Shown here piece after piece: positions 1 through 64,000 of a stretch of 64,000 nt of DNA (within the stretch, counting starts at the first letter, position 1; every line of letters begins with the position of its first letter). The position numbers and the translations under genes were made by a program. Under the pieces are notes generated by a model. That model worked only from the letters and a program-made list of their open reading frames with translations, did not search any database and had not been told where the DNA came from. The stretch is taken from assembly GCF_000407445.1 (NCBI RefSeq), contig NZ_ASWB01000004.1, forward strand, positions 1-64,000. The letters are read 5' to 3'. Source of the stretch: Enterococcus moraviensis ATCC BAA-383. GTDB taxonomy: Bacteria; Bacillota; Bacilli; Lactobacillales; Enterococcaceae.

Positions 1-12
1 AAGTGTTGTCTT

Positions 13-85
13 GGAGGTTTAGCTCAGCTGGGAGAGCACCTGCCTTACAAGCAGGGGGTCGGCGGTTCGATCCCGTCAACCTCCA
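13..85 (+). tRNA. tRNA-Val (anticodon TAC)
   Basis: A full cloverleaf of 73 nt can be folded, with a GGAGGTT/AACCTCC acceptor stem, discriminator A, the GGTTCGATCC T-arm and an anticodon loop reading CTTACAA. CCA is not encoded. It is the first of a closely spaced series of tRNA genes on the same strand. Confidence 0.97.
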
Positions 86-91
86 TTTTTT

Positions 92-164
92 GAGCCGTTA
101 GCTCAGTTGGTAGAGCATCTGACTTTTAATCAGAGGGTCGCAGGTTCGAGCCCTGCACGGCTCA
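92..164 (+). tRNA. tRNA-Lys (anticodon TTT)
   Basis: 73-nt cloverleaf with acceptor GAGCCGT/ACGGCTC and an anticodon loop with TTT. It lies only 6 nt after tRNA-Val, so both are probably cut from one transcript. Confidence 0.97.
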
Positions 165-176
165 TAGAAATATTTT

Positions 177-258
177 GCGGGTGTGGCGGAATTGGCAGAC
201 GCACTAGATTTAGGATCTAGCGCCTTACGGCGTGGGGGTTCAAGTCCCTTCACCCGCA
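177..258 (+). tRNA. tRNA-Leu (anticodon TAG)
   Basis: Class II tRNA of 82 nt with a variable arm (CGCCTTACGGCG) and an anticodon loop with TAG. Acceptor GCGGGTG pairs with CACCCGC, followed by discriminator A. Confidence 0.97.
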
Positions 259-289
259 TTTTTAGTCTCGTTTAATACTTGGCGATTAC

Positions 290-362
290 GCCGGCTTAGC
301 TCAGTTGGTAGAGCATCTGATTTGTAATCAGAGGGTCGAGGGTTCAAATCCTTTAGCCGGCA
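290..362 (+). tRNA. tRNA-Thr (anticodon TGT)
   Basis: 73-nt cloverleaf. Acceptor GCCGGCT pairs with AGCCGGC and the anticodon loop carries TGT. Confidence 0.97.
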
Positions 363-370
363 TCCAAATT

Positions 371-442
371 GCGGAAATAGCTCAGTGGTAGAGCACCACC
401 TTGCCAAGGTGGGGGTCGCGGGTTCGAACCCCGTTTTCCGCT
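371..442 (+). tRNA. tRNA-Gly (anticodon GCC)
   Basis: 72-nt cloverleaf with GCGGAAA/TTTCCGC acceptor (one wobble) and anticodon GCC between CCACC/GGTGG arms. Confidence 0.96.
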
Positions 443-452
443 TAGCTTGTTC

Positions 453-538
453 GCCGGGGTGGCGGAACTGGCAGACGCACAGGACTTAAAATCCTGCGGT
501 GAGTGATCACCGTACCGGTTCGATTCCGGTCCTCGGCA
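453..538 (+). tRNA. tRNA-Leu (anticodon TAA)
   Basis: Class II tRNA of 86 nt with long variable arm (CGGTGAGTGATCACCG) and anticodon TAA. The acceptor pairs GCCGGGG with CCTCGGC through one G-U pair. Confidence 0.96.
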
Positions 539-565
539 TTGCATTGATACAGATGTATACATGTA

Positions 566-639
566 GCACCCATAGCTCAACTGGATAGAGTGCTTGACTA
601 CGAATCAAGAGGTTAGGGGTTCGACTCCCTTTGGGTGCA
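566..639 (+). tRNA. tRNA-Arg (anticodon ACG)
   Basis: 74-nt cloverleaf with acceptor GCACCCA/TGGGTGC and anticodon ACG. The A34 would be deaminated to inosine, as for arginine ICG tRNAs generally. Confidence 0.97.
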
Positions 640-649
640 TAGTTAAAAT

Positions 650-695
650 GTTGACTACGGATTAGAAGGTTCAGAGAGTTAGTTCCTTTTAAGTA
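650..695 (+). pseudogene. Decayed copy of the tRNA-Arg 3' half
   Basis: Directly after tRNA-Arg, this stretch repeats the anticodon-arm sequence TTGACTACG and continues with a degenerate match to the variable loop and T-arm (AAGGTT..., GTTAGTTCCTTTT). It cannot fold as a cloverleaf and the 5' half is absent. It looks like the leftover of an unequal duplication or recombination within the cluster. The resemblance is partial, so this is inference. Confidence 0.5.
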
Positions 696-722
696 TCTAG
701 TCTTTTTTTATTATTATAGCTA

Positions 723-796
723 CGGGAAGTAGCTCAGCTTGGTAGAGCACTTGGTTTGGGACCAAGGGGTCGCAGGTTCGAATCCTGTCTTCCCGA
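723..796 (+). tRNA. tRNA-Pro (anticodon TGG)
   Basis: 74-nt cloverleaf with CGGGAAG/CTTCCCG acceptor and anticodon TGG between CTTGG/CCAAG arms. It is the last tRNA of the cluster and is followed by a terminator. Confidence 0.97.
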
Positions 797-800
797 TTTA

Positions 801-831
801 AAGAACAGAGTGAGTACTCTGTTCTTTTTTG
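801..831 (+). terminator. Terminator of the tRNA cluster
   Basis: Stem AGAACAGAGT/ACTCTGTTCT with a 3-nt loop followed by six T residues, placed 5 nt after tRNA-Pro. Confidence 0.92.
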
Positions 832-916
832 TTTGGTTAAATAATTAACTATCTAAATTTTTTTATCTTTTCTTATTAATTGGGGCATTCTCCTTTATTA
901 AACACTTGAAATTATG

Positions 917-941
917 TATAATTAAGGTCAGTATTAGTCAA
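917..941 (+). promoter_or_regulatory. ctsR promoter -10 box and CtsR operator
   Basis: A TATAAT hexamer at 917-922 is followed by GGTCAGTATTAGTCAA at 926-941. This resembles the CtsR heptad direct repeat (GGTCAAA-N3-GGTCAAA), with the second half less well kept. The operator would cover the transcription start, consistent with autorepression of ctsR-clpC and heat or protein-stress induction. The -35 element is weak. Confidence 0.7.
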
Positions 942-959
942 GGGAAAAGGATGAGTGTG

Positions 960-1427
960 ATGAGTAATCAAAATACTTCAGATTTAATAGAAGCATATTT
1001 AAAGAAGATTCTTGAAGAAAGCAGTAAAATTGAGATTCGTAGAGCTGAAATGGCTCATTTATTCAATTGTGTTCCTTCCCAGATTAATTATGTCATCAAT
1101 ACACGATTTACGATTCAACGTGGTTATTCAGTTGAAAGTAAGCGCGGTGGCGGTGGGTATATCAGAATCGCTAAAGTTCAGATTTCTGATAGTGATCAAT
1201 TATTAAAACAGATTGCTCAGTTTACAGGTAATGGACTTTCAGAAAAAGATGCGCTGATTTTTGTACAAAAATTGTATGAAGAGGAAGTAATCACGAAAAG
1301 AGAAGGAAATCTTATGTTATCTGTTCTTGGAAAACAAGTTCTAGGTAAAGCAGGACCAGATGAAGATTATTTACGTGCTCAATTGATGCATTCATTTTTA
1401 GAACGTTTGAGTTACGAGGAGGAATGA
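960..1427 (+). CDS. ctsR: Transcriptional repressor CtsR
   Basis: This 155-residue protein matches CtsR, the repressor of clp and class III heat-shock genes. It begins MSNQNTSDLIEAYL and contains the winged-helix region with the glycine-rich wing SKRGGGGYIRI, which reads the minor groove and senses heat. I chose ATG 960 because AAAAGG at 945-950 is 9 nt upstream; ATG 951 touches that ribosome-binding site. clpC starts 4 nt after the stop. mcsA and mcsB, which lie between the two genes in Bacillus, are missing, as is usual in Enterococcus. A CtsR box lies just upstream. Confidence 0.95.
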   Translation: MSNQNTSDLIEAYLKKILEESSKIEIRRAEMAHLFNCVPSQINYVINTRFTIQRGYSVESKRGGGGYIRIAKVQISDSDQLLKQIAQFTGNGLSEKDALIFVQKLYEEEVITKREGNLMLSVLGKQVLGKAGPDEDYLRAQLMHSFLERLSYEEE

Positions 1428-1431
1428 TAAT

Positions 1432-3921
1432 ATGGATGAATTATTTACAGAAAGTGCCAAGGCAGTACTAGCTATTGCACAAGAAGAAGCAAAATATTTT
1501 AGGCATCAATCTGTTGGCTCAGAGCACTTGCTTTTGGCGTTAGTTTTAGAACCAAACGGAATTGCTGGCAAGTCATTACGCCAGTTAAACGCAGATAAAA
1601 ATGATATTCGTGAAGAAATTGAGCATTTAACAGGATATGGAACGGTTAAAGAATATCCGAAAGGAGCTTACTTACCTTATTCTCCTCGTGCAAAACAAAT
1701 ATTTGCTTATGCAGGTGATGAGGCGAAACGATTAGGAGCACCGAATATTGGAACAGAGCACATTTTACTAGGTTTACTAAGAGATGAAGATATATTGGCT
1801 TCACGTATTTTATTGAATTTAGGGTTGAGTTTATCTAAAATGCGTCAGTTATTGATGAAGAAAATAGGTATCACTGATCCGCAGATGAGTGGGAATGTAG
1901 GGCGTCGTCGTAATAATCAGGCACAAAAAGCGGCACCTAAAGGAACGCCAACGTTAGACTCATTAGCACGTGACTTAACCAAATTGGCACGTGAGAATGA
2001 TCTTGATCCTGTGGTTGGACGTTCTCAAGAAGTTAGACGTCTAATTCAAATTCTAAGTAGACGTACTAAAAATAATCCTGTTCTAGTTGGTGAGCCAGGA
2101 GTTGGTAAGACTGCGATTGCAGAAGGCTTAGCACAAAAAATCATAAACGGCGAAGTACCAGAAGATATGCTAGAAAAACGTCTTATGATGTTGGATATGG
2201 GTGCTTTGGTTGCTGGGACAAAATATCGTGGTGAATTCGAGGACCGACTAAAAAAAGTTATCGATGAGATTTATCAAGATGGTCAAGTAATTTTATTTAT
2301 TGATGAATTGCATACGTTAATTGGTGCAGGTGGTGCTGAAGGTGCAATTGATGCATCGAATATTTTAAAACCGGCACTTGCACGAGGAGAACTACAAACG
2401 ATTGGTGCAACAACATTAGATGAATACCAAAAGTATATCGAAAAAGATTCTGCTTTAGAACGTCGTTTTGCTCGTGTGCAAGTAGATGAACCAACACCTG
2501 AAGAAGCGGAAGAAATTTTAAAAGGGCTACGATCTCGTTATGAAGAACATCATGGTGTAGAAATCACGGATGATGCCTTACATGCGGCAGTTCAACTATC
2601 TGTTCGTTATATTAATTCTCGTCAGTTGCCAGATAAAGCGATTGATTTGATGGATGAATCTTCAGCTAAAGTTCGTTTAGATTTAGCCGATGAACCGTCA
2701 GAAATCAATAATTTACGTTTAGAAATTGCTCGTTTAGTTCAAGAAAAAGAAGAAGCAATCCAATCTCAATCTTTTGAAAGTGCAGCGAGATTACGTCAAA
2801 AAGAAAAAAGGTTAGCACGCAAATTAGAAAATATTCTACTGTTGGAGCAAAAAGAAGCTTCTGGTTATGCTAATCGTGTGACAGAGCAAGATGTTGCAAA
2901 TGTTGTGTCACAATGGACAGGCGTACCTTTACAGCAGCTAGAGAAAAAAGAAAGTGAACGATTACTAGAATTAGAAAGTATTCTTCATCATAGAGTAGTT
3001 GGACAAAATGAAGCTGTTCAAGCTGTATCTCGAGCAATCCGTAGAGCGCGTAGTGGGTTGAAAGATCCAGATAGACCTATTGGTTCATTTATGTTCTTAG
3101 GTCCAACAGGAGTTGGTAAAACAGAGCTTGCGAAAGCATTAGCTGAGACTATGTTCGGCAGTGAAGATGCACTCGTTCGAGTGGACATGTCTGAATTTAT
3201 GGAAAAATACAGTACAAGTCGTTTAATTGGTTCACCTCCAGGATATGTGGGTTATGAAGAAGGTGGTCAGCTGACAGAAAAGATCCGTCAAAAACCATAT
3301 TCTGTTATTTTGCTAGATGAAGTAGAAAAAGCGCATCCTGATGTATTCAACATTTTATTGCAAGTACTAGACGATGGTCATTTAACAGACTCCAAAGGTC
3401 GTAAAGTTGATTTTAGAAACACTATTTTGATTATGACATCTAATATTGGGGCAACGGCTATTCGTGAAGAAAAGAATGTTGGATTCAACGTAAAAGATAT
3501 CACAAAAGATTACGATGCAATGCAAAAACGGATTATGGAAGAGCTGAAAAAAGCTTTCCGTCCAGAATTCTTAAACCGCGTGGATGAAACAGTTGTCTTC
3601 CGTTCATTAGATCAAGAAGAAATTCATGAAATCGTGAAAATCATGAGTAAATCGATTGTGAAACGATTGAAAGAACAAGACGTTAATGTTAAAATCACAG
3701 CAGCAGCGATTGAAGTAATCGGAAAAGTTGGTTTTGATCCAGAATATGGTGCACGCCCAATTCGTCGAGCTTTGCAAAAAGAGGTCGAGGATCGCTTGAG
3801 TGAGGCATTACTTTCAGGTCAGATCCATCTCGGGGATAAAGTAACGATAGGTGCAAGTAAAGGGAAAATAACATTAAACGTTAAATCGCCTAAACCAGAA
3901 CAAGTTCTACAAACAATTTAA
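1432..3921 (+). CDS. clpC: ATP-dependent Clp protease ATPase subunit ClpC
   Basis: HSP100 unfoldase that feeds substrates to ClpP. The 829-residue sequence has an N-terminal double Clp-N domain (about 1-145), a first AAA+ module with Walker A GEPGVGKT at 220-227 and Walker B LFIDELH near 290, a coiled-coil/UVR-like middle segment (about 424-465), and a second AAA+ module with GPTGVGKT near 557. A ClpP-contacting loop and a D2-small domain complete it. The length is normal for ClpC. A strong ribosome-binding site (GAGGAGG) overlaps the end of ctsR, so the two are co-transcribed and co-regulated by CtsR. Confidence 0.96.
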
Positions 3922-3940
3922 TTTCTAACTTTTTAATTCG

Positions 3941-3977
3941 CAGTGCAAAACGAATCTGTTTTGCATTGTTTTTTTTC
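3941..3977 (+). terminator. Terminator after clpC
   Basis: Stem CAGTGCAAAAC / GTTTTGCATTG (one G-T pair), short loop, then a run of eight T residues. Confidence 0.93.
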
Positions 3978-4130
3978 TTTAGAAAAAGAATGAAAAGAGC
4001 TTATTTTTGTGAAAAATGAGCGTTAAAATAAAGAGAGTCTATTGGAAAGTTTGTGAACCTGTGCTACTATAAAACAGTTGTTAGAAGACTGACTTACAAG
4101 ATAAAAAGTATTAATTTCAAACAGATTTGT

Positions 4131-4525
4131 TCATGACTGAACGAGTTTGTGCGATTTTTAGATTGTCTAGCTTCATGGGCTAGCTCTTCGGAAAAAAGAT
4201 AAATATGAATAGTGGTAAAAAGCACCACCATCCATATTTCCTATTTTTCATTCAGAGCTGAACGAGCCCATTCAGCTTTTAAATTGTCTAGCTTCATGAA
4301 CCAGCATCTCGGAAAAAAGATAAAATTAGCGTGTGACGAAGAGCGTCACATTCAAATTTTCCTATTTTTCATTCGATGCTAAACGGGTTCATTCAGCTTT
4401 TAAATTATCTAGCTTCATGAACCAGCATCTCGGAAAAAAGACAAAATTGGCTTGTGACGAAGAGCGTCACATTCAAATTTCCCTATTTTTCATTCGATGC
4501 TAAACGGGTTCATTCAGCTTTTAAA
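4131..4525 (+). repeat. Tandem structured repeat, three copies of about 121 bp plus a partial one
   Basis: The 616-bp gap between clpC and trhP1 contains three head-to-tail copies (about 4163-4283, 4284-4404, 4405-4525) and a degraded 3' fragment at 4131-4162. Each unit opens with a TTGTCTAGCTTCATG-type segment and closes with a GAACGAGCCCAT or AAACGGGTTCAT segment that pairs back to the start; a second hairpin lies inside. Arms covary between copies: ATGGGCT with AGCCCAT in copy 1, ATGAACC with GGTTCAT in copies 2 and 3. The inner stem is AGTGGT/ACCACC in copy 1 and TGTGAC/GTCACA in the others. The last copy ends 1 nt before the AAAGGAGG ribosome-binding site of trhP1. Confidence 0.85.
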
Positions 4526-4537
4526 GGAGGATATAAA

Positions 4538-5458
4538 ATGATTGAACTTATTGCGACTGCTGAGTCTATCGAACAAGCAGAGGCATTGTTAGCAGTAGGG
4601 ATAGACACATTATACATTGGAGAAGAGATGTTTGGGTTGCGCTTGCCTACGTCATTTTCTCGTGAGGAGCAGCAACGTATTACTGAAATGGCTCATACTG
4701 TGGGGAAAAGAGTAACGGTTGCGTTAAATGGGATCATGCATCCAGAAAAGATGAAAAAAGTTCCGGAATATTTGGCTTTTTTACAAGAAATAAAAGTAGA
4801 TCAAGTAACAGTGGGCGATCCAGGTGTTGTATTTGTGATGCAGCGTGATGGAATCGATATTCCATATATCTATGATGGTGAAACCTTAGTAACTAGTTCT
4901 CGTCAAATTAATTTTTGGGCAAAACGTGGATCGATCGGTGCGGTATTAGCCCGTGAAGTTCCTTTTGAAGAGATGAAAGCGATGAAAGATAACCTGATGG
5001 TTCCAGCTGAAGTTCTTGTATATGGTGCTACATGTATTCATCAATCAAAACGTCCATTACTACAAAACTACTACAATTTTACTAAAAATGATGAATCAGC
5101 TGCTAAAGAACGAGGGTTATTCATATCCGAGCCTAAAAAGGAAGAGACACATTATTCAATTTATGAAGACAGCCATGGCACGCATATTTTTGCAGATAAT
5201 GACGTGAATTTAATCGGTGAATTAGAGAAACTTCACGAGCAAAACTACACAAAATGGAAGCTGGATGGCATTTATGCACCAGGTGAAAATTTTGTGAAAG
5301 TTGCAAAGTTGTTTGTAGAGGCTAAAGAAAAAATAGAAGCAGGCACATGGACAAGTGATCAAGCTCAAAAATCAATTGAACAAATTGAAACGTTACATCC
5401 AGAAAACCGTGGTTTAGATATCGGATTCTTTGATTTAGATCCAGATGAGATAAAATAA
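4538..5458 (+). CDS. trhP1: Peptidase U32 family protein, TrhP1-like tRNA hydroxylation factor
   Basis: A 306-residue U32-family protein beginning MIELIATAESIEQAEALL. The U32 fold includes LALNG/VTVALNG-like TIM-barrel strands, but the cysteine cluster found in the long paralog is absent. In Bacillus subtilis the adjacent short and long U32 genes yrrN and yrrO encode TrhP1/TrhP2, which make 5-hydroxyuridine at the tRNA wobble position using prephenate. The same short-then-long order is seen here, so that role is inferred by family and context. ATG 4538 follows AAAGGAGG; 13 nt separate it from the next gene. Confidence 0.85.
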   Translation: MIELIATAESIEQAEALLAVGIDTLYIGEEMFGLRLPTSFSREEQQRITEMAHTVGKRVTVALNGIMHPEKMKKVPEYLAFLQEIKVDQVTVGDPGVVFVMQRDGIDIPYIYDGETLVTSSRQINFWAKRGSIGAVLAREVPFEEMKAMKDNLMVPAEVLVYGATCIHQSKRPLLQNYYNFTKNDESAAKERGLFISEPKKEETHYSIYEDSHGTHIFADNDVNLIGELEKLHEQNYTKWKLDGIYAPGENFVKVAKLFVEAKEKIEAGTWTSDQAQKSIEQIETLHPENRGLDIGFFDLDPDEIK

Positions 5459-5471
5459 GGAGAAAAGACAG

Positions 5472-6713
5472 ATGACAAACGAACGAACATTGAAGCGTCC
5501 TGAGGTTTTAGCACCAGCAGGGACGCTAGAAAAACTAAAAACAGCTATTCATTACGGTGCCGATGCAGTTTATATTGGTGGAAATGCCTATGGTTTACGC
5601 AGCCGTGCAGGAAATTTTACAAAAGAAGACATGATCGAAGGCGTAGCATTTGCTAATGAACATGGTGCAAAAGTTTATGTGGCAGCGAATATGGTCACGC
5701 ATGAAGGAAATCAAGAAGGAGCAGGGGACTTTTTCAGAGAAATTCGAGATGTAGGGATTTCGGCAGTAATTGTTTCGGATCCCGCTTTGATTGAAATTTG
5801 TGCAGCGGAAGCGCCTGGCTTGCCGATCCATTTATCTACACAAGCGTCAGCAACGAACTACGAAACATTAGAATTTTGGAAAAACGAAGGATTAGAACGA
5901 GTGGTGTTAGCACGTGAAGTGTCAATGGATGAAGTAGCAGAAATCCGTAAAAATACGGATGTGGAAATCGAAGCGTTTATTCATGGGGCAATGTGTATTT
6001 CTTATTCAGGTAGATGTACGTTGTCTAATCATATGTCGATGCGTGATGCGAATCGTGGTGGCTGTTCGCAATCTTGCCGGTGGAAGTACGAGCTTTATGA
6101 TATGCCGTTTGGCGCTGAACGTACTAGTTTGACCGATAAGGGTGAAGTTGAAGAAGAATTTTCAATGAGTGCAGTTGATATGGCGATGATTCAGCATATT
6201 CCAGAGTTGATTCAAAATGGCGTTGATAGTTTTAAAATCGAAGGACGTATGAAATCAATCCATTACGTTTCAACTGTAGCGAATGTGTACAAAAAAGCAG
6301 TAGATACTTACATGGAAGATCCTGAAAATTATGAATGCAAACAAGAATGGATCGATGAACTTTGGAAAGTTGCACAAAGAGAGCTTTCAACGGGTTTTTA
6401 TTACCATGTACCAACCGATGAAGAACAATTATTCGGAGAACGTCGCAAGATCCCGCAATATAAATTTATTGGAGAAGTTATGGCATACGATCCTGTAACA
6501 AAAGTGGCAACCATTCGTCAAAGAAATCATTTTAGCGTAGGAGATGAAATTGAATTTTATGGTCCTGGGTTCAATCACTTCCATCAAACCGTAGAAGTTA
6601 TGTATAATGAAGATGGCGAGTCAATCGATCGGGCACCAAACCCAATGATGATTTTAACAATGCCAGTTGAAGAACCAGTGGCAATTGGTGATATGATTCG
6701 TAAGAAAAAATAA
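5472..6713 (+). CDS. trhP2: Peptidase U32 family protein, TrhP2-like tRNA hydroxylation factor
   Basis: The 413-residue long U32 paralog begins with RPEVLAPAGTLEKLKTAIHYGADAVYIG in family style and carries the U32 signature region EAFIHGAMCISYSGRCTLS. Cysteines at about 175, 182, 198 and 202 form the conserved cluster, likely iron-sulfur ligands as proposed for RlhA/TrhP proteins. A C-terminal beta-barrel-like U32 C domain follows. It is translationally close to trhP1 (13-nt spacing, AAGGAG upstream), so both are probably one operon that makes the wobble uridine hydroxylase. Annotation as a collagenase-like protease is common for this family but not supported by function. Confidence 0.87.
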   Translation: MTNERTLKRPEVLAPAGTLEKLKTAIHYGADAVYIGGNAYGLRSRAGNFTKEDMIEGVAFANEHGAKVYVAANMVTHEGNQEGAGDFFREIRDVGISAVIVSDPALIEICAAEAPGLPIHLSTQASATNYETLEFWKNEGLERVVLAREVSMDEVAEIRKNTDVEIEAFIHGAMCISYSGRCTLSNHMSMRDANRGGCSQSCRWKYELYDMPFGAERTSLTDKGEVEEEFSMSAVDMAMIQHIPELIQNGVDSFKIEGRMKSIHYVSTVANVYKKAVDTYMEDPENYECKQEWIDELWKVAQRELSTGFYYHVPTDEEQLFGERRKIPQYKFIGEVMAYDPVTKVATIRQRNHFSVGDEIEFYGPGFNHFHQTVEVMYNEDGESIDRAPNPMMILTMPVEEPVAIGDMIRKKK

Positions 6714-6744
6714 ATAATATAATTAAGGGGATTGGCTGTAGTAG

Positions 6745-6773
6745 CTTATCCCTTTCATTGCAGAAAGGATAAG
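6745..6773 (+). promoter_or_regulatory. Hairpin overlapping the gor ribosome-binding site
   Basis: CTTATCCCTTTC pairs with GAAAGGATAAG across a 6-nt loop, with a single bulged C. The 3' arm contains the AAGGATAAGG Shine-Dalgarno region of the following gene, so the stem would hide it. Whether this limits translation is untested. Confidence 0.45.
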
Positions 6774-6779
6774 GGAATA

Positions 6780-8132
6780 ATGTCAAAACAATATGATTAC
6801 ATCGTGATCGGCGGCGGTAGTGGTGGAATTGCTTCTGCTAATCGCGCGGGCATGCATGGAGCCAAAGTTTTATTGATCGAAGCTGGAAATATAGGTGGCA
6901 CATGTGTCAATGTGGGCTGTGTACCAAAAAAAGTGATGTGGCAAGCAAGTTCAATGATGGAAATGATGAAACGAGATGCAAAAGGGTATGGTTTTGATGT
7001 AGATGTAAAAGCATTTAGCTTTAAAAAACTGGTGCAAAATCGTGAGGCATATATCAATAATTTACATGCAGCCTATCATCGAGGTTTAGATAGTAATAAA
7101 GTAGAAGTTTTGTCTGAATATGCGACATTTATTGATAATCATACAGTTGAAGCAGGTGGTGAAACATATACAGCACCACATATCTTGATTGCGACAGGAG
7201 GACGTCCTAAGAAATTAGGCATTCCAGGTGAAGAATATGCGATAGATTCTAATGGTTTCTTTGCTTTAGAAGAATTACCGAAAAGAGTAGTATTTGTTGG
7301 AGCTGGTTATATAGCTGCGGAACTTGCTGGAACGATTCATGGATTAGGTGCAGAAACGCATTGGGCTTTTAGAAAAGATCGTCCGTTACGAGGCTTTGAT
7401 GAAATGCTTTCTGAAAAAGTAGTTGAGCATTATAGTGAAGATGGTATGCATCTTTACCCTCATTCAACACCACGCTCAATTGAAAAGTTTGAATCAGGTG
7501 AATTGATGATCACCTTTGAAAATGGAACGAAGATTACAGCTGACAGTATTGTTTTTGGAACAGGACGTCAGCCCAATACAGATAATTTAGGTTTAGAAAA
7601 TACTCAAATTGAACGGATAGATCAAGGTTATGTAAAAGTGGATAAATTTCAAAATACAACGCAATCAGGCGTATATGCCGTTGGGGATGTGATTGGTAAA
7701 ATCGATTTAACGCCAGTTGCAATTGCCGCTGGAAGAAGATTATCAGAGCGTTTATTCAACGGAAAAGAAAATGAGTATTTAGATTATGAAACAATTCCGA
7801 CTGTAGTCTTTACGCACCCAACAATTGCTACAGTTGGTCTAACAGAAAAAGAAGCAGAAGAAAAATACGGTGACGAGAATATCAAGATCTACCAATCAAC
7901 GTTTACTCCAATGTATTTTGCACTAGGAGAGTACCGCCAAAAATGCGATATGAAATTAGTGTGTGTTGGTGAAGAGGAAAAAATTGTTGGACTACATGGT
8001 ATTGGTCTTGGCGTTGATGAGATGTTGCAAGGCTTTGCAGTCGCTGTTAAAATGGGTGCTACGAAGAAGGATTTCGATAATACAGTAGCGATCCACCCGA
8101 CAGGTTCTGAAGAATTTGTGACAATGAGATAA
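6780..8132 (+). CDS. gor: Glutathione-disulfide reductase
   Basis: Flavoprotein that reduces glutathione disulfide with NADPH. The 450-residue protein has the FAD-binding GGGSGG at 11-16 and the redox disulfide [13 protein letters not shown] (Cys42, Cys47). It also has the NADPH-binding [12 protein letters not shown] region near 175 and the C-terminal catalytic HPTGSEE with His439. The [13 protein letters not shown]-like stretch after the second nucleotide fold carries basic residues typical of NADPH specificity. ATG 6780 is chosen because [13 protein letters not shown] aligns with the family start and AAGGATAAGGG lies just upstream; an in-frame start at 6732 has no ribosome-binding site. Confidence 0.93.
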
Positions 8133-8187
8133 AAAGAAGAACCTGAAACATAATTTTTTTTAGTTATGTTTCAGGCTCTTCTTTTTA
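8131..8187. terminator. Bidirectional terminator between gor and dmkB
   Basis: Long stem AAAAAGAAGAACCTGAAACATAA / TTATGTTTCAGGCTCTTC with A and T runs on both sides, serving gor on the plus strand and dmkB on the minus strand. Confidence 0.9.
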
Positions 8188-9171
8188 ATTTGTTCGTGCA
8201 AGAATTGCTTGTGTGATTGTTAATAACTTATTTTTAGCATCAGTAGAGGTTTCAGGTAATTTAGCGATACCTTTCAGTGCTTGTTGTGTATATTTCTCTG
8301 CAAGCTTCTGTGCTTTAGTAACACCACCGAAGGAATGAACGAGTTCGTATATTTTCTCGGTTTCTTTATCGGTCAAGGATTCACCTTTTTCAAGATAAGG
8401 AAGTAATGATTCACGTCCTTCTTCTAATGCATAGAGTAACGGTAAGGAATAAATTCCTTGGCGGACATCTTCCAACACAGGTTTTCCGATTTGTTCTGGA
8501 CTTTGTGTATAGTCTAAAACATCGTCAATAATTTGAAAAGCAATGCCGATATTTTCTCCGATTTTCCCACAATTTTTAGCAAAACGTTCTGAAGTTCCAC
8601 TCTCATAAGCACCAACAAAGCAGCTTAGTGAAAAAAGTTCAGCAGTTTTTCCAGAAATGTTTTCAAGATATTGATTGATCGACATTTCAAGATTATAACG
8701 GTTATCCATTTGTCCTAATTCACCGCTAAGTATTTTTTCCATACTTCGAGAATTCAATTGGATACTTTTCAAAGAAGAAGAGTAATCTGCCAATAATTTG
8801 AAACAGCTGACAAATAAATAGTCACCAGCGTAAACGGCTGTACTGTTCCCAAATTGAGACCGGATTGTTGGTAATCCCCGTCGAATATCTGCTTCATCTA
8901 CGATATCATCATGAATTAATGTTGCGGTATGAAGCAATTCGATAGCAGCAGCTAAAGAAGTTGCTTTTTTAGGCTCTCTATTTTCACCGAATTGTGAAAA
9001 TAAAAGTTGGTAAGCAGGGCGCAGTAATTTACCTCCAGAATGGATCATGGACATCACGGCATTTTCAACTTCTTTATTTTTTAAGTTAACACTATTTTCC
9101 ATTAGCTTTAGTGTTTTGTTTAATTCTTTCGCTAATTCAGGATATTTTTCCCACATTGGATGAACGTTCAT
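8185..9171 (-). CDS. dmkB: Polyprenyl diphosphate synthase for demethylmenaquinone
   Basis: Trans-prenyltransferase of 328 residues with both aspartate-rich motifs, DDIVDEADIRRG and DDVLDYTQSPEQ, plus the GGKLLRP substrate motif near the N terminus. It makes the isoprenoid tail of the quinone. Its place beside eetB, eetA and ndh2 matches DmkB of the Listeria flavin-based electron transfer locus, where it acts with DmkA. AAAGGAG precedes ATG 9171, and eetB ends 39 nt upstream. The housekeeping heptaprenyl synthase would be elsewhere. Confidence 0.9.
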   Translation of the reverse strand: MNVHPMWEKYPELAKELNKTLKLMENSVNLKNKEVENAVMSMIHSGGKLLRPAYQLLFSQFGENREPKKATSLAAAIELLHTATLIHDDIVDEADIRRGLPTIRSQFGNSTAVYAGDYLFVSCFKLLADYSSSLKSIQLNSRSMEKILSGELGQMDNRYNLEMSINQYLENISGKTAELFSLSCFVGAYESGTSERFAKNCGKIGENIGIAFQIIDDVLDYTQSPEQIGKPVLEDVRQGIYSLPLLYALEEGRESLLPYLEKGESLTDKETEKIYELVHSFGGVTKAQKLAEKYTQQALKGIAKLPETSTDAKNKLLTITQAILARTN

Positions 9172-9210
9172 AAAATGACTCCTTTGATTGTACTCGATCA
9201 GATTGAGATA

Positions 9211-9771
9211 TTACTGGAAATATTGGCTCCATTTATGTTTAGAGGTTGATTCGTAGTTTAATTGAAATTTTCGTAAAGTTTGAACATGACGTAATAGGTA
9301 GTTTGCGGCAATTCCTATAGCGATTCCAGATAATAGGCCGATAATCGAAAGGAAAGGTAAATAGAGCATAGGTGCCCAAGACTGGGCGAAGAAACAGGTC
9401 GTCAACAATTGACCAACATTATGTAAGAATCCACCAGCAGCACTAATTCCAATGATACTAACGCGTTTGGGTCCTAATTGCATAATGATAAGCATGCCTA
9501 AGTAACTAAGTAAAGCGCCACTTGCACTATAGAAAAAAGTCGAGATCGTTCCGCCAAGTAAGGTTGTTAAAATCAGACGAAGACAAACTAAAAAGAAACT
9601 GTCCCTTTTTCTCATCGTAAAAATAGCAATGATTGTAATCAAGTTAGCTAATCCTAATTTTGCACCAGGGGCAAAAGCAAAGGGATAGGGGATCATGTTT
9701 TCAATTAAGCCGATGATCACACCTTGGGCGACTAACATGGAAATATAAATATTTTTTTGTAGTTTACTCAT
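9211..9771 (-). CDS. eetB: EetB, Gx-type transmembrane protein of extracellular electron transfer
   Basis: A 186-residue membrane protein of the heptaprenyl diphosphate synthase component I (Gx) family. At least five hydrophobic spans are visible, with the GLxNLITI and GGFLHNVGQL motifs typical of the family. In Listeria its homolog EetB lies beside eetA and is needed for electron transfer out of the membrane. The old component I name is misleading, since this is not the soluble HepS. The spacing to eetA is 16 nt and to dmkB 39 nt, consistent with an operon eetA-eetB-dmkB. Confidence 0.87.
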   Translation of the reverse strand: MSKLQKNIYISMLVAQGVIIGLIENMIPYPFAFAPGAKLGLANLITIIAIFTMRKRDSFFLVCLRLILTTLLGGTISTFFYSASGALLSYLGMLIIMQLGPKRVSIIGISAAGGFLHNVGQLLTTCFFAQSWAPMLYLPFLSIIGLLSGIAIGIAANYLLRHVQTLRKFQLNYESTSKHKWSQYFQ

Positions 9772-9787
9772 AATATACTGGCAACGT

Positions 9788-10210
9788 TTAATAAATCAAA
9801 CTGCCATCCTCACTCCCATCAGAAGCCTCAACTGTAATGAATAAATTATGGGGCAAACAAGCAATAGGTGTTTCACCTGCTTTAGATATCCAACCTCGTT
9901 GTACGCAAACTTGGTCTCCGCAATTTGATTCTACCATACGGATTCTGTCACCACTGACTTCGATCAAATTGTAATCACCATCAGCATCTTCGTATTTGTA
10001 TGTATAAGTAGGGCCGTCTTCTTTTAAATCAAAAACTTTAATGACTTCGCCATCCACTTTTAGCACTGCTTGTTTTGTTGCATCATCTTGAGCTGTATTT
10101 TGAATACCAAAAACAACAAGAGGCAAGAAAGAACTGATCGTTAAAAGTAAAATAATGACAATATCCCATGGACGTATATAACTTTTCTGAATAAATTCTT
10201 TAAAATCCAA
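9788..10210 (-). CDS. eetA: EetA, NusG domain II protein of extracellular electron transfer
   Basis: Small membrane-anchored protein with one N-terminal hydrophobic segment (WDIVIILLLTISSFLPLVV) and an extracytoplasmic NusG-domain-II fold with a conserved SNCGDQVC motif and a RGWISKAGETPIACLPH stretch, typical of EetA. It works with EetB in Listeria electron transfer. I place the start at TTG 10210 (140 residues, MDFKEFIQKSYIRP) because AGGGAGAGGG lies just upstream; an in-frame ATG at 10255 would give 155 residues but has no ribosome-binding site. Confidence 0.85.
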   Translation of the reverse strand: MDFKEFIQKSYIRPWDIVIILLLTISSFLPLVVFGIQNTAQDDATKQAVLKVDGEVIKVFDLKEDGPTYTYKYEDADGDYNLIEVSGDRIRMVESNCGDQVCVQRGWISKAGETPIACLPHNLFITVEASDGSEDGSLIY

Positions 10211-10268
10211 TTCTTCCCTCTCCCTTATAGTTTTTTGTTTAATATATTTTATCATAATGATAAAAGAA

Positions 10269-10292
10269 AGTTCTAGGAGTAAACCTAGAACT
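10269..10292 (-). terminator. Hairpin between ndh2 and eetA
   Basis: AGTTCTAGG / CCTAGAACT with a 6-nt loop. On the minus strand it is followed by TTTCTTTTAT, so it may be a weak terminator that reduces eetA-eetB-dmkB expression relative to ndh2, or a processing site. Confidence 0.5.
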
Positions 10293-10317
10293 CTCTTAAA
10301 TTTTACTATAAAAGTAA

Positions 10318-12225
10318 TTATTTGCTGCCGTATCTAGATTTTGGCGTACCATACCACCATTTACCTAGTGTACGTTGTACCCATGGGATAACCCAGCGGT
10401 CTAAACCAAGTGAGCGTCCAGAGCCGTTCATCAAAGCAAATGCTACGAAGATAAACCAAATGTTTACCCAGTAGAACATACCTGATAGACAGAATGCAAT
10501 TGTTAAACCGATTGTAGCGGCACTACTTAACCAAGTAAATAACCCAGCAATCAATGCTAAAGCAATCAAGACTTCAACAATTGTCATGAATTTTTGCATG
10601 AATAACGCAACTTCTTGGTTTGGCATCATGAATTTCATAACACTTTCAAACCATTTAGGCATATGATCGAATACTTGCATTGGCTCTTCACCGTATGCAT
10701 AGCTTAAACCAAATTGAGCGGCTTTAGCAGTTGTTTCAGTTGCTTCAGCTCCGCCACCAGCTGCAGATGCACCTGTCGTTACTTGTTCTTGTAACCATGG
10801 GAACGGGAATGCAACTTTGTCAGTAAACCATGAACCATCACCGAACCAAGTACTTGGTTTTAAGTAATCGCCAGTTCCGACAATTTTTTTCATAGATTCG
10901 ACTAACCAAACCATTCCATAGAATACACGCAATGGGACACTCCATAAAACATTTCCGTAACGAGAAGAATGTCCTCGTGTTACATTACGGTCATCTTTAA
11001 TATGGAAGAACTCATGCATAATATATTGGAACATGTAATAGCCAGAACGAATGTCAAAGAAATATTTCAAGTTAACAATATGTTTCATGATAATCGCTAA
11101 GAAACCACTAAGATGGATTTTATCGAATAAGTTTGCGACACCCCATTTAGCACCGACAGAAACCATGAATCCTTGATAATTTCCTTTGAATTTGTGTTTT
11201 TCAGTACCTTTGATGTCCGCTACGATATTTGCAGCAGCTGTGTGACCAGTTTGTTCAGCAGCTTGAACGATTTGAGGCGTTGGTGTTTCAGGGAATTCTT
11301 CGTAGTACACCAAGTCACCAACGATATAGATGTTTTTATCTTCATATCCCTTAGCTTGCATGAACTCATTGGCAATCAAACGATTTCCACGAGCTGATTC
11401 TAAACCGAAGTCAGCAGCGTCAGAAGTTGCTTTCACACCTGCAGTCCAGATCAATGTGTGTGTTGGAACTGTAGAACCATCTTTTAATTTGATATGATCT
11501 GCAGCTACTTCAACGATTGGTGCGTTAAGCAACAATTTCACATTTTTCTTCTCTAAGTAACGTTCAGCTTTTGCTGCATCATTACGAGATAACATGTTTA
11601 AGATTGTCGGCATTGCTTCAACGACCATTAATGTAAATTCATTAGGGTCAAGTTTAAATTCTTTTGCAAGACGATCTTTCCAGTCGATTAGTTCGCCGAC
11701 CATTTCGATACCAGTAAATCCTGAACCACAGACAACAAATGTTAGCATTGCTTTACGAACTTCTGGATCTGGTTCGATTGCTGCTTTTTCAACTGTTTCC
11801 AAGATATGTTCACGAATTTTCAGAGAGTTTTCAAAAGACCATAAAGTAAATCCATGTTCTTTCACTCCAGGAGTACCAAAATCATTTGGCTCGCCACCCA
11901 TACCGATGATCAATTGGTCAAATTCATAAGAACCTAACTGTGTTTGAACGACTTTTTTGTCTTTATCGATACCAGTTACAGTGTCTGTTACAAGGGTAAC
12001 GTTCTTTTTGCGTGAGAATAAACGTTGCAAGTCATATTGGATCGCAGAAGGCTCAACACGTCCTCCAGCTACTTCGTGCAACTCAGTCATCATGGTGTGG
12101 TAAGAATGACGATCAATTAAAGTAATCTCAACGTCAGAATCTTTTTTCAATTTTTTTGCTAAAAATTTAGTAGCTGAAACTCCAGCATAACCAGCTCCCA
12201 CAACGACAATTTTTTGCTTTGTCAT
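10318..12225 (-). CDS. ndh2: Type II NADH dehydrogenase with C-terminal membrane domain (electron transfer Ndh2)
   Basis: The 635-residue protein has an N-terminal two-dinucleotide-fold NDH-2 module (GAGYAGVSATKFL at 8-20, a second VCGSGFTGIEMVGEL fold near 165, and NIYIVGDL near 300 for FAD). An extended C-terminal part of about 230 residues follows, with hydrophobic spans near 560-620 of DoxX-like character. This extension separates it from respiratory Ndh of about 400 residues and is the hallmark of the flavin-based extracellular electron transfer enzyme. It oxidises NADH and reduces demethylmenaquinone at the membrane. It is divergent from pplA. Confidence 0.92.
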   Translation of the reverse strand: MTKQKIVVVGAGYAGVSATKFLAKKLKKDSDVEITLIDRHSYHTMMTELHEVAGGRVEPSAIQYDLQRLFSRKKNVTLVTDTVTGIDKDKKVVQTQLGSYEFDQLIIGMGGEPNDFGTPGVKEHGFTLWSFENSLKIREHILETVEKAAIEPDPEVRKAMLTFVVCGSGFTGIEMVGELIDWKDRLAKEFKLDPNEFTLMVVEAMPTILNMLSRNDAAKAERYLEKKNVKLLLNAPIVEVAADHIKLKDGSTVPTHTLIWTAGVKATSDAADFGLESARGNRLIANEFMQAKGYEDKNIYIVGDLVYYEEFPETPTPQIVQAAEQTGHTAAANIVADIKGTEKHKFKGNYQGFMVSVGAKWGVANLFDKIHLSGFLAIIMKHIVNLKYFFDIRSGYYMFQYIMHEFFHIKDDRNVTRGHSSRYGNVLWSVPLRVFYGMVWLVESMKKIVGTGDYLKPSTWFGDGSWFTDKVAFPFPWLQEQVTTGASAAGGGAEATETTAKAAQFGLSYAYGEEPMQVFDHMPKWFESVMKFMMPNQEVALFMQKFMTIVEVLIALALIAGLFTWLSSAATIGLTIAFCLSGMFYWVNIWFIFVAFALMNGSGRSLGLDRWVIPWVQRTLGKWWYGTPKSRYGSK

Positions 12226-12255
12226 TGATAATCCGCTCCTTAAAAAAATAAAATA

Positions 12256-12274
12256 GAAAATGATAATAATTACA
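12256..12274 (-). promoter_or_regulatory. Fur-like box in the ndh2 leader
   Basis: GAAAATGATAATAATTACA matches 15 of 19 positions of the classical Fur box GATAATGATAATCATTATC. It sits between the ndh2 promoter and start codon. Iron-dependent repression of an electron transfer locus would be plausible, but AT-rich leaders produce such matches by chance. Confidence 0.4.
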
Positions 12275-12285
12275 CAATCGAATTC

Positions 12286-12314
12286 ATTATATAGCGATAA
12301 TCAGGTTTTGTCTA
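12286..12314 (-). promoter_or_regulatory. Promoter of ndh2
   Basis: On the minus strand TAGACA and TATAAT are separated by exactly 17 nt, about 60 nt upstream of the ndh2 start. Confidence 0.75.
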
Positions 12315-12403
12315 ATAACAATTCTTAAATATAGGAAATAAATTTTTTTTATTAAAAAGGGGTGAAAAACGAGTAAAATTTTGTCTTTCTTTTATCACTT
12401 TAA

Positions 12404-12459
12404 TTGACATAATTGAATTTTTCTATAGAATGTAAATTATATCACAAACTTAATTTGTG
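12404..12459 (+). promoter_or_regulatory. Promoter of pplA with downstream dyad
   Basis: TTGACA (12404-12409), 16-nt spacer, TAGAAT (12426-12431). Just downstream CACAAA-CTTAA-TTTGTG (12443-12459) forms a 6-bp dyad that would lie near the transcription start and could be an operator or a small leader hairpin. Confidence 0.7.
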
Positions 12460-12491
12460 GAACGTTTAAGAAAAGGAAAAGGTGAACAAAA

Positions 12492-13421
12492 ATGAAAATG
12501 AACAAAATTGTAAAGGGCTTCACAGCTATCGCACTTTCATCTCTTTTATTAGCAGCATGTAACTCAGATAACAAAAAGGATACAGCAAAATCTTCTGAAT
12601 CAACTACTGCAACATCAAAAACAGCTGAATCTTCTACAGTAGCAGAAAAAGAAGCTGGTGCAGATTTACAAGATGGTACGTATAAATTAGAAGAAAAAAA
12701 TGAATCAAACGGTTACCGTGCAACATTTGAAATGACTGTTAAAGATGGTAAAATCACTGAATCTAAATATGACAATATCAACGCTGATGGTAAATCAAAA
12801 GCGGATGACAAAGACTATAACAAAAATATGAAAGACAAATCAGGCGTAGGTCCTGCTGAATACATCAAAGAATTAAACGATTCTTTTGTTAAAGCACAAA
12901 GCGCTGACGGTGTAGAAGTAGTAACTGGTGCGACTCACTCTAGTGAATCATTCCAAAACTATGCACAACAATTGATCCAAGCAGCTCAAGCAGGCGACAC
13001 TAAAACAATCGAAATCGACAATGGTGCTGACCTTAAAGACGGTACGTATGCATTGAAAGAAAAAAATAATTCAAATGGCTACCATACTGAATTCTCAATC
13101 GTTGTTAAAGATGGTAAAGTAACACAATCTAACTACGATAACGTGAATGACGAAGGCAAATCTAAAAAAGATGATGCTGACTACAACAAAAACATGAAAG
13201 ACAAATCAGGCGTAGGCCCAGCAGAATACATCAAAACGTTGAATGAAGAATTAGTTAAAGCAATGAACGAAGAAGACGGATCAGCTGCAAACGTTGAAGT
13301 AGTAACTGGTGCAACTCACAGCTCTCACTCATTCGTAATCTATGCAGAACAATTAGTGAACGCTGCTGAAAAAGGCGATACTAACGAAATCGTTGTAGAT
13401 AATATCGTAATGAAAAAATAA
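12492..13421 (+). CDS. pplA: Flavinylated extracellular electron transfer lipoprotein PplA
   Basis: A 309-residue lipoprotein with signal peptide and lipobox LLAAC (Cys23), a Ser/Thr-rich linker, and two FMN-binding domains in tandem (about 58-161 and 177-292). Each carries the flavinylation motif VVTGATHSS (near 145-151 and 272-278), where FmnB attaches FMN through a phosphoester. Outside the membrane it passes electrons from the quinone/EetAB pathway to iron or other acceptors. The two domains share long identical stretches such as DYNKNMKDKSGVGPAEYIK. AAGGTG lies 8 nt before ATG 12492, and a terminator follows directly. Confidence 0.93.
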   Translation: MKMNKIVKGFTAIALSSLLLAACNSDNKKDTAKSSESTTATSKTAESSTVAEKEAGADLQDGTYKLEEKNESNGYRATFEMTVKDGKITESKYDNINADGKSKADDKDYNKNMKDKSGVGPAEYIKELNDSFVKAQSADGVEVVTGATHSSESFQNYAQQLIQAAQAGDTKTIEIDNGADLKDGTYALKEKNNSNGYHTEFSIVVKDGKVTQSNYDNVNDEGKSKKDDADYNKNMKDKSGVGPAEYIKTLNEELVKAMNEEDGSAANVEVVTGATHSSHSFVIYAEQLVNAAEKGDTNEIVVDNIVMKK

Positions 13422-13454
13422 TTTGTCCTAGTACAAATTAAAAGATAATTATAG

Positions 13455-13488
13455 GCAGAATCCAGTACCAAATTGGATTCTGCTTTTT
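13455..13488 (+). terminator. Terminator after pplA
   Basis: GCAGAATCCAGT / ATTGGATTCTGC hairpin followed by TTTTTGC. It separates the highly expressed lipoprotein gene from fmnB. Confidence 0.88.
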
Positions 13489-13493
13489 GCTGT

Positions 13494-13885
13494 GAATCAC
13501 TGTGACTGGCTGTGCCAGAGCAGATGATGAACAGTACTTGGCGAACGAAGAGAGCGAAGTAACCTAACTAGGAATCACTGTGACTGGCTGTGCCAGAGCA
13601 GATGATGAACAGTACTTGGCGAACGAAGAGAGCGAAGTAACCTAACTAGGAATCACCAAACGCCATGCACCTAAACCTGAAATAGTAATCAGTGGTCCTA
13701 AAGAGCACAAAATAGCCAAAGTCTTGTGCCAGAGCAGATGATGAACAGTACTTGGCGAACAGAGTGAGCGAAGTAAGCTAACTAGGAATCACCAAACGCT
13801 ATACACCTAAACCTGAAATAGTAATCAGCGGTCCTAAAGAGCACAAAATAGCCAAAGTCTTGTGCCAGAGCAGATGATGAATAGT
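13494..13885 (+). repeat. Composite tandem repeat between pplA and fmnB
   Basis: Two identical 78-bp units (13494-13571 and 13572-13649) are followed by a 136-bp unit (13650-13785) and a second, truncated 136-bp unit (13786 to about 13885). All begin GAATCAC and share the CAGAGCAGATGATGAACAGTACTTGG segment in part, while the larger unit has about 60 bp of extra sequence in its first half. The 626-bp gap up to fmnB holds no convincing gene. There is no constant repeat with variable spacer, so it is not a CRISPR array. Confidence 0.9.
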
Positions 13886-14047
13886 AAACAGTGACTGCAA
13901 GGCCCATTGCCTCATTACCAAAATTTCAAAGAAACATTGGCTCAATCTCACTATAAAACGAAAATAAAAGATAGAAAATCCTTTCCATTCATGAAAAAAA
14001 GAGCTACTATAAATAAGACAATTTTTCTATGTAGAAAGAGGGATACG

Positions 14048-15127
14048 ATGAAAAACAAAAAATCACTAATTATTGTAATAGCGGCTCTATTTTTAGTTAT
14101 TTTAGCAGGATGTAATACCAAAGATAAAACTGAAGAGGCAAAAATCAACAAAGAACCTTATTCAGATCAGCAATCATTATTAGGAACATATGTCCAAGTT
14201 AGAATCTATGATGACGGCAAAGAAGATGTATTAGAAAAAGCCTTTGCCAGAGTGAAAGAGCTAGGCGATAAAATCACGGTCAATGAAAAAGGCTCTGAAA
14301 TCGATAAAATCAATGAACAAGCGGGGATCAAACCAGTCAAAGTCTCTGATGATATATACCCATTATTGAAGCGAGCATATGAATATAGTGAAGATTCTTC
14401 TGGTGGATTTGATATGGCGATTGGACCAATTACACAATTGTGGCATATCGGTTTTGATGATGCACGTAAACCTTCACAAGAGGAAATTGATCAAGCACTA
14501 AAATTGGTTGATTACCACAAAGTGAAGTTGAATGACGAAGAGAAAACAGTCTACCTTGAAGAAAAAGGGATGCAACTGGATTTAGGTGCAATCGCAAAAG
14601 GTTTTATTACAGATGAAGTTGTGAAAGTCTTGAAAGACAATGGTGTAACAACTGCGATTGTGGATTTAGGTGGAAATGTTTTTGTGTTGGGTCATAGTCC
14701 ACGCGGTAAAGACATGGATTGGAATGTTGGAATCCAAGATCCAAATAAAGCACGTAATACAGTAATCGGAACGATTCAAGAGAGCAATAAAACACTCGTT
14801 ACTTCTGGGATATATGAACGCTTTTTAGAAGTAGATGGGGAAAAATATCATCACTTATTTGATCCTAAAACAGGTTATCCTTTTGATAATGATATTGCTG
14901 GTGTAACAGTAATCACAAATGAATCGATCGATGGTGATGGACTATCAACAGCAGTATTTGCTATGGGTGTCAAAAAAGGCTTGGAATATGCTGAAGGATT
15001 GAAAAATGTTGATGTGATTTTCGTCACAAAAGAAGATGAAGTGTTTGTAAGTAAAGATATTGAAAAAGTTTTTGAATTAGGAAAAGATTCAGGTTATACA
15101 ATGGGAGATCGTAAAGATCTGAAATAA
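14048..15127 (+). CDS. fmnB: FAD:protein FMN transferase, ApbE-type lipoprotein
   Basis: A 359-residue ApbE-family lipoprotein with signal peptide and lipobox ILAGC (Cys22). Family landmarks include GTYVQVRIYDD, the region GGFDMAIGPITQLW, DLGAIAKGF, DLGGNVFVLG, and the Mg-binding SIDGDGLSTAVFAMG. It transfers FMN from FAD to Thr/Ser of PplA outside the cell. ATG 14048 follows GAAAGAGGG and begins a proper signal peptide; the frame stays open upstream to 13907 but without signal. It ends 11 nt before dmkA, so both form an operon. Confidence 0.92.
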   Translation: MKNKKSLIIVIAALFLVILAGCNTKDKTEEAKINKEPYSDQQSLLGTYVQVRIYDDGKEDVLEKAFARVKELGDKITVNEKGSEIDKINEQAGIKPVKVSDDIYPLLKRAYEYSEDSSGGFDMAIGPITQLWHIGFDDARKPSQEEIDQALKLVDYHKVKLNDEEKTVYLEEKGMQLDLGAIAKGFITDEVVKVLKDNGVTTAIVDLGGNVFVLGHSPRGKDMDWNVGIQDPNKARNTVIGTIQESNKTLVTSGIYERFLEVDGEKYHHLFDPKTGYPFDNDIAGVTVITNESIDGDGLSTAVFAMGVKKGLEYAEGLKNVDVIFVTKEDEVFVSKDIEKVFELGKDSGYTMGDRKDLK

Positions 15128-15138
15128 GGAGAAACGAT

Positions 15139-16092
15139 ATGTCATTGAAAGTATTTTTGCAAGTTGTGGAAATTCAGACAAAATTAGCAAGTCTATTTCC
15201 TTTTGCAGTCGGGGTGTTATTTTCTATTGCCTATTTTCATGAATTTCAAATAGGTTATACGATACTGTTTTTCATTGGGATGGTCGTTTTTGATATGGCA
15301 ACAACAGCAATCAACAATTATATGGACTTTAAAAAAGCAAAGTCTGAAGTATATAAATATGAAGAGAATATTATCGGAACTTCGGGTATTTCGCCAGTTC
15401 TTGTACGTAATATGATTTTTGGAATGATCGCTTTTTCAGCAGTAATAGGGTTCTTTTTAACCCTCAAAACGGGTTGGTTATTTTTGGTGATGGGCGGTGT
15501 ATGCTGTTTTATCGGTATATTTTATACGTTTGGACCAATTCCATTATCTCGTATGCCTTTAGGGGAAGTATTCAGTGGATTCACTATGGGGCTAGGGATT
15601 TTTGCGATGACGATCTATTTGAATGTCCAAGAGAATCGTCCGTTTTATTTGTTGCTTGATTGGGGTCGTGGAACATTTGCGTTGGATGGGAATTTATGGG
15701 CGTTGTTTGCCATTGTTTGGGCATCTTTACCAATGGTGTTTACGATCGCGAATATTATGTTGGCGAATAATTTGAGGGATTTAGATACGGATATTGAGAA
15801 TCATCGTTATACATTGGTTTACTACATTGGTCGGAAACAAGGCGTAGTATTATTTCAAGTATTAATGTTAGCCTGTTATGCAGGGATACTGATTGGATTG
15901 CCGTTTGGTATCTATCATTGGCCGATTTTAACTGTATTTTTATCCTTGCCAGTTGTTTGGAAAAATCTCCAATCATTTAAAAAAGAATTGCCACATCCAA
16001 AAAGCTTTGGCTATTCAATAAAAAATCTAATGGCTTTTAATGGTAGCTATTTGTTGGGCCTATTACTAACGATTGTTTTAGAAAAAATATAA
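15139..16092 (+). CDS. dmkA: 1,4-dihydroxy-2-naphthoate polyprenyltransferase
   Basis: UbiA-family membrane prenyltransferase of 317 residues with about nine hydrophobic spans. The first aspartate motif appears as NNYMDFKKAKSE and the second as NNLRDLDTDIENHRYTL. It joins the polyprenyl chain from DmkB to dihydroxynaphthoate to give the demethylmenaquinone used by the electron transfer chain. It could also be the general MenA; the locus context favours DmkA. AAGGAG precedes ATG 15139. Confidence 0.9.
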   Translation: MSLKVFLQVVEIQTKLASLFPFAVGVLFSIAYFHEFQIGYTILFFIGMVVFDMATTAINNYMDFKKAKSEVYKYEENIIGTSGISPVLVRNMIFGMIAFSAVIGFFLTLKTGWLFLVMGGVCCFIGIFYTFGPIPLSRMPLGEVFSGFTMGLGIFAMTIYLNVQENRPFYLLLDWGRGTFALDGNLWALFAIVWASLPMVFTIANIMLANNLRDLDTDIENHRYTLVYYIGRKQGVVLFQVLMLACYAGILIGLPFGIYHWPILTVFLSLPVVWKNLQSFKKELPHPKSFGYSIKNLMAFNGSYLLGLLLTIVLEKI

Positions 16093-16094
16093 AT

Positions 16095-16145
16095 AAAAAA
16101 GAAGGAAGCAGTAACCAACAACGACTCTGCTTTCTTCTTTTTTTC
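16095..16145. terminator. Terminator after dmkA
   Basis: AAAAAAGAAGGAAGCAG / CTGCTTTCTTCTTTTTTT with a loop of about 15 nt; it can also serve the convergent gene at 16181. Confidence 0.85.
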
Positions 16146-16180
16146 GATCTATTTTTAACAACCCTTTTTTAAACTACTCT

Positions 16181-17119
16181 TTATTTTTTTTTACTTTTTA
16201 TAAACAGAAATAATATAGCTAGTAAAATAATAGCGATACCGCCAATTGAAAAGTAAACATTTTTCTTTTCCCCGGTATTTGGAAATAGTCCTTTTTTCTT
16301 TTCTTCTTTTGTTTCGGAAGTCACTTTTGTCTGTTCAACTGGTTTAGAAGAATCCGTCGTTACTGCTGTAGCGAAAGCTTTATCAGTCAATGTGTAGACA
16401 GGTGAATAAGCTCCTGATAGAAAAGAGTAAGCAGCAAAGCTGAAATTATCTTTGTAAGGAAGAGTAAAATAACCTTCTTCATCCGTTGTACTATACGCAG
16501 TAGGAGACACTAATGGAAATAAATCCTTTATGGAATTAATAGCTTGTCCCTCAGTACCGTAAATATAAATACCGTTTGGCGTACTATCATCAATAGCGAT
16601 TATTCGACCTTTGACTTCTTTTTTATCAGTATCATAAGAAATAAATTGGATGTCATAGCTTGGTGTAGCTTTGGCGACTAAATAGCCCATGCCCATAGTC
16701 ATTTTTTCCTTTGTAGAATCGTCTGTGAAGCTGACCTTGACCTTATTGTAACCTAATTGCTCTGTTGGCGCTTCTTCTAAAAGTTGTAAGTCTTTAAAGG
16801 TATCACCTTGGGCAGAAAAATTATTCTGAAGCATTTCTGCAGTCACTTGTTCTCCTTGTAAAACAACCAGTGTTGAAGTCTTAAAGCTATTGTATTCTGC
16901 TTCTGACATACTAGTCATGTCTGTAGAAGTGGCTTCTGAAATTTGAGAAAAACTACTATCCACAGTTTTCGTATAAACATCCTCTGTGTTTTGAGTTGAG
17001 TCTACTGTGGAAGAACTTTCGACTGTTGGGCTTTCAGATGTTGCGTTGATTTCTTCGGCAAAACTAGTGCTTGGTAGAGTAAAAAGTAAAGTAACCAAAC
17101 AAAAAACAATTTTTTTCAT
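16181..17119 (-). CDS. Sortase-type cell-wall anchored protein, hypothetical
   Basis: A 312-residue secreted protein with a signal peptide (about 1-22, ending SFA-EE), a Ser/Thr-rich region to about 70, an unrecognised central part, a linker rich in Lys/Glu, and a C-terminal cell-wall sorting signal: FPNTG, then a hydrophobic helix (SIGGIAIILLAILFLFI) and KSKKK. FPNTG departs from the usual LPXTG, with Phe in first position, but position, helix and charged tail fit sortase A processing. Function unknown. It has AGGGGA before the ATG and is monocistronic. Confidence 0.8.
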   Translation of the reverse strand: MKKIVFCLVTLLFTLPSTSFAEEINATSESPTVESSSTVDSTQNTEDVYTKTVDSSFSQISEATSTDMTSMSEAEYNSFKTSTLVVLQGEQVTAEMLQNNFSAQGDTFKDLQLLEEAPTEQLGYNKVKVSFTDDSTKEKMTMGMGYLVAKATPSYDIQFISYDTDKKEVKGRIIAIDDSTPNGIYIYGTEGQAINSIKDLFPLVSPTAYSTTDEEGYFTLPYKDNFSFAAYSFLSGAYSPVYTLTDKAFATAVTTDSSKPVEQTKVTSETKEEKKKGLFPNTGEKKNVYFSIGGIAIILLAILFLFIKSKKK

Positions 17120-17240
17120 AACTATTCCCCTTTTTGTAATATTCGTATTGTTCGCAATATAAATGTAACATAATTGAAATGTATATGAAACTATTGTAAG
17201 GAATTAGCTATTTTTCTTAAGGAATTCTTAATAAATTTGA

Positions 17241-18227
17241 TTAGATCGTTGGAGTGATCGCGCTTAAACTAATTTCTCCAGAAGAAAGTACTTTTTCTGA
17301 TTGATCGTTCAATTGGACAATTAGTTCTCCGTGATGGTTAATTGCTGTAGCGATCCCTTCATAGTCAATCCCTGCTTGTGTAAAGGAGACTGTTTTGCCG
17401 ATAACGAATGACTTTTTCCGATATTCGTCTAAAAAGCCTTGTTCAGGCAACTGATCTAAAATAGTGTAAAATTGAGTCCAAATGGCTCCAATTAGCTCGT
17501 TACGAGTAATAGTAGGCTTTTTTTCAGGGAATAAAGATGTCGCTTTTTTTTGTAGGTCTTCTGGGAACTCGTTTTGCTTCAATGAAAAATTGATTCCCAT
17601 ACCAATAATGACATTTGAAATTTGTCCTGATTCAACATCGCTCATGGCTTCTGATAAAATACCACAAACTTTTTTACCATTGATATAGATATCGTTGACC
17701 CATTTTATTTCGGTGTTTGTATGGGCCAGATCATCCATGGCACGAGCAATCGCTACTGCCATGATCACAGTGTATTGAGCCATCTCCTCAAAAATTTGAT
17801 TGGGTCTTAACAGCATGCTCATATAGATACCGCTACCCGCTTTTGAAAAGAACGGACGACCAAATCGGCCTTTGGGCGCTTCTTGAATATCTGCTACAAT
17901 CAAGGTATTATCAGGTTCGCCGTTAATTGCTGCGAGTTTAGCATCTTTCATAGTGGATTCAGAAGAATTTAACACGGTAATCGAAAGCTTAGGTGTTGTA
18001 GAACCGAGTGCTAATTTGATTCCTTCCACAGATAAGACATCTGATTTATCATAGCTGTAGCCTTTATTTCGGCTACTTGAAATAGTGTGACCTTCTTTTT
18101 TTAATTCATTGATTGCTTTCCAGATGGCAGTTCGAGATAAAGAAAGTTGTTGTGCCATTTCTTCTCCTGAAATAAATTCTGGTGCTTGTTTCATTAATAA
18201 GGTTAACACCTGGCTTTTAGTAGACAT
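17241..18227 (-). CDS. birA: Bifunctional biotin--[acetyl-CoA-carboxylase] ligase / biotin repressor BirA
   Basis: A 328-residue protein with an N-terminal helix-turn-helix (SGEEMAQQLSLSRTAIWKAINELK, about 19-42), then the ligase domain with the biotinyl-adenylate loop KGRFGRPF, and WVNDIYINGKKVCGILSE with the catalytic lysine region. A C-terminal SH3-like domain follows. It biotinylates carrier proteins such as acetyl-CoA carboxylase, and the HTH implies repression of biotin uptake or synthesis genes. ATG 18227 has AAAGGAG upstream on the minus strand. Confidence 0.94.
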   Translation of the reverse strand: MSTKSQVLTLLMKQAPEFISGEEMAQQLSLSRTAIWKAINELKKEGHTISSSRNKGYSYDKSDVLSVEGIKLALGSTTPKLSITVLNSSESTMKDAKLAAINGEPDNTLIVADIQEAPKGRFGRPFFSKAGSGIYMSMLLRPNQIFEEMAQYTVIMAVAIARAMDDLAHTNTEIKWVNDIYINGKKVCGILSEAMSDVESGQISNVIIGMGINFSLKQNEFPEDLQKKATSLFPEKKPTITRNELIGAIWTQFYTILDQLPEQGFLDEYRKKSFVIGKTVSFTQAGIDYEGIATAINHHGELIVQLNDQSEKVLSSGEISLSAITPTI

Positions 18228-18415
18228 AATCTTCGCTCCTTTATAGTAATTTCATTGTATCTGATGGTAGGAAGGTGGGTCAACCATCATCCGCCTGAAA
18301 GAGGAGGAGAAAATCCATCTAAGGATGTATGCTTTTTATTGAAATGCTTGCTATACTTGAATGGTAGTAAGACGAAGAGTAATCGTAATGATTGAAAGAA
18401 ACGGAGTGGGGAACT

Positions 18416-18628
18416 ATGGAGAAGCAACAATATGTTTGCGATAAGTGTGGGAATATGCATTATGTTTCAGATCAGTTTCAAGCAACAGGTGGAAACTTTG
18501 CTAAGATATTTGATGTGCAAAATAAAAAATTCATCACAGTCAGTTGTACGAGATGTGGATTTACTGAATTATATCGTGGACAAACATCAGATGGTTGGAA
18601 TGTTTTAGACTTTTTGATGGGTGGTTAA
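18416..18628 (+). CDS. Small zinc-ribbon protein
   Basis: A 70-residue protein with two CxxC pairs (CDKCGNMH near the N terminus and CTRCGFTE in the middle), forming a zinc ribbon of the YpzJ/COG3478 nucleic-acid-binding type. Its biochemical role is unknown. The in-frame upstream start at 18392 is rejected because GGAGTGGGG lies just before ATG 18416. The gene stands alone between convergent and divergent neighbours and is followed by a shared terminator. Confidence 0.85.
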   Translation: MEKQQYVCDKCGNMHYVSDQFQATGGNFAKIFDVQNKKFITVSCTRCGFTELYRGQTSDGWNVLDFLMGG

Positions 18629-18645
18629 TGACAATAGAATCAACT

Positions 18646-18692
18646 AAAAACAGGAATCAGTCCTCAATAAGTAGACTGATTCCTGTTTTTTT
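18646..18692. terminator. Bidirectional terminator
   Basis: AAAAACAGGAATCAGTC / GACTGATTCCTGTTTTTTT stem between the zinc-ribbon gene and the convergent ABC transporter operon. Confidence 0.93.
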
Positions 18693-19495
18693 TAGACTAG
18701 TAATAGTTGATCATCTTTTAATTCAGCACCACTATTTTTGTGGAACATTTCCATTAGTTCGTTAACCGTTAAATCTTTTTTCTGTTCCTCAGGTACATCA
18801 ACAACAACTTGACCTTGATGCAGCATGATCAGACGGTTCCCATATCGGATGGCATCTTCCATATCATGAGTAACCATGAAAGCCGTCAAGTTTTGTTCTT
18901 GAATCAGTTTCTCAGTCAATTCCATAACGGTTATTGATGTCTTAGGGTCAAGTGCTGCAGTATGTTCATCTAATAAAATGAGTTCAGGACGAATCAATGT
19001 TGCCATCAATAATGTAATGGCTTGACGTTGTCCGCCAGATAGCAAACCAATCTCAGTTCCTAGACGATTTTCAAGACCTAAGTTCAAGCTTGCTAACTGT
19101 TCTTTAAAGAACTGACGGTCATTTTTACGAACACCATTACCTAGTCCACGTTTTTTTCCACGTTTCATCGCAAGGGCCATATTTTCTTCAACAGTCAAAC
19201 GGACCGCAGTCCCCATTTTGGGGTCTTGAAACACACGACTAATTTGTTTTGAACGGGCAACAACACGTTGTTTCGTAATGTCTTTGCCATTCAACATTAT
19301 TTGCCCTTCTTCTATTGGTAAAGTTCCAGCGATACTGTTTAACAAGGTTGATTTACCAGCACCGTTTCCGCCTATTATCGTAATAAATTCGCCTGGCTTG
19401 ATCGTTAAGTCAATCCCTTTTAATACATGGTTTTCATTAACGGTTCCCCGTTCGAAATATTGATGTAAGTTTTTGATTGTTAATACAGGTTCCAT
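18692..19495 (-). CDS. ABC transporter ATP-binding protein
   Basis: A 267-residue ATPase with Walker A GGNGAGKST (about 43-51), signature LSGGQRQA and Walker B LILLDEHTAALD, followed by VTHDMEDA. The D-loop region and the RVFQDPKMGTA Q-loop are normal. It energises uptake by the permease next door; the start codon overlaps the permease stop by 1 nt, indicating translational coupling. The family (with COG2984 binding proteins) includes streptococcal TrpXYZ. The substrate is inferred, not shown. Confidence 0.92.
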   Translation of the reverse strand: MEPVLTIKNLHQYFERGTVNENHVLKGIDLTIKPGEFITIIGGNGAGKSTLLNSIAGTLPIEEGQIMLNGKDITKQRVVARSKQISRVFQDPKMGTAVRLTVEENMALAMKRGKKRGLGNGVRKNDRQFFKEQLASLNLGLENRLGTEIGLLSGGQRQAITLLMATLIRPELILLDEHTAALDPKTSITVMELTEKLIQEQNLTAFMVTHDMEDAIRYGNRLIMLHQGQVVVDVPEEQKKDLTVNELMEMFHKNSGAELKDDQLLLV

Positions 19496-20445
19496 TAGTT
19501 TGCTCCTCCTTTACGTTTTCCGATTTTTGAAAAACCTAATTTTTTTTGAATCAGTGGTGAAGATAAGCAAATAACAAGAATAATTGCAGAGAATAATTTT
19601 AAATCTGCCGGATCAACGCGTAGTTCTAAAACGCAAGCAAGGATAAAACGATATAAAATGGCTCCAATCACAATTGTAATCAAACGCAATCCAAGTGATT
19701 TATTTTTAAAGAGTACTTCAGCAATGATAATCGATGCAAGTCCGATAACAATCGTTCCAATACCAGAATTCAAATCAGCAAAATTATTATTTTGGACAAG
19801 TAAAGCACCGGCTAATGCAATACAGCCGTTTGAAAGCATGTAACCAATGATTTTCATATTATCTGTTTTGATACCGTTGGCTTCACTCATGTCGATGTTG
19901 TCACCAGTTGCACGAGTGGCCAAGCCAATTTCAGTTTTGAAAAATAAAACAAGTAGAAAAATCACTATGAGTACGATGATTGAGCCAACCAATATTGCGC
20001 TGTTTACTTTAGTGAGACCTAATGATTGCGCATGGGAGAAAATTGAATCCGTACCAATTAAAGAAATGTTTGGAGCGCCCATGATTCTTGAGTTGATACT
20101 GTAGAGCCCCGTCATCGTAATGATTCCAGCCAACAACGCAGGGATTTTTAATTTAGTGTGTAAAAGACCAGAGACAAGTCCTGCCAACATGCCTGCACTA
20201 AAAGCAAAAAGTAAGGCGAAAATCGGCGCTATCATATAATGAATATCGAATAAGGACTGGATCGGTGCCGGCCATGTCGTGGGATCTTTTGCTAAAATAA
20301 CGGCAGCTACAGCGCCACCTAAAGGGAAACTCCCTTCAGTAGTTAAATCTGCAATATCCAAAATCCGGTACGTTAGGAAGACTCCAATTGCTAATAAAGA
20401 CCAAAGGAGACCTTGAGAGGTTGAAGAGAGTAGTATGTCTAACAA
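19495..20445 (-). CDS. ABC transporter permease
   Basis: A 316-residue integral membrane protein with eight to nine predicted spans and the motif TYRILDIADLTTEGSFPLGGAV, typical of the permeases that pair with COG2984 binding proteins (branched-chain/TrpXYZ-like class). Middle gene of a three-gene operon: binding protein, permease, ATPase. Confidence 0.9.
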   Translation of the reverse strand: MLDILLSSTSQGLLWSLLAIGVFLTYRILDIADLTTEGSFPLGGAVAAVILAKDPTTWPAPIQSLFDIHYMIAPIFALLFAFSAGMLAGLVSGLLHTKLKIPALLAGIITMTGLYSINSRIMGAPNISLIGTDSIFSHAQSLGLTKVNSAILVGSIIVLIVIFLLVLFFKTEIGLATRATGDNIDMSEANGIKTDNMKIIGYMLSNGCIALAGALLVQNNNFADLNSGIGTIVIGLASIIIAEVLFKNKSLGLRLITIVIGAILYRFILACVLELRVDPADLKLFSAIILVICLSSPLIQKKLGFSKIGKRKGGAN

Positions 20446-20482
20446 TAAAATCAGCTTCTTTCAATAATTTTTATGTAAAGAA

Positions 20483-20528
20483 TGAGGAAAAAGGCGAGTC
20501 GTTTTGAAATGCCCGTTTCTTTTTCCTC
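20483..20528 (-). terminator. Intercistronic hairpin in the ABC transporter operon
   Basis: TGAGGAAAAAG / CTTTTTCCTCA arms around a GC-containing centre between the binding-protein and permease genes. No clean T run follows on the minus strand, so it probably raises the amount of the binding-protein message by stabilising its 3' end or by partial termination. Confidence 0.55.
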
Positions 20529-20544
20529 AACATTTGATCAAATA

Positions 20545-21522
20545 TTAAGGTGCTTTGATGGTATCTGGATCGATATCCAAGGCTTTTGCCATATCTTTAT
20601 TTACGAAAAGTTCTAAGTCTTTTGCTTTTTCAACAGGCATTTCTTCAGGTTTTGCTTCACCTTTTAAAATCTTAGCCGCCATAACACCTGTTTGTTTGCC
20701 TAGTGATTTGTAGTCGATTCCGACCGTTGCTAAGCCACCTTCTTCAACTTGGTCGATTGAACCTGCGATGACAGGGATTTTATGTTCTTTAGCCACTTCG
20801 CCTATCACGGCAGATGCTGAAGCAAATGTATTGTCGGTTGGAATATAAATAGCATCCACATCTTTTGCTAAACTTGTCGTGACTTGTTGTACGTCATTTG
20901 TTGAATTCGCCGTTAAAACTTTCGCTTTGATTCCAGCATCTTTTAGTGCCTTTTCTGCCATATCTGCTTGGATTTTAGAGTTTGCTTCGCCAGCATTATA
21001 CATAATGCCTACAGTTTTAGCGTCAGGGACAATGCTCAATAATAAAGCAATTTGTTTGTCAATCGGCACAATATCCGTTGTTCCTGTGACGTTTCCACCG
21101 GGTTTTTCATCAGATTTCACTAATTTTGCGCCAACTAAGTCCGTAACTGCTGTGACTAGAATAGGAGTCTCTGTCGTTTCGTTTAATAACGATTGTGCAG
21201 CTGGGGTTGCAATTCCTAATAGTAAATCAGGTTTATCTTTGACCAGTTTTTCGCTCATACTTTTTAATTGAGCTTGGTCATTTTGAGCATTGCTGTATTC
21301 GATCGTTAAGTTATCGCCATCTTTAAATCCATTTTCAGCTAAACCTTCTTTGAACCCTTCAAAAGCTGCATCTAATGAGCCATGTTCAACAGGCTGTAAA
21401 ACGCCAATCTTTTTAGTGTCACTAGTTGTTCCGCCATCTGCTTTTTTGCCATTTCCGCATGCGCCAAGAGTTAAAAGAGCTACTACTGATAAAATACTTA
21501 GTCCTAAAAGTTTCTTTTTCAT
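20545..21522 (-). CDS. ABC transporter substrate-binding lipoprotein (COG2984)
   Basis: A 325-residue lipoprotein with signal peptide and lipobox LTLGAC (Cys22), followed by a two-lobe periplasmic-binding-protein type I fold (KKIGVLQPVEHGSLD at the start, AIYIPTDNTFASA in the second lobe). The family includes the streptococcal tryptophan binder TrpX. The leader peptide upstream is rich in Tyr and Phe codons, so an aromatic amino acid or a related compound is the best guess for the substrate. It is the first gene of the operon and is preceded by a long leader with an attenuator. Confidence 0.88.
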   Translation of the reverse strand: MKKKLLGLSILSVVALLTLGACGNGKKADGGTTSDTKKIGVLQPVEHGSLDAAFEGFKEGLAENGFKDGDNLTIEYSNAQNDQAQLKSMSEKLVKDKPDLLLGIATPAAQSLLNETTETPILVTAVTDLVGAKLVKSDEKPGGNVTGTTDIVPIDKQIALLLSIVPDAKTVGIMYNAGEANSKIQADMAEKALKDAGIKAKVLTANSTNDVQQVTTSLAKDVDAIYIPTDNTFASASAVIGEVAKEHKIPVIAGSIDQVEEGGLATVGIDYKSLGKQTGVMAAKILKGEAKPEEMPVEKAKDLELFVNKDMAKALDIDPDTIKAP

Positions 21523-21552
21523 GTTAATTCCTCCAATTATAGTTGATAAAAC

Positions 21553-21644
21553 AAAAAATCCATTCAGACAATATGCCTAAATGGATTGATAAAAGTCGTT
21601 AGTAAACACTTCTTTATTCGCCACTTAGGATTGTCTACGTGGCC
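21553..21644 (-). promoter_or_regulatory. Transcription attenuator with mutually exclusive stems
   Basis: On the minus strand a terminator (AATCCATTTAGGC / GTCTGAATGGATT then a T run; 21553-21587) stands 30 nt before the binding-protein gene. Upstream, CCTAAGTGG (21621-21629) can pair over nine positions with CCATTTAGG of the terminator 5' arm (21576-21584), forming an antiterminator. That segment can itself pair with GCCAC (21639-21643) through GTGGC (21620-21624), releasing the terminator. Three alternative stems in this order are the standard arrangement of an attenuator. Confidence 0.75.
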
Positions 21645-21729
21645 GTTTGTTCAGTACAAAGCGCTCTAGCCATCATAGATACAAAAACAGGTTTTTGCTG
21701 TTTGTACCCACGATTGCATGAATACAAAA

Positions 21730-21786
21730 CTATCTAAAGTAGCTAAAGTAAGCTTTATTCAGTTGTGCGTTGATTGAGTGTGTCAT
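21730..21786 (-). CDS. Candidate attenuator leader peptide, 18 residues
   Basis: ATG 21786 is preceded by a strong ribosome-binding site (GCGGAGGG, 5-6 nt spacing) and encodes MTHSINAQLNKAYFSYFR before TAG. Four of the last seven residues are aromatic (Tyr-Phe-Ser-Tyr-Phe), the kind of codon cluster that lets a ribosome stall when charged tRNA is scarce. It starts about 30 nt after the expected transcription start and lies upstream of the alternative stems. No database match is claimed. Confidence 0.7.
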   Translation of the reverse strand: MTHSINAQLNKAYFSYFR

Positions 21787-21816
21787 AAAAATCCCTCCGC
21801 AAATTGAATTGTATTT

Positions 21817-21846
21817 AGTATATAGGAAAAGAGTATCTGCTGTCAA
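21817..21846 (-). promoter_or_regulatory. Promoter of the leader peptide and ABC transporter operon
   Basis: TTGACA and TATACT on the minus strand with an 18-nt spacer. It is the only strong promoter between 21523 and 22041, and gives an untranslated leader of about 290 nt before the binding-protein gene. Confidence 0.8.
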
Positions 21847-22041
21847 CAGATTATTTTAAATTTTCAGAACATTCGTATAATATTATTTTGTTAAAAAGAA
21901 TAGTATATAGAAAAGAAATTTGTGAATTTTTTTAAGTTAATGCTAATAAATTTGAAAAAAGAGGATATCTTTGTGAATTTTTTTAGGTTCATGCTAAGAT
22001 TTAATCGTATAAATAAATAGCAAATAACTAGGAGGATGTAT

Positions 22042-22614
22042 ATGATTTCGAAAAAATTAATTACATTAGGCACGTTAGCGGCAACAGTATTGGTATTAGG
22101 CGCATGTAATGGCGATAAAAAAGATTCTAAGGACAGTTCTTCAGATAGCAAAACGGAAACATCAATGAGCTCAAGCGTTGATGCAGTAAGTGGTGCTTCA
22201 ATCAGTGATAAACCAGAAGTAATCGAAAAAGCATTGAGCAAAGATGGAAACTGGATCGTTGCGGCAACAGCAGATCTTACTTTCGATAAGGACGTAACGG
22301 TTGCTGGTGAGTTTCATGATAAAGGGGAATCTTCAGGCGATATTTATAGAAAATTAGCATTGTATGCGCAAGATTCAGATAAAAAAGTTACAGCGGAATA
22401 CACTGTAACCGTTCCTCAATTGATTGTTGAAACAGAAAACTTCAATATTGTTAATGGAACAATCAAAGGGGATATTTTAGTTAAAGCGAACGGCTTTGTT
22501 TTAAATGGAACAAAGGTTGAAGGAAACGTTACTTTTGAAAAAGAAGAATATAAAACTTCTGCAACGCTAGATAAAGAAGGCGCTGAAATTACTGGCGAAA
22601 CAACCGTTCAATAA
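22042..22614 (+). CDS. Lipoprotein with a flavinylation-like motif, function unknown
   Basis: A 190-residue lipoprotein: signal peptide and lipobox VLGAC (Cys22), a Ser/Asp/Lys-rich linker, then DAVSGASIS at 47-55. This matches the FMN attachment pattern D-[AG]-x-[ST]-G-A-[ST]-x-[ST] recognised by ApbE/FmnB enzymes, although no full FMN-binding domain follows. The remainder is a short repeat-like beta-rich region (TIKGDILVKANGFVLNGTKVEGNVTF) that suggests a small right-handed beta-helix. The ATG at 22042 is preferred over 22036, which overlaps the GGAGG. It lies 6 kb from fmnB. Function unknown. Confidence 0.75.
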   Translation: MISKKLITLGTLAATVLVLGACNGDKKDSKDSSSDSKTETSMSSSVDAVSGASISDKPEVIEKALSKDGNWIVAATADLTFDKDVTVAGEFHDKGESSGDIYRKLALYAQDSDKKVTAEYTVTVPQLIVETENFNIVNGTIKGDILVKANGFVLNGTKVEGNVTFEKEEYKTSATLDKEGAEITGETTVQ

Positions 22615-22621
22615 AAGATTT

Positions 22622-22671
22622 TAAGAGCGTAAGATATAACTTGAAACGTTATATCTTACGCTCTTTTTTTT
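22622..22671 (+). terminator. Terminator after the lipoprotein gene
   Basis: AAGAGCGTAAGATATAAC / GTTATATCTTACGCTCTT, an 18-bp perfect stem followed by eight T residues. Confidence 0.95.
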
Positions 22672-22706
22672 ATCGAAACTAGACTATTTTAAAGTCGTAA
22701 AAAACC

Positions 22707-22735
22707 TTGACTTTTACTATAGAAGGAAGTACAAT
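22707..22735 (+). promoter_or_regulatory. Promoter of rpoBC
   Basis: TTGACT, 17-nt spacer, TACAAT, leaving an untranslated leader of about 240 nt before rpoB. Confidence 0.82.
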
Positions 22736-22741
22736 GTATAG

Positions 22742-22970
22742 ATGCAAAAACTATCTGAAAAATGACAAAGCAGGAGCGAAATATTGTCCGTTCCGGTTTT
22801 TAATAGGGAAACAAAAGTAGAGACGCACGAGAATTTTTCAAGAGCACATTCTATTTTTGGTTTTTTTTTGCCTAAAAACTGCAAAAAATGCTCAATATTA
22901 CAGATATTTAATATTTGTAATATTAACGAAATATTTTTTGGCTAGTGTTTTGATAGACATTTAATTAGAG
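22742..22970 (+). promoter_or_regulatory. Structured rpoB leader
   Basis: The long leader includes an almost perfect stem AATATTACAGATATT / AATATTTGTAATATT at 22894-22924 and a U-rich tract (GGTTTTTTTTTG) near 22860. Leader RNAs upstream of rpoB are known in lactic acid bacteria (the Lacto-rpoB motif); whether this one fits that model must be tested by covariance search. Confidence 0.4.
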
Positions 22971-22981
22971 GAGTGAAGAGC

Positions 22982-25900
22982 TTGGCTGGACACGTAGTAA
23001 AATACGGAAAACACCGCGAACGTAGAAGTTTCGCCCGGATCAGTGAAGTGTTGGAATTACCCAACTTGATCGAAATTCAAACAGACTCTTACCAATGGTT
23101 TTTAGATGAAGGACTAAGAGAAATGTTTGAGGACATTTTACCGATCGATGATTTTCAAGGAAACTTATCTTTGGAATTTGTGGATTATGAATTAAAAGAA
23201 CCTAAGTATACGGTAGAAGAAGCGCGCGCACATGACGCAAACTATTCTGCACCGTTACACGTTACTCTACGATTGACGAACCGTGAATCTGGAGAAATCA
23301 AATCACAAGAAGTATTCTTCGGTGATTTCCCTCTAATGACTGAAATGGGAACATTTATCATCAATGGTGCAGAGCGTGTTATCGTTTCTCAATTAGTGCG
23401 TTCACCTGGTGTTTATTTCCATGGCAAAGTAGATAAAAATGGTAAAGAAGGCTTTGGTTCAACAGTGATCCCTAACCGTGGTGCATGGTTAGAAATGGAA
23501 ACTGATGCGAAAGACATCTCTTACGTACGTATTGACCGTACACGTAAAATTCCTTTGACTGTATTAGTTCGTGCTTTAGGTTTTGGCTCTGACGATACAA
23601 TTTTTGAAATTTTTGGTGAGACATTAAGCTTACGTAACACGATCGAAAAAGATTTACACAAAAATGCGAGCGATTCTCGTACTGAAGAAGGCTTGAAAGA
23701 TATTTATGAGCGTCTTCGACCTGGTGAGCCGAAAACGGCTGACAGCTCTCGTAACTTGTTAAACGCTCGTTTCTTCGATCCAAAACGCTATGATTTAGCG
23801 AACGTTGGTCGTTATAAAGTCAACAAAAAATTAGATTTAAAAACGCGTTTATTGAACCTAACTCTAGGTGAAACATTAATCGATGCTGAAACTGGCGAAA
23901 TCATCTTTGAAAAAGGGACAGTAATGACGCACCAAGTAATGGAAACATTAGGTGAACATATCGACAACGGCTTAAACAGCGTAACGTATTACCCAAGTGA
24001 AGATGGTGTGGTTACGGAACCAATGACAGTTCAAGTAATCAAAGTTCTTTCTCCCAAAGATCCAGAACGCATTGTGAACGTAATCGGTAATGGCTACCCT
24101 GATACAAGTGTGAAAACTGTTCGTCCAGCAGATATCGTAGCTTCAATGAGTTATTTCTTTAACTTACAAGAAGACATCGGTAACGTAGATGATATCGATC
24201 ACTTAGGTAACCGTCGTATTCGTTCAGTTGGTGAATTACTACAAAACCAATTCCGTATTGGTTTAGCTCGTATGGAACGTGTGGTTCGTGAAAGAATGTC
24301 GATTCAAGACACTGAAACATTGACTCCACAACAATTGATCAACATTCGTCCAGTTGTTGCAAGTATCAAAGAATTCTTTGGTTCTTCTCAATTATCACAA
24401 TTCATGGACCAAACAAATCCTCTAGGTGAGTTGACACACAAACGTCGTCTATCTGCCTTAGGACCTGGTGGTTTGACTCGTGACCGTGCTGGCTATGAAG
24501 TTCGAGACGTTCACTATTCCCACTATGGCCGTATGTGTCCGATCGAAACGCCTGAGGGACCAAATATCGGGTTGATCAATAGCTTGTCAAGTTATGCTAA
24601 AGTCAATAAGTTTGGTTTTATCGAAACACCGTATCGTCGTGTTGATCGTGCAACAGGAAAAGTAACCGATCAAGTGGATTACTTAACTGCTGACACAGAG
24701 GATCACTATATCGTAGCGCAAGCGAACTCACGCTTAAATGAAGACGGAACATTTGCTGAAGATTTAGTAATGGCTCGTCTGCAAAGTGAAAACCTTGAAG
24801 TAACGATCGATAGAGTCGATTACATGGACGTTTCACCTAAACAAGTAGTTGCTGTTGCGACGGCATGTATTCCTTTCTTGGAAAACGATGACTCCAACCG
24901 TGCCTTGATGGGTGCCAACATGCAACGTCAAGCTGTGCCATTGATTCAACCTCGTTCACCACTTGTGGGAACTGGTATGGAATACAAATCAGCACATGAC
25001 TCGGGTGCCGCTTTACTTTGTAAACATGATGGTGTCGTTGAATATGTGGATGCATCAGAAGTACGCGTTCGCCGTGACAATGGCGCATTAGATAAATATA
25101 TGGTCACAAAATTCCGTCGTTCAAATTCAGGTACAAGTTACAACCAACGTCCAATCGTTCTTTTAGGCGAAAAAGTTGAAAAAGGCGATACATTAGCAGA
25201 TGGACCTTCTATGGAAGAAGGCGAAATGGCTTTAGGACAAAACGTTCTTGTTGGATTTATGACATGGGAAGGTTATAACTACGAGGATGCGATCATCATG
25301 AGCCGTCGTTTGGTGAAAGATGATGTCTACACTTCTATCCATATTGAAGAATATGAATCAGAAGCTCGTGATACAAAATTAGGCCCTGAAGAAATCACTC
25401 GCGAAATTCCAAACGTCGGGGAAGATGCTTTGAAAGATCTTGACGAAATGGGTATCATCCGTATTGGTGCTGAAGTCAAAGATGGCGATTTATTAGTAGG
25501 GAAAGTAACGCCTAAAGGGGTTACTGAATTATCTGCTGAAGAACGTTTACTACATGCAATCTTTGGTGAAAAAGCTCGTGAAGTTCGTGATACGTCTCTA
25601 CGTGTGCCTCATGGCGGCGGCGGGATTGTTCATGACGTGAAAATCTTTACCCGTGAAGCTGGAGATGAATTGTCTCCTGGCGTAAACATGTTAGTTCGTG
25701 TGTATATCGTTCAAAAACGTAAAATCCATGAAGGAGATAAAATGGCCGGTCGTCACGGTAATAAAGGGGTTGTATCCCGTATTATGCCGGAAGAAGATAT
25801 GCCGTTTCTACCAGATGGAACACCAATCGATATCATGTTGAACCCATTAGGGGTACCATCACGTATGAATATTGGACAAGTACTAGAATTGCATTTAGGT

Positions 25901-26599
25901 ATGGCTGCTCGTCAGTTAGGTATCCATATTGCAACACCAGTATTCGATGGTGCGAATGATGATGATGTATGGGAAACAGTTCGTGAAGCTGGTATGGCTA
26001 GTGATGCGAAAACAGTTCTTTACGACGGACGTACAGGTGAACCATTTGATAACCGTATCTCTGTTGGTGTGATGTACATGATCAAATTGGCCCACATGGT
26101 CGATGATAAATTACATGCCCGTTCTATTGGACCATACTCACTTGTTACCCAACAACCACTTGGAGGTAAAGCTCAATTTGGTGGACAACGTTTTGGGGAA
26201 ATGGAAGTATGGGCACTGGAAGCATACGGTGCAGCTTACACATTACAAGAAATTTTAACGTACAAATCTGATGACGTTGTTGGTCGTGTGAAAACATACG
26301 AAGCCATCGTCAAAGGTGAACCAATTCCAAAACCAGGCGTTCCAGAATCATTCCGCGTATTGGTGAAAGAATTACAATCCCTTGGTTTAGATATGCGCGT
26401 ATTGGACATTGAAGAACAAGAAATCGAATTACGTGATATGGATGACGATGATGATGACTTGATCACAGTTGATGCCCTAACAAAATTTGCCGAACAACAA
26501 TCAGCGAAACAATTAGAAAAAGAAGCAGCTGAAGCAAAAGAAGCTGCGGATGCAGTTCTTGAACAAGAAATTCAAACTGCTGAAGATACAAAAGACTAA
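22982..26599 (+). CDS. rpoB: DNA-directed RNA polymerase subunit beta
   Basis: A 1205-residue RNA polymerase beta subunit with the family's full set of regions. The rifampicin pocket (about 468-493, [10 protein letters not shown] through HKRRLSAL) carries the usual susceptible residues Asp476, His486 and Ser491. The start is TTG 22982 ([17 protein letters not shown]), with AGAGGAG 8 nt upstream; an in-frame GTG at 22973 overlaps that site. The C terminus is acidic and Ala/Glu-rich, as in enterococci. It is followed by rpoC after 154 nt without a visible terminator. Confidence 0.98.
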
Positions 26600-26753
26600 T
26601 TGTTTAGAGTCTTATTAAAATTGTCAAGTTAGTTTAGTGTCAATGCTCTTTTTAAAAAGAGCATTGGTACAGATGGTGGAAGAAAATGAGTAAAAAATAC
26701 TGTGTTTTCTTCTCACCCTAACTTTTCCTATCAAGAAATGGAGGGAATCCCTT

Positions 26754-29700
26754 TTGATCGATGTAAATAAATTCGAAAGTATGCAAATAGGTTTAGCTTC
26801 TCCAGAAAAGATCAGAAGCTGGTCTTACGGTGAAGTAAAGAAACCCGAAACGATTAATTACCGTACGCTAAAACCTGAACGTGAAGGTTTGTTCTGTGAA
26901 CGTATTTTCGGTCCAACTAAAGACTGGGAATGTGCGTGTGGAAAATATAAACGTATTCGTTATAAAGGTATCGTTTGTGATCGTTGTGGTGTAGAAGTAA
27001 CTCGTTCTAAAGTTCGTCGTGAACGTATGGGACACATTGAGTTAGCAGCACCTGTTTCACATATCTGGTATTTCAAAGGTATTCCATCTCGTATGGGGCT
27101 TGTTTTAGATATGAGTCCTCGTGCTTTGGAAGAGATCATTTACTTTGCATCTTATGTAGTAATTGATGCCGGAGATACTTCTTTAGAGAAAAAACAATTA
27201 TTAACAGAACGCGAATATCGCGATAAACGTGATCAATATGGTCAAGGCTTTACTGCTGCCATGGGTGCGGAAGCTGTTAAACAATTGTTAGACAACGTTG
27301 ATTTAGATGGCGAAGTCACTCAATTAAAAGAAGAATTAAAATCAGCACAAGGTCAAAAAAGAACACGTGCTATTCGCCGTTTAGATATTTTAGAAGCATT
27401 CCGTGCTTCTGGAAACTTGCCAAGTTGGATGGTTATGGATGTTATTCCAGTAATCCCGCCAGATTTACGTCCGATGGTTCAATTAGAAGGTGGACGTTTT
27501 GCAACAAGTGATTTAAATGACTTATACCGTCGTGTAATCAACCGTAACAATCGTTTGAAACGTTTATTAGATTTAAACGCGCCAAATATCATTGTTCAAA
27601 ATGAAAAACGTATGCTACAAGAAGCTGTTGATGCGTTGATCGATAATGGTCGTCGTGGCCGTCCTGTTACAGGACCAGGTAACCGTCCATTGAAATCTCT
27701 TTCTCATATGTTAAAAGGGAAACAAGGTCGTTTCCGTCAAAACTTACTGGGTAAACGTGTGGATTACTCTGGTCGTTCAGTTATCGTCGTAGGACCTAAC
27801 TTGAAAATGTACCAATGTGGTTTGCCAAAAGAAATGGCAATCGAATTATTCAAACCATTCGTGATGCGTGAATTAGTGCAACGCGAAATCGCAACAAACA
27901 TCAAAAACGCAAAACGTAAAATCGAACGCGGAGAAGATGAAGTTTGGGATATCTTAGAAGAAGTTATTCAAGAGCATCCAGTATTGCTTAACCGAGCACC
28001 TACACTACACAGACTTGGTATCCAAGCCTTTGAACCAGTGTTAGTTGAAGGGCGTGCAATTCGTCTTCACCCATTAGTATGTGAAGCCTACAATGCCGAT
28101 TTCGATGGAGACCAAATGGCCGTTCACGTTCCATTGAACGAAGAAGCACAAGCAGAAGCACGTATGTTGATGTTAGCTGCTCAAAACATTTTGAATCCAA
28201 AAGATGGTAAACCAGTTGTAACACCGTCTCAAGATATGGTCTTGGGTAACTATTACCTAACAATGGAAGAAGACGGACGTGAAGGGGAAGGCATGATCTT
28301 CCGCGACATGAATGAAGCTGTGTTAGCATGGCGTAATGGATACGTGCATTTACACTCACGTATCGGTGTTCAAACAACTTTACTTGGCGACAAACCGTTT
28401 ACGGATTGGCAAAAAGAGCGTATTTTGATCACAACTGTAGGTAAGATCATCTTTAATGAAATCATGCCTGTAGAATTCCCTTACTTGAATGAACCAACAG
28501 ACTACAACTTAACGGTACAAACACCTGACAAGTATTTTGTAGAAGCTGGTACAGATATTCCTGCACATATTCAAGCGCAAGAATTAGTATTGCCATTCAA
28601 GAAGAAAAACTTAGGAAATATCATCGCTGAAGTCTTCAAGAGATTCCATATCACTGAAACTTCTAAGATGCTTGATAGAATGAAAGACTTAGGGTATAAA
28701 CATTCGACTCATGCTGGTATGACTGTTGGTATCGCCGACATCATGGTATTGCATGAGAAACAAGAAATCATCGATGATGCCCATAAACAAGTCGAAAATA
28801 TCACGAAACAATTCCGTCGTGGTCTGATTACAGATGACGAACGTTATGAACGTGTTATTGCAGTTTGGAATAAAGCTAAAGATGAAATTCAACAAAAACT
28901 GATTGAAAGTATGGATGCTAAAAATCCAATCTTCATGATGTCAGATTCTGGAGCCCGTGGTAACATCTCCAACTTTACTCAGCTTGCTGGTATGCGTGGA
29001 CTGATGGCCGCTCCAAACGGACGTATCATGGAACTGCCGATCATCTCAAACTTCCGTGAAGGACTTTCTGTCTTAGAAATGTTTATCTCTACCCATGGAG
29101 CTCGTAAAGGGATGACCGATACAGCCTTGAAAACAGCCGATTCAGGTTACTTGACTCGTCGTTTAGTTGACGTAGCACAAGATGTTATTATTCGTGAAGA
29201 CGATTGTGGAACTGACCGCGGTCTAGTAATCCAATCAATTCGTGAAGGAAATGAAATCATTGAACCTTTAGAAGAACGTTTACTTGGACGTTATACTCGT
29301 AAAGCTGTCATGCACCCTGAAACAGGCAAAATGATTATCGGTGAAGATCAACTGATTTCAGAAGATCTAGCAAGAGAAATTATTGAAGCTGGTGTTGAAA
29401 CAGTAACGATCCGTTCCGTATTTACATGTAATACCAAACATGGTGTATGTAAACACTGTTATGGCCGTAACTTAGCAACTGGTTCAGGTGTTGAAGTTGG
29501 GGAAGCAGTTGGTACAATTGCCGCTCAATCAATCGGAGAACCTGGTACTCAATTAACAATGCGTACGTTCCATACAGGTGGGGTTGCCGGAGATGATATT
29601 ACTCAAGGTCTTCCTCGTGTCCAAGAAATTTTTGAAGCACGTAATCCGAAAGGACAAGCAGTTATCACAGAAGTTACCGGTGAAGTAATCGATATTTCTG

Positions 29701-30407
29701 AAGATCCTGCAACACGCCAAAAAGAAGTGACAATCAAAGGAAAAACAGATACTCGTACGTATACTGTTCCTTATACAGCACGTATGAAAGTTGCTGAAGG
29801 TGATACGATCCATCGTGGTGAACCATTGACAGAAGGTTCAATCGATCCTAAACAACTATTACAAGTTCGCGATGTATTATCTGTTGAAAATTACCTATTG
29901 CGTGAAGTACAACGTGTTTACCGTATGCAAGGGGTAGAAATCGGCGATAAACATATCGAGGTAATGGTTCGTCAAATGCTTCGTAAAGTTCGTGTCATGG
30001 ATCCAGGTGACACTGAAATCTTACCAGGTACATTACTTGATATTGCTGAATTTAAAGATCGTAACTACGACACATTGGTAGCTGGTGGCGTTCCTGCAAC
30101 AAGCCGTCCAGTCTTACTAGGAATCACAAAAGCATCATTAGAAACAAACAGTTTCTTATCTGCTGCGTCATTCCAAGAAACAACTCGTGTGTTAACAGAT
30201 GCTGCGATTCGTGGTAAAAAAGACCCATTACTTGGTTTGAAAGAAAATGTTATCATTGGTAAGATCATCCCAGCTGGTACTGGTATGGCTCGTTACCGTA
30301 ACATGGAACCAAAAGAAGTTGGCGTAGCGAGCGAAAATGTCTACAGTATCTCTGATATTGAAGCACAAATGGCTGCTGAAGATGCTTTGAATGAGTTGAA
30401 TAAGTAA
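26754..30407 (+). CDS. rpoC: DNA-directed RNA polymerase subunit beta'
   Basis: A 1217-residue beta' subunit. The N-terminal zinc site is [20 protein letters not shown], the catalytic NADFDGD triad sits near 447-453, and the second zinc site shows [11 protein letters not shown]. The trigger loop and bridge helix regions ([25 protein letters not shown]) are intact. It starts at TTG 26754 with GGAGGG 8 nt upstream. Co-transcribed with rpoB. Confidence 0.98.
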
Positions 30408-30415
30408 TAGCGAAT

Positions 30416-30454
30416 AAAAAAGGCTTGAAATCATTTGATTTCAAGCCTTTTTTT
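30416..30454. terminator. Bidirectional terminator between rpoC and the NagB-like gene
   Basis: AAAAAAGGCTTGAAATCA / TGATTTCAAGCCTTTTTTT perfect stem with A and T runs on the two sides. Confidence 0.95.
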
Positions 30455-30455
30455 C

Positions 30456-31196
<741 letters not shown>

Positions 31197-31309
31197 TTAT
31201 TTAATTTATCATATGGGAACCATCCCATGTCAATGGATTTTTATAGGCAAATCAATATCATTATTTTTTTATTCGGATTATGATAGAGAAAAGAAGAGGT
31301 GAAGAAATA

Positions 31310-31843
31310 ATGGAACATCAATATGAGAAAGCGATTTTTGCCGGTGGCTGTTTCTGGTGTATGGTTAAACCTTTTGATACACAGCCAGGTATTATTTCAG
31401 TTGTAGCAGGTTATACGGGAGGACACATTGAAAATCCGAGTTATGAACAAGTTACGACTGGGCTTACTGGACATACAGAAGCAGTTGAAATAACATATGA
31501 TCCGGCAGTTATTTCGTATGAGAAACTAGTAGAAACGTATTGGCAACAAACAGACCCGACGGATGCTTTGGGACAATTTGCTGATCGAGGGGAGTCTTAT
31601 CGCCCAGTTATTTTTTATACAAATGAGGCCCAAAAAAAGAGTGCGGAAAAATCGAAAGAAGCATTGCAAGCCAGTGGTCGCTTTACACAACCAATCGTAA
31701 CCAAAATTGAACCAGCCCAACCTTTTTATCCGGCAGAAGACTATCATCAAGAGTATTATAAAAAACATAGCGTGCATTATAATTTGTATAAAGAAGGTTC
31801 TGGTCGAGCTGGATTTATTCGAAAAAATTGGAAAAATAAATAA
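31310..31843 (+). CDS. msrA: Peptide-methionine (S)-S-oxide reductase MsrA
   Basis: A 177-residue MsrA with the active-site GGCFWC (catalytic Cys14) near the N terminus and the typical [15 protein letters not shown] and [17 protein letters not shown] stretches. It repairs S-sulfoxides of methionine using thioredoxin. No MsrB domain is fused. ATG 31310 has AGAGGTG upstream; an upstream in-frame start at 31280 lacks one. Confidence 0.95.
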
Positions 31844-31847
31844 ATTT

Positions 31848-31890
31848 GAGAAACGAGATAAAAGTGTAAAAGAGCTTTTGTCTCGTTTCT
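31848..31890. terminator. Hairpin after msrA
   Basis: AGAAACGAGA / TCTCGTTTCT arms with an inner AAAAG/CTTTT stem; the T run is short, so termination may be partial. It overlaps the 3' end of the convergent prepilin peptidase gene. Confidence 0.6.
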
Positions 31891-32575
31891 ATTTACATAA
31901 AAAAACACAAAATAGTCCTATAGTTAGGAAGGGAACAAAAGGAAGTCGCCGTATTTTTTTCTGAAAAACGGATTGATAAACTAGTAAAAAGAGTAAACCA
32001 CTACTACTCGCACAAAACAGTAAGAAAATCAGCGGTTCATACCCTAAGAGCGCACCTAATAAAACTAACAAGATAATATCTCCTCCACCGATAGAATCAG
32101 GATAGATTTTAGTTAAACCATACAGACTAATAAAAATGGCGAAGCTTGTAAAAAAATAGATCGGTAATGCTAAATAAATGTGCCAAGCACACAAGAAAAA
32201 GGCAAGCGGATAAAATAACCGAGGTGCAACAATCAAATAAAAAATATCTGTTAGAGATAGGACAACAGCTGTAAGCAGTAAAAAAAGTGAGTAGCAGGGC
32301 TGAATAGAATCAAAAGGGACAACAATAAACAACAACCCACAAATCAGTTCACTCATAAAATAAATGGGGGACAATTTATAGTGACAATAACGGCAACGAA
32401 AGCGTAGGAAAATAATAGAGATTATCGGAATCAACTCAAAAATCTTTAGCGGAGTCTGGCAACTAGAACAATGAGATGGAGGATTCAAGATAGATTTTCC
32501 TACAGGAATTCGTTCTGCAACTAAACAAAGAAATGAACCTACCACACAACCGGTAATAAAATGAATGACGAACAT
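31889..32575 (-). CDS. Prepilin peptidase (A24 family, ComC-like)
   Basis: A 228-residue polytopic membrane protease. It has the N-terminal methylase/peptidase-like segment with two CxxC pairs (CSSCQTP and CRYCHYK) and the two catalytic aspartates in SLTDIFYL and GGGDIILL. It would process prepilin-like proteins, in Gram-positives most likely the competence pseudopilins ComGC and relatives. No com genes are adjacent, as is usual for comC. Enough motifs are present to assign the family confidently. Confidence 0.88.
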   Translation of the reverse strand: MFVIHFITGCVVGSFLCLVAERIPVGKSILNPPSHCSSCQTPLKIFELIPIISIIFLRFRCRYCHYKLSPIYFMSELICGLLFIVVPFDSIQPCYSLFLLLTAVVLSLTDIFYLIVAPRLFYPLAFFLCAWHIYLALPIYFFTSFAIFISLYGLTKIYPDSIGGGDIILLVLLGALLGYEPLIFLLFCASSSGLLFLLVYQSVFQKKIRRLPFVPFLTIGLFCVFLCK

Positions 32576-32623
32576 AAAAAAACTCCTTTCGTAATTAAAT
32601 ACGCAAATAAAAGCGTTTTTAAC

Positions 32624-32652
32624 TAGACAAATATTTTTTTATTAGGAATAAT
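32624..32652 (+). promoter_or_regulatory. Promoter of gntK
   Basis: TAGACA, 17-nt spacer, AATAAT. A small dyad TAAAAGCGTTTTTA just upstream (near 32608-32619) could be an operator, but it is short and AT-rich. Confidence 0.6.
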
Positions 32653-32676
32653 AAAGGGGAGAAATGAGGCGAAAGA

Positions 32677-34206
32677 ATGGAGAAAATAGCAATTGGTGTA
32701 GATATTGGTACGACACAAACAAAAGCTGTCGCTTTTAGAGAAGATGGGACAGTACATTCATCTGCCTATGTTCGTTATCCCCTTATTCAAGAAACAGAAG
32801 GAATGGCAGAACAAGATGTAGAGCAGATTTTTCAGGCAGTGACCACATGTATCCAACAAGTAGTAGCGAAAGTTCATCCACTTGAAATCTCAGTTGTATC
32901 TTTTTCTACAGCGATGCATGGATTGATTGTCATGGACGAAAATAATCAACCTTTGACGCGAGTGATTACATGGGCAGATAATCGTGCAGAAAAATACGCT
33001 GAAGAACTTAGAGATACTGCCTTAGGGCAAACCGTTTATCAAAATACAGGGTTACCGATGCATCCGATGACTCCTTTTCATAAAATTCGCTGGTTAAAGG
33101 AAGAGTTTCCTCAGATTTATGAACAAGCAGAAAAATTTATCGGTATGAAAGAATATGTTTTTTATCGTTTGTTTGATCGATATATTACAGATATAAGCAC
33201 TGCTTCAGGAACGGGTTTTTTAAATATTCATGATCTGTCTTGGGATCAGATCGCTTTAACAGAAATGGGTATTAGTATGGATCAATTACCAGTATTGGAC
33301 AGACCTACTTATCAATTAACTGGTTTAAAAGCGGAGTGGAGCGATCAATTAGGGTTAACTGCAAAAACGATTTTTGTATTAGGTGGAGCCGATGGTCCGT
33401 TATCTAATCTAGGTTTAGGTGCTGTAGCAAAAGGGACTGCAACATTAACGGTTGGCACGAGTGGCGCTTTGCGTTATACCGTAGGAAAACCTCAAACACA
33501 TCCGCAAGCTGAAACTTTTTGTTGCGTACTGGATGAAAATCATTGGGTAATTGGTGGTGCTACAAGTAATGGAGCGGGTATTTTTGACTGGGCTTGTGAA
33601 AATTTATTGAAGGAAGTTCAAACGGAAGCTCGTATTTCTGGTCAAAATCCTTATGATGCCGTTATGGAACGGGTAAAAGAAACACCGGCTGGGTCAAAAG
33701 GAGTGATGTTTCATCCGTATTTGCTAGGCGAGCGTGCTCCTTTGTGGAATGCTGAAGCAACGGGGAGTTTCATTGGTTTAAAACGAAATCATGATGACAC
33801 ATTAATGATGCGAGCGGTGATTGAGGGAATTTGTTTGAACTTGAAGCGTATTTTAACAGAATTAGAAGAGCTCGGAGGGCCTGTAAAAGAAATACGTGCT
33901 ACTGGCGGTTTTGCTGATTCAGCAGTGTTTAAAAGTGTGATGGCTGATGTGTTGGGGTATAGACTTTCACTCACTGAAAGTGTTGAAGCCTCGGCTTTAG
34001 GAGCTATTTTGCTAGGCTGGCAAAGTTTGGGGAAGGTGCTTGATTTAGAAGCTGCTTGTGAGCAAGTTGAGATTTATGAAATCGTCGAGCCTAATAGCGA
34101 GAGTACGCAGGTCTATCAACAGATGTATCCACTATTCATAACAACGCAACAGCAATTATCCGCCAGTTATCACCAATTAGCGAAGTTAAGAACAGATTTA
34201 GAATAA
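32677..34206 (+). CDS. gntK: Gluconokinase (FGGY family)
   Basis: A 509-residue FGGY carbohydrate kinase. The N terminus shows GVDIGTTQTKAVAF for ATP phosphate binding, the middle SFSTAMHGL and ITWADNRA substrate-binding segments, and the C-terminal half has GGADGPLSNLGLGA and ATGGFADSAVFKSVMADVLG. These match Gram-positive gluconokinases, which phosphorylate gluconate to 6-phosphogluconate. Xylulokinase-like relatives share the fold, so the substrate is family-inferred. It stands alone, without a permease or dehydratase next to it. Confidence 0.83.
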   Translation: MEKIAIGVDIGTTQTKAVAFREDGTVHSSAYVRYPLIQETEGMAEQDVEQIFQAVTTCIQQVVAKVHPLEISVVSFSTAMHGLIVMDENNQPLTRVITWADNRAEKYAEELRDTALGQTVYQNTGLPMHPMTPFHKIRWLKEEFPQIYEQAEKFIGMKEYVFYRLFDRYITDISTASGTGFLNIHDLSWDQIALTEMGISMDQLPVLDRPTYQLTGLKAEWSDQLGLTAKTIFVLGGADGPLSNLGLGAVAKGTATLTVGTSGALRYTVGKPQTHPQAETFCCVLDENHWVIGGATSNGAGIFDWACENLLKEVQTEARISGQNPYDAVMERVKETPAGSKGVMFHPYLLGERAPLWNAEATGSFIGLKRNHDDTLMMRAVIEGICLNLKRILTELEELGGPVKEIRATGGFADSAVFKSVMADVLGYRLSLTESVEASALGAILLGWQSLGKVLDLEAACEQVEIYEIVEPNSESTQVYQQMYPLFITTQQQLSASYHQLAKLRTDLE

Positions 34207-34267
34207 ATTTTTTTGACAAATAACATGGAACTTGTTTTACTAGTAGTAAGAGAACGGAGGAAAGGAA

Positions 34268-35005
34268 ATGAAAAAGTTATGGATCACCTCTTTGGTTTTA
34301 GTAGGGGTTTTTCTGACGGGTTGCGGTGCTAAAGGTATCCCAGCTGAAGAAGCAGGGGCGCTATTTGTTGATCGACTCGTTTATCAAAAAGACGAAAACA
34401 AATTTGCAAAAGAATTTCGTGATGGTAAGCAAGTTGGAGCCGAGCTAGATGAGAACAGTAAAGCGTTCGAAGAAAATTTTGCGAAAGGCTTATCCGCTAC
34501 AGGGGCCAAAGTTCCTGAAAAAGAAGCTAATCAGTTAACGAAAGAGCTATTGCAACAAGCAAAAGAAAAGTCAACGTATAAAATTGTGAAAATAGATGAA
34601 ACAAAAACTGGCGCAACCATTTCTTATTATGTGACTGGCTTAGACTTAGTGAGCGCAATGCAAGAGATGACCAGACAACTCGTTAAAGAGACCTTTGCTG
34701 ATCCAACTATAGCAAAAGATGAGCAAAAAACGATAGAAGCCACTTTTTCTATTTTAGAAGAACGAGTTAAAGCGATTAAAATCAAGACAGACCCAGTTGA
34801 ACTAAAATTACACCTAGAGAAAGAAAAAGGTAAATGGTTTGTACCTGAAAATCAAAAAACAGCTGTTTCCAATTTATTTATGGCTTTTATCTCTGGATCG
34901 GAAGATGTAGAAACAATGAATAAAGAGCTTCAAGAAGCGTTGAATGAAGTTGCAAAAGAGATTATTGATTCGTTGGATACGTTACCAGTACCTAATAATA
35001 ACTAG
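34268..35005 (+). CDS. Lipoprotein, DUF5105-like
   Basis: A 245-residue lipoprotein with a signal peptide and FLTGC lipobox (Cys19), then a mostly alpha-helical, charge-rich body with no recognised catalytic motif. It resembles the small secreted lipoproteins grouped under DUF5105, but that assignment is a memory-based guess. ATG 34268 is preceded by GGAGGAAAGG. It has no clear operon partner. Confidence 0.7.
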   Translation: MKKLWITSLVLVGVFLTGCGAKGIPAEEAGALFVDRLVYQKDENKFAKEFRDGKQVGAELDENSKAFEENFAKGLSATGAKVPEKEANQLTKELLQQAKEKSTYKIVKIDETKTGATISYYVTGLDLVSAMQEMTRQLVKETFADPTIAKDEQKTIEATFSILEERVKAIKIKTDPVELKLHLEKEKGKWFVPENQKTAVSNLFMAFISGSEDVETMNKELQEALNEVAKEIIDSLDTLPVPNNN

Positions 35006-35125
35006 TTACCCAGTTTATAATTATTATTAAATAAAAAATATTATAAAAATGAAGATTTTAGTGTACTTTTTTGTGGTTTCGTACTACAATTGTAAGTAGA
35101 TAAAAATTTAGGAGGATGATGTATA

Positions 35126-35614
35126 ATGAAATTTGAACAAACAAAAGAAGTGTTGAACCAACTTGTTGCCGATTTAAGTCAGTTTTCAGTGGTGATTCAT
35201 CAAACACACTGGTATATGCGTGGACCAGAATTTTTAACATTACACCCTAAAATGGACGAATACATGGACCAAATCAATGATCAGTTAGATGTTGTTTCTG
35301 AACGTTTAATTACATTGGATGGCGCTCCTTACTCAACATTACAAGAATTTGCTGATCATACTGGTATTGAAGATGAAATCGGTACGTATGAACGTACAAT
35401 TCCTGAACGTATGGAAAAATTAGTAGAGGGCTACCGTTATTTAGCAGATTTATATCAAAAAGGAATTGAAGTTTCTGGTGAAGAAGGCGACGATTCGACA
35501 CAAGATATCTTTATTGCAAACAAAACAGATATCGAGAAAAATATTTGGATGTTGCAAGCAAAATTAGGTAAAGCACCTGGTATTGATGCAGATTCACGTG
35601 CAAAAACTCGTTAA
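35126..35614 (+). CDS. dps: Dps family ferritin-like protein
   Basis: A 162-residue mini-ferritin. The ferroxidase residues expected in Dps are visible as VVIHQTHWYMRG (His) and MDEYMDQINDQLDVVSERL with the DxxxE pattern. It forms dodecamers that oxidise and store iron and protect DNA during oxidative stress. It starts at ATG 35126 with AGGAGGATG upstream. Confidence 0.92.
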   Translation: MKFEQTKEVLNQLVADLSQFSVVIHQTHWYMRGPEFLTLHPKMDEYMDQINDQLDVVSERLITLDGAPYSTLQEFADHTGIEDEIGTYERTIPERMEKLVEGYRYLADLYQKGIEVSGEEGDDSTQDIFIANKTDIEKNIWMLQAKLGKAPGIDADSRAKTR

Positions 35615-35625
35615 TCAAAAAAGTT

Positions 35626-35670
35626 AAAAGCTTCTGAAAGATAGTATACTATCTTTCAGAAGTTTTTTTA
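35626..35670. terminator. Bidirectional terminator between dps and argH
   Basis: AAAAGCTTCTGAAAGATAGT / ACTATCTTTCAGAAG followed by T7 on the plus strand and an A-rich flank for the opposite direction. Confidence 0.94.
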
Positions 35671-37053
35671 GTTTTCTTCTTTTTCTAATTTGTGCTTACT
35701 GTGTTCAATTGCGGCTTTGACTTGATCAAACCCAGTTCCGCCGAAGGAATGGCGCCGCTCAATTGCTGTTTTTGATGATAAAGTTTGATAAATATCAGAT
35801 TGAATCAAAGGTGTAATCACTTGATACTGTTCTAATGGGATATCTTGTAAATAAATGCCTTGTTTTGTGCAATCTAAAACTAACTTTCCAACTATTTCAT
35901 GAGCTTGTCTAAAAGGCATTCCTTTATTTGCTAGATAGTCGGCTAGTTCTGTTGCATTTGAAAAATCTTTTTCAGTAGATTTTTCCATGATCTCTTGATT
36001 TAGTTTCATCGTCTCTACCATACCAGCCATGATCTCTAAACTAGTTAAAATTGTGTGAGACGTATCAAACATGCCCTCTTTGTCTTCTTGCAAGTCTTTG
36101 TTATAAGCTAGCGGCAATCCTTTTAAAACTGTTAAGAGGCTGAATAAATTGCCATATACGCGACCTGACTTTCCTCGAATCAATTCTGCCATATCTGGAT
36201 TCTTTTTTTGTGGCATAATCGAGCTGCCTGTAGAAAAAGTATCTGTTAATTCAATAAACTGAAACTCATGACTGCACCATAAAATGATTTCTTCGCAAAA
36301 TCTGGAAAGATGCATCATTAAAATGGAACTATTGCTAAGAAATTCTAAGATAAAGTCACGATCACTCACGCCGTCTAGACTATTTTCGTAAATGGAAGAA
36401 AAACCTAGTAATTCAGCTGAATAAGCACGATCAATTGGAAAAGTTGTACCAGCAAGAGCCGCACAGCCTAAGGGTGAAATATCGATTCGCTTTAAACTTT
36501 CGGAAAAACGTTCTTGATCACGTGTCAGCATGCCGTAATAGGCCATCATGTGATGTGCAAACGAAATCGGTTGTGCATGTTGTAAATGGGTATAGCCAGG
36601 CATGATGGTCTCAATATTGTCTTCGGCTTTGTGGACTAAAACTTGTCGGAATAAGTGAATCTTGCTAATGACTTCTTGAACGATTTCTTTTAAATAAAGA
36701 TGCATATCTGTAGCGACTTGATCATTTCTACTGCGGCTGGTATGCAATTTTCCAGCGACCGGACCGATTTCATCATGTAACAGTTTTTCAATATTTAAAT
36801 GAATATCTTCGTTTTCGATACTGAATGTCAGTTCATCGGCAAGCAATTTTTCTTGAATCGTCGTAAGTCCTGAACTAATTTGTTGGGCTTCTTCTTCTGT
36901 TAAAATCCCTGTCTTAGCCAACATTTTCACATGAGCTAAACTCCCGATAATATCTTGTTTGGCTAATTTTTGATCAAAAGGAATTGAAGCGCCGAACGCA
37001 TCAATCCATGCTTCGCTTTTTCCTTCAAACCGTCCGCCCCATAATTTTTCCAT
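35668..37053 (-). CDS. argH: Argininosuccinate lyase
   Basis: A 461-residue lyase that splits argininosuccinate into arginine and fumarate. It has the fumarase/aspartase-superfamily signature [15 protein letters not shown] near the middle, [16 protein letters not shown] and the active-site HLQHAQP. The N-terminal LWGGRFEGK is also typical. It lies downstream of argG on the same strand with a 290-bp gap containing a repeat, so the two are either one operon or independently expressed. Confidence 0.95.
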
Positions 37054-37099
37054 AATGCACCTCTCATTTATGTATTATTATTCATTGTGATAAGAAAGA

Positions 37100-37260
37100 A
37101 GGCTGGGACAGAAGTGTCTTACTCCGAGAAAATAAGAAGGAGTGTCTTCTGTGCCAACCGTTTGTTCTGATTTCTTGAGACTAAAATGAAGACTGATCGA
37201 TTTCCTTATTTCGATCCGCAGATCAAAAAGAAATTCTCCTCGGATAAGTCATTTGAAATA
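37100..37260. repeat. Structured intergenic repeat between argG and argH
   Basis: The 290-bp gap holds GGCTGGGACAGAAG near the left end, folding with CTTCTGTGCC through ACTCC/GGAGT. It also has a longer-range pairing of TCTCGGAGTAAG-type and CTTATCCGAGGAG-type arms. Such GGCTGGGACA-starting intergenic elements are frequent in enterococci. No coding capacity is seen. Copy number in this genome cannot be judged from the window. Confidence 0.5.
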
Positions 37261-37343
37261 GGTGAATCGGATAACCTTATTTACAACAATGTAAAAGTTA
37301 ACTCACGTATAGATTCAACCTAGAAAAATAAGCATAGTAACGA

Positions 37344-38546
37344 TCATTTTTTGTGCAGAGATGCTTGAACTTCTGCATTGACTTTGGTTGGAAGCCCCCA
37401 GAGTTTGATAAACCCAACAGCCGCATCTTGATCAAAGGTATCAGAAGAAGTATAGGTTGCTAAGTTTTCGTTGTATAAACTGTTTTCAGACTTACGCCCT
37501 TCAACGATAGCGTGTCCTTTGAATAGTTTTACCCGTACTGTACCATTCACGTATTTTTGGGTAGATTTTAAGAAAGCAATCAAGGCGTCAGTTAACGGGT
37601 TGAACCACAATCCATCATAAATGATTTGCGATAACTGGTTTTCGATGATTGGTTTGAAATGAGCTACTTCACGAACAAAAGTCAAATCTTCCAACTCTTT
37701 ATGAGCAGTCATTAGTGTAATCGCTGCTGGGCATTCATAGACTTCACGAGATTTGATCCCAACAAGGCGGTTCTCCACATGATCGATCCGACCGATGCCA
37801 TGTTTACCAGCTAAATCGTTCAAGTCTAAAATTAAATCAGATAACAGCATTTCGTTTCCGTTGATTGCTGTTGGAACACCTTCAACAAAAGTTAATTCGA
37901 TAATATCCGCTTCATCAGGTGCATTCTCTAAACTAGCAGTTAACTCATAAGCACCTTCTGGAGGTGTTGCCCACGGATCTTCTAAAATGCCACATTCATT
38001 GGCGCGACCCCAAAGGTTTTGGTCGACAGAGTAAGGATTGTCTAAGTCTGCAGGGACGGGTACGCCTTTTTCTTTGGCATAATTGATTTCTTCTTCACGT
38101 GACCATTTCCATTCACGAACGGGTGCAATCACGTTTAGCTCAGGTGCAAGGGCGTTGATCGCGACTTCAAAACGTACTTGATCATTCCCTTTTCCTGTAC
38201 AGCCATGAGCGATTGTGGTTGCCCCAGTTTCGTGAGCTAATTCTACTAACTTCTTAGCAATCAACGGGCGGGATAAAGCCGACACTAGTGGATAAGATTG
38301 TTCATAAAACGTATGACCTTGCAATGCAATCAAAGCGAATTCTTGTGCAAATTCTTCCTTAGCATCAATCGTATAGGAAGCAGAAGCACCGACTTCTAGC
38401 GCTTTATTTTTGATGAAATCTAAATCTTTCTTTTCACCGACGTCTAAACAGCAAGCGATCACATCGTATCCTTCATCCACTAACCATTTAACAGCAACAG
38501 AGGTATCTAGTCCTCCAGAATAGGCTAAAACAACTTTTTCTTTCAT
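37344..38546 (-). CDS. argG: Argininosuccinate synthase
   Basis: A 400-residue ATP-dependent ligase joining citrulline and aspartate. The PP-loop [17 protein letters not shown] starts at residue 5, and [13 protein letters not shown] and the later [18 protein letters not shown] segments are as in the family. ATG 38546 is chosen: GGAG is 8 nt upstream, while an in-frame GTG at 38555 overlaps it. With argH this gives the last two steps of arginine synthesis from citrulline; no carbamoyltransferase is nearby. Confidence 0.95.
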
Positions 38547-38590
38547 GAGTGACACTCCTTATTTTCTAATTGTCTTTTTTGATTGTTCTC

Positions 38591-38619
38591 ATCATATCAC
38601 TTGAAAATGCAAAAATCAA
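38591..38619 (-). promoter_or_regulatory. Promoter of argG
   Basis: On the minus strand TTGATT and TATGAT with a 17-nt spacer, about 45 nt before the start. Confidence 0.75.
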
Positions 38620-38626
38620 CACTTTT

Positions 38627-38660
38627 TATAAATAAATATACATAAAAATAAATATTTTAG
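38627..38660 (-). promoter_or_regulatory. Possible ArgR operator region upstream of argG
   Basis: A run of AATAAATATACAT- and AAAATAAATATT-like half-sites upstream of the argG promoter resembles ARG boxes (AT-rich imperfect palindromes with TATTCA/TGAATA-like ends). The match is loose and the region is nearly pure A+T, so this is only suggestive. Confidence 0.3.
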
Positions 38661-38799
38661 GAATAATATACATTTTAGTTTTTAAAAGGCGCGTAATATA
38701 CATTACGCATATTTAGGCGTTTTCTATTTTGAAATTAGAAGTAAATTTTTTTAATCGTAAAAAATTAGAAGAAAAATAGTGGAAAACCTTAGAAATTCA

Positions 38800-38906
38800 T
38801 TGACTTTACTAGTGATAGAAGGTATCATATTAAATGGTATTGTTTGCCCCACAATGAGCCCCGGAAACTCAAGTGAATGTCAAACATCGAATAGAAAATT
38901 GGAGGA
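38800..38906 (+). promoter_or_regulatory. rplM promoter and L13-type leader
   Basis: TTGACT (38800-38805), 17-nt spacer, TATCAT (38823-38828). The roughly 75-nt leader then contains TTTGCCCCACAATGAGCCCCGGAA-type GC segments in an otherwise AT-rich region, up to the GGAGGA at 38901. Autoregulatory L13 leaders are known upstream of rplM in Bacillota; this position and shape fit, but the fold was not computed. Confidence 0.6.
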
Positions 38907-38913
38907 AAGAATC

Positions 38914-39357
38914 GTGCGTACAACATATATGGCCAAATCTGGCGAAGTAGAACGTAAATGGTATGTAGTAGATGCAACAGATATCCCAATGGGACGTCTA
39001 TCAACTGTAGTTGCTTCTATCTTACGTGGAAAAAATAAACCAACATTCACACCACATGTGGATACTGGAGATTTCGTAATTGTAATTAATGCTGATAAAA
39101 TCAAATTAACTGGTAACAAAGCAAGTGATAAAATTTACTACCGTCACAGCCAATACCCAGGTGGGTTGAAATCTGTTACTGCTGGTGAATTACGCGATAA
39201 AAACTCTCGTCGTTTAATCGAAACTTCTGTAAAAGGTATGCTTCCTAAAAACACTTTAGGCCGTAAACAATTTACTAAGTTGAACGTATACGGTGGAGCT
39301 GAGCATCCACATGCTGCACAACAACCAGAAGTATTAGATATTACTAACCTAATTTAA
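38914..39357 (+). CDS. rplM: 50S ribosomal protein L13
   Basis: A 147-residue L13 beginning [21 protein letters not shown] and containing [19 protein letters not shown] and [12 protein letters not shown]. It starts at GTG 38914, with GGAGGA 7 nt upstream; the frame stays open from 38779, but that part is the leader. rpsI follows after 13 nt. Confidence 0.97.
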
Positions 39358-39370
39358 GGAGGGAAATTCA

Positions 39371-39763
39371 TTGGCTCAAGTACAATATATCGGCACTGGC
39401 CGTCGTAAAAATGCAGTTGCCCGCGTACGTTTAGTACCTGGTACTGGTAAAATTACTGTAAACAAAAAAGATGTTGAAGAATATATTCCACACGCTGACT
39501 TGCGTGAAGTTATCAACCAACCATTTGGCGTAACTGAAACTAAAGGCGCTTATGATGTAATGGTAAACGTTAATGGTGGAGGCTACTCTGGTCAATCAGG
39601 TGCGATCCGTCACGGAATCGCTCGTGCATTATTAGAAGTAGATCCTGATTTCCGTGCTGCTTTAAAACGCGCTGGACTTCTTACTCGTGATGCCCGTATG
39701 GTAGAACGTAAAAAACCAGGTCTTAAGAAAGCCCGTAAAGCTTCACAGTTCTCAAAACGTTAA
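39371..39763 (+). CDS. rpsI: 30S ribosomal protein S9
   Basis: A 130-residue S9 with [14 protein letters not shown] near the start and the basic C-terminal tail ending QFSKR, whose last residues contact P-site tRNA. It begins at TTG 39371, preceded by AAGGAGGG. Its 3' end is a site of DNA integration here: a diverged second copy of the last 50 nt lies 2.7 kb downstream. Confidence 0.97.
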
Positions 39764-39769
39764 TTATTG
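39714..39769 (+). other. attL-like site: 3' end of rpsI
   Basis: AACCAGGTCTTAAGAAAGCC through TTCTCAAAACGTTAAT is repeated in the same orientation at 42412-42467 with about 45 of 52 positions identical. This is the expected trace of integration into the 3' end of rpsI. Confidence 0.75.
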
Positions 39770-39854
39770 GAGTCGTTGCGAATTTATTCGCTTACGAATA
39801 CAATATGGGACGGAGATTTCGCAAGAAATCGAGTACCATTCAATTACAATGTTT

Positions 39855-39891
39855 AAGACACTTTCCAAATTTTGGAAAGTGTCTTTTTTTA
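39855..39891 (+). terminator. Terminator after rpsI
   Basis: AGACACTTTCCAAA / TTTGGAAAGTGTCT followed by T7. A very similar terminator (stem around CACTTTC/GAAAGTG) follows the second rpsI 3' end at 42484, so the duplication seems to include terminator-like sequence. Confidence 0.93.
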
Positions 39892-39958
39892 CCCTTTTGG
39901 GGACGAGTTTTCAAATGAAGGGCATCTTAACTTATATAAAGCCTTTTAAGCCTAGTAA

Positions 39959-40216
39959 TTAATTTACTTTCTTTGCTTCTAGCAATCGTAGCTTAAACTT
40001 TTCATAAGTGGATAAATCAACAATGTTGGGTGGATTTACACAAACTTCAGTTGTCTTTATGTTGAAATGAGTCAATGCCCTAGAAATCAGTTCCATTGTT
40101 GCAACACCTTCATAAGCTAAGGTACTAAAGAGATGTCTAAGCTTGTGGGGTGTTGTGTATACTAAATGACTATGACGACACTTAACTGAGTTGATACGGT
40201 AATTGAGATAGTCCAT
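39959..40216 (-). pseudogene. Tyrosine recombinase, C-terminal remnant (minus strand)
   Basis: About 85 residues matching the C-terminal catalytic part of an integrase: HKLRHLFSTLAYEG with the Arg-His pair, LTH for the third catalytic residue, then TTEVCVNPPNIVDLSTYEKF. At the position of the nucleophilic Tyr (TTxxY) there is Cys. Some 300 N-terminal residues are missing. It faces the attL side, where integrase genes commonly sit. Confidence 0.75.
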
Positions 40217-40327
40217 ATGACTGAAACATTAATATTTCCTTTCCTATAAGTATAAGTGAAGAGAAACAGCTTTATTCCTATTTGTAATAACTCCTGAGCT
40301 TGTTCATTTCTCCACACCTATTCAAAG

Positions 40328-40522
40328 TTGACAAGAGAAGGTGGAACGACTATGAGTGAAATATCAGAAACTCTAACACATTCTGATAATGAGATAACTG
40401 AAACATATATATACATCTCAAATGTTGTTGAATTAGCTACGTATGAGAAGTTTGAGAGCAGATTGAATAAAGAACGTGTAAAAATGAACACCTATGGAGA
40501 CAATGCTATATGGGATGAATGA
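40328..40522 (+). pseudogene. Tyrosine recombinase, C-terminal remnant (plus strand)
   Basis: The segment EGGTTMSEISETLTHSDNEI and ETYIYISNVVELATYEKFES is the last 50 or so residues of an integrase related to the remnant on the other strand, here with the catalytic Tyr kept (TETY). The rest of the gene is absent. The short reading frame starting at 40328 is therefore not a real gene start. Confidence 0.7.
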
Positions 40523-40683
40523 CTACGTTGAAATTAATTATAAGAGTAAAAATTATTTAGGCTTTATTTAGGCTAATATATATTCAAAACTTTTGTGGCG
40601 GTACATAAATTCCTACGGTGTTATATTTGAACTTGAGCCTGAAGATAGACTGTTAAAACGTACCAAAATCAAAATGCTACGCT

Positions 40684-41080
40684 AGCTCATACAGCTCCCA
40701 AATTAGCAGTTAAAGCATATGGACCTCAAGTTGATTTAGCAGGAGAAACCTATATTGATCATATTATTTCAGTTGGTAAATTTGTTATGTAAACAACAAA
40801 TGACGATAAGGCTTTAGCTGTTGCATTTTTACATGATATTCTTGAAAATACAGAAATAACTGAAAATGAGTTGCCAATTTTTTCTAGAAGATGTTGAGGC
40901 TATTGTTAAGATACTTACGAAAGGCATTAAATACTAAATTTACGATGAGTATATTGAAGAAGTTAAAATTAATGAGTTATCTTGTATTGTTGAGATAACA
41001 GACTTAAAGCTTATTACAGAAGTGATCTGGTGAGAGTGGGAAAATATAATAATGCAATTGATTGTTTCAAGTGATTAATT
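40684..41080 (+). pseudogene. Broken HD-domain (SpoT-like hydrolase) gene
   Basis: Conceptual translation gives AVKAYGPQVDLAGETYIDHI, then an in-frame TAA, then DDKALAVAFLHDILENTEIT with the HD motif. A frameshift near 40888 is followed by DVEAIVKILTKGIKY, another stop, and YDEYIEEVKINELSCIVEIT-DLK. This is the order of motifs in standalone (p)ppGpp-hydrolase-like HD proteins (HD, then EYIERVK..., then KLADLKHN). At least two stops and one frameshift make it a pseudogene. Confidence 0.7.
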
Positions 41081-41184
41081 TATTAGTCTATTTTAACTAA
41101 ATTAATAAAAAGGAAAGTATGAATTATTAGTCAAGTATGTTAGACTTTAAGTGGTTATTTTAAAGTGAAGGAGTTTGCAAATAT

Positions 41185-42288
41185 ATGGTTGAAAAAGAAG
41201 GAAAAGTGGATATATTAGCTCAATATGATAAACAAGAGAAACTGTATGCAGATTTTTTGAATTACTTTTATAATACAATCACAGGCATCTTAGATAGTGA
41301 ATCGATTGTAGTGCAAAATATTGATGTAAGGTTAAAGAATCGAAAAAGTTTAGGTAAGAAGATTGTCTTAAAGGCTAAGTATAAAAAAATAGATGATATT
41401 ACTGATATTTGTGGAATGAGAATAATAACATACTTTTCAGACGATGTGGATAAGATTGCTAATTTTATTAAAGAGGAGTTTGAGGTTGATGAAGCTAAGA
41501 GCGTAGATAAACGTGAAATTGATGACCCAACTAAATTTGGTTATGTGTCACTACACTATATTGTTAGCTTGAAAGGTAGTAGGAGTGAATTACCAGAGGC
41601 AAAAAGGTTCAGAAATTTAAAAATTGAAATTCAGATTAGAACAATTCTTCAGCATGCTTGGGCAGAAATAGAACATGATTTGGGATATAAAGCTGTAGGA
41701 GATATACCTGTTAAAGTAAGAAGACAATTTTCGAGATTAGCAAGTCATATTGAATTGGCTGATGAAGAATTTGTTAGAGTAAAAGAATCTATAAATAGTT
41801 ATTCTGAAGAGGTAAGACGCAATATAAAAAATAAAACAGAGGAAGTACTAATTGATATAATTTCAGTTTCAACGTTTGTAATTAATGATGAGCAATACTT
41901 AAAAACAATAGAATCAATAGATAAATTTATGCCAAATAAAACTAAACGTAGCATAAATGACAGTACTTCTAAAAATATTTTATCAAAGATTGTTAAAATA
42001 TGCACCAGTATAAAAATAGTTACAATAGGAGAATTGAAAACAATTTATCTTAGTTTGTCAGATGATTTAGAGAAATGCTTAAAAAGAGAGGTTGAATCAC
42101 AAGAAATATGGGGAATGTCTCAAATTACACCTCTAATAAGTATTTTAGATATCATTAATAAAGCAAAAAACAAATCAATAAACAGCTCCGATTTTATTCG
42201 ATATTATGAGAAGGAGCAGCAAGAGGTTTGGAAAGAAAAGTATTTAGAGGGACGTGAAGATAATGGCTATGAGGAAAATGGTGAATAA
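41185..42288 (+). CDS. RelA/SpoT-domain alarmone synthetase with C-terminal extension
   Basis: A 367-residue protein whose first about 200 residues form a RelA/SpoT nucleotidyltransferase domain: RLKNRKSLGKK (R-K-S-K), DDITDICGMRII, FGYVSLHY, and EIQIRTILQHAWAEIEHDLGYK, all synthetase motifs intact. There is no HD domain. The extra C-terminal 150 residues are unlike the short tail of RelP/RelQ and are not recognised. It would make (p)ppGpp or (p)ppApp, or pyrophosphorylate tRNA as some toxic relatives do. It sits behind a broken HD-hydrolase gene within the rpsI island. AAGGAG is 10-12 nt upstream. Confidence 0.8.
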   Translation: MVEKEGKVDILAQYDKQEKLYADFLNYFYNTITGILDSESIVVQNIDVRLKNRKSLGKKIVLKAKYKKIDDITDICGMRIITYFSDDVDKIANFIKEEFEVDEAKSVDKREIDDPTKFGYVSLHYIVSLKGSRSELPEAKRFRNLKIEIQIRTILQHAWAEIEHDLGYKAVGDIPVKVRRQFSRLASHIELADEEFVRVKESINSYSEEVRRNIKNKTEEVLIDIISVSTFVINDEQYLKTIESIDKFMPNKTKRSINDSTSKNILSKIVKICTSIKIVTIGELKTIYLSLSDDLEKCLKREVESQEIWGMSQITPLISILDIINKAKNKSINSSDFIRYYEKEQQEVWKEKYLEGREDNGYEENGE

Positions 42289-42411
42289 GACATTAAACTG
42301 GGACGTTATAATGGGCCAATAGATAAAATTCAAAATAACTAAAAATTAAAAAAAGTGATTAGAAAATGGCTATTAAAAATTTATGAAAGTAAAAAGAAAT
42401 AATTAATATCG
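42289..42411. other. Featureless tail of the island
   Basis: About 120 nt between the alarmone synthetase and the attR-like site with many stops in all frames. I see no gene, terminator or promoter here. Confidence 0.5.
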
Positions 42412-42467
42412 AACCAGGATTTAAGAGAGCTCTTAAAGCTTCACAATCCTCAAAAGGTTAATATCTT
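42412..42467 (+). other. attR-like site: diverged rpsI 3' end
   Basis: AACCAGGATTTAAGAGAGCT through AAAGCTTCACAATCCTCAAA, then AGGTTAAT. In frame it would read EPGFKRALKASQSSKG-stop, against [16 protein letters not shown]-stop at rpsI. The nonsynonymous changes fit a noncoding leftover decaying after the intact 3' end was supplied at the other end. Confidence 0.75.
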
Positions 42468-42483
42468 TGATATTATTGGATTT

Positions 42484-42520
42484 AAAGGCACTTTCTCATA
42501 TCGAGAAAGTGCCTTTTTCC
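42484..42520 (+). terminator. Terminator downstream of the attR-like site
   Basis: AAAGGCACTTTCTC / GAGAAAGTGCCTTTTT. It probably represents the original rpsI terminator displaced by the island. Confidence 0.88.
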
Positions 42521-42605
42521 TTTGTATTAAAGATGATTATTAGTAGAGTAGAGATATTTGGAAAGAAATTTACTTAAACTCAGAAACAGTGGTACAAAAG
42601 TATTT

Positions 42606-42914
42606 CTAAACCCGAACTTTAGATTTTGTTTTTAGCTCTTCAATCTGTTTTTCCAAAGTAGTTGAACGCACTAAAAAATCTTCATAAAATGCTGTGAAAA
42701 TATAAGAACTAGCATGGAACTCTTTGATAATTTTTTTCTTATTTAAAGGAATATCCCTATTCCCAAAAAAATTGTTTAGAACAGAGAGAGTTTCTTTCCA
42801 TGAGTCAATCTGATTAATAGTATCATTTAAACGATACATATCTTGATACGAAATTTCCTTAATTGGTTGCTTATTTTTTGTAGTAATGACTTCTTTTTTC
42901 GTTGCTTCATTCAT
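42606..42914 (-). CDS. Hypothetical protein, 102 residues
   Basis: A basic, mostly helical protein with no recognised motif. It starts MNEATKKEVITTKNKQPIKE, and a possible coiled coil ends the chain (STTLEKQIEELKTKSK). AGGAGGAAAAC on the minus strand supports its start. It is divergent from the XRE regulator at 43081 with a 166-bp gap that could hold both promoters. Function unknown. Confidence 0.6.
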   Translation of the reverse strand: MNEATKKEVITTKNKQPIKEISYQDMYRLNDTINQIDSWKETLSVLNNFFGNRDIPLNKKKIIKEFHASSYIFTAFYEDFLVRSTTLEKQIEELKTKSKVRV

Positions 42915-43080
42915 TTTGTTTTCCTCCTATAGTTGTTTTTATAGATCGATATACACATTTATAATGTTCCTTTATACGATTATAGACTTTTAAAAAACCA
43001 ATTACAAGAGAAATAGATGTTTTAAACTCGTATTTTTGTCGTTTTATGTTGTAAAATTATGTACGAAGGGAGAGAGGTAT

Positions 43081-43395
43081 ATGCACGAAACAGATTTACG
43101 AATCTTTATATCAAAAAAATTAAATTACTTTCGACTGAAAAAGAACGTTAGTGCACGAGAGATGAGTTTAGCAATAGGACAAAGTGACAACTACATTAAT
43201 TCGATTGAAAACAAGCGTGTAACTCCTTCTATCCAAATGCTGTATATTATTTGTGAATATTTAGATGTCCCAGTAAATGAGTTTCTTAATGAAACAAAGA
43301 CGAAAGATTATTACTTAAAAGAAATTAACAAAAAATTAGTATCATTAGAAAGCGAACAATTAGAAAATATTTTAGCTATGTTGAAATCATTTTAA
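43081..43395 (+). CDS. XRE-family transcriptional regulator
   Basis: A 104-residue protein with one helix-turn-helix of the Cro/CI type: SAREMSLAIGQSDNYINSIENKRVTPSIQMLYIICEYL. The short C-terminal tail (LKEINKKLVSLESEQLENILAML) may dimerise. The ATG at 43081 follows AAGGGAGAGAGG; the upstream in-frame ATG at 43036 lacks a site. It could control its divergent neighbour. Small XRE regulators of this size are common outside phages in enterococci. Confidence 0.82.
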   Translation: MHETDLRIFISKKLNYFRLKKNVSAREMSLAIGQSDNYINSIENKRVTPSIQMLYIICEYLDVPVNEFLNETKTKDYYLKEINKKLVSLESEQLENILAMLKSF

Positions 43396-43452
43396 TAGTA
43401 TGCTCGATCAAAGGTGAATAGTGTTATACATTTGCTTTTTTTAATAAAGCAC

Positions 43453-43485
43453 AAAAACCACTCTACGGCGAATAGAGTGGTTTTC
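43453..43485. terminator. Terminator after the XRE gene
   Basis: AAAACCACTCTA / TAGAGTGGTTTT stem with a short GC loop and T run. Confidence 0.9.
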
Positions 43486-43644
43486 TTGTACTTCTGTTGC
43501 AACTACGAACGAATGGGGATAGAAGAAGTTTGCTTTTAGTTATTGTCTTTCTCATCTAAACCAGTGAGAAAAACTGTAATCACGATACCTGAGTAAACTG
43601 AAATTCGCCAAAAAATGTTTACACCTTTTCTTTCATATCACGCG

Positions 43645-44478
43645 TTATTCCGCCACATTCCCACTACTCAAATAATTTCCTTTTTCATCCAAAGGTAACC
43701 AATCCAAGAAATTTTTCACATATTTATCCCAAAAATCCCACTCATGTCCACCCTCATCTTCAATATAAGTAAGTGGAATTTCTTTATCATCCGCAAATGA
43801 TTTAAAGCCACGAACACTTTCAAGTAAGAAATCTTCTGTGCCGATTGGAAGATATATCTTAGGAATGTCTTGTTTGTTTTCGATCAATTGATTGATTAAA
43901 TAGTAATAATCTTTATCACTATCCTTGATCGTATCGATCCCGCCAAAGGCATTGTCATAAAAGTCTAAACTCCAACCTGTAACGGATAATAATTCAGAAC
44001 GTGCAATAATTTGATCGATCATCAAACCGGGTGAAAAAGCACCGATATGGCTAAAGGTTTCATGGTATTTCAATCCGTTGATCATAGCACCATAGCCACC
44101 CATTGAAAGCCCAGCGATGAAGGTATCTTCTTTTTTATGAGACAAAGGAAACATATTTCTCGTAAATTCAACGAGTTCATCTGCCACGTAGGCACCGTAG
44201 TTTTCACCACGATTTGGTTTATCGACATAAAATTGATTTTCACCTGACGGCATGATAACAGCTAGATTATGCTCTTCAGCCCAGCGTTGGATTCGGGTGC
44301 CAGATAAATAATCCGTATAATTGCCAAAGGCGCCGTGTAATAAATACAATGTTTTTAGTGGTTTTTGTTGGAGCACTTCTTCTTTTCCAAATGAGATATG
44401 ATCTAAAGGAATAATTGCGTTAAAGGTTACCGTGCGTGATAACATTTTCGAGATAAAGTTTACTTGTACTAAAGCCAT
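43645..44478 (-). CDS. Alpha/beta-hydrolase esterase (EstA/esterase D type)
   Basis: A 277-residue hydrolase with the nucleophile elbow AGLSMGGYGAM, the oxyanion segment LYLLHGAFGNYTDY, Asp in GTEDFLLE, and the catalytic His in EGGHEWDFWDKY. This is the tributyrin esterase/putative esterase family that cleaves short-chain acyl or acetyl esters, often from carbohydrates. It overlaps the upstream MFS gene by 1 nt, so transport and hydrolysis are coupled. A sugar-ester substrate is plausible but not shown. Confidence 0.85.
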   Translation of the reverse strand: MALVQVNFISKMLSRTVTFNAIIPLDHISFGKEEVLQQKPLKTLYLLHGAFGNYTDYLSGTRIQRWAEEHNLAVIMPSGENQFYVDKPNRGENYGAYVADELVEFTRNMFPLSHKKEDTFIAGLSMGGYGAMINGLKYHETFSHIGAFSPGLMIDQIIARSELLSVTGWSLDFYDNAFGGIDTIKDSDKDYYYLINQLIENKQDIPKIYLPIGTEDFLLESVRGFKSFADDKEIPLTYIEDEGGHEWDFWDKYVKNFLDWLPLDEKGNYLSSGNVAE

Positions 44479-45698
44479 TATGCATCCTCTTTTCTAATTT
44501 TTATCGTATCTTTTTGTCTAGCAGTTTGCGCATTCTTTTTCTTTTGAAGACTTAACAGAATAAAAGAGCATGCACTTAATAGAATGAGACCTATTCCACT
44601 CATTAAAAAGCTATCCGAAGCGGTTGTCATCCCAAAGATTTTACTTAAAAAACTATTGATTGTGGGAGATAAAAAGACGCCTAAGTTGATCCCGACTAAT
44701 AATACACCTGTCGCTAAGTTAGCGGAATTCTTCGGTGCAATTTGCCCAACTAACATAAACATGAAAGGCGCTGCTAAACTAAAGGCTAAACCTGAAACAA
44801 TGGCACCGAGAGTTACGATCGCAACTGAATTGGCGGATAAAATAATGATAAAGCCAAGACCGATACCCAATAGTCCAATTGGCAATACCAGCTGTTTTAA
44901 CCACTTGAAAATCTTGCCATAGAAAACGCCTACAACAATGCCGACAATTGTAACGGAACCTAAAATACTTGCGGCAGTTTCTGGTTTCCCAATACCAGTT
45001 TCCACCAGTAAAGTAGCTGTTTTTAACATGATGACAAAAAATAAAGCGTATACAATTAAAGCGAAAAGCATTAAGCCGATGGTCGCTCCGTTGACACGTT
45101 CTTTTTCTTTTTTAGTGTTAGCGGTCGGATTATCTAGTTTTTCCGCTGCAGGTAAGGTCACAAAAAGAGCGAATAACGCTAGTGGTAAAACGGTAATAGC
45201 GTAAACTAAAAAAGAATTCTGCCATCCAAATTTAGTAAAGTAGCCAACTAATAAGGTCATCACAGTGCTGCCAATCGACCCCATTGCTCCTTGAAGCCCC
45301 ATCAAACTGGCCTGCTCATCCCCAGAGTAAAGTTCAGTAATTAAACTTACGGCAAGGGCATTAAATAAACCAACTCCTGCTCCAAACATAAAACGTGAGG
45401 CTAAGATAACTGTATAATTTTCTATAAACACAGGAATAAGGCCAGAGATCAACGCAAGGCTGAGCCCTAATAAAACCGTCTTTTTCTTGCCTAGAAATTT
45501 AACAAAAATATTGCTTAACAAAACAAAAATTAAAATCCCAAAGTTTGGAACAGTCGCAATGAGTTCAATGGACGAAGTACTTTGATCTGGAAAAGACTGC
45601 TGCATCAAAGGGATTAGCGATGATACGGCCGGCCCTGCTACTAAAACTAATGAGATAGACAGTAGTGATGCTTTAAATAAAAAGCTGTTTTTATTCAT
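44478..45698 (-). CDS. MFS transporter
   Basis: A 406-residue major facilitator with about twelve hydrophobic spans. GxLxDxxGRK-like loop 2-3 appears as FVKFLGKKKTVLLG, and the central loop is basic (TANTKKEKERVNG). The substrate is not evident. It is co-translated with the downstream esterase, and a perfect catabolite-response site lies in front. That suggests import of a carbon source, with ester groups removed by the esterase. Confidence 0.85.
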   Translation of the reverse strand: MNKNSFLFKASLLSISLVLVAGPAVSSLIPLMQQSFPDQSTSSIELIATVPNFGILIFVLLSNIFVKFLGKKKTVLLGLSLALISGLIPVFIENYTVILASRFMFGAGVGLFNALAVSLITELYSGDEQASLMGLQGAMGSIGSTVMTLLVGYFTKFGWQNSFLVYAITVLPLALFALFVTLPAAEKLDNPTANTKKEKERVNGATIGLMLFALIVYALFFVIMLKTATLLVETGIGKPETAASILGSVTIVGIVVGVFYGKIFKWLKQLVLPIGLLGIGLGFIIILSANSVAIVTLGAIVSGLAFSLAAPFMFMLVGQIAPKNSANLATGVLLVGINLGVFLSPTINSFLSKIFGMTTASDSFLMSGIGLILLSACSFILLSLQKKKNAQTARQKDTIKIRKEDA

Positions 45699-45719
45699 GA
45701 TAGGTCCTCCAATATGTTA

Positions 45720-45735
45720 TTGTAATCGATTACAA
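45720..45735 (-). promoter_or_regulatory. Perfect cre site (CcpA) upstream of the MFS gene
   Basis: TTGTAATCGATTACAA is a perfect 16-bp palindrome and matches the catabolite responsive element TGNAANCGNTNNCA without mismatch. It lies 22 nt upstream of the MFS start codon, where bound CcpA would block transcription or elongation. A dedicated LacI-family regulator could also use it, but none is encoded here. Confidence 0.8.
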
Positions 45736-45791
45736 GCAAAGGATATCATGAATTCACTCATTAAAAGGGGCAGAAGCTATCGGAAAAAAGG

Positions 45792-46661
45792 TCATTTTCT
45801 GCCATTCTGTTTTTTTCGATAGTCTAATTGATATTTTTTGGGTGTTTGCTGGAAAACGTCTTCGAAGGTTCTTCTGAATGATTTTTCGTTGGGGAAACCA
45901 ACGATATCAGAAATCACATGAATTGGTTTTTCACTATGAAGTAATAGTTCTTGCCCTCGATTGATTCGAACCAACTGGACGTATTTCATGACACTTAATC
46001 CAAGGCTTTTCTTAAAAAGTTTACTTAAATAATTTGTTGACATGTGAAAATGATCTGCTAGGATGCCAACAGATAATTCTTGCTGATAATTATTTTGGAT
46101 AAAAGAGATGATGGGCTGCATTTGACCTAAATGTTGCTGATAGACATTAGAGTTGATTGGCATTTTTTCGCGGTGCATCCAATCTTTTGCCATTAAATAG
46201 ATTAATTCGTAAGTTAAACGGATTAATTGCAATTCTAAAAACTCTTCTGGTTCCCGCCTGACCAGATGATAAAACTGACTGAGAACTTCTCGTAATTGAT
46301 TGAGTTGGGCAAGGTTTCCAGAGGGTAGATGATCAAAACGCATATACTCAAAGTCAGGAATCAGCTTACTTAAAAATTCATAAGGAATCTGGATAGTCAA
46401 CGCTTCAAGATCAGCGCAATAACTGGAAACAGCACCGTGAACCTCTGCTGAATTAATAAATAAAATAGTGCCAGGTTCTGTTTGATAGGTCACGTTGTTG
46501 ATCGTATAGTTTTCGATTTTTCCAGAATAGGTGTAGGAAATCTCGAAAGAAGTGTGCCAATGTGGCAACACCGTTCCTGCTGAATGATCTGCACCATGAA
46601 CAATCCAATTAACGGGGATCAATTCGTGTGTATATTCAATAAATTCATGCTCGAAAACCAT
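45792..46661 (-). CDS. AraC-family transcriptional regulator
   Basis: A 289-residue regulator with an N-terminal cupin (HWHTSFEISYTYSGKIENYTI) for ligand sensing and a C-terminal double helix-turn-helix (SVGILADHFHMSTNYLSKLFKKSLG and ISDIVGFPNEKSFRRTFEDVF). It is adjacent to the MFS-esterase operon and on the same strand, and probably regulates it, perhaps in response to its substrate. A second AraC-type gene follows 11 nt upstream. Confidence 0.88.
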   Translation of the reverse strand: MVFEHEFIEYTHELIPVNWIVHGADHSAGTVLPHWHTSFEISYTYSGKIENYTINNVTYQTEPGTILFINSAEVHGAVSSYCADLEALTIQIPYEFLSKLIPDFEYMRFDHLPSGNLAQLNQLREVLSQFYHLVRREPEEFLELQLIRLTYELIYLMAKDWMHREKMPINSNVYQQHLGQMQPIISFIQNNYQQELSVGILADHFHMSTNYLSKLFKKSLGLSVMKYVQLVRINRGQELLLHSEKPIHVISDIVGFPNEKSFRRTFEDVFQQTPKKYQLDYRKKQNGRK

Positions 46662-46672
46662 GTTGAGCCTCC

Positions 46673-47773
46673 TTAATTTTTTTCATGCCAATAGCTTTTT
46701 GGGGTCATGTGTTCATATTTTTTGAATACCTTAATAAAATAACTTGCATCATTAAAATGAAGCAATGAACTGATCGTATTTAAATCGTACTGTTTAAATT
46801 CTAATAGTCGTTTACTTTCTTCTATTTTTTGCTTCATCACATATTGATTGAGGGAAAGTCCTACTTCTTTTTTAAACAACTTAGATAAATGAGGAACAGA
46901 GTAATTTGCATAAGCTGCAATCATCGGAATTGATACATTCGAGTAGATGTTTTTATGAATAAACTCACACGTTTTTTTGACCGTAGTAGAGTATTTGATA
47001 TAATTGTATTTACGCACCTCTTTGCAAAATAATAGTAGTATTTCTAAGATGGGCGGTTGTGTTCCAGAAAAGTGATCTTTTCGTTCAATGTCTTGAATCA
47101 AGTTGTCGCTTAAAGTATACGCTCGTTCATACGGAACACCGCCTTTGATTGCATACCTCGTAGAAACAGCTACAGCGACAATCAAGATGTTTTTTTGATT
47201 CCTCAATTCTGATTCAGTTGAAAGTATACCTGTCTGGCTATTTTGTTGAAAAGCATAATAATATCGTTTTACGGCTTCTTCGTTACCGTTCATTACTTCG
47301 AGGAACATAGCCTCTTCGCTTTCGAAGTCGTGATGATAAAGTTGTTGTTCAATTTGCTCACTTAGTATTTTTTCAATAATCGTTTCTCTTAGGTAGAGAA
47401 TATTTTGATTGAGAGACTGCACTTCTTTAGCTGTGAATTCTTTTTCCTTCATAAATAGATGAATAGTTTCAGAAATCTTCAATAACCGGTCGTTGTGAGA
47501 AATGAAATTGCCGACTTCATCATCAATGAATAGACAAACCAATTGATTTAACTCGTCGGTATCGTAAGCGAATAGTAGCAATTTTTGCTCTTTGAAATAA
47601 TAATTATGAATGATACTTGTTTGCGTGATTATTCGTTGAATTTGTTTAGCTGTCAACTGATGATTTGTAAGATTCTTTTGGTGACTGATCTGTCCATTTG
47701 CTTTATCCACAACAATATAAGAAAAAATAGCGATATCGGATAGATGGTTCAAAAATTTTATAAGCGCTATCAT
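46673..47773 (-). CDS. AraC-family transcriptional regulator with N-terminal sensor region
   Basis: A 366-residue protein whose last about 100 residues hold an AraC double helix-turn-helix (SIPMIAAYANYSVPHLSKLFKKEVG, then FNDASYFIKVFKKYEHMTPKSYW). The first about 250 residues are an unrecognised sensor-like part with ERAYTLSDNLIQDIER in its later section, typical of the YesN-like helical domain. ATG 47773 is chosen: AAAGGAG is 9 nt upstream, whereas the longer frame has no site. Divergent from the ROK gene. Confidence 0.82.
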   Translation of the reverse strand: MIALIKFLNHLSDIAIFSYIVVDKANGQISHQKNLTNHQLTAKQIQRIITQTSIIHNYYFKEQKLLLFAYDTDELNQLVCLFIDDEVGNFISHNDRLLKISETIHLFMKEKEFTAKEVQSLNQNILYLRETIIEKILSEQIEQQLYHHDFESEEAMFLEVMNGNEEAVKRYYYAFQQNSQTGILSTESELRNQKNILIVAVAVSTRYAIKGGVPYERAYTLSDNLIQDIERKDHFSGTQPPILEILLLFCKEVRKYNYIKYSTTVKKTCEFIHKNIYSNVSIPMIAAYANYSVPHLSKLFKKEVGLSLNQYVMKQKIEESKRLLEFKQYDLNTISSLLHFNDASYFIKVFKKYEHMTPKSYWHEKN

Positions 47774-47854
47774 TATTTTCAGCTCCTTTGATATAAAAAT
47801 ACCATTAATCATATAATTATACTATTATTTCTCTCTGAAACGAGTAAAATACAA

Positions 47855-47870
47855 TTGAAAGCGCTACTAA
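47855..47870 (+). promoter_or_regulatory. Imperfect cre-like site before the ROK gene
   Basis: TTGAAAGCGCTACTAA matches the cre consensus except for TA in place of the terminal CA. It is 34-49 nt upstream of the ROK gene start, in the divergent region to the AraC gene. Confidence 0.5.
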
Positions 47871-47903
47871 AATCCTATCAAGAGATAACAGGAGGAAACC
47901 CGT

Positions 47904-48821
47904 ATGACTGAATTAACCACTCATTTTTTAAGTATCGATATTGGAGGCACCTACATTAAGCACGCTTTAATCAATCGTAGCGGCCAAATTATTTTTGTGA
48001 AAAAGGAAGAGACTCCAAAGACTATTGAAGAGTTCAAAACCTGTTTAACAGGTATTCTTGATCAATACAAAGGACAAGTTAAAGCGGTAGCTGTTAGTTG
48101 TCCAGGGAAAATCGATTCAAAAGAAGGGATTGTCTATTATGGGGGTTCCTTATCTTACCTACATCAATTTCATTTGAAAGGATTTATTGAATCTTATATG
48201 AACTTGCGATGTGCCATAATGAATGATGGTAAATCAGCAGCACTTGCTGAACTGTGGTTAGGACAATTAAAAGACATCGAAAATGGCGGTGTGATGACAC
48301 TTGGTACAGGTATTGGTGGCGGTCTTGTTTTACATAAAACACTTCACTCTGGCAGTCATTTCCAAGCAGGAGAGTTAAGTTTTATGCTCCTTTCAACCGA
48401 TGTTCCGATCGGTTTGGGGACTGTTGCGGGAGCGAAAGGTTCTGCAGTAAATTTCATACGACAAGCGGCAAGCGTATTGAAATTAGAAGATCCGTTGAAT
48501 GGTAAAAAAGTTTTTGAGGAATTAGAAAAGAAAAATGAGTTGATTTATCCACTATTTGAAGAATTCTGTCGCAATGTGGTGATTGTTATCATGAATGTTC
48601 AATCTGTCGTTGATTTACAACGAATCGCTATTGGCGGCGGTATCAGTGCACAATCCATTCTTGTGGAAGAAATAAAGCGACAATATCAACAGTTACTTGC
48701 TTCTGTTCCGTTGTTAGAGACGATGTTGACGCCAGTAGAAATTGTTCCTTGTCATTTTAGAAATGAAGCGGGCTTGTTGGGCGCCTTGTATCATTTACTT
48801 GAAGAATTAGAAGGAAATTAA
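47904..48821 (+). CDS. ROK-family protein (sugar kinase or regulator-like)
   Basis: A 305-residue ROK protein with DIGGTYIKHALI for ATP, a GTGIGGGLVL phosphate loop and GGGISAQSILVEEI. The conserved zinc site CxCGxxGCxE typical of ROK sugar kinases is absent; the matching region reads AGELSFMLLSTDVPIGLG. No DNA-binding domain is present, so it is more likely a kinase of an unknown sugar than a NagC-type regulator. It is followed by an esterase 26 nt later, probably one operon. Confidence 0.82.
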   Translation: MTELTTHFLSIDIGGTYIKHALINRSGQIIFVKKEETPKTIEEFKTCLTGILDQYKGQVKAVAVSCPGKIDSKEGIVYYGGSLSYLHQFHLKGFIESYMNLRCAIMNDGKSAALAELWLGQLKDIENGGVMTLGTGIGGGLVLHKTLHSGSHFQAGELSFMLLSTDVPIGLGTVAGAKGSAVNFIRQAASVLKLEDPLNGKKVFEELEKKNELIYPLFEEFCRNVVIVIMNVQSVVDLQRIAIGGGISAQSILVEEIKRQYQQLLASVPLLETMLTPVEIVPCHFRNEAGLLGALYHLLEELEGN

Positions 48822-48847
48822 TCACTTAATTTGAGGGAGGAATCATA

Positions 48848-49957
48848 ATGGCACGAGAATACGATATAAAATTAGTAGAAGCAATCAAAAATAAACAATA
48901 TACAGAAGTTCGTAGAGAAGTATCGGTCATCGTAAAACCTATTCCAGATTGTGACATCGATGGCGCAATGGATCCGCGCGTATATAAAGGGGCTAAAAAA
49001 ATGAGTCTACTGACGAAATTTATCCCTAAGAGTATGCTGAAAATGGATGCCAGTCCAAAATCAATCAAACGCTTGCGAAAAATGTTTAACAGTGTGGATT
49101 CAACACCAATGGTTGAAGAGGACATTAAAGAAATGGCTTTTACGGTTAAAGCGGAAGATGGTTTTGATATTCCTATGACACGTTTTCAAACAGAAAAACC
49201 AATGGATCACTCACCTATCCTATATTTTATTCATGGTGGTGGTTTTTTTGCTGGGAGCACGGATGTTGTTAGAGAAGCTTTGAGATTATTTGTTAGTCAA
49301 ACCAATATGATTGCGGTCGGTATCGATTACCGATTAGCACCTGAAAATCCTTTTCCAATCGGGCATACGGATTGTTACACTGGCTTAAAATGGTTAGCCG
49401 ATCATGCGGAGGAATGGGGAGCAGATAAACGGAGTATTTTTGTAGCGGGAGATAGTGCTGGTGGAAACTTAACAGCCTACTGCAGTAACCGAAATATTGA
49501 AGAAAAGCGTGAAGATGTCTGTGGTCAAATTTTACTTTACCCAACACTTAATATGGGTGGTATCAAGGATCAATATACTGAATTTGATATTGATCAAGAT
49601 GTAGCGATTTATGCAAAACAAGCAAGTGTTATTCGTCCAGGTATTGAGATTTTCGGTGAAATGACGACTAGTTTATCTGATATTTTAGGAACAAAAGACA
49701 TTTTAACTAAATACCTAACGCCATATATGTCCGTCAGTGAACAAATGCCAACCACGATGATTACTTCAGGAGAGCATGATTTTTTAACCTTTGAAAGCTT
49801 AGCTTATGCTAAAAAACTGATTGATTTAGGTGTGGATACGACCGTTACTTTATACAGAGGTATGGGGCATGCGTATATTGATCATGTAGGGAATTATCCG
49901 CAGGCAGAAGATTGTATGCGAGATATTAGTGAATTTATTAAGAAAAATAGGAGATAA
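48848..49957 (+). CDS. Alpha/beta-hydrolase, HSL (hormone-sensitive lipase) type esterase
   Basis: A 369-residue hydrolase with the HSL oxyanion motif IHGGGFFAGS, the nucleophile VAGDSAGGNLTAY, the acid in TSGEHDFL and the His in GMGHAYID. Family members hydrolyse short-chain esters. An extra N-terminal 100 residues form a cap. AGGGAGG precedes ATG 48848. It follows the ROK gene closely and may act on the same, possibly acetylated, sugar. Confidence 0.86.
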   Translation: MAREYDIKLVEAIKNKQYTEVRREVSVIVKPIPDCDIDGAMDPRVYKGAKKMSLLTKFIPKSMLKMDASPKSIKRLRKMFNSVDSTPMVEEDIKEMAFTVKAEDGFDIPMTRFQTEKPMDHSPILYFIHGGGFFAGSTDVVREALRLFVSQTNMIAVGIDYRLAPENPFPIGHTDCYTGLKWLADHAEEWGADKRSIFVAGDSAGGNLTAYCSNRNIEEKREDVCGQILLYPTLNMGGIKDQYTEFDIDQDVAIYAKQASVIRPGIEIFGEMTTSLSDILGTKDILTKYLTPYMSVSEQMPTTMITSGEHDFLTFESLAYAKKLIDLGVDTTVTLYRGMGHAYIDHVGNYPQAEDCMRDISEFIKKNRR

Positions 49958-50146
49958 ACTAAAATAGTTCTTCGTGTCATCATTGTCTATAACCCAATGA
50001 ATCTATAGGGCTAGTTTTTTTAAGTAGAGAAGTTATTTTAGTAGAATTGGGCTATCATTTAACAGTAGACGAGGCTTGCAATGTATATTACTATGAGAAT
50101 TATAAATGTCGTTTAAAGGATATACGAAAGACTTGGGGGATTTGTT

Positions 50147-50884
50147 ATGAAAAAAATGAAAAACAGTATTTTGTTAGGTTGTTACTTGGTACTTTCTGGA
50201 TTATTAGTTGGGTGTGGTGATCCCAATAAATCAACTGCCGATACTGATAAAGCATCATCTAGCAGTAAAGAAACCACAGAATTAACCGTTAGTAGCACAG
50301 AAAGTAAAGAAGCCACAGAAACCAAAGAAACTACAGAGTCAACTACTGAACAATCAAGCACAGTTCAGGATACGCAAGAAACGGATGAGTCACATGAAGA
50401 TGCAAGCGAAGAGCAACCAACCGAAGCAACTCAATCAATGAATCTTTCTCAAATTCAGCAAGGCGATTATTCAAGCTTGAATGGAACGTGGGGAAATGGC
50501 TTAGGAAATACTATTTTTGTAGCAAACAATACAATGAGTTTTACAGACATTTCTAACCAGAAGGAAGCAGCAGAAATCACTGGTTTAAACGTTGATATTC
50601 CTCAACTAAATTCACCAGAGGGAACGCCTGAGTTGGTATCGTTCATGGGAAATAGTGACAAAGTTTCTTCTTATGAACAGCAACTAGGCATTGAAGAAAA
50701 TCAAGGATTTGTTTCTTTAAGAAGTAACCTTCCAGGAGCCGTGATTTACGTCTCTTTTTTACCAAAAGGTACAATGGGTGATATACTAGAGGGAGATACC
50801 GAAAGAGATAAAATTGTGGCTGTAGGCACACAAAACACTGCTACATCCGTTCGCGCAGATTATGTCTATTATAAAATCGACTAA
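50147..50884 (+). CDS. Lipoprotein with C-terminal DUF6287-like domain
   Basis: A 245-residue lipoprotein with signal peptide and LLVGC lipobox (Cys23), then a long Ser/Thr/Glu low-complexity spacer to about residue 100. The C-terminal domain opens QGDYSSLNGTWGNGLGNTIFV, which is like the DUF6287 family common in enterococcal and streptococcal lipoproteins. Function unknown. A terminator follows. Confidence 0.7.
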   Translation: MKKMKNSILLGCYLVLSGLLVGCGDPNKSTADTDKASSSSKETTELTVSSTESKEATETKETTESTTEQSSTVQDTQETDESHEDASEEQPTEATQSMNLSQIQQGDYSSLNGTWGNGLGNTIFVANNTMSFTDISNQKEAAEITGLNVDIPQLNSPEGTPELVSFMGNSDKVSSYEQQLGIEENQGFVSLRSNLPGAVIYVSFLPKGTMGDILEGDTERDKIVAVGTQNTATSVRADYVYYKID

Positions 50885-50893
50885 GATAGTTTT

Positions 50894-50931
50894 ATATAGG
50901 GTAAACTTATCGACAGATGAGTTTACCCTAT
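50894..50931. terminator. Bidirectional terminator
   Basis: TATAGGGTAAACT / AGTTTACCCTATA perfect stem between the convergent lipoprotein and dihydrouridine synthase genes. Confidence 0.85.
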
Positions 50932-50935
50932 AATC

Positions 50936-51949
50936 TTAGTCTGTTTCTTTACCTAGTTCCTCTTCTTCGTCAACAGATAAACTATTTGCTGGACCTTTAT
51001 AAAACTCTCCCAAAATCATCCGAACTTCATCTGTCGATTTCGTCCCCATCAATTTCACACGCAAATCGCTAGCACCAGGGAATCCTTTCACATAAATCTT
51101 AAAGAAACGGTGCAAACCAACGATGGAGCGTGGAACCATCTCTGCATAATGATCCTGTAAATCAAGCTGCATCTCTAATAAGCCAAGCAACTCTTTTGGC
51201 GAATGCTTTTTTGGTTCTTTTTCAAATGCATAAGGATTTTTAAAAATTCCTCGACCGATCATAATGCCGTCAACACCGTATTGTTCTGCAAGCTGTAAAC
51301 CGACCTGCCGATCAGGAATGTCCCCATTGATCGTAATCAAGGTTTGCGGAGCAACACGATCACGGATTTCCATGATTTGAGGAATCAAGTCCCAGTGAGC
51401 ATCGACTTTACTCATTTCATTACGCGTTCGTAAGTGAACAGAAAGGTTGGCAATATCTTGCTTCAATAAATGGGTGATCCAGTCTTCCATTTCAGCAATT
51501 TCTGCATAGCCGATCCTTGTTTTAACACTGACTGGCAAACCACCAGCTTTGGCCGCTTCAATCAATTCAGCCGCTACTTCTGGTCTTAAAATTAAACCGC
51601 TCCCTTTACCACGTCCTGCAACGTTAGGAACAGGGCACCCCATATTAAGATCTATTCCTTTAAAGCCCATTTCGGCTAATCCTCGGCTCATCTCGCTAAA
51701 GAATGTAGGATTGTCACCCCAAATATGAGCGACCATAGGCTGTTCATCTTCAGTAAAAATCAAACGGCCACGTACGCTTTCGATACCATCAGGATGGCAA
51801 TAACTATCCGAATTCGTAAATTCAGTAAAGAAGACATCAGGTGCGCCTGCTGCTTTGACAACATGGCGAAAGACAACATCCGTCACATCTTCCATTGGTG
51901 CTAAAATAAAAAAAGGCTTTGGTAACTCTGCCCAAAAATTATTCATCAT
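50936..51949 (-). CDS. tRNA-dihydrouridine synthase
   Basis: A 337-residue Dus-family flavoenzyme with the N-terminal LAPMEDVTD, the conserved [15 protein letters not shown] with catalytic Cys105, SVKTRIG and INGDIPD, and NGxx[14 protein letters not shown]. It reduces uridines in tRNA D-loops with NADPH and FMN. The exact subfamily (DusA, B or C) cannot be set by eye. Monocistronic and convergent to the upstream lipoprotein gene. Confidence 0.9.
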
Positions 51950-52133
51950 TAAATACTCTCCACTCTATTGCTTTCGGTTACGATCTGAAAAACATACTCA
52001 TTATACTAATAATATTGGAAAGAATCAAAGGGAAGAGCTGAGTAAATCCGCAGTATCGAAAGTTTGCTTATTTTTAGTAAGTGTATTATACTTCTTTTGT
52101 CAGTTTAATTCTAAACCAAAGGAGGCATAATCG

Positions 52134-52556
52134 ATGGAAAAATTATCAATTTTAGAAAAAGTAAAATTAAGTTGTTGGATGTCCATTTTGCAGTTTGTTC
52201 AAAAGAGCAATAGCAAGTCTAATGAGTTTCTAAAACAATATGACTTGAATGCTTCAAAATTCGATATGCTACATCAGATTCAGGAAAACCAACCAATCAC
52301 ACAAAAGGAACTAGGAGAAAAATTGCTTATCTCCAAGGGTGGTGTTTCTCAAATGATCAAACAGTTTGAAACGGATGGTTGGATCACGCGTCAACAACAA
52401 TGGAAAGAAAAATACATATCCTTAACGACTAGAGGTCAAGAACTGCTAGATAGTTGCTTTATTGCACAAAGTAAGCAACAAGCAGCAGCTTTTGACAATT
52501 TAACGAAACAAGAAGTTCTTCAGTTAGCGAAAATCAGCAAAAAATTGATGAAATAA
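52134..52556 (+). CDS. MarR-family transcriptional regulator
   Basis: A 140-residue winged-helix protein: LHQIQENQPITQKELGEKLLISKGGVSQMIKQFETDGWI, followed by a wing around RQQQWKEKYISLT. It is the first gene of a likely operon with an LLM flavin monooxygenase and an FMN reductase and probably represses it until an aromatic or oxidant ligand binds. AAAGGAGG is upstream. Confidence 0.88.
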   Translation: MEKLSILEKVKLSCWMSILQFVQKSNSKSNEFLKQYDLNASKFDMLHQIQENQPITQKELGEKLLISKGGVSQMIKQFETDGWITRQQQWKEKYISLTTRGQELLDSCFIAQSKQQAAAFDNLTKQEVLQLAKISKKLMK

Positions 52557-52593
52557 TAACTATAGTTGGATAGTAAAGAAGAGGTGCAGGAAA

Positions 52594-53673
52594 ATGAATA
52601 AAAAAATAAATGAAAAATTTGGAATTGATTCCTCAAATGGGATGGAAATAGGGCTGTATTCACTAGGCGATCATGTCAAAAATCCAATGACAGGAAAGCT
52701 GATCAGTGAACAACAACGAATCAATGACATTATCGAAGCAGCAAAATTTGCCGATGAAGCAGGAATCGATGTGTTTGGTGTTGGTGAAAGTCATCAAAGT
52801 CATTTTATCGGGCAAGCGAATCAAGTGATTTTATCGGCAATCGCAGCGCAAACAAAAGATATTAAGATTTCTAGTTCAGTAACAGTTTTAAGTACCAATG
52901 ATCCAGTCCGAGTGTATGAAGAGTATGCCACATTAGACTTGATTTCAAATGGTCGTGCTGAAATCGTTGCAGGACGGGGCTCGCGTGTCGGGGTTTATGA
53001 ATTGCTTGGGTTTGATTTAAAAGATTATGAAGAATTGTTTGAAGAAAAAATGCACTTGCTAAAATTATTAAATGAAGCTGCACCAAACGAACGAATGAAC
53101 TGGGAAGGTGCATTTCGTGCTCCGTTGCAAAATGCTGAGATTTTACCGCAGCCTGTTCGGGGACACTTGCCTGTTTGGCGCGCAGTGGGAGGTCCAGCTG
53201 ATAGTGCAATCAAGGCTGGTTTAGATGGTATTCCAATGATGCTTACGACATTGGCAGGCCCTGCACCGATCTTTAAGAGAGCGGTGGATGCGTATCGTTT
53301 ATCTTTGAAAGAAGCAGGTTACGATGAAAAGGAATTTCCACTGGCAACAACAAGTTTGTTTTATGTAGCTGAAACAGGTAGCCAAGCGCGGAAAGAAATG
53401 TATCCATTTTTGAATGCTGGTTGGTCAGCGATTCGTGGTGGAACCTATCCAAAACAACATTTTGCTCAATCACAAGATACACGAGACACTTTAATGGTTG
53501 GAGGCGTCAATGAAATTATCGAGAAGATGCTTTACCAATATGAATTATATGGCCATCAACGCTTTATGGCACAAATCGATTTTGGTGGTGTCCCTTTGGA
53601 TCTAGTGAAGAAAAACATTGAATTGATTGCGACCAAAGTGATGCCTGAAGTTAAAAAGTATACCAAAGAATAG
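52594..53673 (+). CDS. Luciferase-like (LLM class) flavin-dependent oxidoreductase
   Basis: A 359-residue TIM-barrel flavoprotein of the bacterial luciferase-like family: MEIGLYSLGDH near residue 17, FGVGESHQSHF, SSSVTVLSTNDPVRVYE, and AGRGSRVGVYELLGFD. It would use reduced FMN, supplied by the reductase encoded next, for oxidation of an unknown small molecule. It lies 37 nt after marR and 8 nt before the reductase. Function is family-level only. Confidence 0.87.
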   Translation: MNKKINEKFGIDSSNGMEIGLYSLGDHVKNPMTGKLISEQQRINDIIEAAKFADEAGIDVFGVGESHQSHFIGQANQVILSAIAAQTKDIKISSSVTVLSTNDPVRVYEEYATLDLISNGRAEIVAGRGSRVGVYELLGFDLKDYEELFEEKMHLLKLLNEAAPNERMNWEGAFRAPLQNAEILPQPVRGHLPVWRAVGGPADSAIKAGLDGIPMMLTTLAGPAPIFKRAVDAYRLSLKEAGYDEKEFPLATTSLFYVAETGSQARKEMYPFLNAGWSAIRGGTYPKQHFAQSQDTRDTLMVGGVNEIIEKMLYQYELYGHQRFMAQIDFGGVPLDLVKKNIELIATKVMPEVKKYTKE

Positions 53674-53681
53674 GATGAATA

Positions 53682-54251
53682 GTGATGAAAATAGTTGCAA
53701 TAATCGGCTCCGCTTTTGGGAGTAAATCAAGGGTAGCTGTTAATTATACAATCAACAAAATAAAAGTAGTTCGAACAGATGCTGAAGTGGAAATCATCGA
53801 TTTTTCAGAAATACACTTTCCGTTTGCTGATGGACGTGACTATCTTCAACACGAAGGTGAAGTTGGTAAAGCCTTGAAAAAAATCATGGAAGCAGACGGC
53901 TTGATTATTGGGACACCGATTTTCCAAGCATCGATGCCAGGAACATTGAAAAATTTATTTGATATGTTGCCTGTTAATGCATTTCGGAATAAAGTTGCTG
54001 GAATGATCGTCACAGCTGGTTCGGAAAAACATTTTTTGATTCCAGAACAGCAAATTCGTCCCGTACTAAGTTATATGAAAGCTAATTTAGTCCCGAACTA
54101 TGTGTTTATTACCGATCAAGATATTATTCGTCAAGAAATCAAGAATCCCGATATTGAATTTCGATTGGATCGATTTGTGGATGACTTTTTCTTATTGCTG
54201 GATACGTATCAAACAATGATTCAGCAAAAAGAAGCGGAATATGATTTTTAG
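53682..54251 (+). CDS. NADPH-dependent FMN reductase
   Basis: A 189-residue flavodoxin-like protein: IIGSAFGSKSRVAVNY phosphate loop, and GTPIFQASMPGTLKNLFDMLP, the second FMN contact. It belongs to the NADPH-dependent FMN reductase family, providing reduced flavin to the luciferase-like enzyme. The start falls 8 nt after that gene, indicating co-translation. A bidirectional terminator follows. Confidence 0.88.
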   Translation: MMKIVAIIGSAFGSKSRVAVNYTINKIKVVRTDAEVEIIDFSEIHFPFADGRDYLQHEGEVGKALKKIMEADGLIIGTPIFQASMPGTLKNLFDMLPVNAFRNKVAGMIVTAGSEKHFLIPEQQIRPVLSYMKANLVPNYVFITDQDIIRQEIKNPDIEFRLDRFVDDFFLLLDTYQTMIQQKEAEYDF

Positions 54252-54265
54252 TAATTTAGGTAAAA

Positions 54266-54315
54266 AAATAGCTACGGTTTCTTCTATTTATAAAGAGAGA
54301 CCGTAGCTATTTTCT
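54266..54315. terminator. Bidirectional terminator
   Basis: AAATAGCTACGGT / ACCGTAGCTATTTT with an inner TTTCTTC-type loop, shared by the FMN reductase gene and the convergent oleate hydratase gene. Confidence 0.88.
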
Positions 54316-54337
54316 GTTTCAATACAGTGTCGTGCGT

Positions 54338-56110
54338 TTAAATCAAATCAGCATCTTTTAAAATATCCCCGATATACGTATCTTTTGTTTTATCAACAAA
54401 CTTCTCAACGATTTTCCGTTCTACAAAAGGCAATTCCATTTCAGTTAGTTTTTTCTTATCAGATAAATAGTAAACAGAATTAGCTAAAGTCCGTAAATCG
54501 TAAGCTGATGCAAAAACTTCTGGAACACCACGTTCAACGTCTAATAATTGATAGACAGCTTCCATCGCAGTTCTAACAGAGTATTCAGTAGTGAAGACAG
54601 TATCTCGCTCCGTTTCTGCAAAGTTTCCGATAAACGCTAAGTTTTTAGAACCGTTAGGAATGACTAAAGGACGGTCTCCTGGTTCACGTAACATAAAGTA
54701 AGAGGTGATAAATGGCATATAAACTGGAATTGCTGTACACGAATGTTCCGCAAATTTAATGATATCTTCTTCTGGAACACCTAAGTGATACATCAACTCT
54801 TGTGCAATTTCCTCACCGGAACATTGTTCGATTGGTTTTTTTATATAATTTCCAGGAGTATTTGATAGTAAACCATAGACCCAAGTGATCGATTGTTGTT
54901 CATTTTGTTCTTTAAAGTGAGGTTGACGATGCATTGCAAAACTCATTAACCAGTTGGAATCTTTGATCGTGATGATTCCGCCCGTCACAATTTTGCCTGT
55001 TCGCAATTTACGATGTGTCAGTCTAGAAATATAAGGCTCGATATCGAAGTTTTCCCATGTTACAGTAGCAGAAACGAACCAACTTTCTGCTGGTAAATTT
55101 TCACAAAAGACATCAGGATTTCCGAATTCTGGTGATTGTTTTGCTAAATTTTTCCAAAGGTTCCAACTACCGCCTAGGTCATGTGTGATCGGTGCGGGTG
55201 TATGGTGGTCGCCCTCTGTTGAACTTTCAGTGATTGAACCGTTTGTTACGAAAACCAAGTCATTTTCGGTTAAGTGAATTTCTTCTGTTTTACCAGCTTT
55301 GGTTAGTAAGATACTTTTCGCAACTTTTGTTTCTTCGGTGATATCCACTTTGATATCATTGATTTTTGTTTCATATTGGAAATCTACACCATTGTCGTCT
55401 AAAAAGGCTAATAATGGTTTGACTAAAGACTCAAATTGATTATAACGTGTAAATTTTAAAGCAGTAAAATCTGGTAACCCTTTAATATGATGAATAAAGC
55501 GCATCACGTAGCGTCTCATTTCAATAGCGGAGTGCCATTTTTCAAAAGCGAACATCGTACACCAATATAACCAAAAATTCGATTCAAAAAATTCTTCGGT
55601 GAAGACATCTTTAATTCGTTTTCCGATTAGTTTATCTTCTGAGGTCATAAATAAATCAACGAGTTCTTTTTGTGCTTTTTTAGAGAGCGTAAATTCACCA
55701 TCATCTGAGGCGCGTTCGCCTCGATTATAAATAATACGGCAGTTTGAAGAGTTAGGATCGTCATGATCTAGCCAATAAAATTCATCTAATACAGAAGCAT
55801 CCTCAACTTCTAGTGAAGGAACAGAACGGAAAAGATCCCACAAACATTCAAAATGGTTTTCCATTTCACGTCCACCTCGTGTAACAAAACCATCATGGGG
55901 AATGAATTTTCCATCCAAAGAGCCACCTGATAAGGATAGTTCCTCAAAAATATGGATATGTTCACCTTTCATGTGTCCGTCACGAATCAAAAAGACTGCT
56001 GCTGCTAAACCGGCTAATCCTGCACCGACGATATAGGCATTTTTCTCATCTACGCCGTCAGGTTTTCTGCTTCTTGCAAATGCTTCATAGTTTCCACTTA
56101 CGTACTTCAT
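54338..56110 (-). CDS. ohyA: Oleate hydratase
   Basis: A 590-residue FAD-dependent fatty-acid double-bond hydratase of the MCRA family. Seen are the FAD fold [18 protein letters not shown] (29-34), [31 protein letters not shown], and [22 protein letters not shown]. It hydrates oleic acid to 10-hydroxystearate and so detoxifies host fatty acids. Start is ATG 56110 ([23 protein letters not shown] upstream); the frame stays open to 56200 without support. It belongs to the myosin-cross-reactive antigen group of streptococci and enterococci. Confidence 0.93.
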
Positions 56111-56238
56111 AAAGATCCCTCCTGATTTTTGATTTGTTACACTATTATTGTAGCAAGGATCATTTTTACTCACAAAGGATAGCAGAAGGAAATTGGACAA
56201 TTGATGGTTTCTGTCTAGAAAATTTTCTGTTGCAAAAT

Positions 56239-56276
56239 AAAAAGCACACTTGAAGGATTTACTACGAGTGCGCGTG
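56239..56276 (-). terminator. Hairpin after the GIY-YIG-like gene
   Basis: Minus strand GCGCACTCG ... AAGTGTGC with G-U pairs, followed by TTTTTATT. A moderate terminator. Confidence 0.55.
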
Positions 56277-56287
56277 ATGATTATTTT

Positions 56288-57091
56288 TTAAACGACCGTC
56301 CATTCGTTCAATGTCTTTCCATTAGCGTCTATCAGCTCTAACCAACTATTTGTTCCGCCGAAGTATAAAAATAAACCAACTTCATTTACACTTTTTAAAA
56401 TGATGTCTTCAGTTGTTCTGTTGTTTTTGACTTTATCTTTATGGTCTTCTCGAATTCTTTGACCCATTTTTGCAGAAAATCCTAGAGACCCATCTTTGTT
56501 AAGGGGTGGATTTGCCATTATAGTAGCGCCAGCTTTTAGAAGCATTTCATTTCGCTTGTGCCAAAGTGCGGTTGCTTTACTATCTCTCGTATCAATAAAA
56601 AATTCGATTTGGCTAACTTCTTTAGTCCATTTATGACGTGCTTTAGCTGGTTTTGCTTTCTCTTTTTTAGGTTCTTCCTTCTGTTTTAGAGGATAGCCAA
56701 ATTTTTCAAGAATAAATAATACTTCGTCTTTATAGGTGGTGACCGTTTTTTGATAACTTGCAGGAATTTTTGTTTCTAGCTGAGAGGGGGCAATCAATTG
56801 AATGCCGTTTTCTATAGCATCAGTGGTGAGCTGTTGCATTAAATAGTCTAATTCAATATCCCAAGATGGCGCAATTGTGATTATTTTGTTGAAATCTAAC
56901 TCATTTTGAAAAGTACCAGTTTCTGATTTTCCTATTGAAATAACCGTATTATCCTTAAGTAGAATGTAGACAGCTGGTTGATCAAGTGCAATGTTACCGC
57001 TGTTTTCAATAATCGTGATGGTTCCGTAGTTGTTGCTCATTTCAATGCTTGTTTTTGTTTCTGTGATACGCACATTTAGTTGTATTTCCAT
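56288..57091 (-). CDS. Hypothetical protein with GIY-YIG-like N-terminal segment
   Basis: A 267-residue protein. Residues about 40-60 read AVYILLKDNTVISIGKSETG, which fits the GIY-YIG nuclease pattern (G-x-YIL..., then IGKS), followed by WDIELDYLMQQLTTDAIENG, where family members have the Glu that binds metal. The middle is Lys/Glu rich, and a C-terminal part (about 190-267) resembles DUF4357-type adapters in size. Start is ATG 57091 with AAAGGAG; the longer frame to 57199 has no site. It faces away from the recombinase segment, and the outward promoters in that segment point toward it. Confidence 0.6.
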   Translation of the reverse strand: MEIQLNVRITETKTSIEMSNNYGTITIIENSGNIALDQPAVYILLKDNTVISIGKSETGTFQNELDFNKIITIAPSWDIELDYLMQQLTTDAIENGIQLIAPSQLETKIPASYQKTVTTYKDEVLFILEKFGYPLKQKEEPKKEKAKPAKARHKWTKEVSQIEFFIDTRDSKATALWHKRNEMLLKAGATIMANPPLNKDGSLGFSAKMGQRIREDHKDKVKNNRTTEDIILKSVNEVGLFLYFGGTNSWLELIDANGKTLNEWTVV

Positions 57092-57468
57092 AGTCGTCTC
57101 CTTTGAGGAACAGATAGATTCTTTACGTATTTTAATACTCACATAACTACAGTTAGAGTTTATCATGAAACGGTAGATAAGTCCTTTAATAGAAATCAAA
57201 TTCTTGTTTAGCCGTTATTTTAAAAAGAGGACAACTATTGTTTTAAAAAGGAATTATTTTCGGGTTATCTCAGAAATAAGGTTCAAATCATAAACTTTTA
57301 AAAATATATAAATTTAAAAAAGTGAACTATTCCCTTTTTGTGATTTTTTGTATAATAAAATTATCTGTTATTTTTATATAGAAAAAATGTATTGTTTTCT
57401 GTGTGGAATTAAGGTAGAGTAGGCAGGTGTTGGGAATGAGCAAAGCATTCCAAGTTATATAAAGTGTA

Positions 57469-57650
57469 ATGAAAAGCCTTGGGCAATCTACGGATGCTTT
57501 GTGGTACGTGAATAAAGGCGAAAATTTGTGTTTCTTAGGGGATAAACAGCTGTGGGAAAGTGCTCACGCTGTTATGGATTTTCGGGAAGTGGTGGAGTGT
57601 TCATATCAGGAAAACATTTCTTATTTTACGCTAAAACAAGAAATGTTTTT
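57469..57650 (+). pseudogene. Possible remnant of an integrase N terminus
   Basis: In frame from ATG 57469 the segment reads NKGENLCFLGDKQLWES, echoing SKGENIYKRKDGRWEG of the intact recombinase nearby; 12 nt (AAAGGCGAAAAT) are identical. Shifting frame after WES gives GSGGVFISGKHFLFYAKTRN, like GSIYYGYIYARSYRAV of the intact gene. The left palindrome lies inside the end of this segment. It could be a decayed duplicate of the recombinase 5' end. Similarity is short, so low confidence. Confidence 0.35.
57611..57650. repeat. Left palindromic recombination site (IRL)
   Basis: TTTCTTATTTTACGCTAAAACAAGAAA is an imperfect palindrome: arms TTCTT-TTTTA and TAAAACAAGAA around CGC. The reverse complement of the right site differs in the 27-nt core by one base. 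It is therefore one of two inverted copies enclosing the recombinase gene. Confidence 0.8.
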
Positions 57651-57714
57651 GATATTTATTTAAAATTATTTGTACAACATAATTCATTGTATTGGTTTTT
57701 AGAGAGAAAATCAA
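57649..57714 (-). promoter_or_regulatory. Two outward-facing promoters beside the left site
   Basis: Minus strand: TTGATT, 17 nt, TACAAT (57686-57714), and TTGTAC, 17 nt, TATCAA (57649-57677). Both point leftward out of the segment in this orientation. After inversion they would read rightward across the right site into the WxL operon, with a leader of about 180 nt before the regulator gene. Confidence 0.6.
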
Positions 57715-57852
57715 TGGGATTTTACGAAAAAAAACAATAACTTTTCTCAGTTTTTTTCGAAATAATATAAAAATTTGAGAATTATTCAATGGTTATTTTT
57801 TCTTTATATAAATATAAGCGAAATGGTGAGCTGGATGAACGGTTGTTTTTTA

Positions 57853-57878
57853 CCGCCGTCAATTCCGCCGTCAGAAAG
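57853..57878 (+). repeat. Arm-type direct repeat, left copy
   Basis: CCGCCGTCAATTCCGCCGTC, then AGAAAG. It is repeated with 22 of 26 identities at 59099-59124, and each copy contains two CCGTCA half-units. It lies just before the recombinase start, and such pairs serve as arm sites for the N-terminal domain of integrases. Confidence 0.6.
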
Positions 57879-57893
57879 AAAGGGTTTGATTTT

Positions 57894-58994
57894 TTGAGTA
57901 AAGGCGAAAATATATACAAACGAAAAGATGGACGTTGGGAAGGTCGGTATCCGAAAGGTAGAAAAGCGGACGGCTCTATTTATTACGGCTATATTTATGC
58001 GCGTTCATACCGAGCAGTAAAAGATCAGATGTTAGATAAAAAAGTTCAGTTAACGCTGTTTTACACAACGAATACCAAAGAATTTCAAGGAACGTTTGGA
58101 GAGTGGACTCAATTTTGGCTAACGGATATCATGGCTCCAAAAATCAAAGAAAGTACTTATGCGAGCTATAGCAATAAGCTGCAATTACATATTTTACCAT
58201 TTCTAGCAAAACGCCCATTAAAAAAAATAACAGCAACAGACATCGATCGTTTAGTAAAAAGCTTGTCTGAAAATTTGGCGGCAAGTTCTGTGCACATTGT
58301 TTTTCGTATTGTAAAAAGCTGCTTTGAGGCCGCAAAGGAACGAGGCTACCTTATTTTGAATCCTTGCGAGCGGACAGTATTGCCTAAAATAGGGAAACAA
58401 AAAGTGCAAGCTTTAACACGACAACAGCAAAAAGAAGTAGAGACCGAGAGTATGAAATCAACAAAAGGACTGCCTATTTTGCTTGCATTAGAAACAGGGA
58501 TGCGAATTGGGGAAATCTGTGCGCTGAAATGGGAAGATATCAATTTTGAAGCATCTATTCTAAGAGTTCATCGAACCAAACAACGGATTGCGTTGCCTAA
58601 TAACTCAGGACATCTGACAAAAATCGTAGAAACAGCGCCAAAAACAATCAATGCGGATCGAATAATCCCGCTTTCTAAAAAAATCAAAAAGGTTTTATTA
58701 AAATGGAAGAACCAGTCATCTTCTACTTATGTTGTAGCCAACGGCTCAGATTCTATCGAGCCTAGAACTGTTAGTTATCGCTTTGAGCGAATAAAACAGA
58801 AGCTAGGTTTATTAAATGTCCCTTTTCATGCGCTTCGACATACCTTTGCGACTCGGTGTGTAGAAATGGGAGCGAATATCGCAGCAATTAGTTCCTTACT
58901 GGGGCATTCGTCCATAAAACTAACACTAGATACTTATACAAGTTCTTTTCTTGAAGAACAACGTACGACAATCGATAGATTAGCGTTTATATAA
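57894..58994 (+). CDS. Tyrosine recombinase (phage integrase family)
   Basis: A 366-residue recombinase. An N-terminal AP2-like arm-binding domain (SKGENIYKRKDGRWEGRYPKG...YARSYRAVK, about 1-50) is followed by a SAM-like core-binding domain (FGEWTQFWLTDIMAPKIKESTYASY). The catalytic domain has ETGMRIGEICALKWEDI (Arg), HALRHTFATRCVE (His-x-x-Arg), LGHSSIKLTLDTYTS (His and nucleophile Tyr). All catalytic residues are present. I place the start at TTG 57894, with AAGAAAGGG 9 nt upstream; the frame is open to 57789 but that part overlaps the arm-type repeat. A terminator follows 60 nt later. Confidence 0.88.
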   Translation: MSKGENIYKRKDGRWEGRYPKGRKADGSIYYGYIYARSYRAVKDQMLDKKVQLTLFYTTNTKEFQGTFGEWTQFWLTDIMAPKIKESTYASYSNKLQLHILPFLAKRPLKKITATDIDRLVKSLSENLAASSVHIVFRIVKSCFEAAKERGYLILNPCERTVLPKIGKQKVQALTRQQQKEVETESMKSTKGLPILLALETGMRIGEICALKWEDINFEASILRVHRTKQRIALPNNSGHLTKIVETAPKTINADRIIPLSKKIKKVLLKWKNQSSSTYVVANGSDSIEPRTVSYRFERIKQKLGLLNVPFHALRHTFATRCVEMGANIAAISSLLGHSSIKLTLDTYTSSFLEEQRTTIDRLAFI

Positions 58995-59058
58995 TAGACA
59001 GGTCGTTTTCGTCTATCCAAAGAAATTAATACTCTTGCTATTATTTATTTTGTTAAAA

Positions 59059-59093
59059 GTTAGCCCTATTTCTATAGGCTAGCTTTTTTTGTT
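59059..59093 (+). terminator. Terminator after the recombinase gene
   Basis: TAGCC(C)TAT / ATAGGCTA stem, then T7. In this orientation it stops recombinase transcription before the right site and so insulates the WxL operon. Confidence 0.9.
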
Positions 59094-59098
59094 TTTTC

Positions 59099-59124
59099 GC
59101 GCCGTCATTTCTACCGTCATAAAG
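59099..59124 (+). repeat. Arm-type direct repeat, right copy
   Basis: GCGCCGTCATTTCTACCGTC, then ATAAAG, the partner of the repeat before the recombinase start, in the same orientation, 35 nt from the right palindrome. Confidence 0.6.
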
Positions 59125-59157
59125 TACGATGAGTCCCATAAATAAAGGATAAATCAG

Positions 59158-59194
59158 CTTATTTCTTGTTTTAGCGTAAAACAAGAATCTTTTC
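59158..59194. repeat. Right palindromic recombination site (IRR)
   Basis: TTCTTGTTTTA-GCG-TAAAACAAGAA, a palindrome with perfect 11-bp arms around a 3-nt centre. It is the inverted counterpart of the site at 57611-57650; the central GCG reads CGC there. Confidence 0.8.
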
Positions 59195-59313
59195 TTCAGC
59201 ATTTAATATCTAGATAAACAGTATAAAAACTATTCTAGATTACTGCAAACATAATGACCAATTTTTGAAGGAATGGCAAAAAAATACATAGAATCAATGA
59301 GGGGCGACGGTAA

Positions 59314-60021
59314 ATGTATAATGTAGGAATTATTTCGACAAATAATGAAGTGGAAAACAGTACCTATGTAGACGCATTGGAAGAATCAGAATGTATGGTT
59401 CATTATCTACAGGATAAACAAAAATGGCAAGTCAGCGTAGAAAAGTTAGATGCTCTCATAATTGAAGAAACTGAAACAGACAATCAAATAGGAATGATTT
59501 GCGAGTCTATTATAGCGATACGGGAACAAAGTTCTGCTTTGATTTGGGTGATGTCAAAAAATGCAGATAAATCTACTAGGATCGTCTATATGAAGTTAGG
59601 TGCGGACGGTATTATCAATAAGACGATCGATTCAGATGAACTTTCCTTATTTGTCCAAAAAAACTTAAATAGATATGTTAAAAGCGCAGAGGAAAACGAT
59701 TTTTCTTTTGGTAGCTCACTTGTGGGGGAAAAGAAAAAAATTGAATTGATTCCATCTAATTTTAGTGTTCTATTATCTGGAAAAACCGAAGTGAATTTAA
59801 CAAAGTTAGAATTTCGAACGATTGAATTGTTGAGCAAGCATCCAAATAAGGCATTGACTTATGAAGAAATTTATCAGTATGTCTGGAATGGATCGGCGAA
59901 AGATAAGAGATACCGAGTTGCTAATATTATGTACCATTTAAGACAAAAAATCGCAAATGGGGATTCTTCTACTCAATATATCAAAACAATTCGGTCAAAA
60001 GGATATATGCTTCTAGCATAA
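59314..60021 (+). CDS. Winged-helix regulator with degenerate receiver-like domain
   Basis: A 235-residue protein. The N-terminal 120 residues resemble a receiver fold (MYNVGIIST..., then DALIIEE and VYMKLGADGIINK) but lack the clear Asp/Lys phosphorylation set. The C terminus is an OmpR/PhoB-type winged helix: LTKLEFRTIELLSKHPNKALTYEEIYQYVW, then KYRVANIMYHLRQKI and YIKTIRSKGYML. It is probably the local activator of the WxL operon that follows. The RBS is GAGGGGCGACGG before ATG 59314. No strong promoter is visible between the right palindrome and this gene. Confidence 0.82.
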   Translation: MYNVGIISTNNEVENSTYVDALEESECMVHYLQDKQKWQVSVEKLDALIIEETETDNQIGMICESIIAIREQSSALIWVMSKNADKSTRIVYMKLGADGIINKTIDSDELSLFVQKNLNRYVKSAEENDFSFGSSLVGEKKKIELIPSNFSVLLSGKTEVNLTKLEFRTIELLSKHPNKALTYEEIYQYVWNGSAKDKRYRVANIMYHLRQKIANGDSSTQYIKTIRSKGYMLLA

Positions 60022-60040
60022 TTACTCTAGGTTTCAATTT

Positions 60041-60074
60041 TCAATTATTGAAGAGGTTCATATTCGATAATTGA
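60041..60074. promoter_or_regulatory. Inverted repeat between the regulator and the WxL gene
   Basis: TCAATTATTGAA and TTCGATAATTGA form 12-nt arms with 11 complementary positions, 10 nt apart, located 50-80 nt before the WxL gene. It may be the binding site of the regulator or an mRNA hairpin. Confidence 0.5.
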
Positions 60075-60122
60075 AAGATTTGAAATAAATTGTTTTAAAT
60101 TTACCAGGGAAGGAGGAAAAAA

Positions 60123-63100
60123 ATGAAAAGAAAATGGATCATAACGACTGCTTGTGTGGTCAGTATTTTAGCTGGGTATCTTTACTTTGAGAATGCTGTC
60201 ATAAAAGCGGAAGAAGGAATTTCTCCTTACGCAGATGGACCAACTGCTCGTGCTAGTGGCTCATTGATCACGTATCCTAACGTCAATTTAGTGAACAGTG
60301 CCAATCCAGGAGCTGCTACGCCGATCCCGGGAGAATATGCAACAATGTTTCGTATTACCCCTAGATTGACCTATACAGTTTCAGGAGCAACGAGCGAAGG
60401 AGCAAACTACGCGCGCTTTGATAAACGGGATATTACAGGAAACAACTTTGTACAATTGAATAAAGTTGCAATCTATAAAGGTGGATTTGTAGATCTGCGC
60501 GCGACGATCGAATCGTATACTTCGTCGACAACAAATCCAACAGCTTATATCTACTACCCAACTTCCACAAGTAGTAATGCGCAAAAAGATAACTTTCTAA
60601 GAATCGATACTCGTGGTACCAACGCACAAATGAAAATCAGATATGATTTCTTCAAAAGTGGTACCACCACAAAAATTCCAATGAAAGCAATGTGGAATGT
60701 GAAACGATTGAATAATCTAAAGGGACTAACGATTGATTCAGGGAGTGACTTTTTACAAGGAGTATACACGTATTCAAATAGTGAGATTATTTACAGTGAT
60801 GTGGGTATTGGAACGACGAGATTTGTTGGAACCTCTGGTGGAGAAAAAGCAACACAGGAATTTACTTATCTGTTTAATTCAGATGGTTCTATGCAACAAA
60901 CAATTGATTTACCATCAGGGGCAGTAGGGTATTTGAAATATGAAACGTCCGCTATGACGAGAATTATTCTCCCGCCACCTCAAATTTTAGGAGAAACCAA
61001 CGAAGATCAAAATAAAATTGATTACACTGTTGTTCAAGATATGCCAGAACAATCAGATGCTTCTTTTTATCCTAAGCAATATACGATGTATATGAATGCA
61101 GATGCCATTTTTGATTTGTCACAGGCAACCGTAAAAGTTACAGATATGAACGGAGCGAATACTACTTCAAAATTTACGATTACAAAAGATATTCCTAATA
61201 ATCGCTTTGTAGTAACTGTTCCAGCGAGTACGCTAAGTAGCGCGTCATTTGTTAATAATTCGTATGAATTTCAGATTACTTCTAAACTCACTGCAGGTGT
61301 TGATAAGGAAAAATATTATCAAAGTGATGGGTACTTACACATTCCGATGACTGTCTACAATGTTACTGGAGATGGCCAAAGTGAGGTCAACGAAGGAATT
61401 GCTAAGACAAAATTAGGTGGTTCTCCGACAGCTGATCCAATCCCACAAGAAGTAATGGTTGGATCAAGTACTCAAGATTTAGAGCCAGCAGATTTAGTAA
61501 CGAATCTAAAAGGTGTTTTTGCTTCAGAAACGGTCAGTGTAATTGGCTTTGATTCCGAAAAGACATTTTCAACAGTGGGAAATGAGACAGTCACTATCGT
61601 CATTAAAGGAGATAAAACTGGTTTGACTGGGAAGATTAGTGTACCAATCACAGTAAAACAATTTAGTAATCCTGAATTTATGACGAAGGTTGTTTCAGAG
61701 GTAAAACAGACAGATGGCTCATGGAAAAAAAGTGATCAAGCAAAACCGTTGGATGAAGTTCGCTTTACGATAACATCAGAATTGACAAATGTTTCAAGTC
61801 GTTGGCAGCAAGCAAAACTCTATGCAGAATTAGATGCGTTATATAAAAATGTAACGCCCATTTCAGCGGAGCTGGTTGATTCGACAGGTACTTCTAAGAA
61901 TTTAGGGTTACCCATAGTATCACAAAAAACACCATTTGCTGTTGTTCAAACGGCAGAGGATGATTTAGTGATAGGAAGTAAAGGCAGTATCTTAAAGCTA
62001 GTCTATACCGCACAAGTTGATGCCACTGCTAGTTCTAAACTATTAAAAACAAAGGCTACTCCCAAAGGACTAAATCCTGATAATTCAGTAATTTCTGTGC
62101 CAAATACGGAACATTTACTAAATGTTTTGGATGTTGAGCCACCAATTGCTACAGCCAAGTTGACGAAGGTCGCGTTAAATGATGCGGAGGCAATCATTGG
62201 CTCAAATGTTGATTTGAAAAGCTTTTTTACAACCGTATCCGATAATGTTTCATCAAAAGAAAAAATTACGGCAAAACTTTTAACAACGGATATTCCATCA
62301 TTAGTTTCAACTGTGGGCAAAAAAACAATCAAGATTCGTTTAACGGATGAAGCTGGAAATTCAGCTGATTACGATACATTTATTTATGTAGTTGATGATT
62401 CTTACCATTGGGGAGAAGACGGTATTATCAAGGGAACTGACTTTAGAATGGATTACAGTGATTGGCCTAGCGAAGAGCAACGACCTCTAGTTATCACTAA
62501 CGGAAAGGTTGAAGCATGGCAGTTTGTTAAAGACGAAACAGGAAATATCATTGATGTGACGGATGTAACGGCAGATGAAACATTATTTGGCATCGATATA
62601 TCTAAAGTAACAAACGCTGAAGAAGTTGCCCATGTTATAACATTAAAGTTGAAAGACACAACAAAGATGATCTCAGTCACGTTCAATGATCGGACCAAAC
62701 CAACTGGGACAGGTAAGCTAACATTTGTTGATTTAGGGGACAATGCGTCTATCGAAAATGCAACCGACTATACCGCTTATCTAACAGACTGGTCAGACAA
62801 TGTTTCGGCTAAAGATAAAATTGCTGTAACGCTAAAACCAGGTCAAAACCTAGTGAATACAGTTTCAAAAGTAGGACCAGCTAGTTTTGTAGTGATCTTA
62901 ACGGATGAGGCTGGAAATGCAGAAGAAGTGACTGTTCCGATTTTTGTCAAAAATGATGAGATGATAACGAGCAATAAATATGTATTAGATGGACGGGATT
63001 TCAGTATCGCTGCGAAAGATTATCCGACTACAGAAGAAGCTATTTTAACTATGATACGTGAAAAAGGGAAACTAGCACTTTGGGAAATCGATGATGTCAC

Positions 63101-63929
63101 GGTTACTGCACTTGATGCGTCCAAAATTTCTATTGATAAAGGGACTTTACCGGGACCCGCAACACCTGGAACGCCAGTTGCCAGTGGTGATTATCAAGTA
63201 ACGCTAAGTTATGGTGAAGGGCCTGCTAAAGTTGAGAAGAACATCAAAGTAACAATCATTAAAAGCGTTTCGACAGTCAATGTAGAATTTGTCGATGATA
63301 CAGGTAAAAAAATTCATGACACCGTTCCTGTCAGTGGAAATATTGGTGGAACAGTTGATTTATCAAAGAACTTAGATGTCAAAGAGGTATTGAATACGTT
63401 AAGCGGCCAAAATTATCAAATTCAAAAAACGCCAGTACCAGAAAATGCTATCCCTGTGAATGAAACAGAATATGCAGTTCAGTACGTTTTTTCTGGGACC
63501 TTGTTTATCTATTCTGCCCCTCAATCTATTGATTTTGGTTTACGGGATGCCGGTATTTTTGGTGTTCGTGTAGAGAAACCTGCGTACGATAAAGAGTTGA
63601 TTATCTGGGATAATCGAACAAAGTTAACGAATTGGACGCTAGATGCGAAATTAGAGTCTTACTTAACAAGTAATGATGGTGAGGGAGCAAAAATCTTACC
63701 TGAAGCTATTCGCTATCGAACAGGTGAGGGAAAAGAAAGCGAGATTATTTTGAATAATGAGAATCAGCCGATTGTTGAAGATTCGCATACGACAACAGGT
63801 CAATACGATGTCAGTGACAAATGGAAGACCGGTGAGCGAGGATTCAAACTAGATGTTCCAGCTGGTGCGGTTCGTGAATTAGGGAAATATAAAGCGACGA
63901 TTGTTTGGACTGTTGGAGCAACACCATAA
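60123..63929 (+). CDS. Large WxL-domain surface protein
   Basis: A 1268-residue secreted protein: signal peptide (about 1-30, ending at VIKAEEG), a beta-rich N-terminal region to about 300, then several Ig-like or cadherin-like repeats (ATVTDNVSSKEKITAKLL...VGKKTIKIRLTDEAGNSADYDTFIYVVDD, repeated later as SDNVSAKDKIAVTLKPG...DEAGNAEEVTVPIFV). A MucBP-like linker (VNVEFVDDTGKKIHDTVPVSG) follows, and a C-terminal WxL domain with LTNWTLDAKL and a distal YKATIVWTVGATP. WxL domains bind peptidoglycan noncovalently; the distal motif here is WTV instead of WTL. AGGAGG precedes ATG 60123. Such proteins act in adhesion and surface complexes. Confidence 0.86.
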   Translation: MKRKWIITTACVVSILAGYLYFENAVIKAEEGISPYADGPTARASGSLITYPNVNLVNSANPGAATPIPGEYATMFRITPRLTYTVSGATSEGANYARFDKRDITGNNFVQLNKVAIYKGGFVDLRATIESYTSSTTNPTAYIYYPTSTSSNAQKDNFLRIDTRGTNAQMKIRYDFFKSGTTTKIPMKAMWNVKRLNNLKGLTIDSGSDFLQGVYTYSNSEIIYSDVGIGTTRFVGTSGGEKATQEFTYLFNSDGSMQQTIDLPSGAVGYLKYETSAMTRIILPPPQILGETNEDQNKIDYTVVQDMPEQSDASFYPKQYTMYMNADAIFDLSQATVKVTDMNGANTTSKFTITKDIPNNRFVVTVPASTLSSASFVNNSYEFQITSKLTAGVDKEKYYQSDGYLHIPMTVYNVTGDGQSEVNEGIAKTKLGGSPTADPIPQEVMVGSSTQDLEPADLVTNLKGVFASETVSVIGFDSEKTFSTVGNETVTIVIKGDKTGLTGKISVPITVKQFSNPEFMTKVVSEVKQTDGSWKKSDQAKPLDEVRFTITSELTNVSSRWQQAKLYAELDALYKNVTPISAELVDSTGTSKNLGLPIVSQKTPFAVVQTAEDDLVIGSKGSILKLVYTAQVDATASSKLLKTKATPKGLNPDNSVISVPNTEHLLNVLDVEPPIATAKLTKVALNDAEAIIGSNVDLKSFFTTVSDNVSSKEKITAKLLTTDIPSLVSTVGKKTIKIRLTDEAGNSADYDTFIYVVDDSYHWGEDGIIKGTDFRMDYSDWPSEEQRPLVITNGKVEAWQFVKDETGNIIDVTDVTADETLFGIDISKVTNAEEVAHVITLKLKDTTKMISVTFNDRTKPTGTGKLTFVDLGDNASIENATDYTAYLTDWSDNVSAKDKIAVTLKPGQNLVNTVSKVGPASFVVILTDEAGNAEEVTVPIFVKNDEMITSNKYVLDGRDFSIAAKDYPTTEEAILTMIREKGKLALWEIDDVTVTALDASKISIDKGTLPGPATPGTPVASGDYQVTLSYGEGPAKVEKNIKVTIIKSVSTVNVEFVDDTGKKIHDTVPVSGNIGGTVDLSKNLDVKEVLNTLSGQNYQIQKTPVPENAIPVNETEYAVQYVFSGTLFIYSAPQSIDFGLRDAGIFGVRVEKPAYDKELIIWDNRTKLTNWTLDAKLESYLTSNDGEGAKILPEAIRYRTGEGKESEIILNNENQPIVEDSHTTTGQYDVSDKWKTGERGFKLDVPAGAVRELGKYKATIVWTVGATP

Positions 63930-63947
63930 CAAATGGAGGAAAGAATA

Positions 63948-64000
63948 ATGAATCAAAAACATTTAGTTTCAGCCTTCTTTGTCTCTGTAGTTGCGGTTGC
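63948..64000 (+). CDS. Start of a secreted protein, truncated by the window end
   Basis: ATG 63948 with GGAGGAAAG upstream begins MNQKHLVSAFFVSVVAV, a typical signal peptide start, 18 nt after the large WxL gene. By position it is likely the next member of the WxL operon, for example a small WxL protein. Only 17 codons are inside the window. Confidence 0.6.
   Translation, partial: MNQKHLVSAFFVSVVAV

Follow-up and report, generated by a model that had tools for sequence, protein, structure and literature searches.

A probable promoter-inversion cassette predicted to hold a WxL surface-protein operon OFF, and its multi-copy family in enterococci

The segment 57618-59187 of the Enterococcus moraviensis DNA analysed here (the window, 64,000 nucleotides at the start of contig C4 in a genome of 3.59 Mb and six contigs) is, with a probability that we put at about 0.88, a self-contained invertible-promoter cassette, which is OFF in the sequenced orientation and would put the neighbouring operon ON upon inversion. 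The features that carry this reading can be read from the sequences themselves: a pair of sites with matched spacers, arm-like repeats, the direction of the promoter, a terminator, and natural inversions in relatives. Promoter inversion with the sequenced orientation OFF had been put forward in the original prediction, and natural flips now support it, together with the family-wide pattern of promoter direction, matched spacers and terminators. What the earlier reader could not see is that the cassette, judged from related sequences, is a multi-copy family that extends past WxL operons. Promoter inversion itself is well known. What is new here is the combination of a Hin-like layout with an arm-binding tyrosine integrase, in multiple copies that are mostly OFF.

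The putative invertible segment and the operon beside it

The features of the locus, from left to right, are as follows.

57618-57642 (+): left recombination site, palindrome TTCTTATTTTA-CGC-TAAAACAAGAA; extended palindrome at 57611-57649
57686-57714 (-): proximal outward promoter TTGATT-17-TACAAT, conserved in close relatives
57762-57789 (-): second, weaker outward promoter-like site TTGAAT-16-TATTAT
57855-57873 (+): candidate left arm-type repeat GCCGTCA-N5-GCCGTCA, immediately 5' of the recombinase start
57894-58994 (+): tyrosine recombinase, 366 aa from a TTG start; the open frame from 57789 gives 401 aa
59055-59087 (+): predicted intrinsic terminator after the recombinase, -14.0 kcal/mol, followed by a T run
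59101-59119 (+): candidate right arm-type repeat GCCGTCA-N5-ACCGTCA
59163-59187 (-): right recombination site, inverted, TTCTTGTTTTA-GCG-TAAAACAAGAA
59220-59248 (-): leftward promoter-like site TTGCAG-17-TATACT, outside the right site
59265-59294 (+): competing operon-directed candidate promoter TTGAAG-18-TAGAAT, directly 5' of the operon
59314-60021 (+): regulator with an OmpR-type winged helix (Trans_reg_C), first gene of the predicted operon
60123-63929 (+): WxL-domain surface protein, 1268 aa; MucBP is below the Pfam cut-off

That the recombinase gene is enclosed by two oppositely oriented palindromic sites, as had been claimed, is borne out by the sequence. The inverted arms at 57618-57644 and 59161-59187 are complementary at 26 of 27 positions with 1516 nt between them, and the site centres read CGC on the left and GCG on the right, so that the two sites are in inverted orientation. 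The pair scores 24, compared with a median of 10 and a maximum of 17 (reached once) in 200 control pairs from mismatched loci, which used slightly narrower search windows than the survey of 240 recombinases described below. Throughout the six contigs of the genome, zero-mismatch matches to the site pattern are found at these two sites only, and one further place fits with three mismatches. The segment contains the recombinase and the promoter without cargo. On its left lies a 267-aa gene without an assignment, followed further left by a gene of the MCRA family, and no tRNA was found at 50000-64000.

The regulator and the WxL surface protein that had been placed beyond the right site are both present, as a Trans_reg_C gene and a 1268-aa protein whose WxL domain scores 31.9 bits (cut-off 25). 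The operon runs past the end of the window. Likewise, the terminator postulated between the recombinase and the right site can be assigned to the predicted stem at 59055-59087. This stem was missed by a generic terminator scanner, probably because of its one-base bulge. Two outward promoters had been proposed next to the left site, and one of them holds up better than the other. The -35 (TTGATT) and -10 of TTGATT-17-TACAAT are among the best-kept letters of this region in the window locus and 19 close relatives, whereas TTGAAT-16-TATTAT is weaker and is not conserved across the aligned relatives (the alignment of this region anchored 10 of 18 loci). A promoter scan of the window alone found 14 sites, which is not above shuffles (mean 12.8, sd 4.1), so the significance of the outward promoter comes from the family-wide test.

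We suggest the following mechanism. The recombinase would bind the CCGTC arm repeats together with both inverted core sites, and strand exchange in the matched central spacer would turn the whole 1.57-kb segment, recombinase gene included. In the sequenced orientation, the promoter would fire leftward, away from the operon, and the terminator would stop the recombinase transcript, which corresponds to OFF. Inversion would move TTGATT-17-TACAAT to approximately 59091-59119 on the plus strand, with a start near 59126, ~190 nt 5' of the regulator gene. From this position ~190 nt upstream, it would transcribe the regulator-WxL operon, which corresponds to ON. We infer that the orientation of the segment sets the expression of the operon and a surface phenotype.

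Sites, promoters and terminators across the family

Related recombinases (E <= 1e-60) were found in 37 of the 105 genomes of the taxonomic family. A search of the wider order with another family member as query (E <= 1e-62; five candidates scored per genome) located them in 25 of the 395 genomes sampled, and 21 of the 25 belong to Enterococcaceae. Up to 20 related recombinases occur in one genome, and another has 15 recombinases with sites among those fetched. The E. moraviensis genome itself has seven, six of which have inverted sites, and all six are co-directional with the next operon. An inverted pair with a score of at least 17 was detected beside 178 of 240 distinct related recombinases, distinctness being judged by the last 300 nt of the gene. 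Among the first 80 loci, 59 reach this score, and the inverted score is higher than the direct score in all 59. The other 62 of the 240 recombinases have no detected pair (score below 17). They include a conserved subgroup without sites or arm tandems, for which a search for wider repeats in 11 loci gave nothing convincing (best score 18, an AT-rich pair in L193). As the loci are best matches rather than a random sample, and the 178 are not independent, they were dereplicated at 80% identity to 117 loci; regions shorter than 80 nt were dropped from the promoter and terminator tests, hence denominators of 99 to 116 instead of 117.

Alignment of the sites about the palindrome centre (112 of the 117 loci usable, five being without full flanks) shows that the half-sites resemble TTTCTTG...CAAGAAA across loci, with a within-pair mismatch of 0.02-0.31 per position. 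Between loci it is the centre (-3 to +6) that varies most, yet its within-pair mismatch is 0.00-0.02 per position; from 14 nt outward the mismatch is at least 0.52. Strand exchange by tyrosine recombinases demands matching spacers between the sites, and spacers that are variable but matched within each pair are difficult to account for unless the two sites recombine with each other. Two inverted, matched-spacer sites were thereby found around the promoter. Within genomes, spacers differ in 339 of 341 pairs (103 loci, 17 genomes). Selection for private spacers was considered and found no support, since two identical pairs compare with 2.3 by label shuffling; near-identical pairs (at least 7 of 8) number 12 against 6.7 expected, which is if anything the opposite of private spacers.

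Promoter-like sites were counted when above the 95% shuffle level. Inside the left site, an outward site is present in 76 of 117 loci (39 above the 99% level), with the -10 at a median of 52 nt from the left site, and 41 of 117 loci fail this test. Towards the recombinase, the same region has such a site in 5/116 loci. The corresponding counts are 4/99 outward and 12/99 inward inside the right site, 13/113 inward and 5/113 outward outside the left site, and, outside the right site, 2/116 into the operon and 28/116 leftward (~6 expected). A terminator-like hairpin follows the recombinase in 61 of 117 loci (expected 8.4) and is found on the other strand in 21 of 117 (expected 4.8). Outside the left site, hairpins against leftward transcription (33/113, 2.0 expected) and rightward transcription (28/113, 1.6 expected) face both ways, so they need not belong to the switch and may end neighbouring genes.

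The genes on the right point to regulators and surface proteins. The first right-hand gene has Trans_reg_C in 43 of 57 cases, and others include pilin, SpaA, WxL, Cna_B, lectin and LPXTG families; among second right-hand genes, Pectate_lyase_5 was found in 16 of 55, WxL in 15, MucBP in 7 and SecA in 1. By simple labels, 104 of 169 loci begin with a regulator on the right, 17 with a WxL gene and 11 with an LPXTG-like gene, while the first gene of the other 37 received no label, surface-gene identity not being established for every locus. C-terminal WxL motifs, identified by regular expression only, occur in the genes downstream of L034, and a plasmid copy in E. raffinosus lies 5' of an HTH gene, secA2, secY2 and asp1. 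The genes on the left vary widely (59 proteins with 85 families, of which Mga is the most frequent with 7), so that the consistent partner of the promoter is the operon, which comes within its reach only when the segment is inverted.

Natural inversions and the excess of the predicted OFF orientation

Flipped copies in related genomes, which had been named as something to look for, do exist: L195 and L321 are inverted against relatives, in favour of the promoter-inversion reading. When L195 (genome G078) is compared with L067, L077, L064, L207 and L170, both flanks align on the plus strand and the segment between the sites on the minus strand (L232 repeats L064 in this comparison). With L184, only the segment and the operon side align, and these show the inversion as well. 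About 1.5 kb adjoining the left site of L195 is not common to the compared loci, and the promoter of this flipped copy has a poor -35. In L321 (G014) compared with L311, the right flank matches at 95% on the plus strand, the segment 3800-5440 at 87% on the minus strand and a short left flank at 81% on the plus strand; the minus stretch is bounded by the sites on both sides, and the paralogue L318 in the same genome gives the same picture.

In addition, an E. rivorum assembly (G082) has junctions of both orientations, on two contigs. Contig C23 starts on the left site and continues into the recombinase, the right site and the operon. Contig C81 opens with 70 nt of the inner right end and the site, 97 nt in all that match C23 exactly, and then runs into a different flank. 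A divergent 505-aa gene lies in this flank; among the loci collected, its best match, at 48% identity, is the gene to the left of a sister locus in that genome. The simplest reading of these contigs is that the sequenced culture held both orientations, misassembly being the other possibility, and the type of the 505-aa gene suggests that C81 represents the true left flank. Among 11 contig ends near a recombinase, four are at or in a site (L072, L298, L299, L300), and the contig of L297 starts 22 nt before a site. Site patterns were searched in their own assemblies for four cases, and an inverted junction was found in E. rivorum only. Two contig breaks in E. ureasiticus that had been considered as inversion junctions reflect a repeat common to a third contig instead.

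No further clear flips emerged from a scan of 112 left-hand minus-strand genes at 81 loci. The scan also flagged L141, L211 and L264, which were not counted as flips: the first two still have genes of operon type on their right, and the case of L264 depends on a match of 35%. No flipped copy of the window locus was seen, and its closest named relative, L034 (93% identity), is also OFF. In total, the orientation is the predicted OFF one at 173 of the 178 loci (169 directly co-directional and four after a small opposite frame); the remaining five comprise three that end at a contig end and the two flipped loci. That only two of 178 loci are clearly flipped speaks against free two-way switching. 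Given the almost uniform OFF orientation of the sequenced copies, switching is probably infrequent in culture or tends towards OFF. A comparable observation is described for msa of Lactiplantibacillus plantarum, where the inverted form is rare in ordinary culture (PMC8493755). The excess of OFF could arise in either of two ways: ON cells may be rare or disfavoured in culture, or the ON state may reset itself via the leftward promoter outside the right site.

In the self-resetting variant, a leftward promoter outside the segment would read the recombinase in sense when ON and in antisense when OFF, and ON would revert quickly. At the window locus, TTGCAG-17-TATACT would read the recombinase in sense solely when the segment is inverted, and by eye this site is kept in several close relatives. 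In favour of such a circuit are the excess of OFF copies, the surplus of leftward sites outside the right site and the near absence of recombinase-directed promoters inside the segment. However, the leftward sites are consensus matches only and occur in only a quarter of the loci, inward promoters are also slightly frequent on the outer left and inner right, and a cost of expressing surface proteins in culture would explain the OFF bias equally well. We consider self-resetting a somewhat unlikely addition to the switch.

Far less probable is that the sequenced orientation is ON, either by read-through from the recombinase or from a promoter of the operon's own, with inversion serving something else. 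In almost every assembly, the gene to the right runs in the same direction as the recombinase, as would suit read-through. Moreover, the operon had been said to have no convincing promoter of its own, a statement that now needs to be softened, because the candidate TTGAAG-18-TAGAAT scores 9.0, equal to the outward promoter, and this counts against the inversion reading. The statement holds in so far as the -35 of this candidate is not kept in most relatives, the CATAGAAT-like -10 being kept in several by eye. Against an ON state as sequenced stand the terminators after the recombinase in over half of the loci, the scarcity of promoters directed from outside into the operon or towards the recombinase, and a strong outward promoter that would be left without a consistent target on the left.

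The recombinase and its relation to known switches

The recombinase of the window has arm-binding, core-binding and catalytic domains, and its best named match is from Enterococcus plantarum LMG 26214 (93% identity, records very near the window's own possibly being left out). Its TTG start is suggested by alignment of relatives. In 45 recombinase sequences, R239, K285, R350, H373 and Y383 are invariant and H347 is kept in at least 90%; by their positions, these residues would represent the RKHRH pentad. The cassette has, then, a linked site-specific recombinase with an intact active site, which is a tyrosine recombinase (Phage_integrase) and not a serine recombinase of the Hin type. The N-terminal GENIYKRKD is also invariant in the 45 sequences. 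In the predicted model (mean pLDDT 85.2), strands 41-44, 50-58 and 64-71 are followed by a helix at 74-93, and this N-terminal part resembles the arm-binding domain of Tn916, which consists of three strands plus a helix (PMC8138268). The best PDB match of the model is Tn1549 Int (6en2, a construct of aa 82-397 without its own arm domain), with lambda Int next; viral and phage relatives are 26-36% identical. Tandem CCGTC repeats occur in the left inner region of 90 of 117 loci, in the right of 71 of 117 and in none of 234 outer flanks, and are candidate arm sites that the recombinase may bind. It is likely that this recombinase catalyses the inversion and, in doing so, binds the arms.

The N-terminal three strands and helix, together with the core and catalytic fold, are shared with the Tn916/Tn1549 integrases (IntTn916 subgroup; PMC8138268). 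These integrases move elements, whereas the sites of the cassette are inverted, flank only the recombinase and the promoter, and would yield inversion as the product. Alternatively, the cassette could be a small mobile element, inserted upstream of surface operons, whose ends are the repeats and whose orientation has no regulatory role. This idea could draw on the recombinase type with its arm-like repeats and on an E. raffinosus cassette that is 78% identical between flanks of 98.6% and 88.7%, but we reject it as the least probable reading, because the repeats are inverted and not direct, the same flanks recur over several genomes, the flips are bounded by the sites, the outward promoter is conserved, cassettes mostly precede regulator or surface-protein genes, and directly oriented ends around transferable cargo, as in IntTn916-type mobile elements, were not found.

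In the H segment of Salmonella (Hin/hix), the recombinase gene lies inside the invertible segment and an outward promoter drives a surface-structure operon and a regulator. The promoter-inversion cassette likewise holds a recombinase gene and an outward promoter, with a surface operon and a regulator past one of its sites. Hin, however, belongs to the serine recombinases. Hin-type inversion involves a Fis-bound enhancer (PMC3798978), whereas the cassette has arm-like repeats and a tyrosine recombinase that brings an arm-binding domain of its own, and, unlike Hin, is found in many copies with locus-specific spacers. Like FimB/FimE at fimS, its tyrosine recombinase is predicted to invert a promoter for a surface structure. 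The recombinase genes of fimS lie outside the element, and the FimB/FimE enzymes are not known to have an arm domain. The fimS element is described as 314 bp, compared with 1.57 kb here, and a tyrosine-recombinase invertible element also regulates UpaE in E. coli (PMC6083910). At msa-marR of L. plantarum, repeats in the promoter region of an adhesin operon can invert, the inverted form being prevalent in aggregating strains (PMC8493755). The sections of that paper bearing on msa-marR treat a single locus without a recombinase cassette and leave the recombinase unnamed, RecT only being suggested (PMC8493755).

Site-specific inversion in Lactobacillales is also described for Streptococcus pneumoniae, with hsdS inversions and PsrA (PMC4948785, PMC7096588), and for E. 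faecalis hsdS systems (PMC9779914), but there it serves hsdS allele switching. For class Bacilli, only one inversion-positive sample is reported (PMC5903667). Among the top papers listed in searches of an open-licence library, we found no report of promoter inversion at a WxL operon, nor of this cassette family in enterococci. If the reading is true, enterococci, for which a review passage speaks solely of hsdS inversions (PMC9779914), would be among the richer users of promoter inversion. Default-OFF cassettes could explain surface operons that look silent in laboratory culture. The family also suggests that an arm-binding integrase, of a class that has been described in association with mobile elements, serves as a resident switch, and its locus-specific spacers with common arm-like repeats provide a natural comparative set for recombination directionality.

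A broader proposal, which we offer tentatively and at a little under even odds, is that enterococci have domesticated a Tn916-type arm-binding integrase into multi-copy, default-OFF cassettes, giving much of their surface repertoire (WxL proteins, pili, LPXTG adhesins, accessory Sec) separate switches with spacers of their own, in which ON may self-reset as the recombinase is read in sense only when inverted. No pair was detected at L411 and L099; sites with CCGTC repeats also occur at L408, L409 and L410, which belong to a different family within the order, and at L153, which lies on a plasmid of E. faecalis.

Sequence elements around the proposed invertible cassette

The following features lie within or beside the cassette in the window:

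56288-57091, minus strand: gene for a 267-aa protein, left of the cassette
57744-57781: inverted repeat (TTCTCA-TTTTT ... AAAAA-TGAGAA) with the outward promoter on one side and the recombinase gene on the other
59219-59245: CAGTAT ... TACTG-like dyad outside the right site, identified by eye

The 267-aa protein has no Pfam or NCBIfam match. Alignment showed that the inverted repeat is conserved among relatives. The dyad, also recognized by eye at the related loci L034, L134, L007, L156 and L176, overlaps the predicted leftward promoter and is a possible operator.

Cassette variation in related enterococci

On megaplasmids of different E. raffinosus strains, the cassette of L148 is 78% identical to that of L149 and L150, whereas the flanks are ~99% (left) and ~89% (right) identical, which suggests that the cassette has been exchanged or has evolved rapidly. 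In E. ureasiticus (G089), the cassettes of L132 and L133, on contigs C15 and C16, are different and share an identical terminal 97 nt; these are the start of a downstream gene and also open contig C4. The two cassettes may feed near-identical operons.

A sister recombinase lacking sites

A conserved sister recombinase carries the cassette-type arm-domain motif (L129, L045-L048, L050, L051, L062, L070, L168, L172, L178, L193 and L205), and no flanking inverted pair was detected at these loci; the paired CCGTC arm-type repeats were absent from the 11 checked. The copy in the own genome is:

C3:720282-721391: sister recombinase L129

This site-less recombinase might act in trans. L129 lies close to genes that look ParB-like, YchF-like and GuaB-like by eye, and to a convergent HTH-like gene of ~500 aa.
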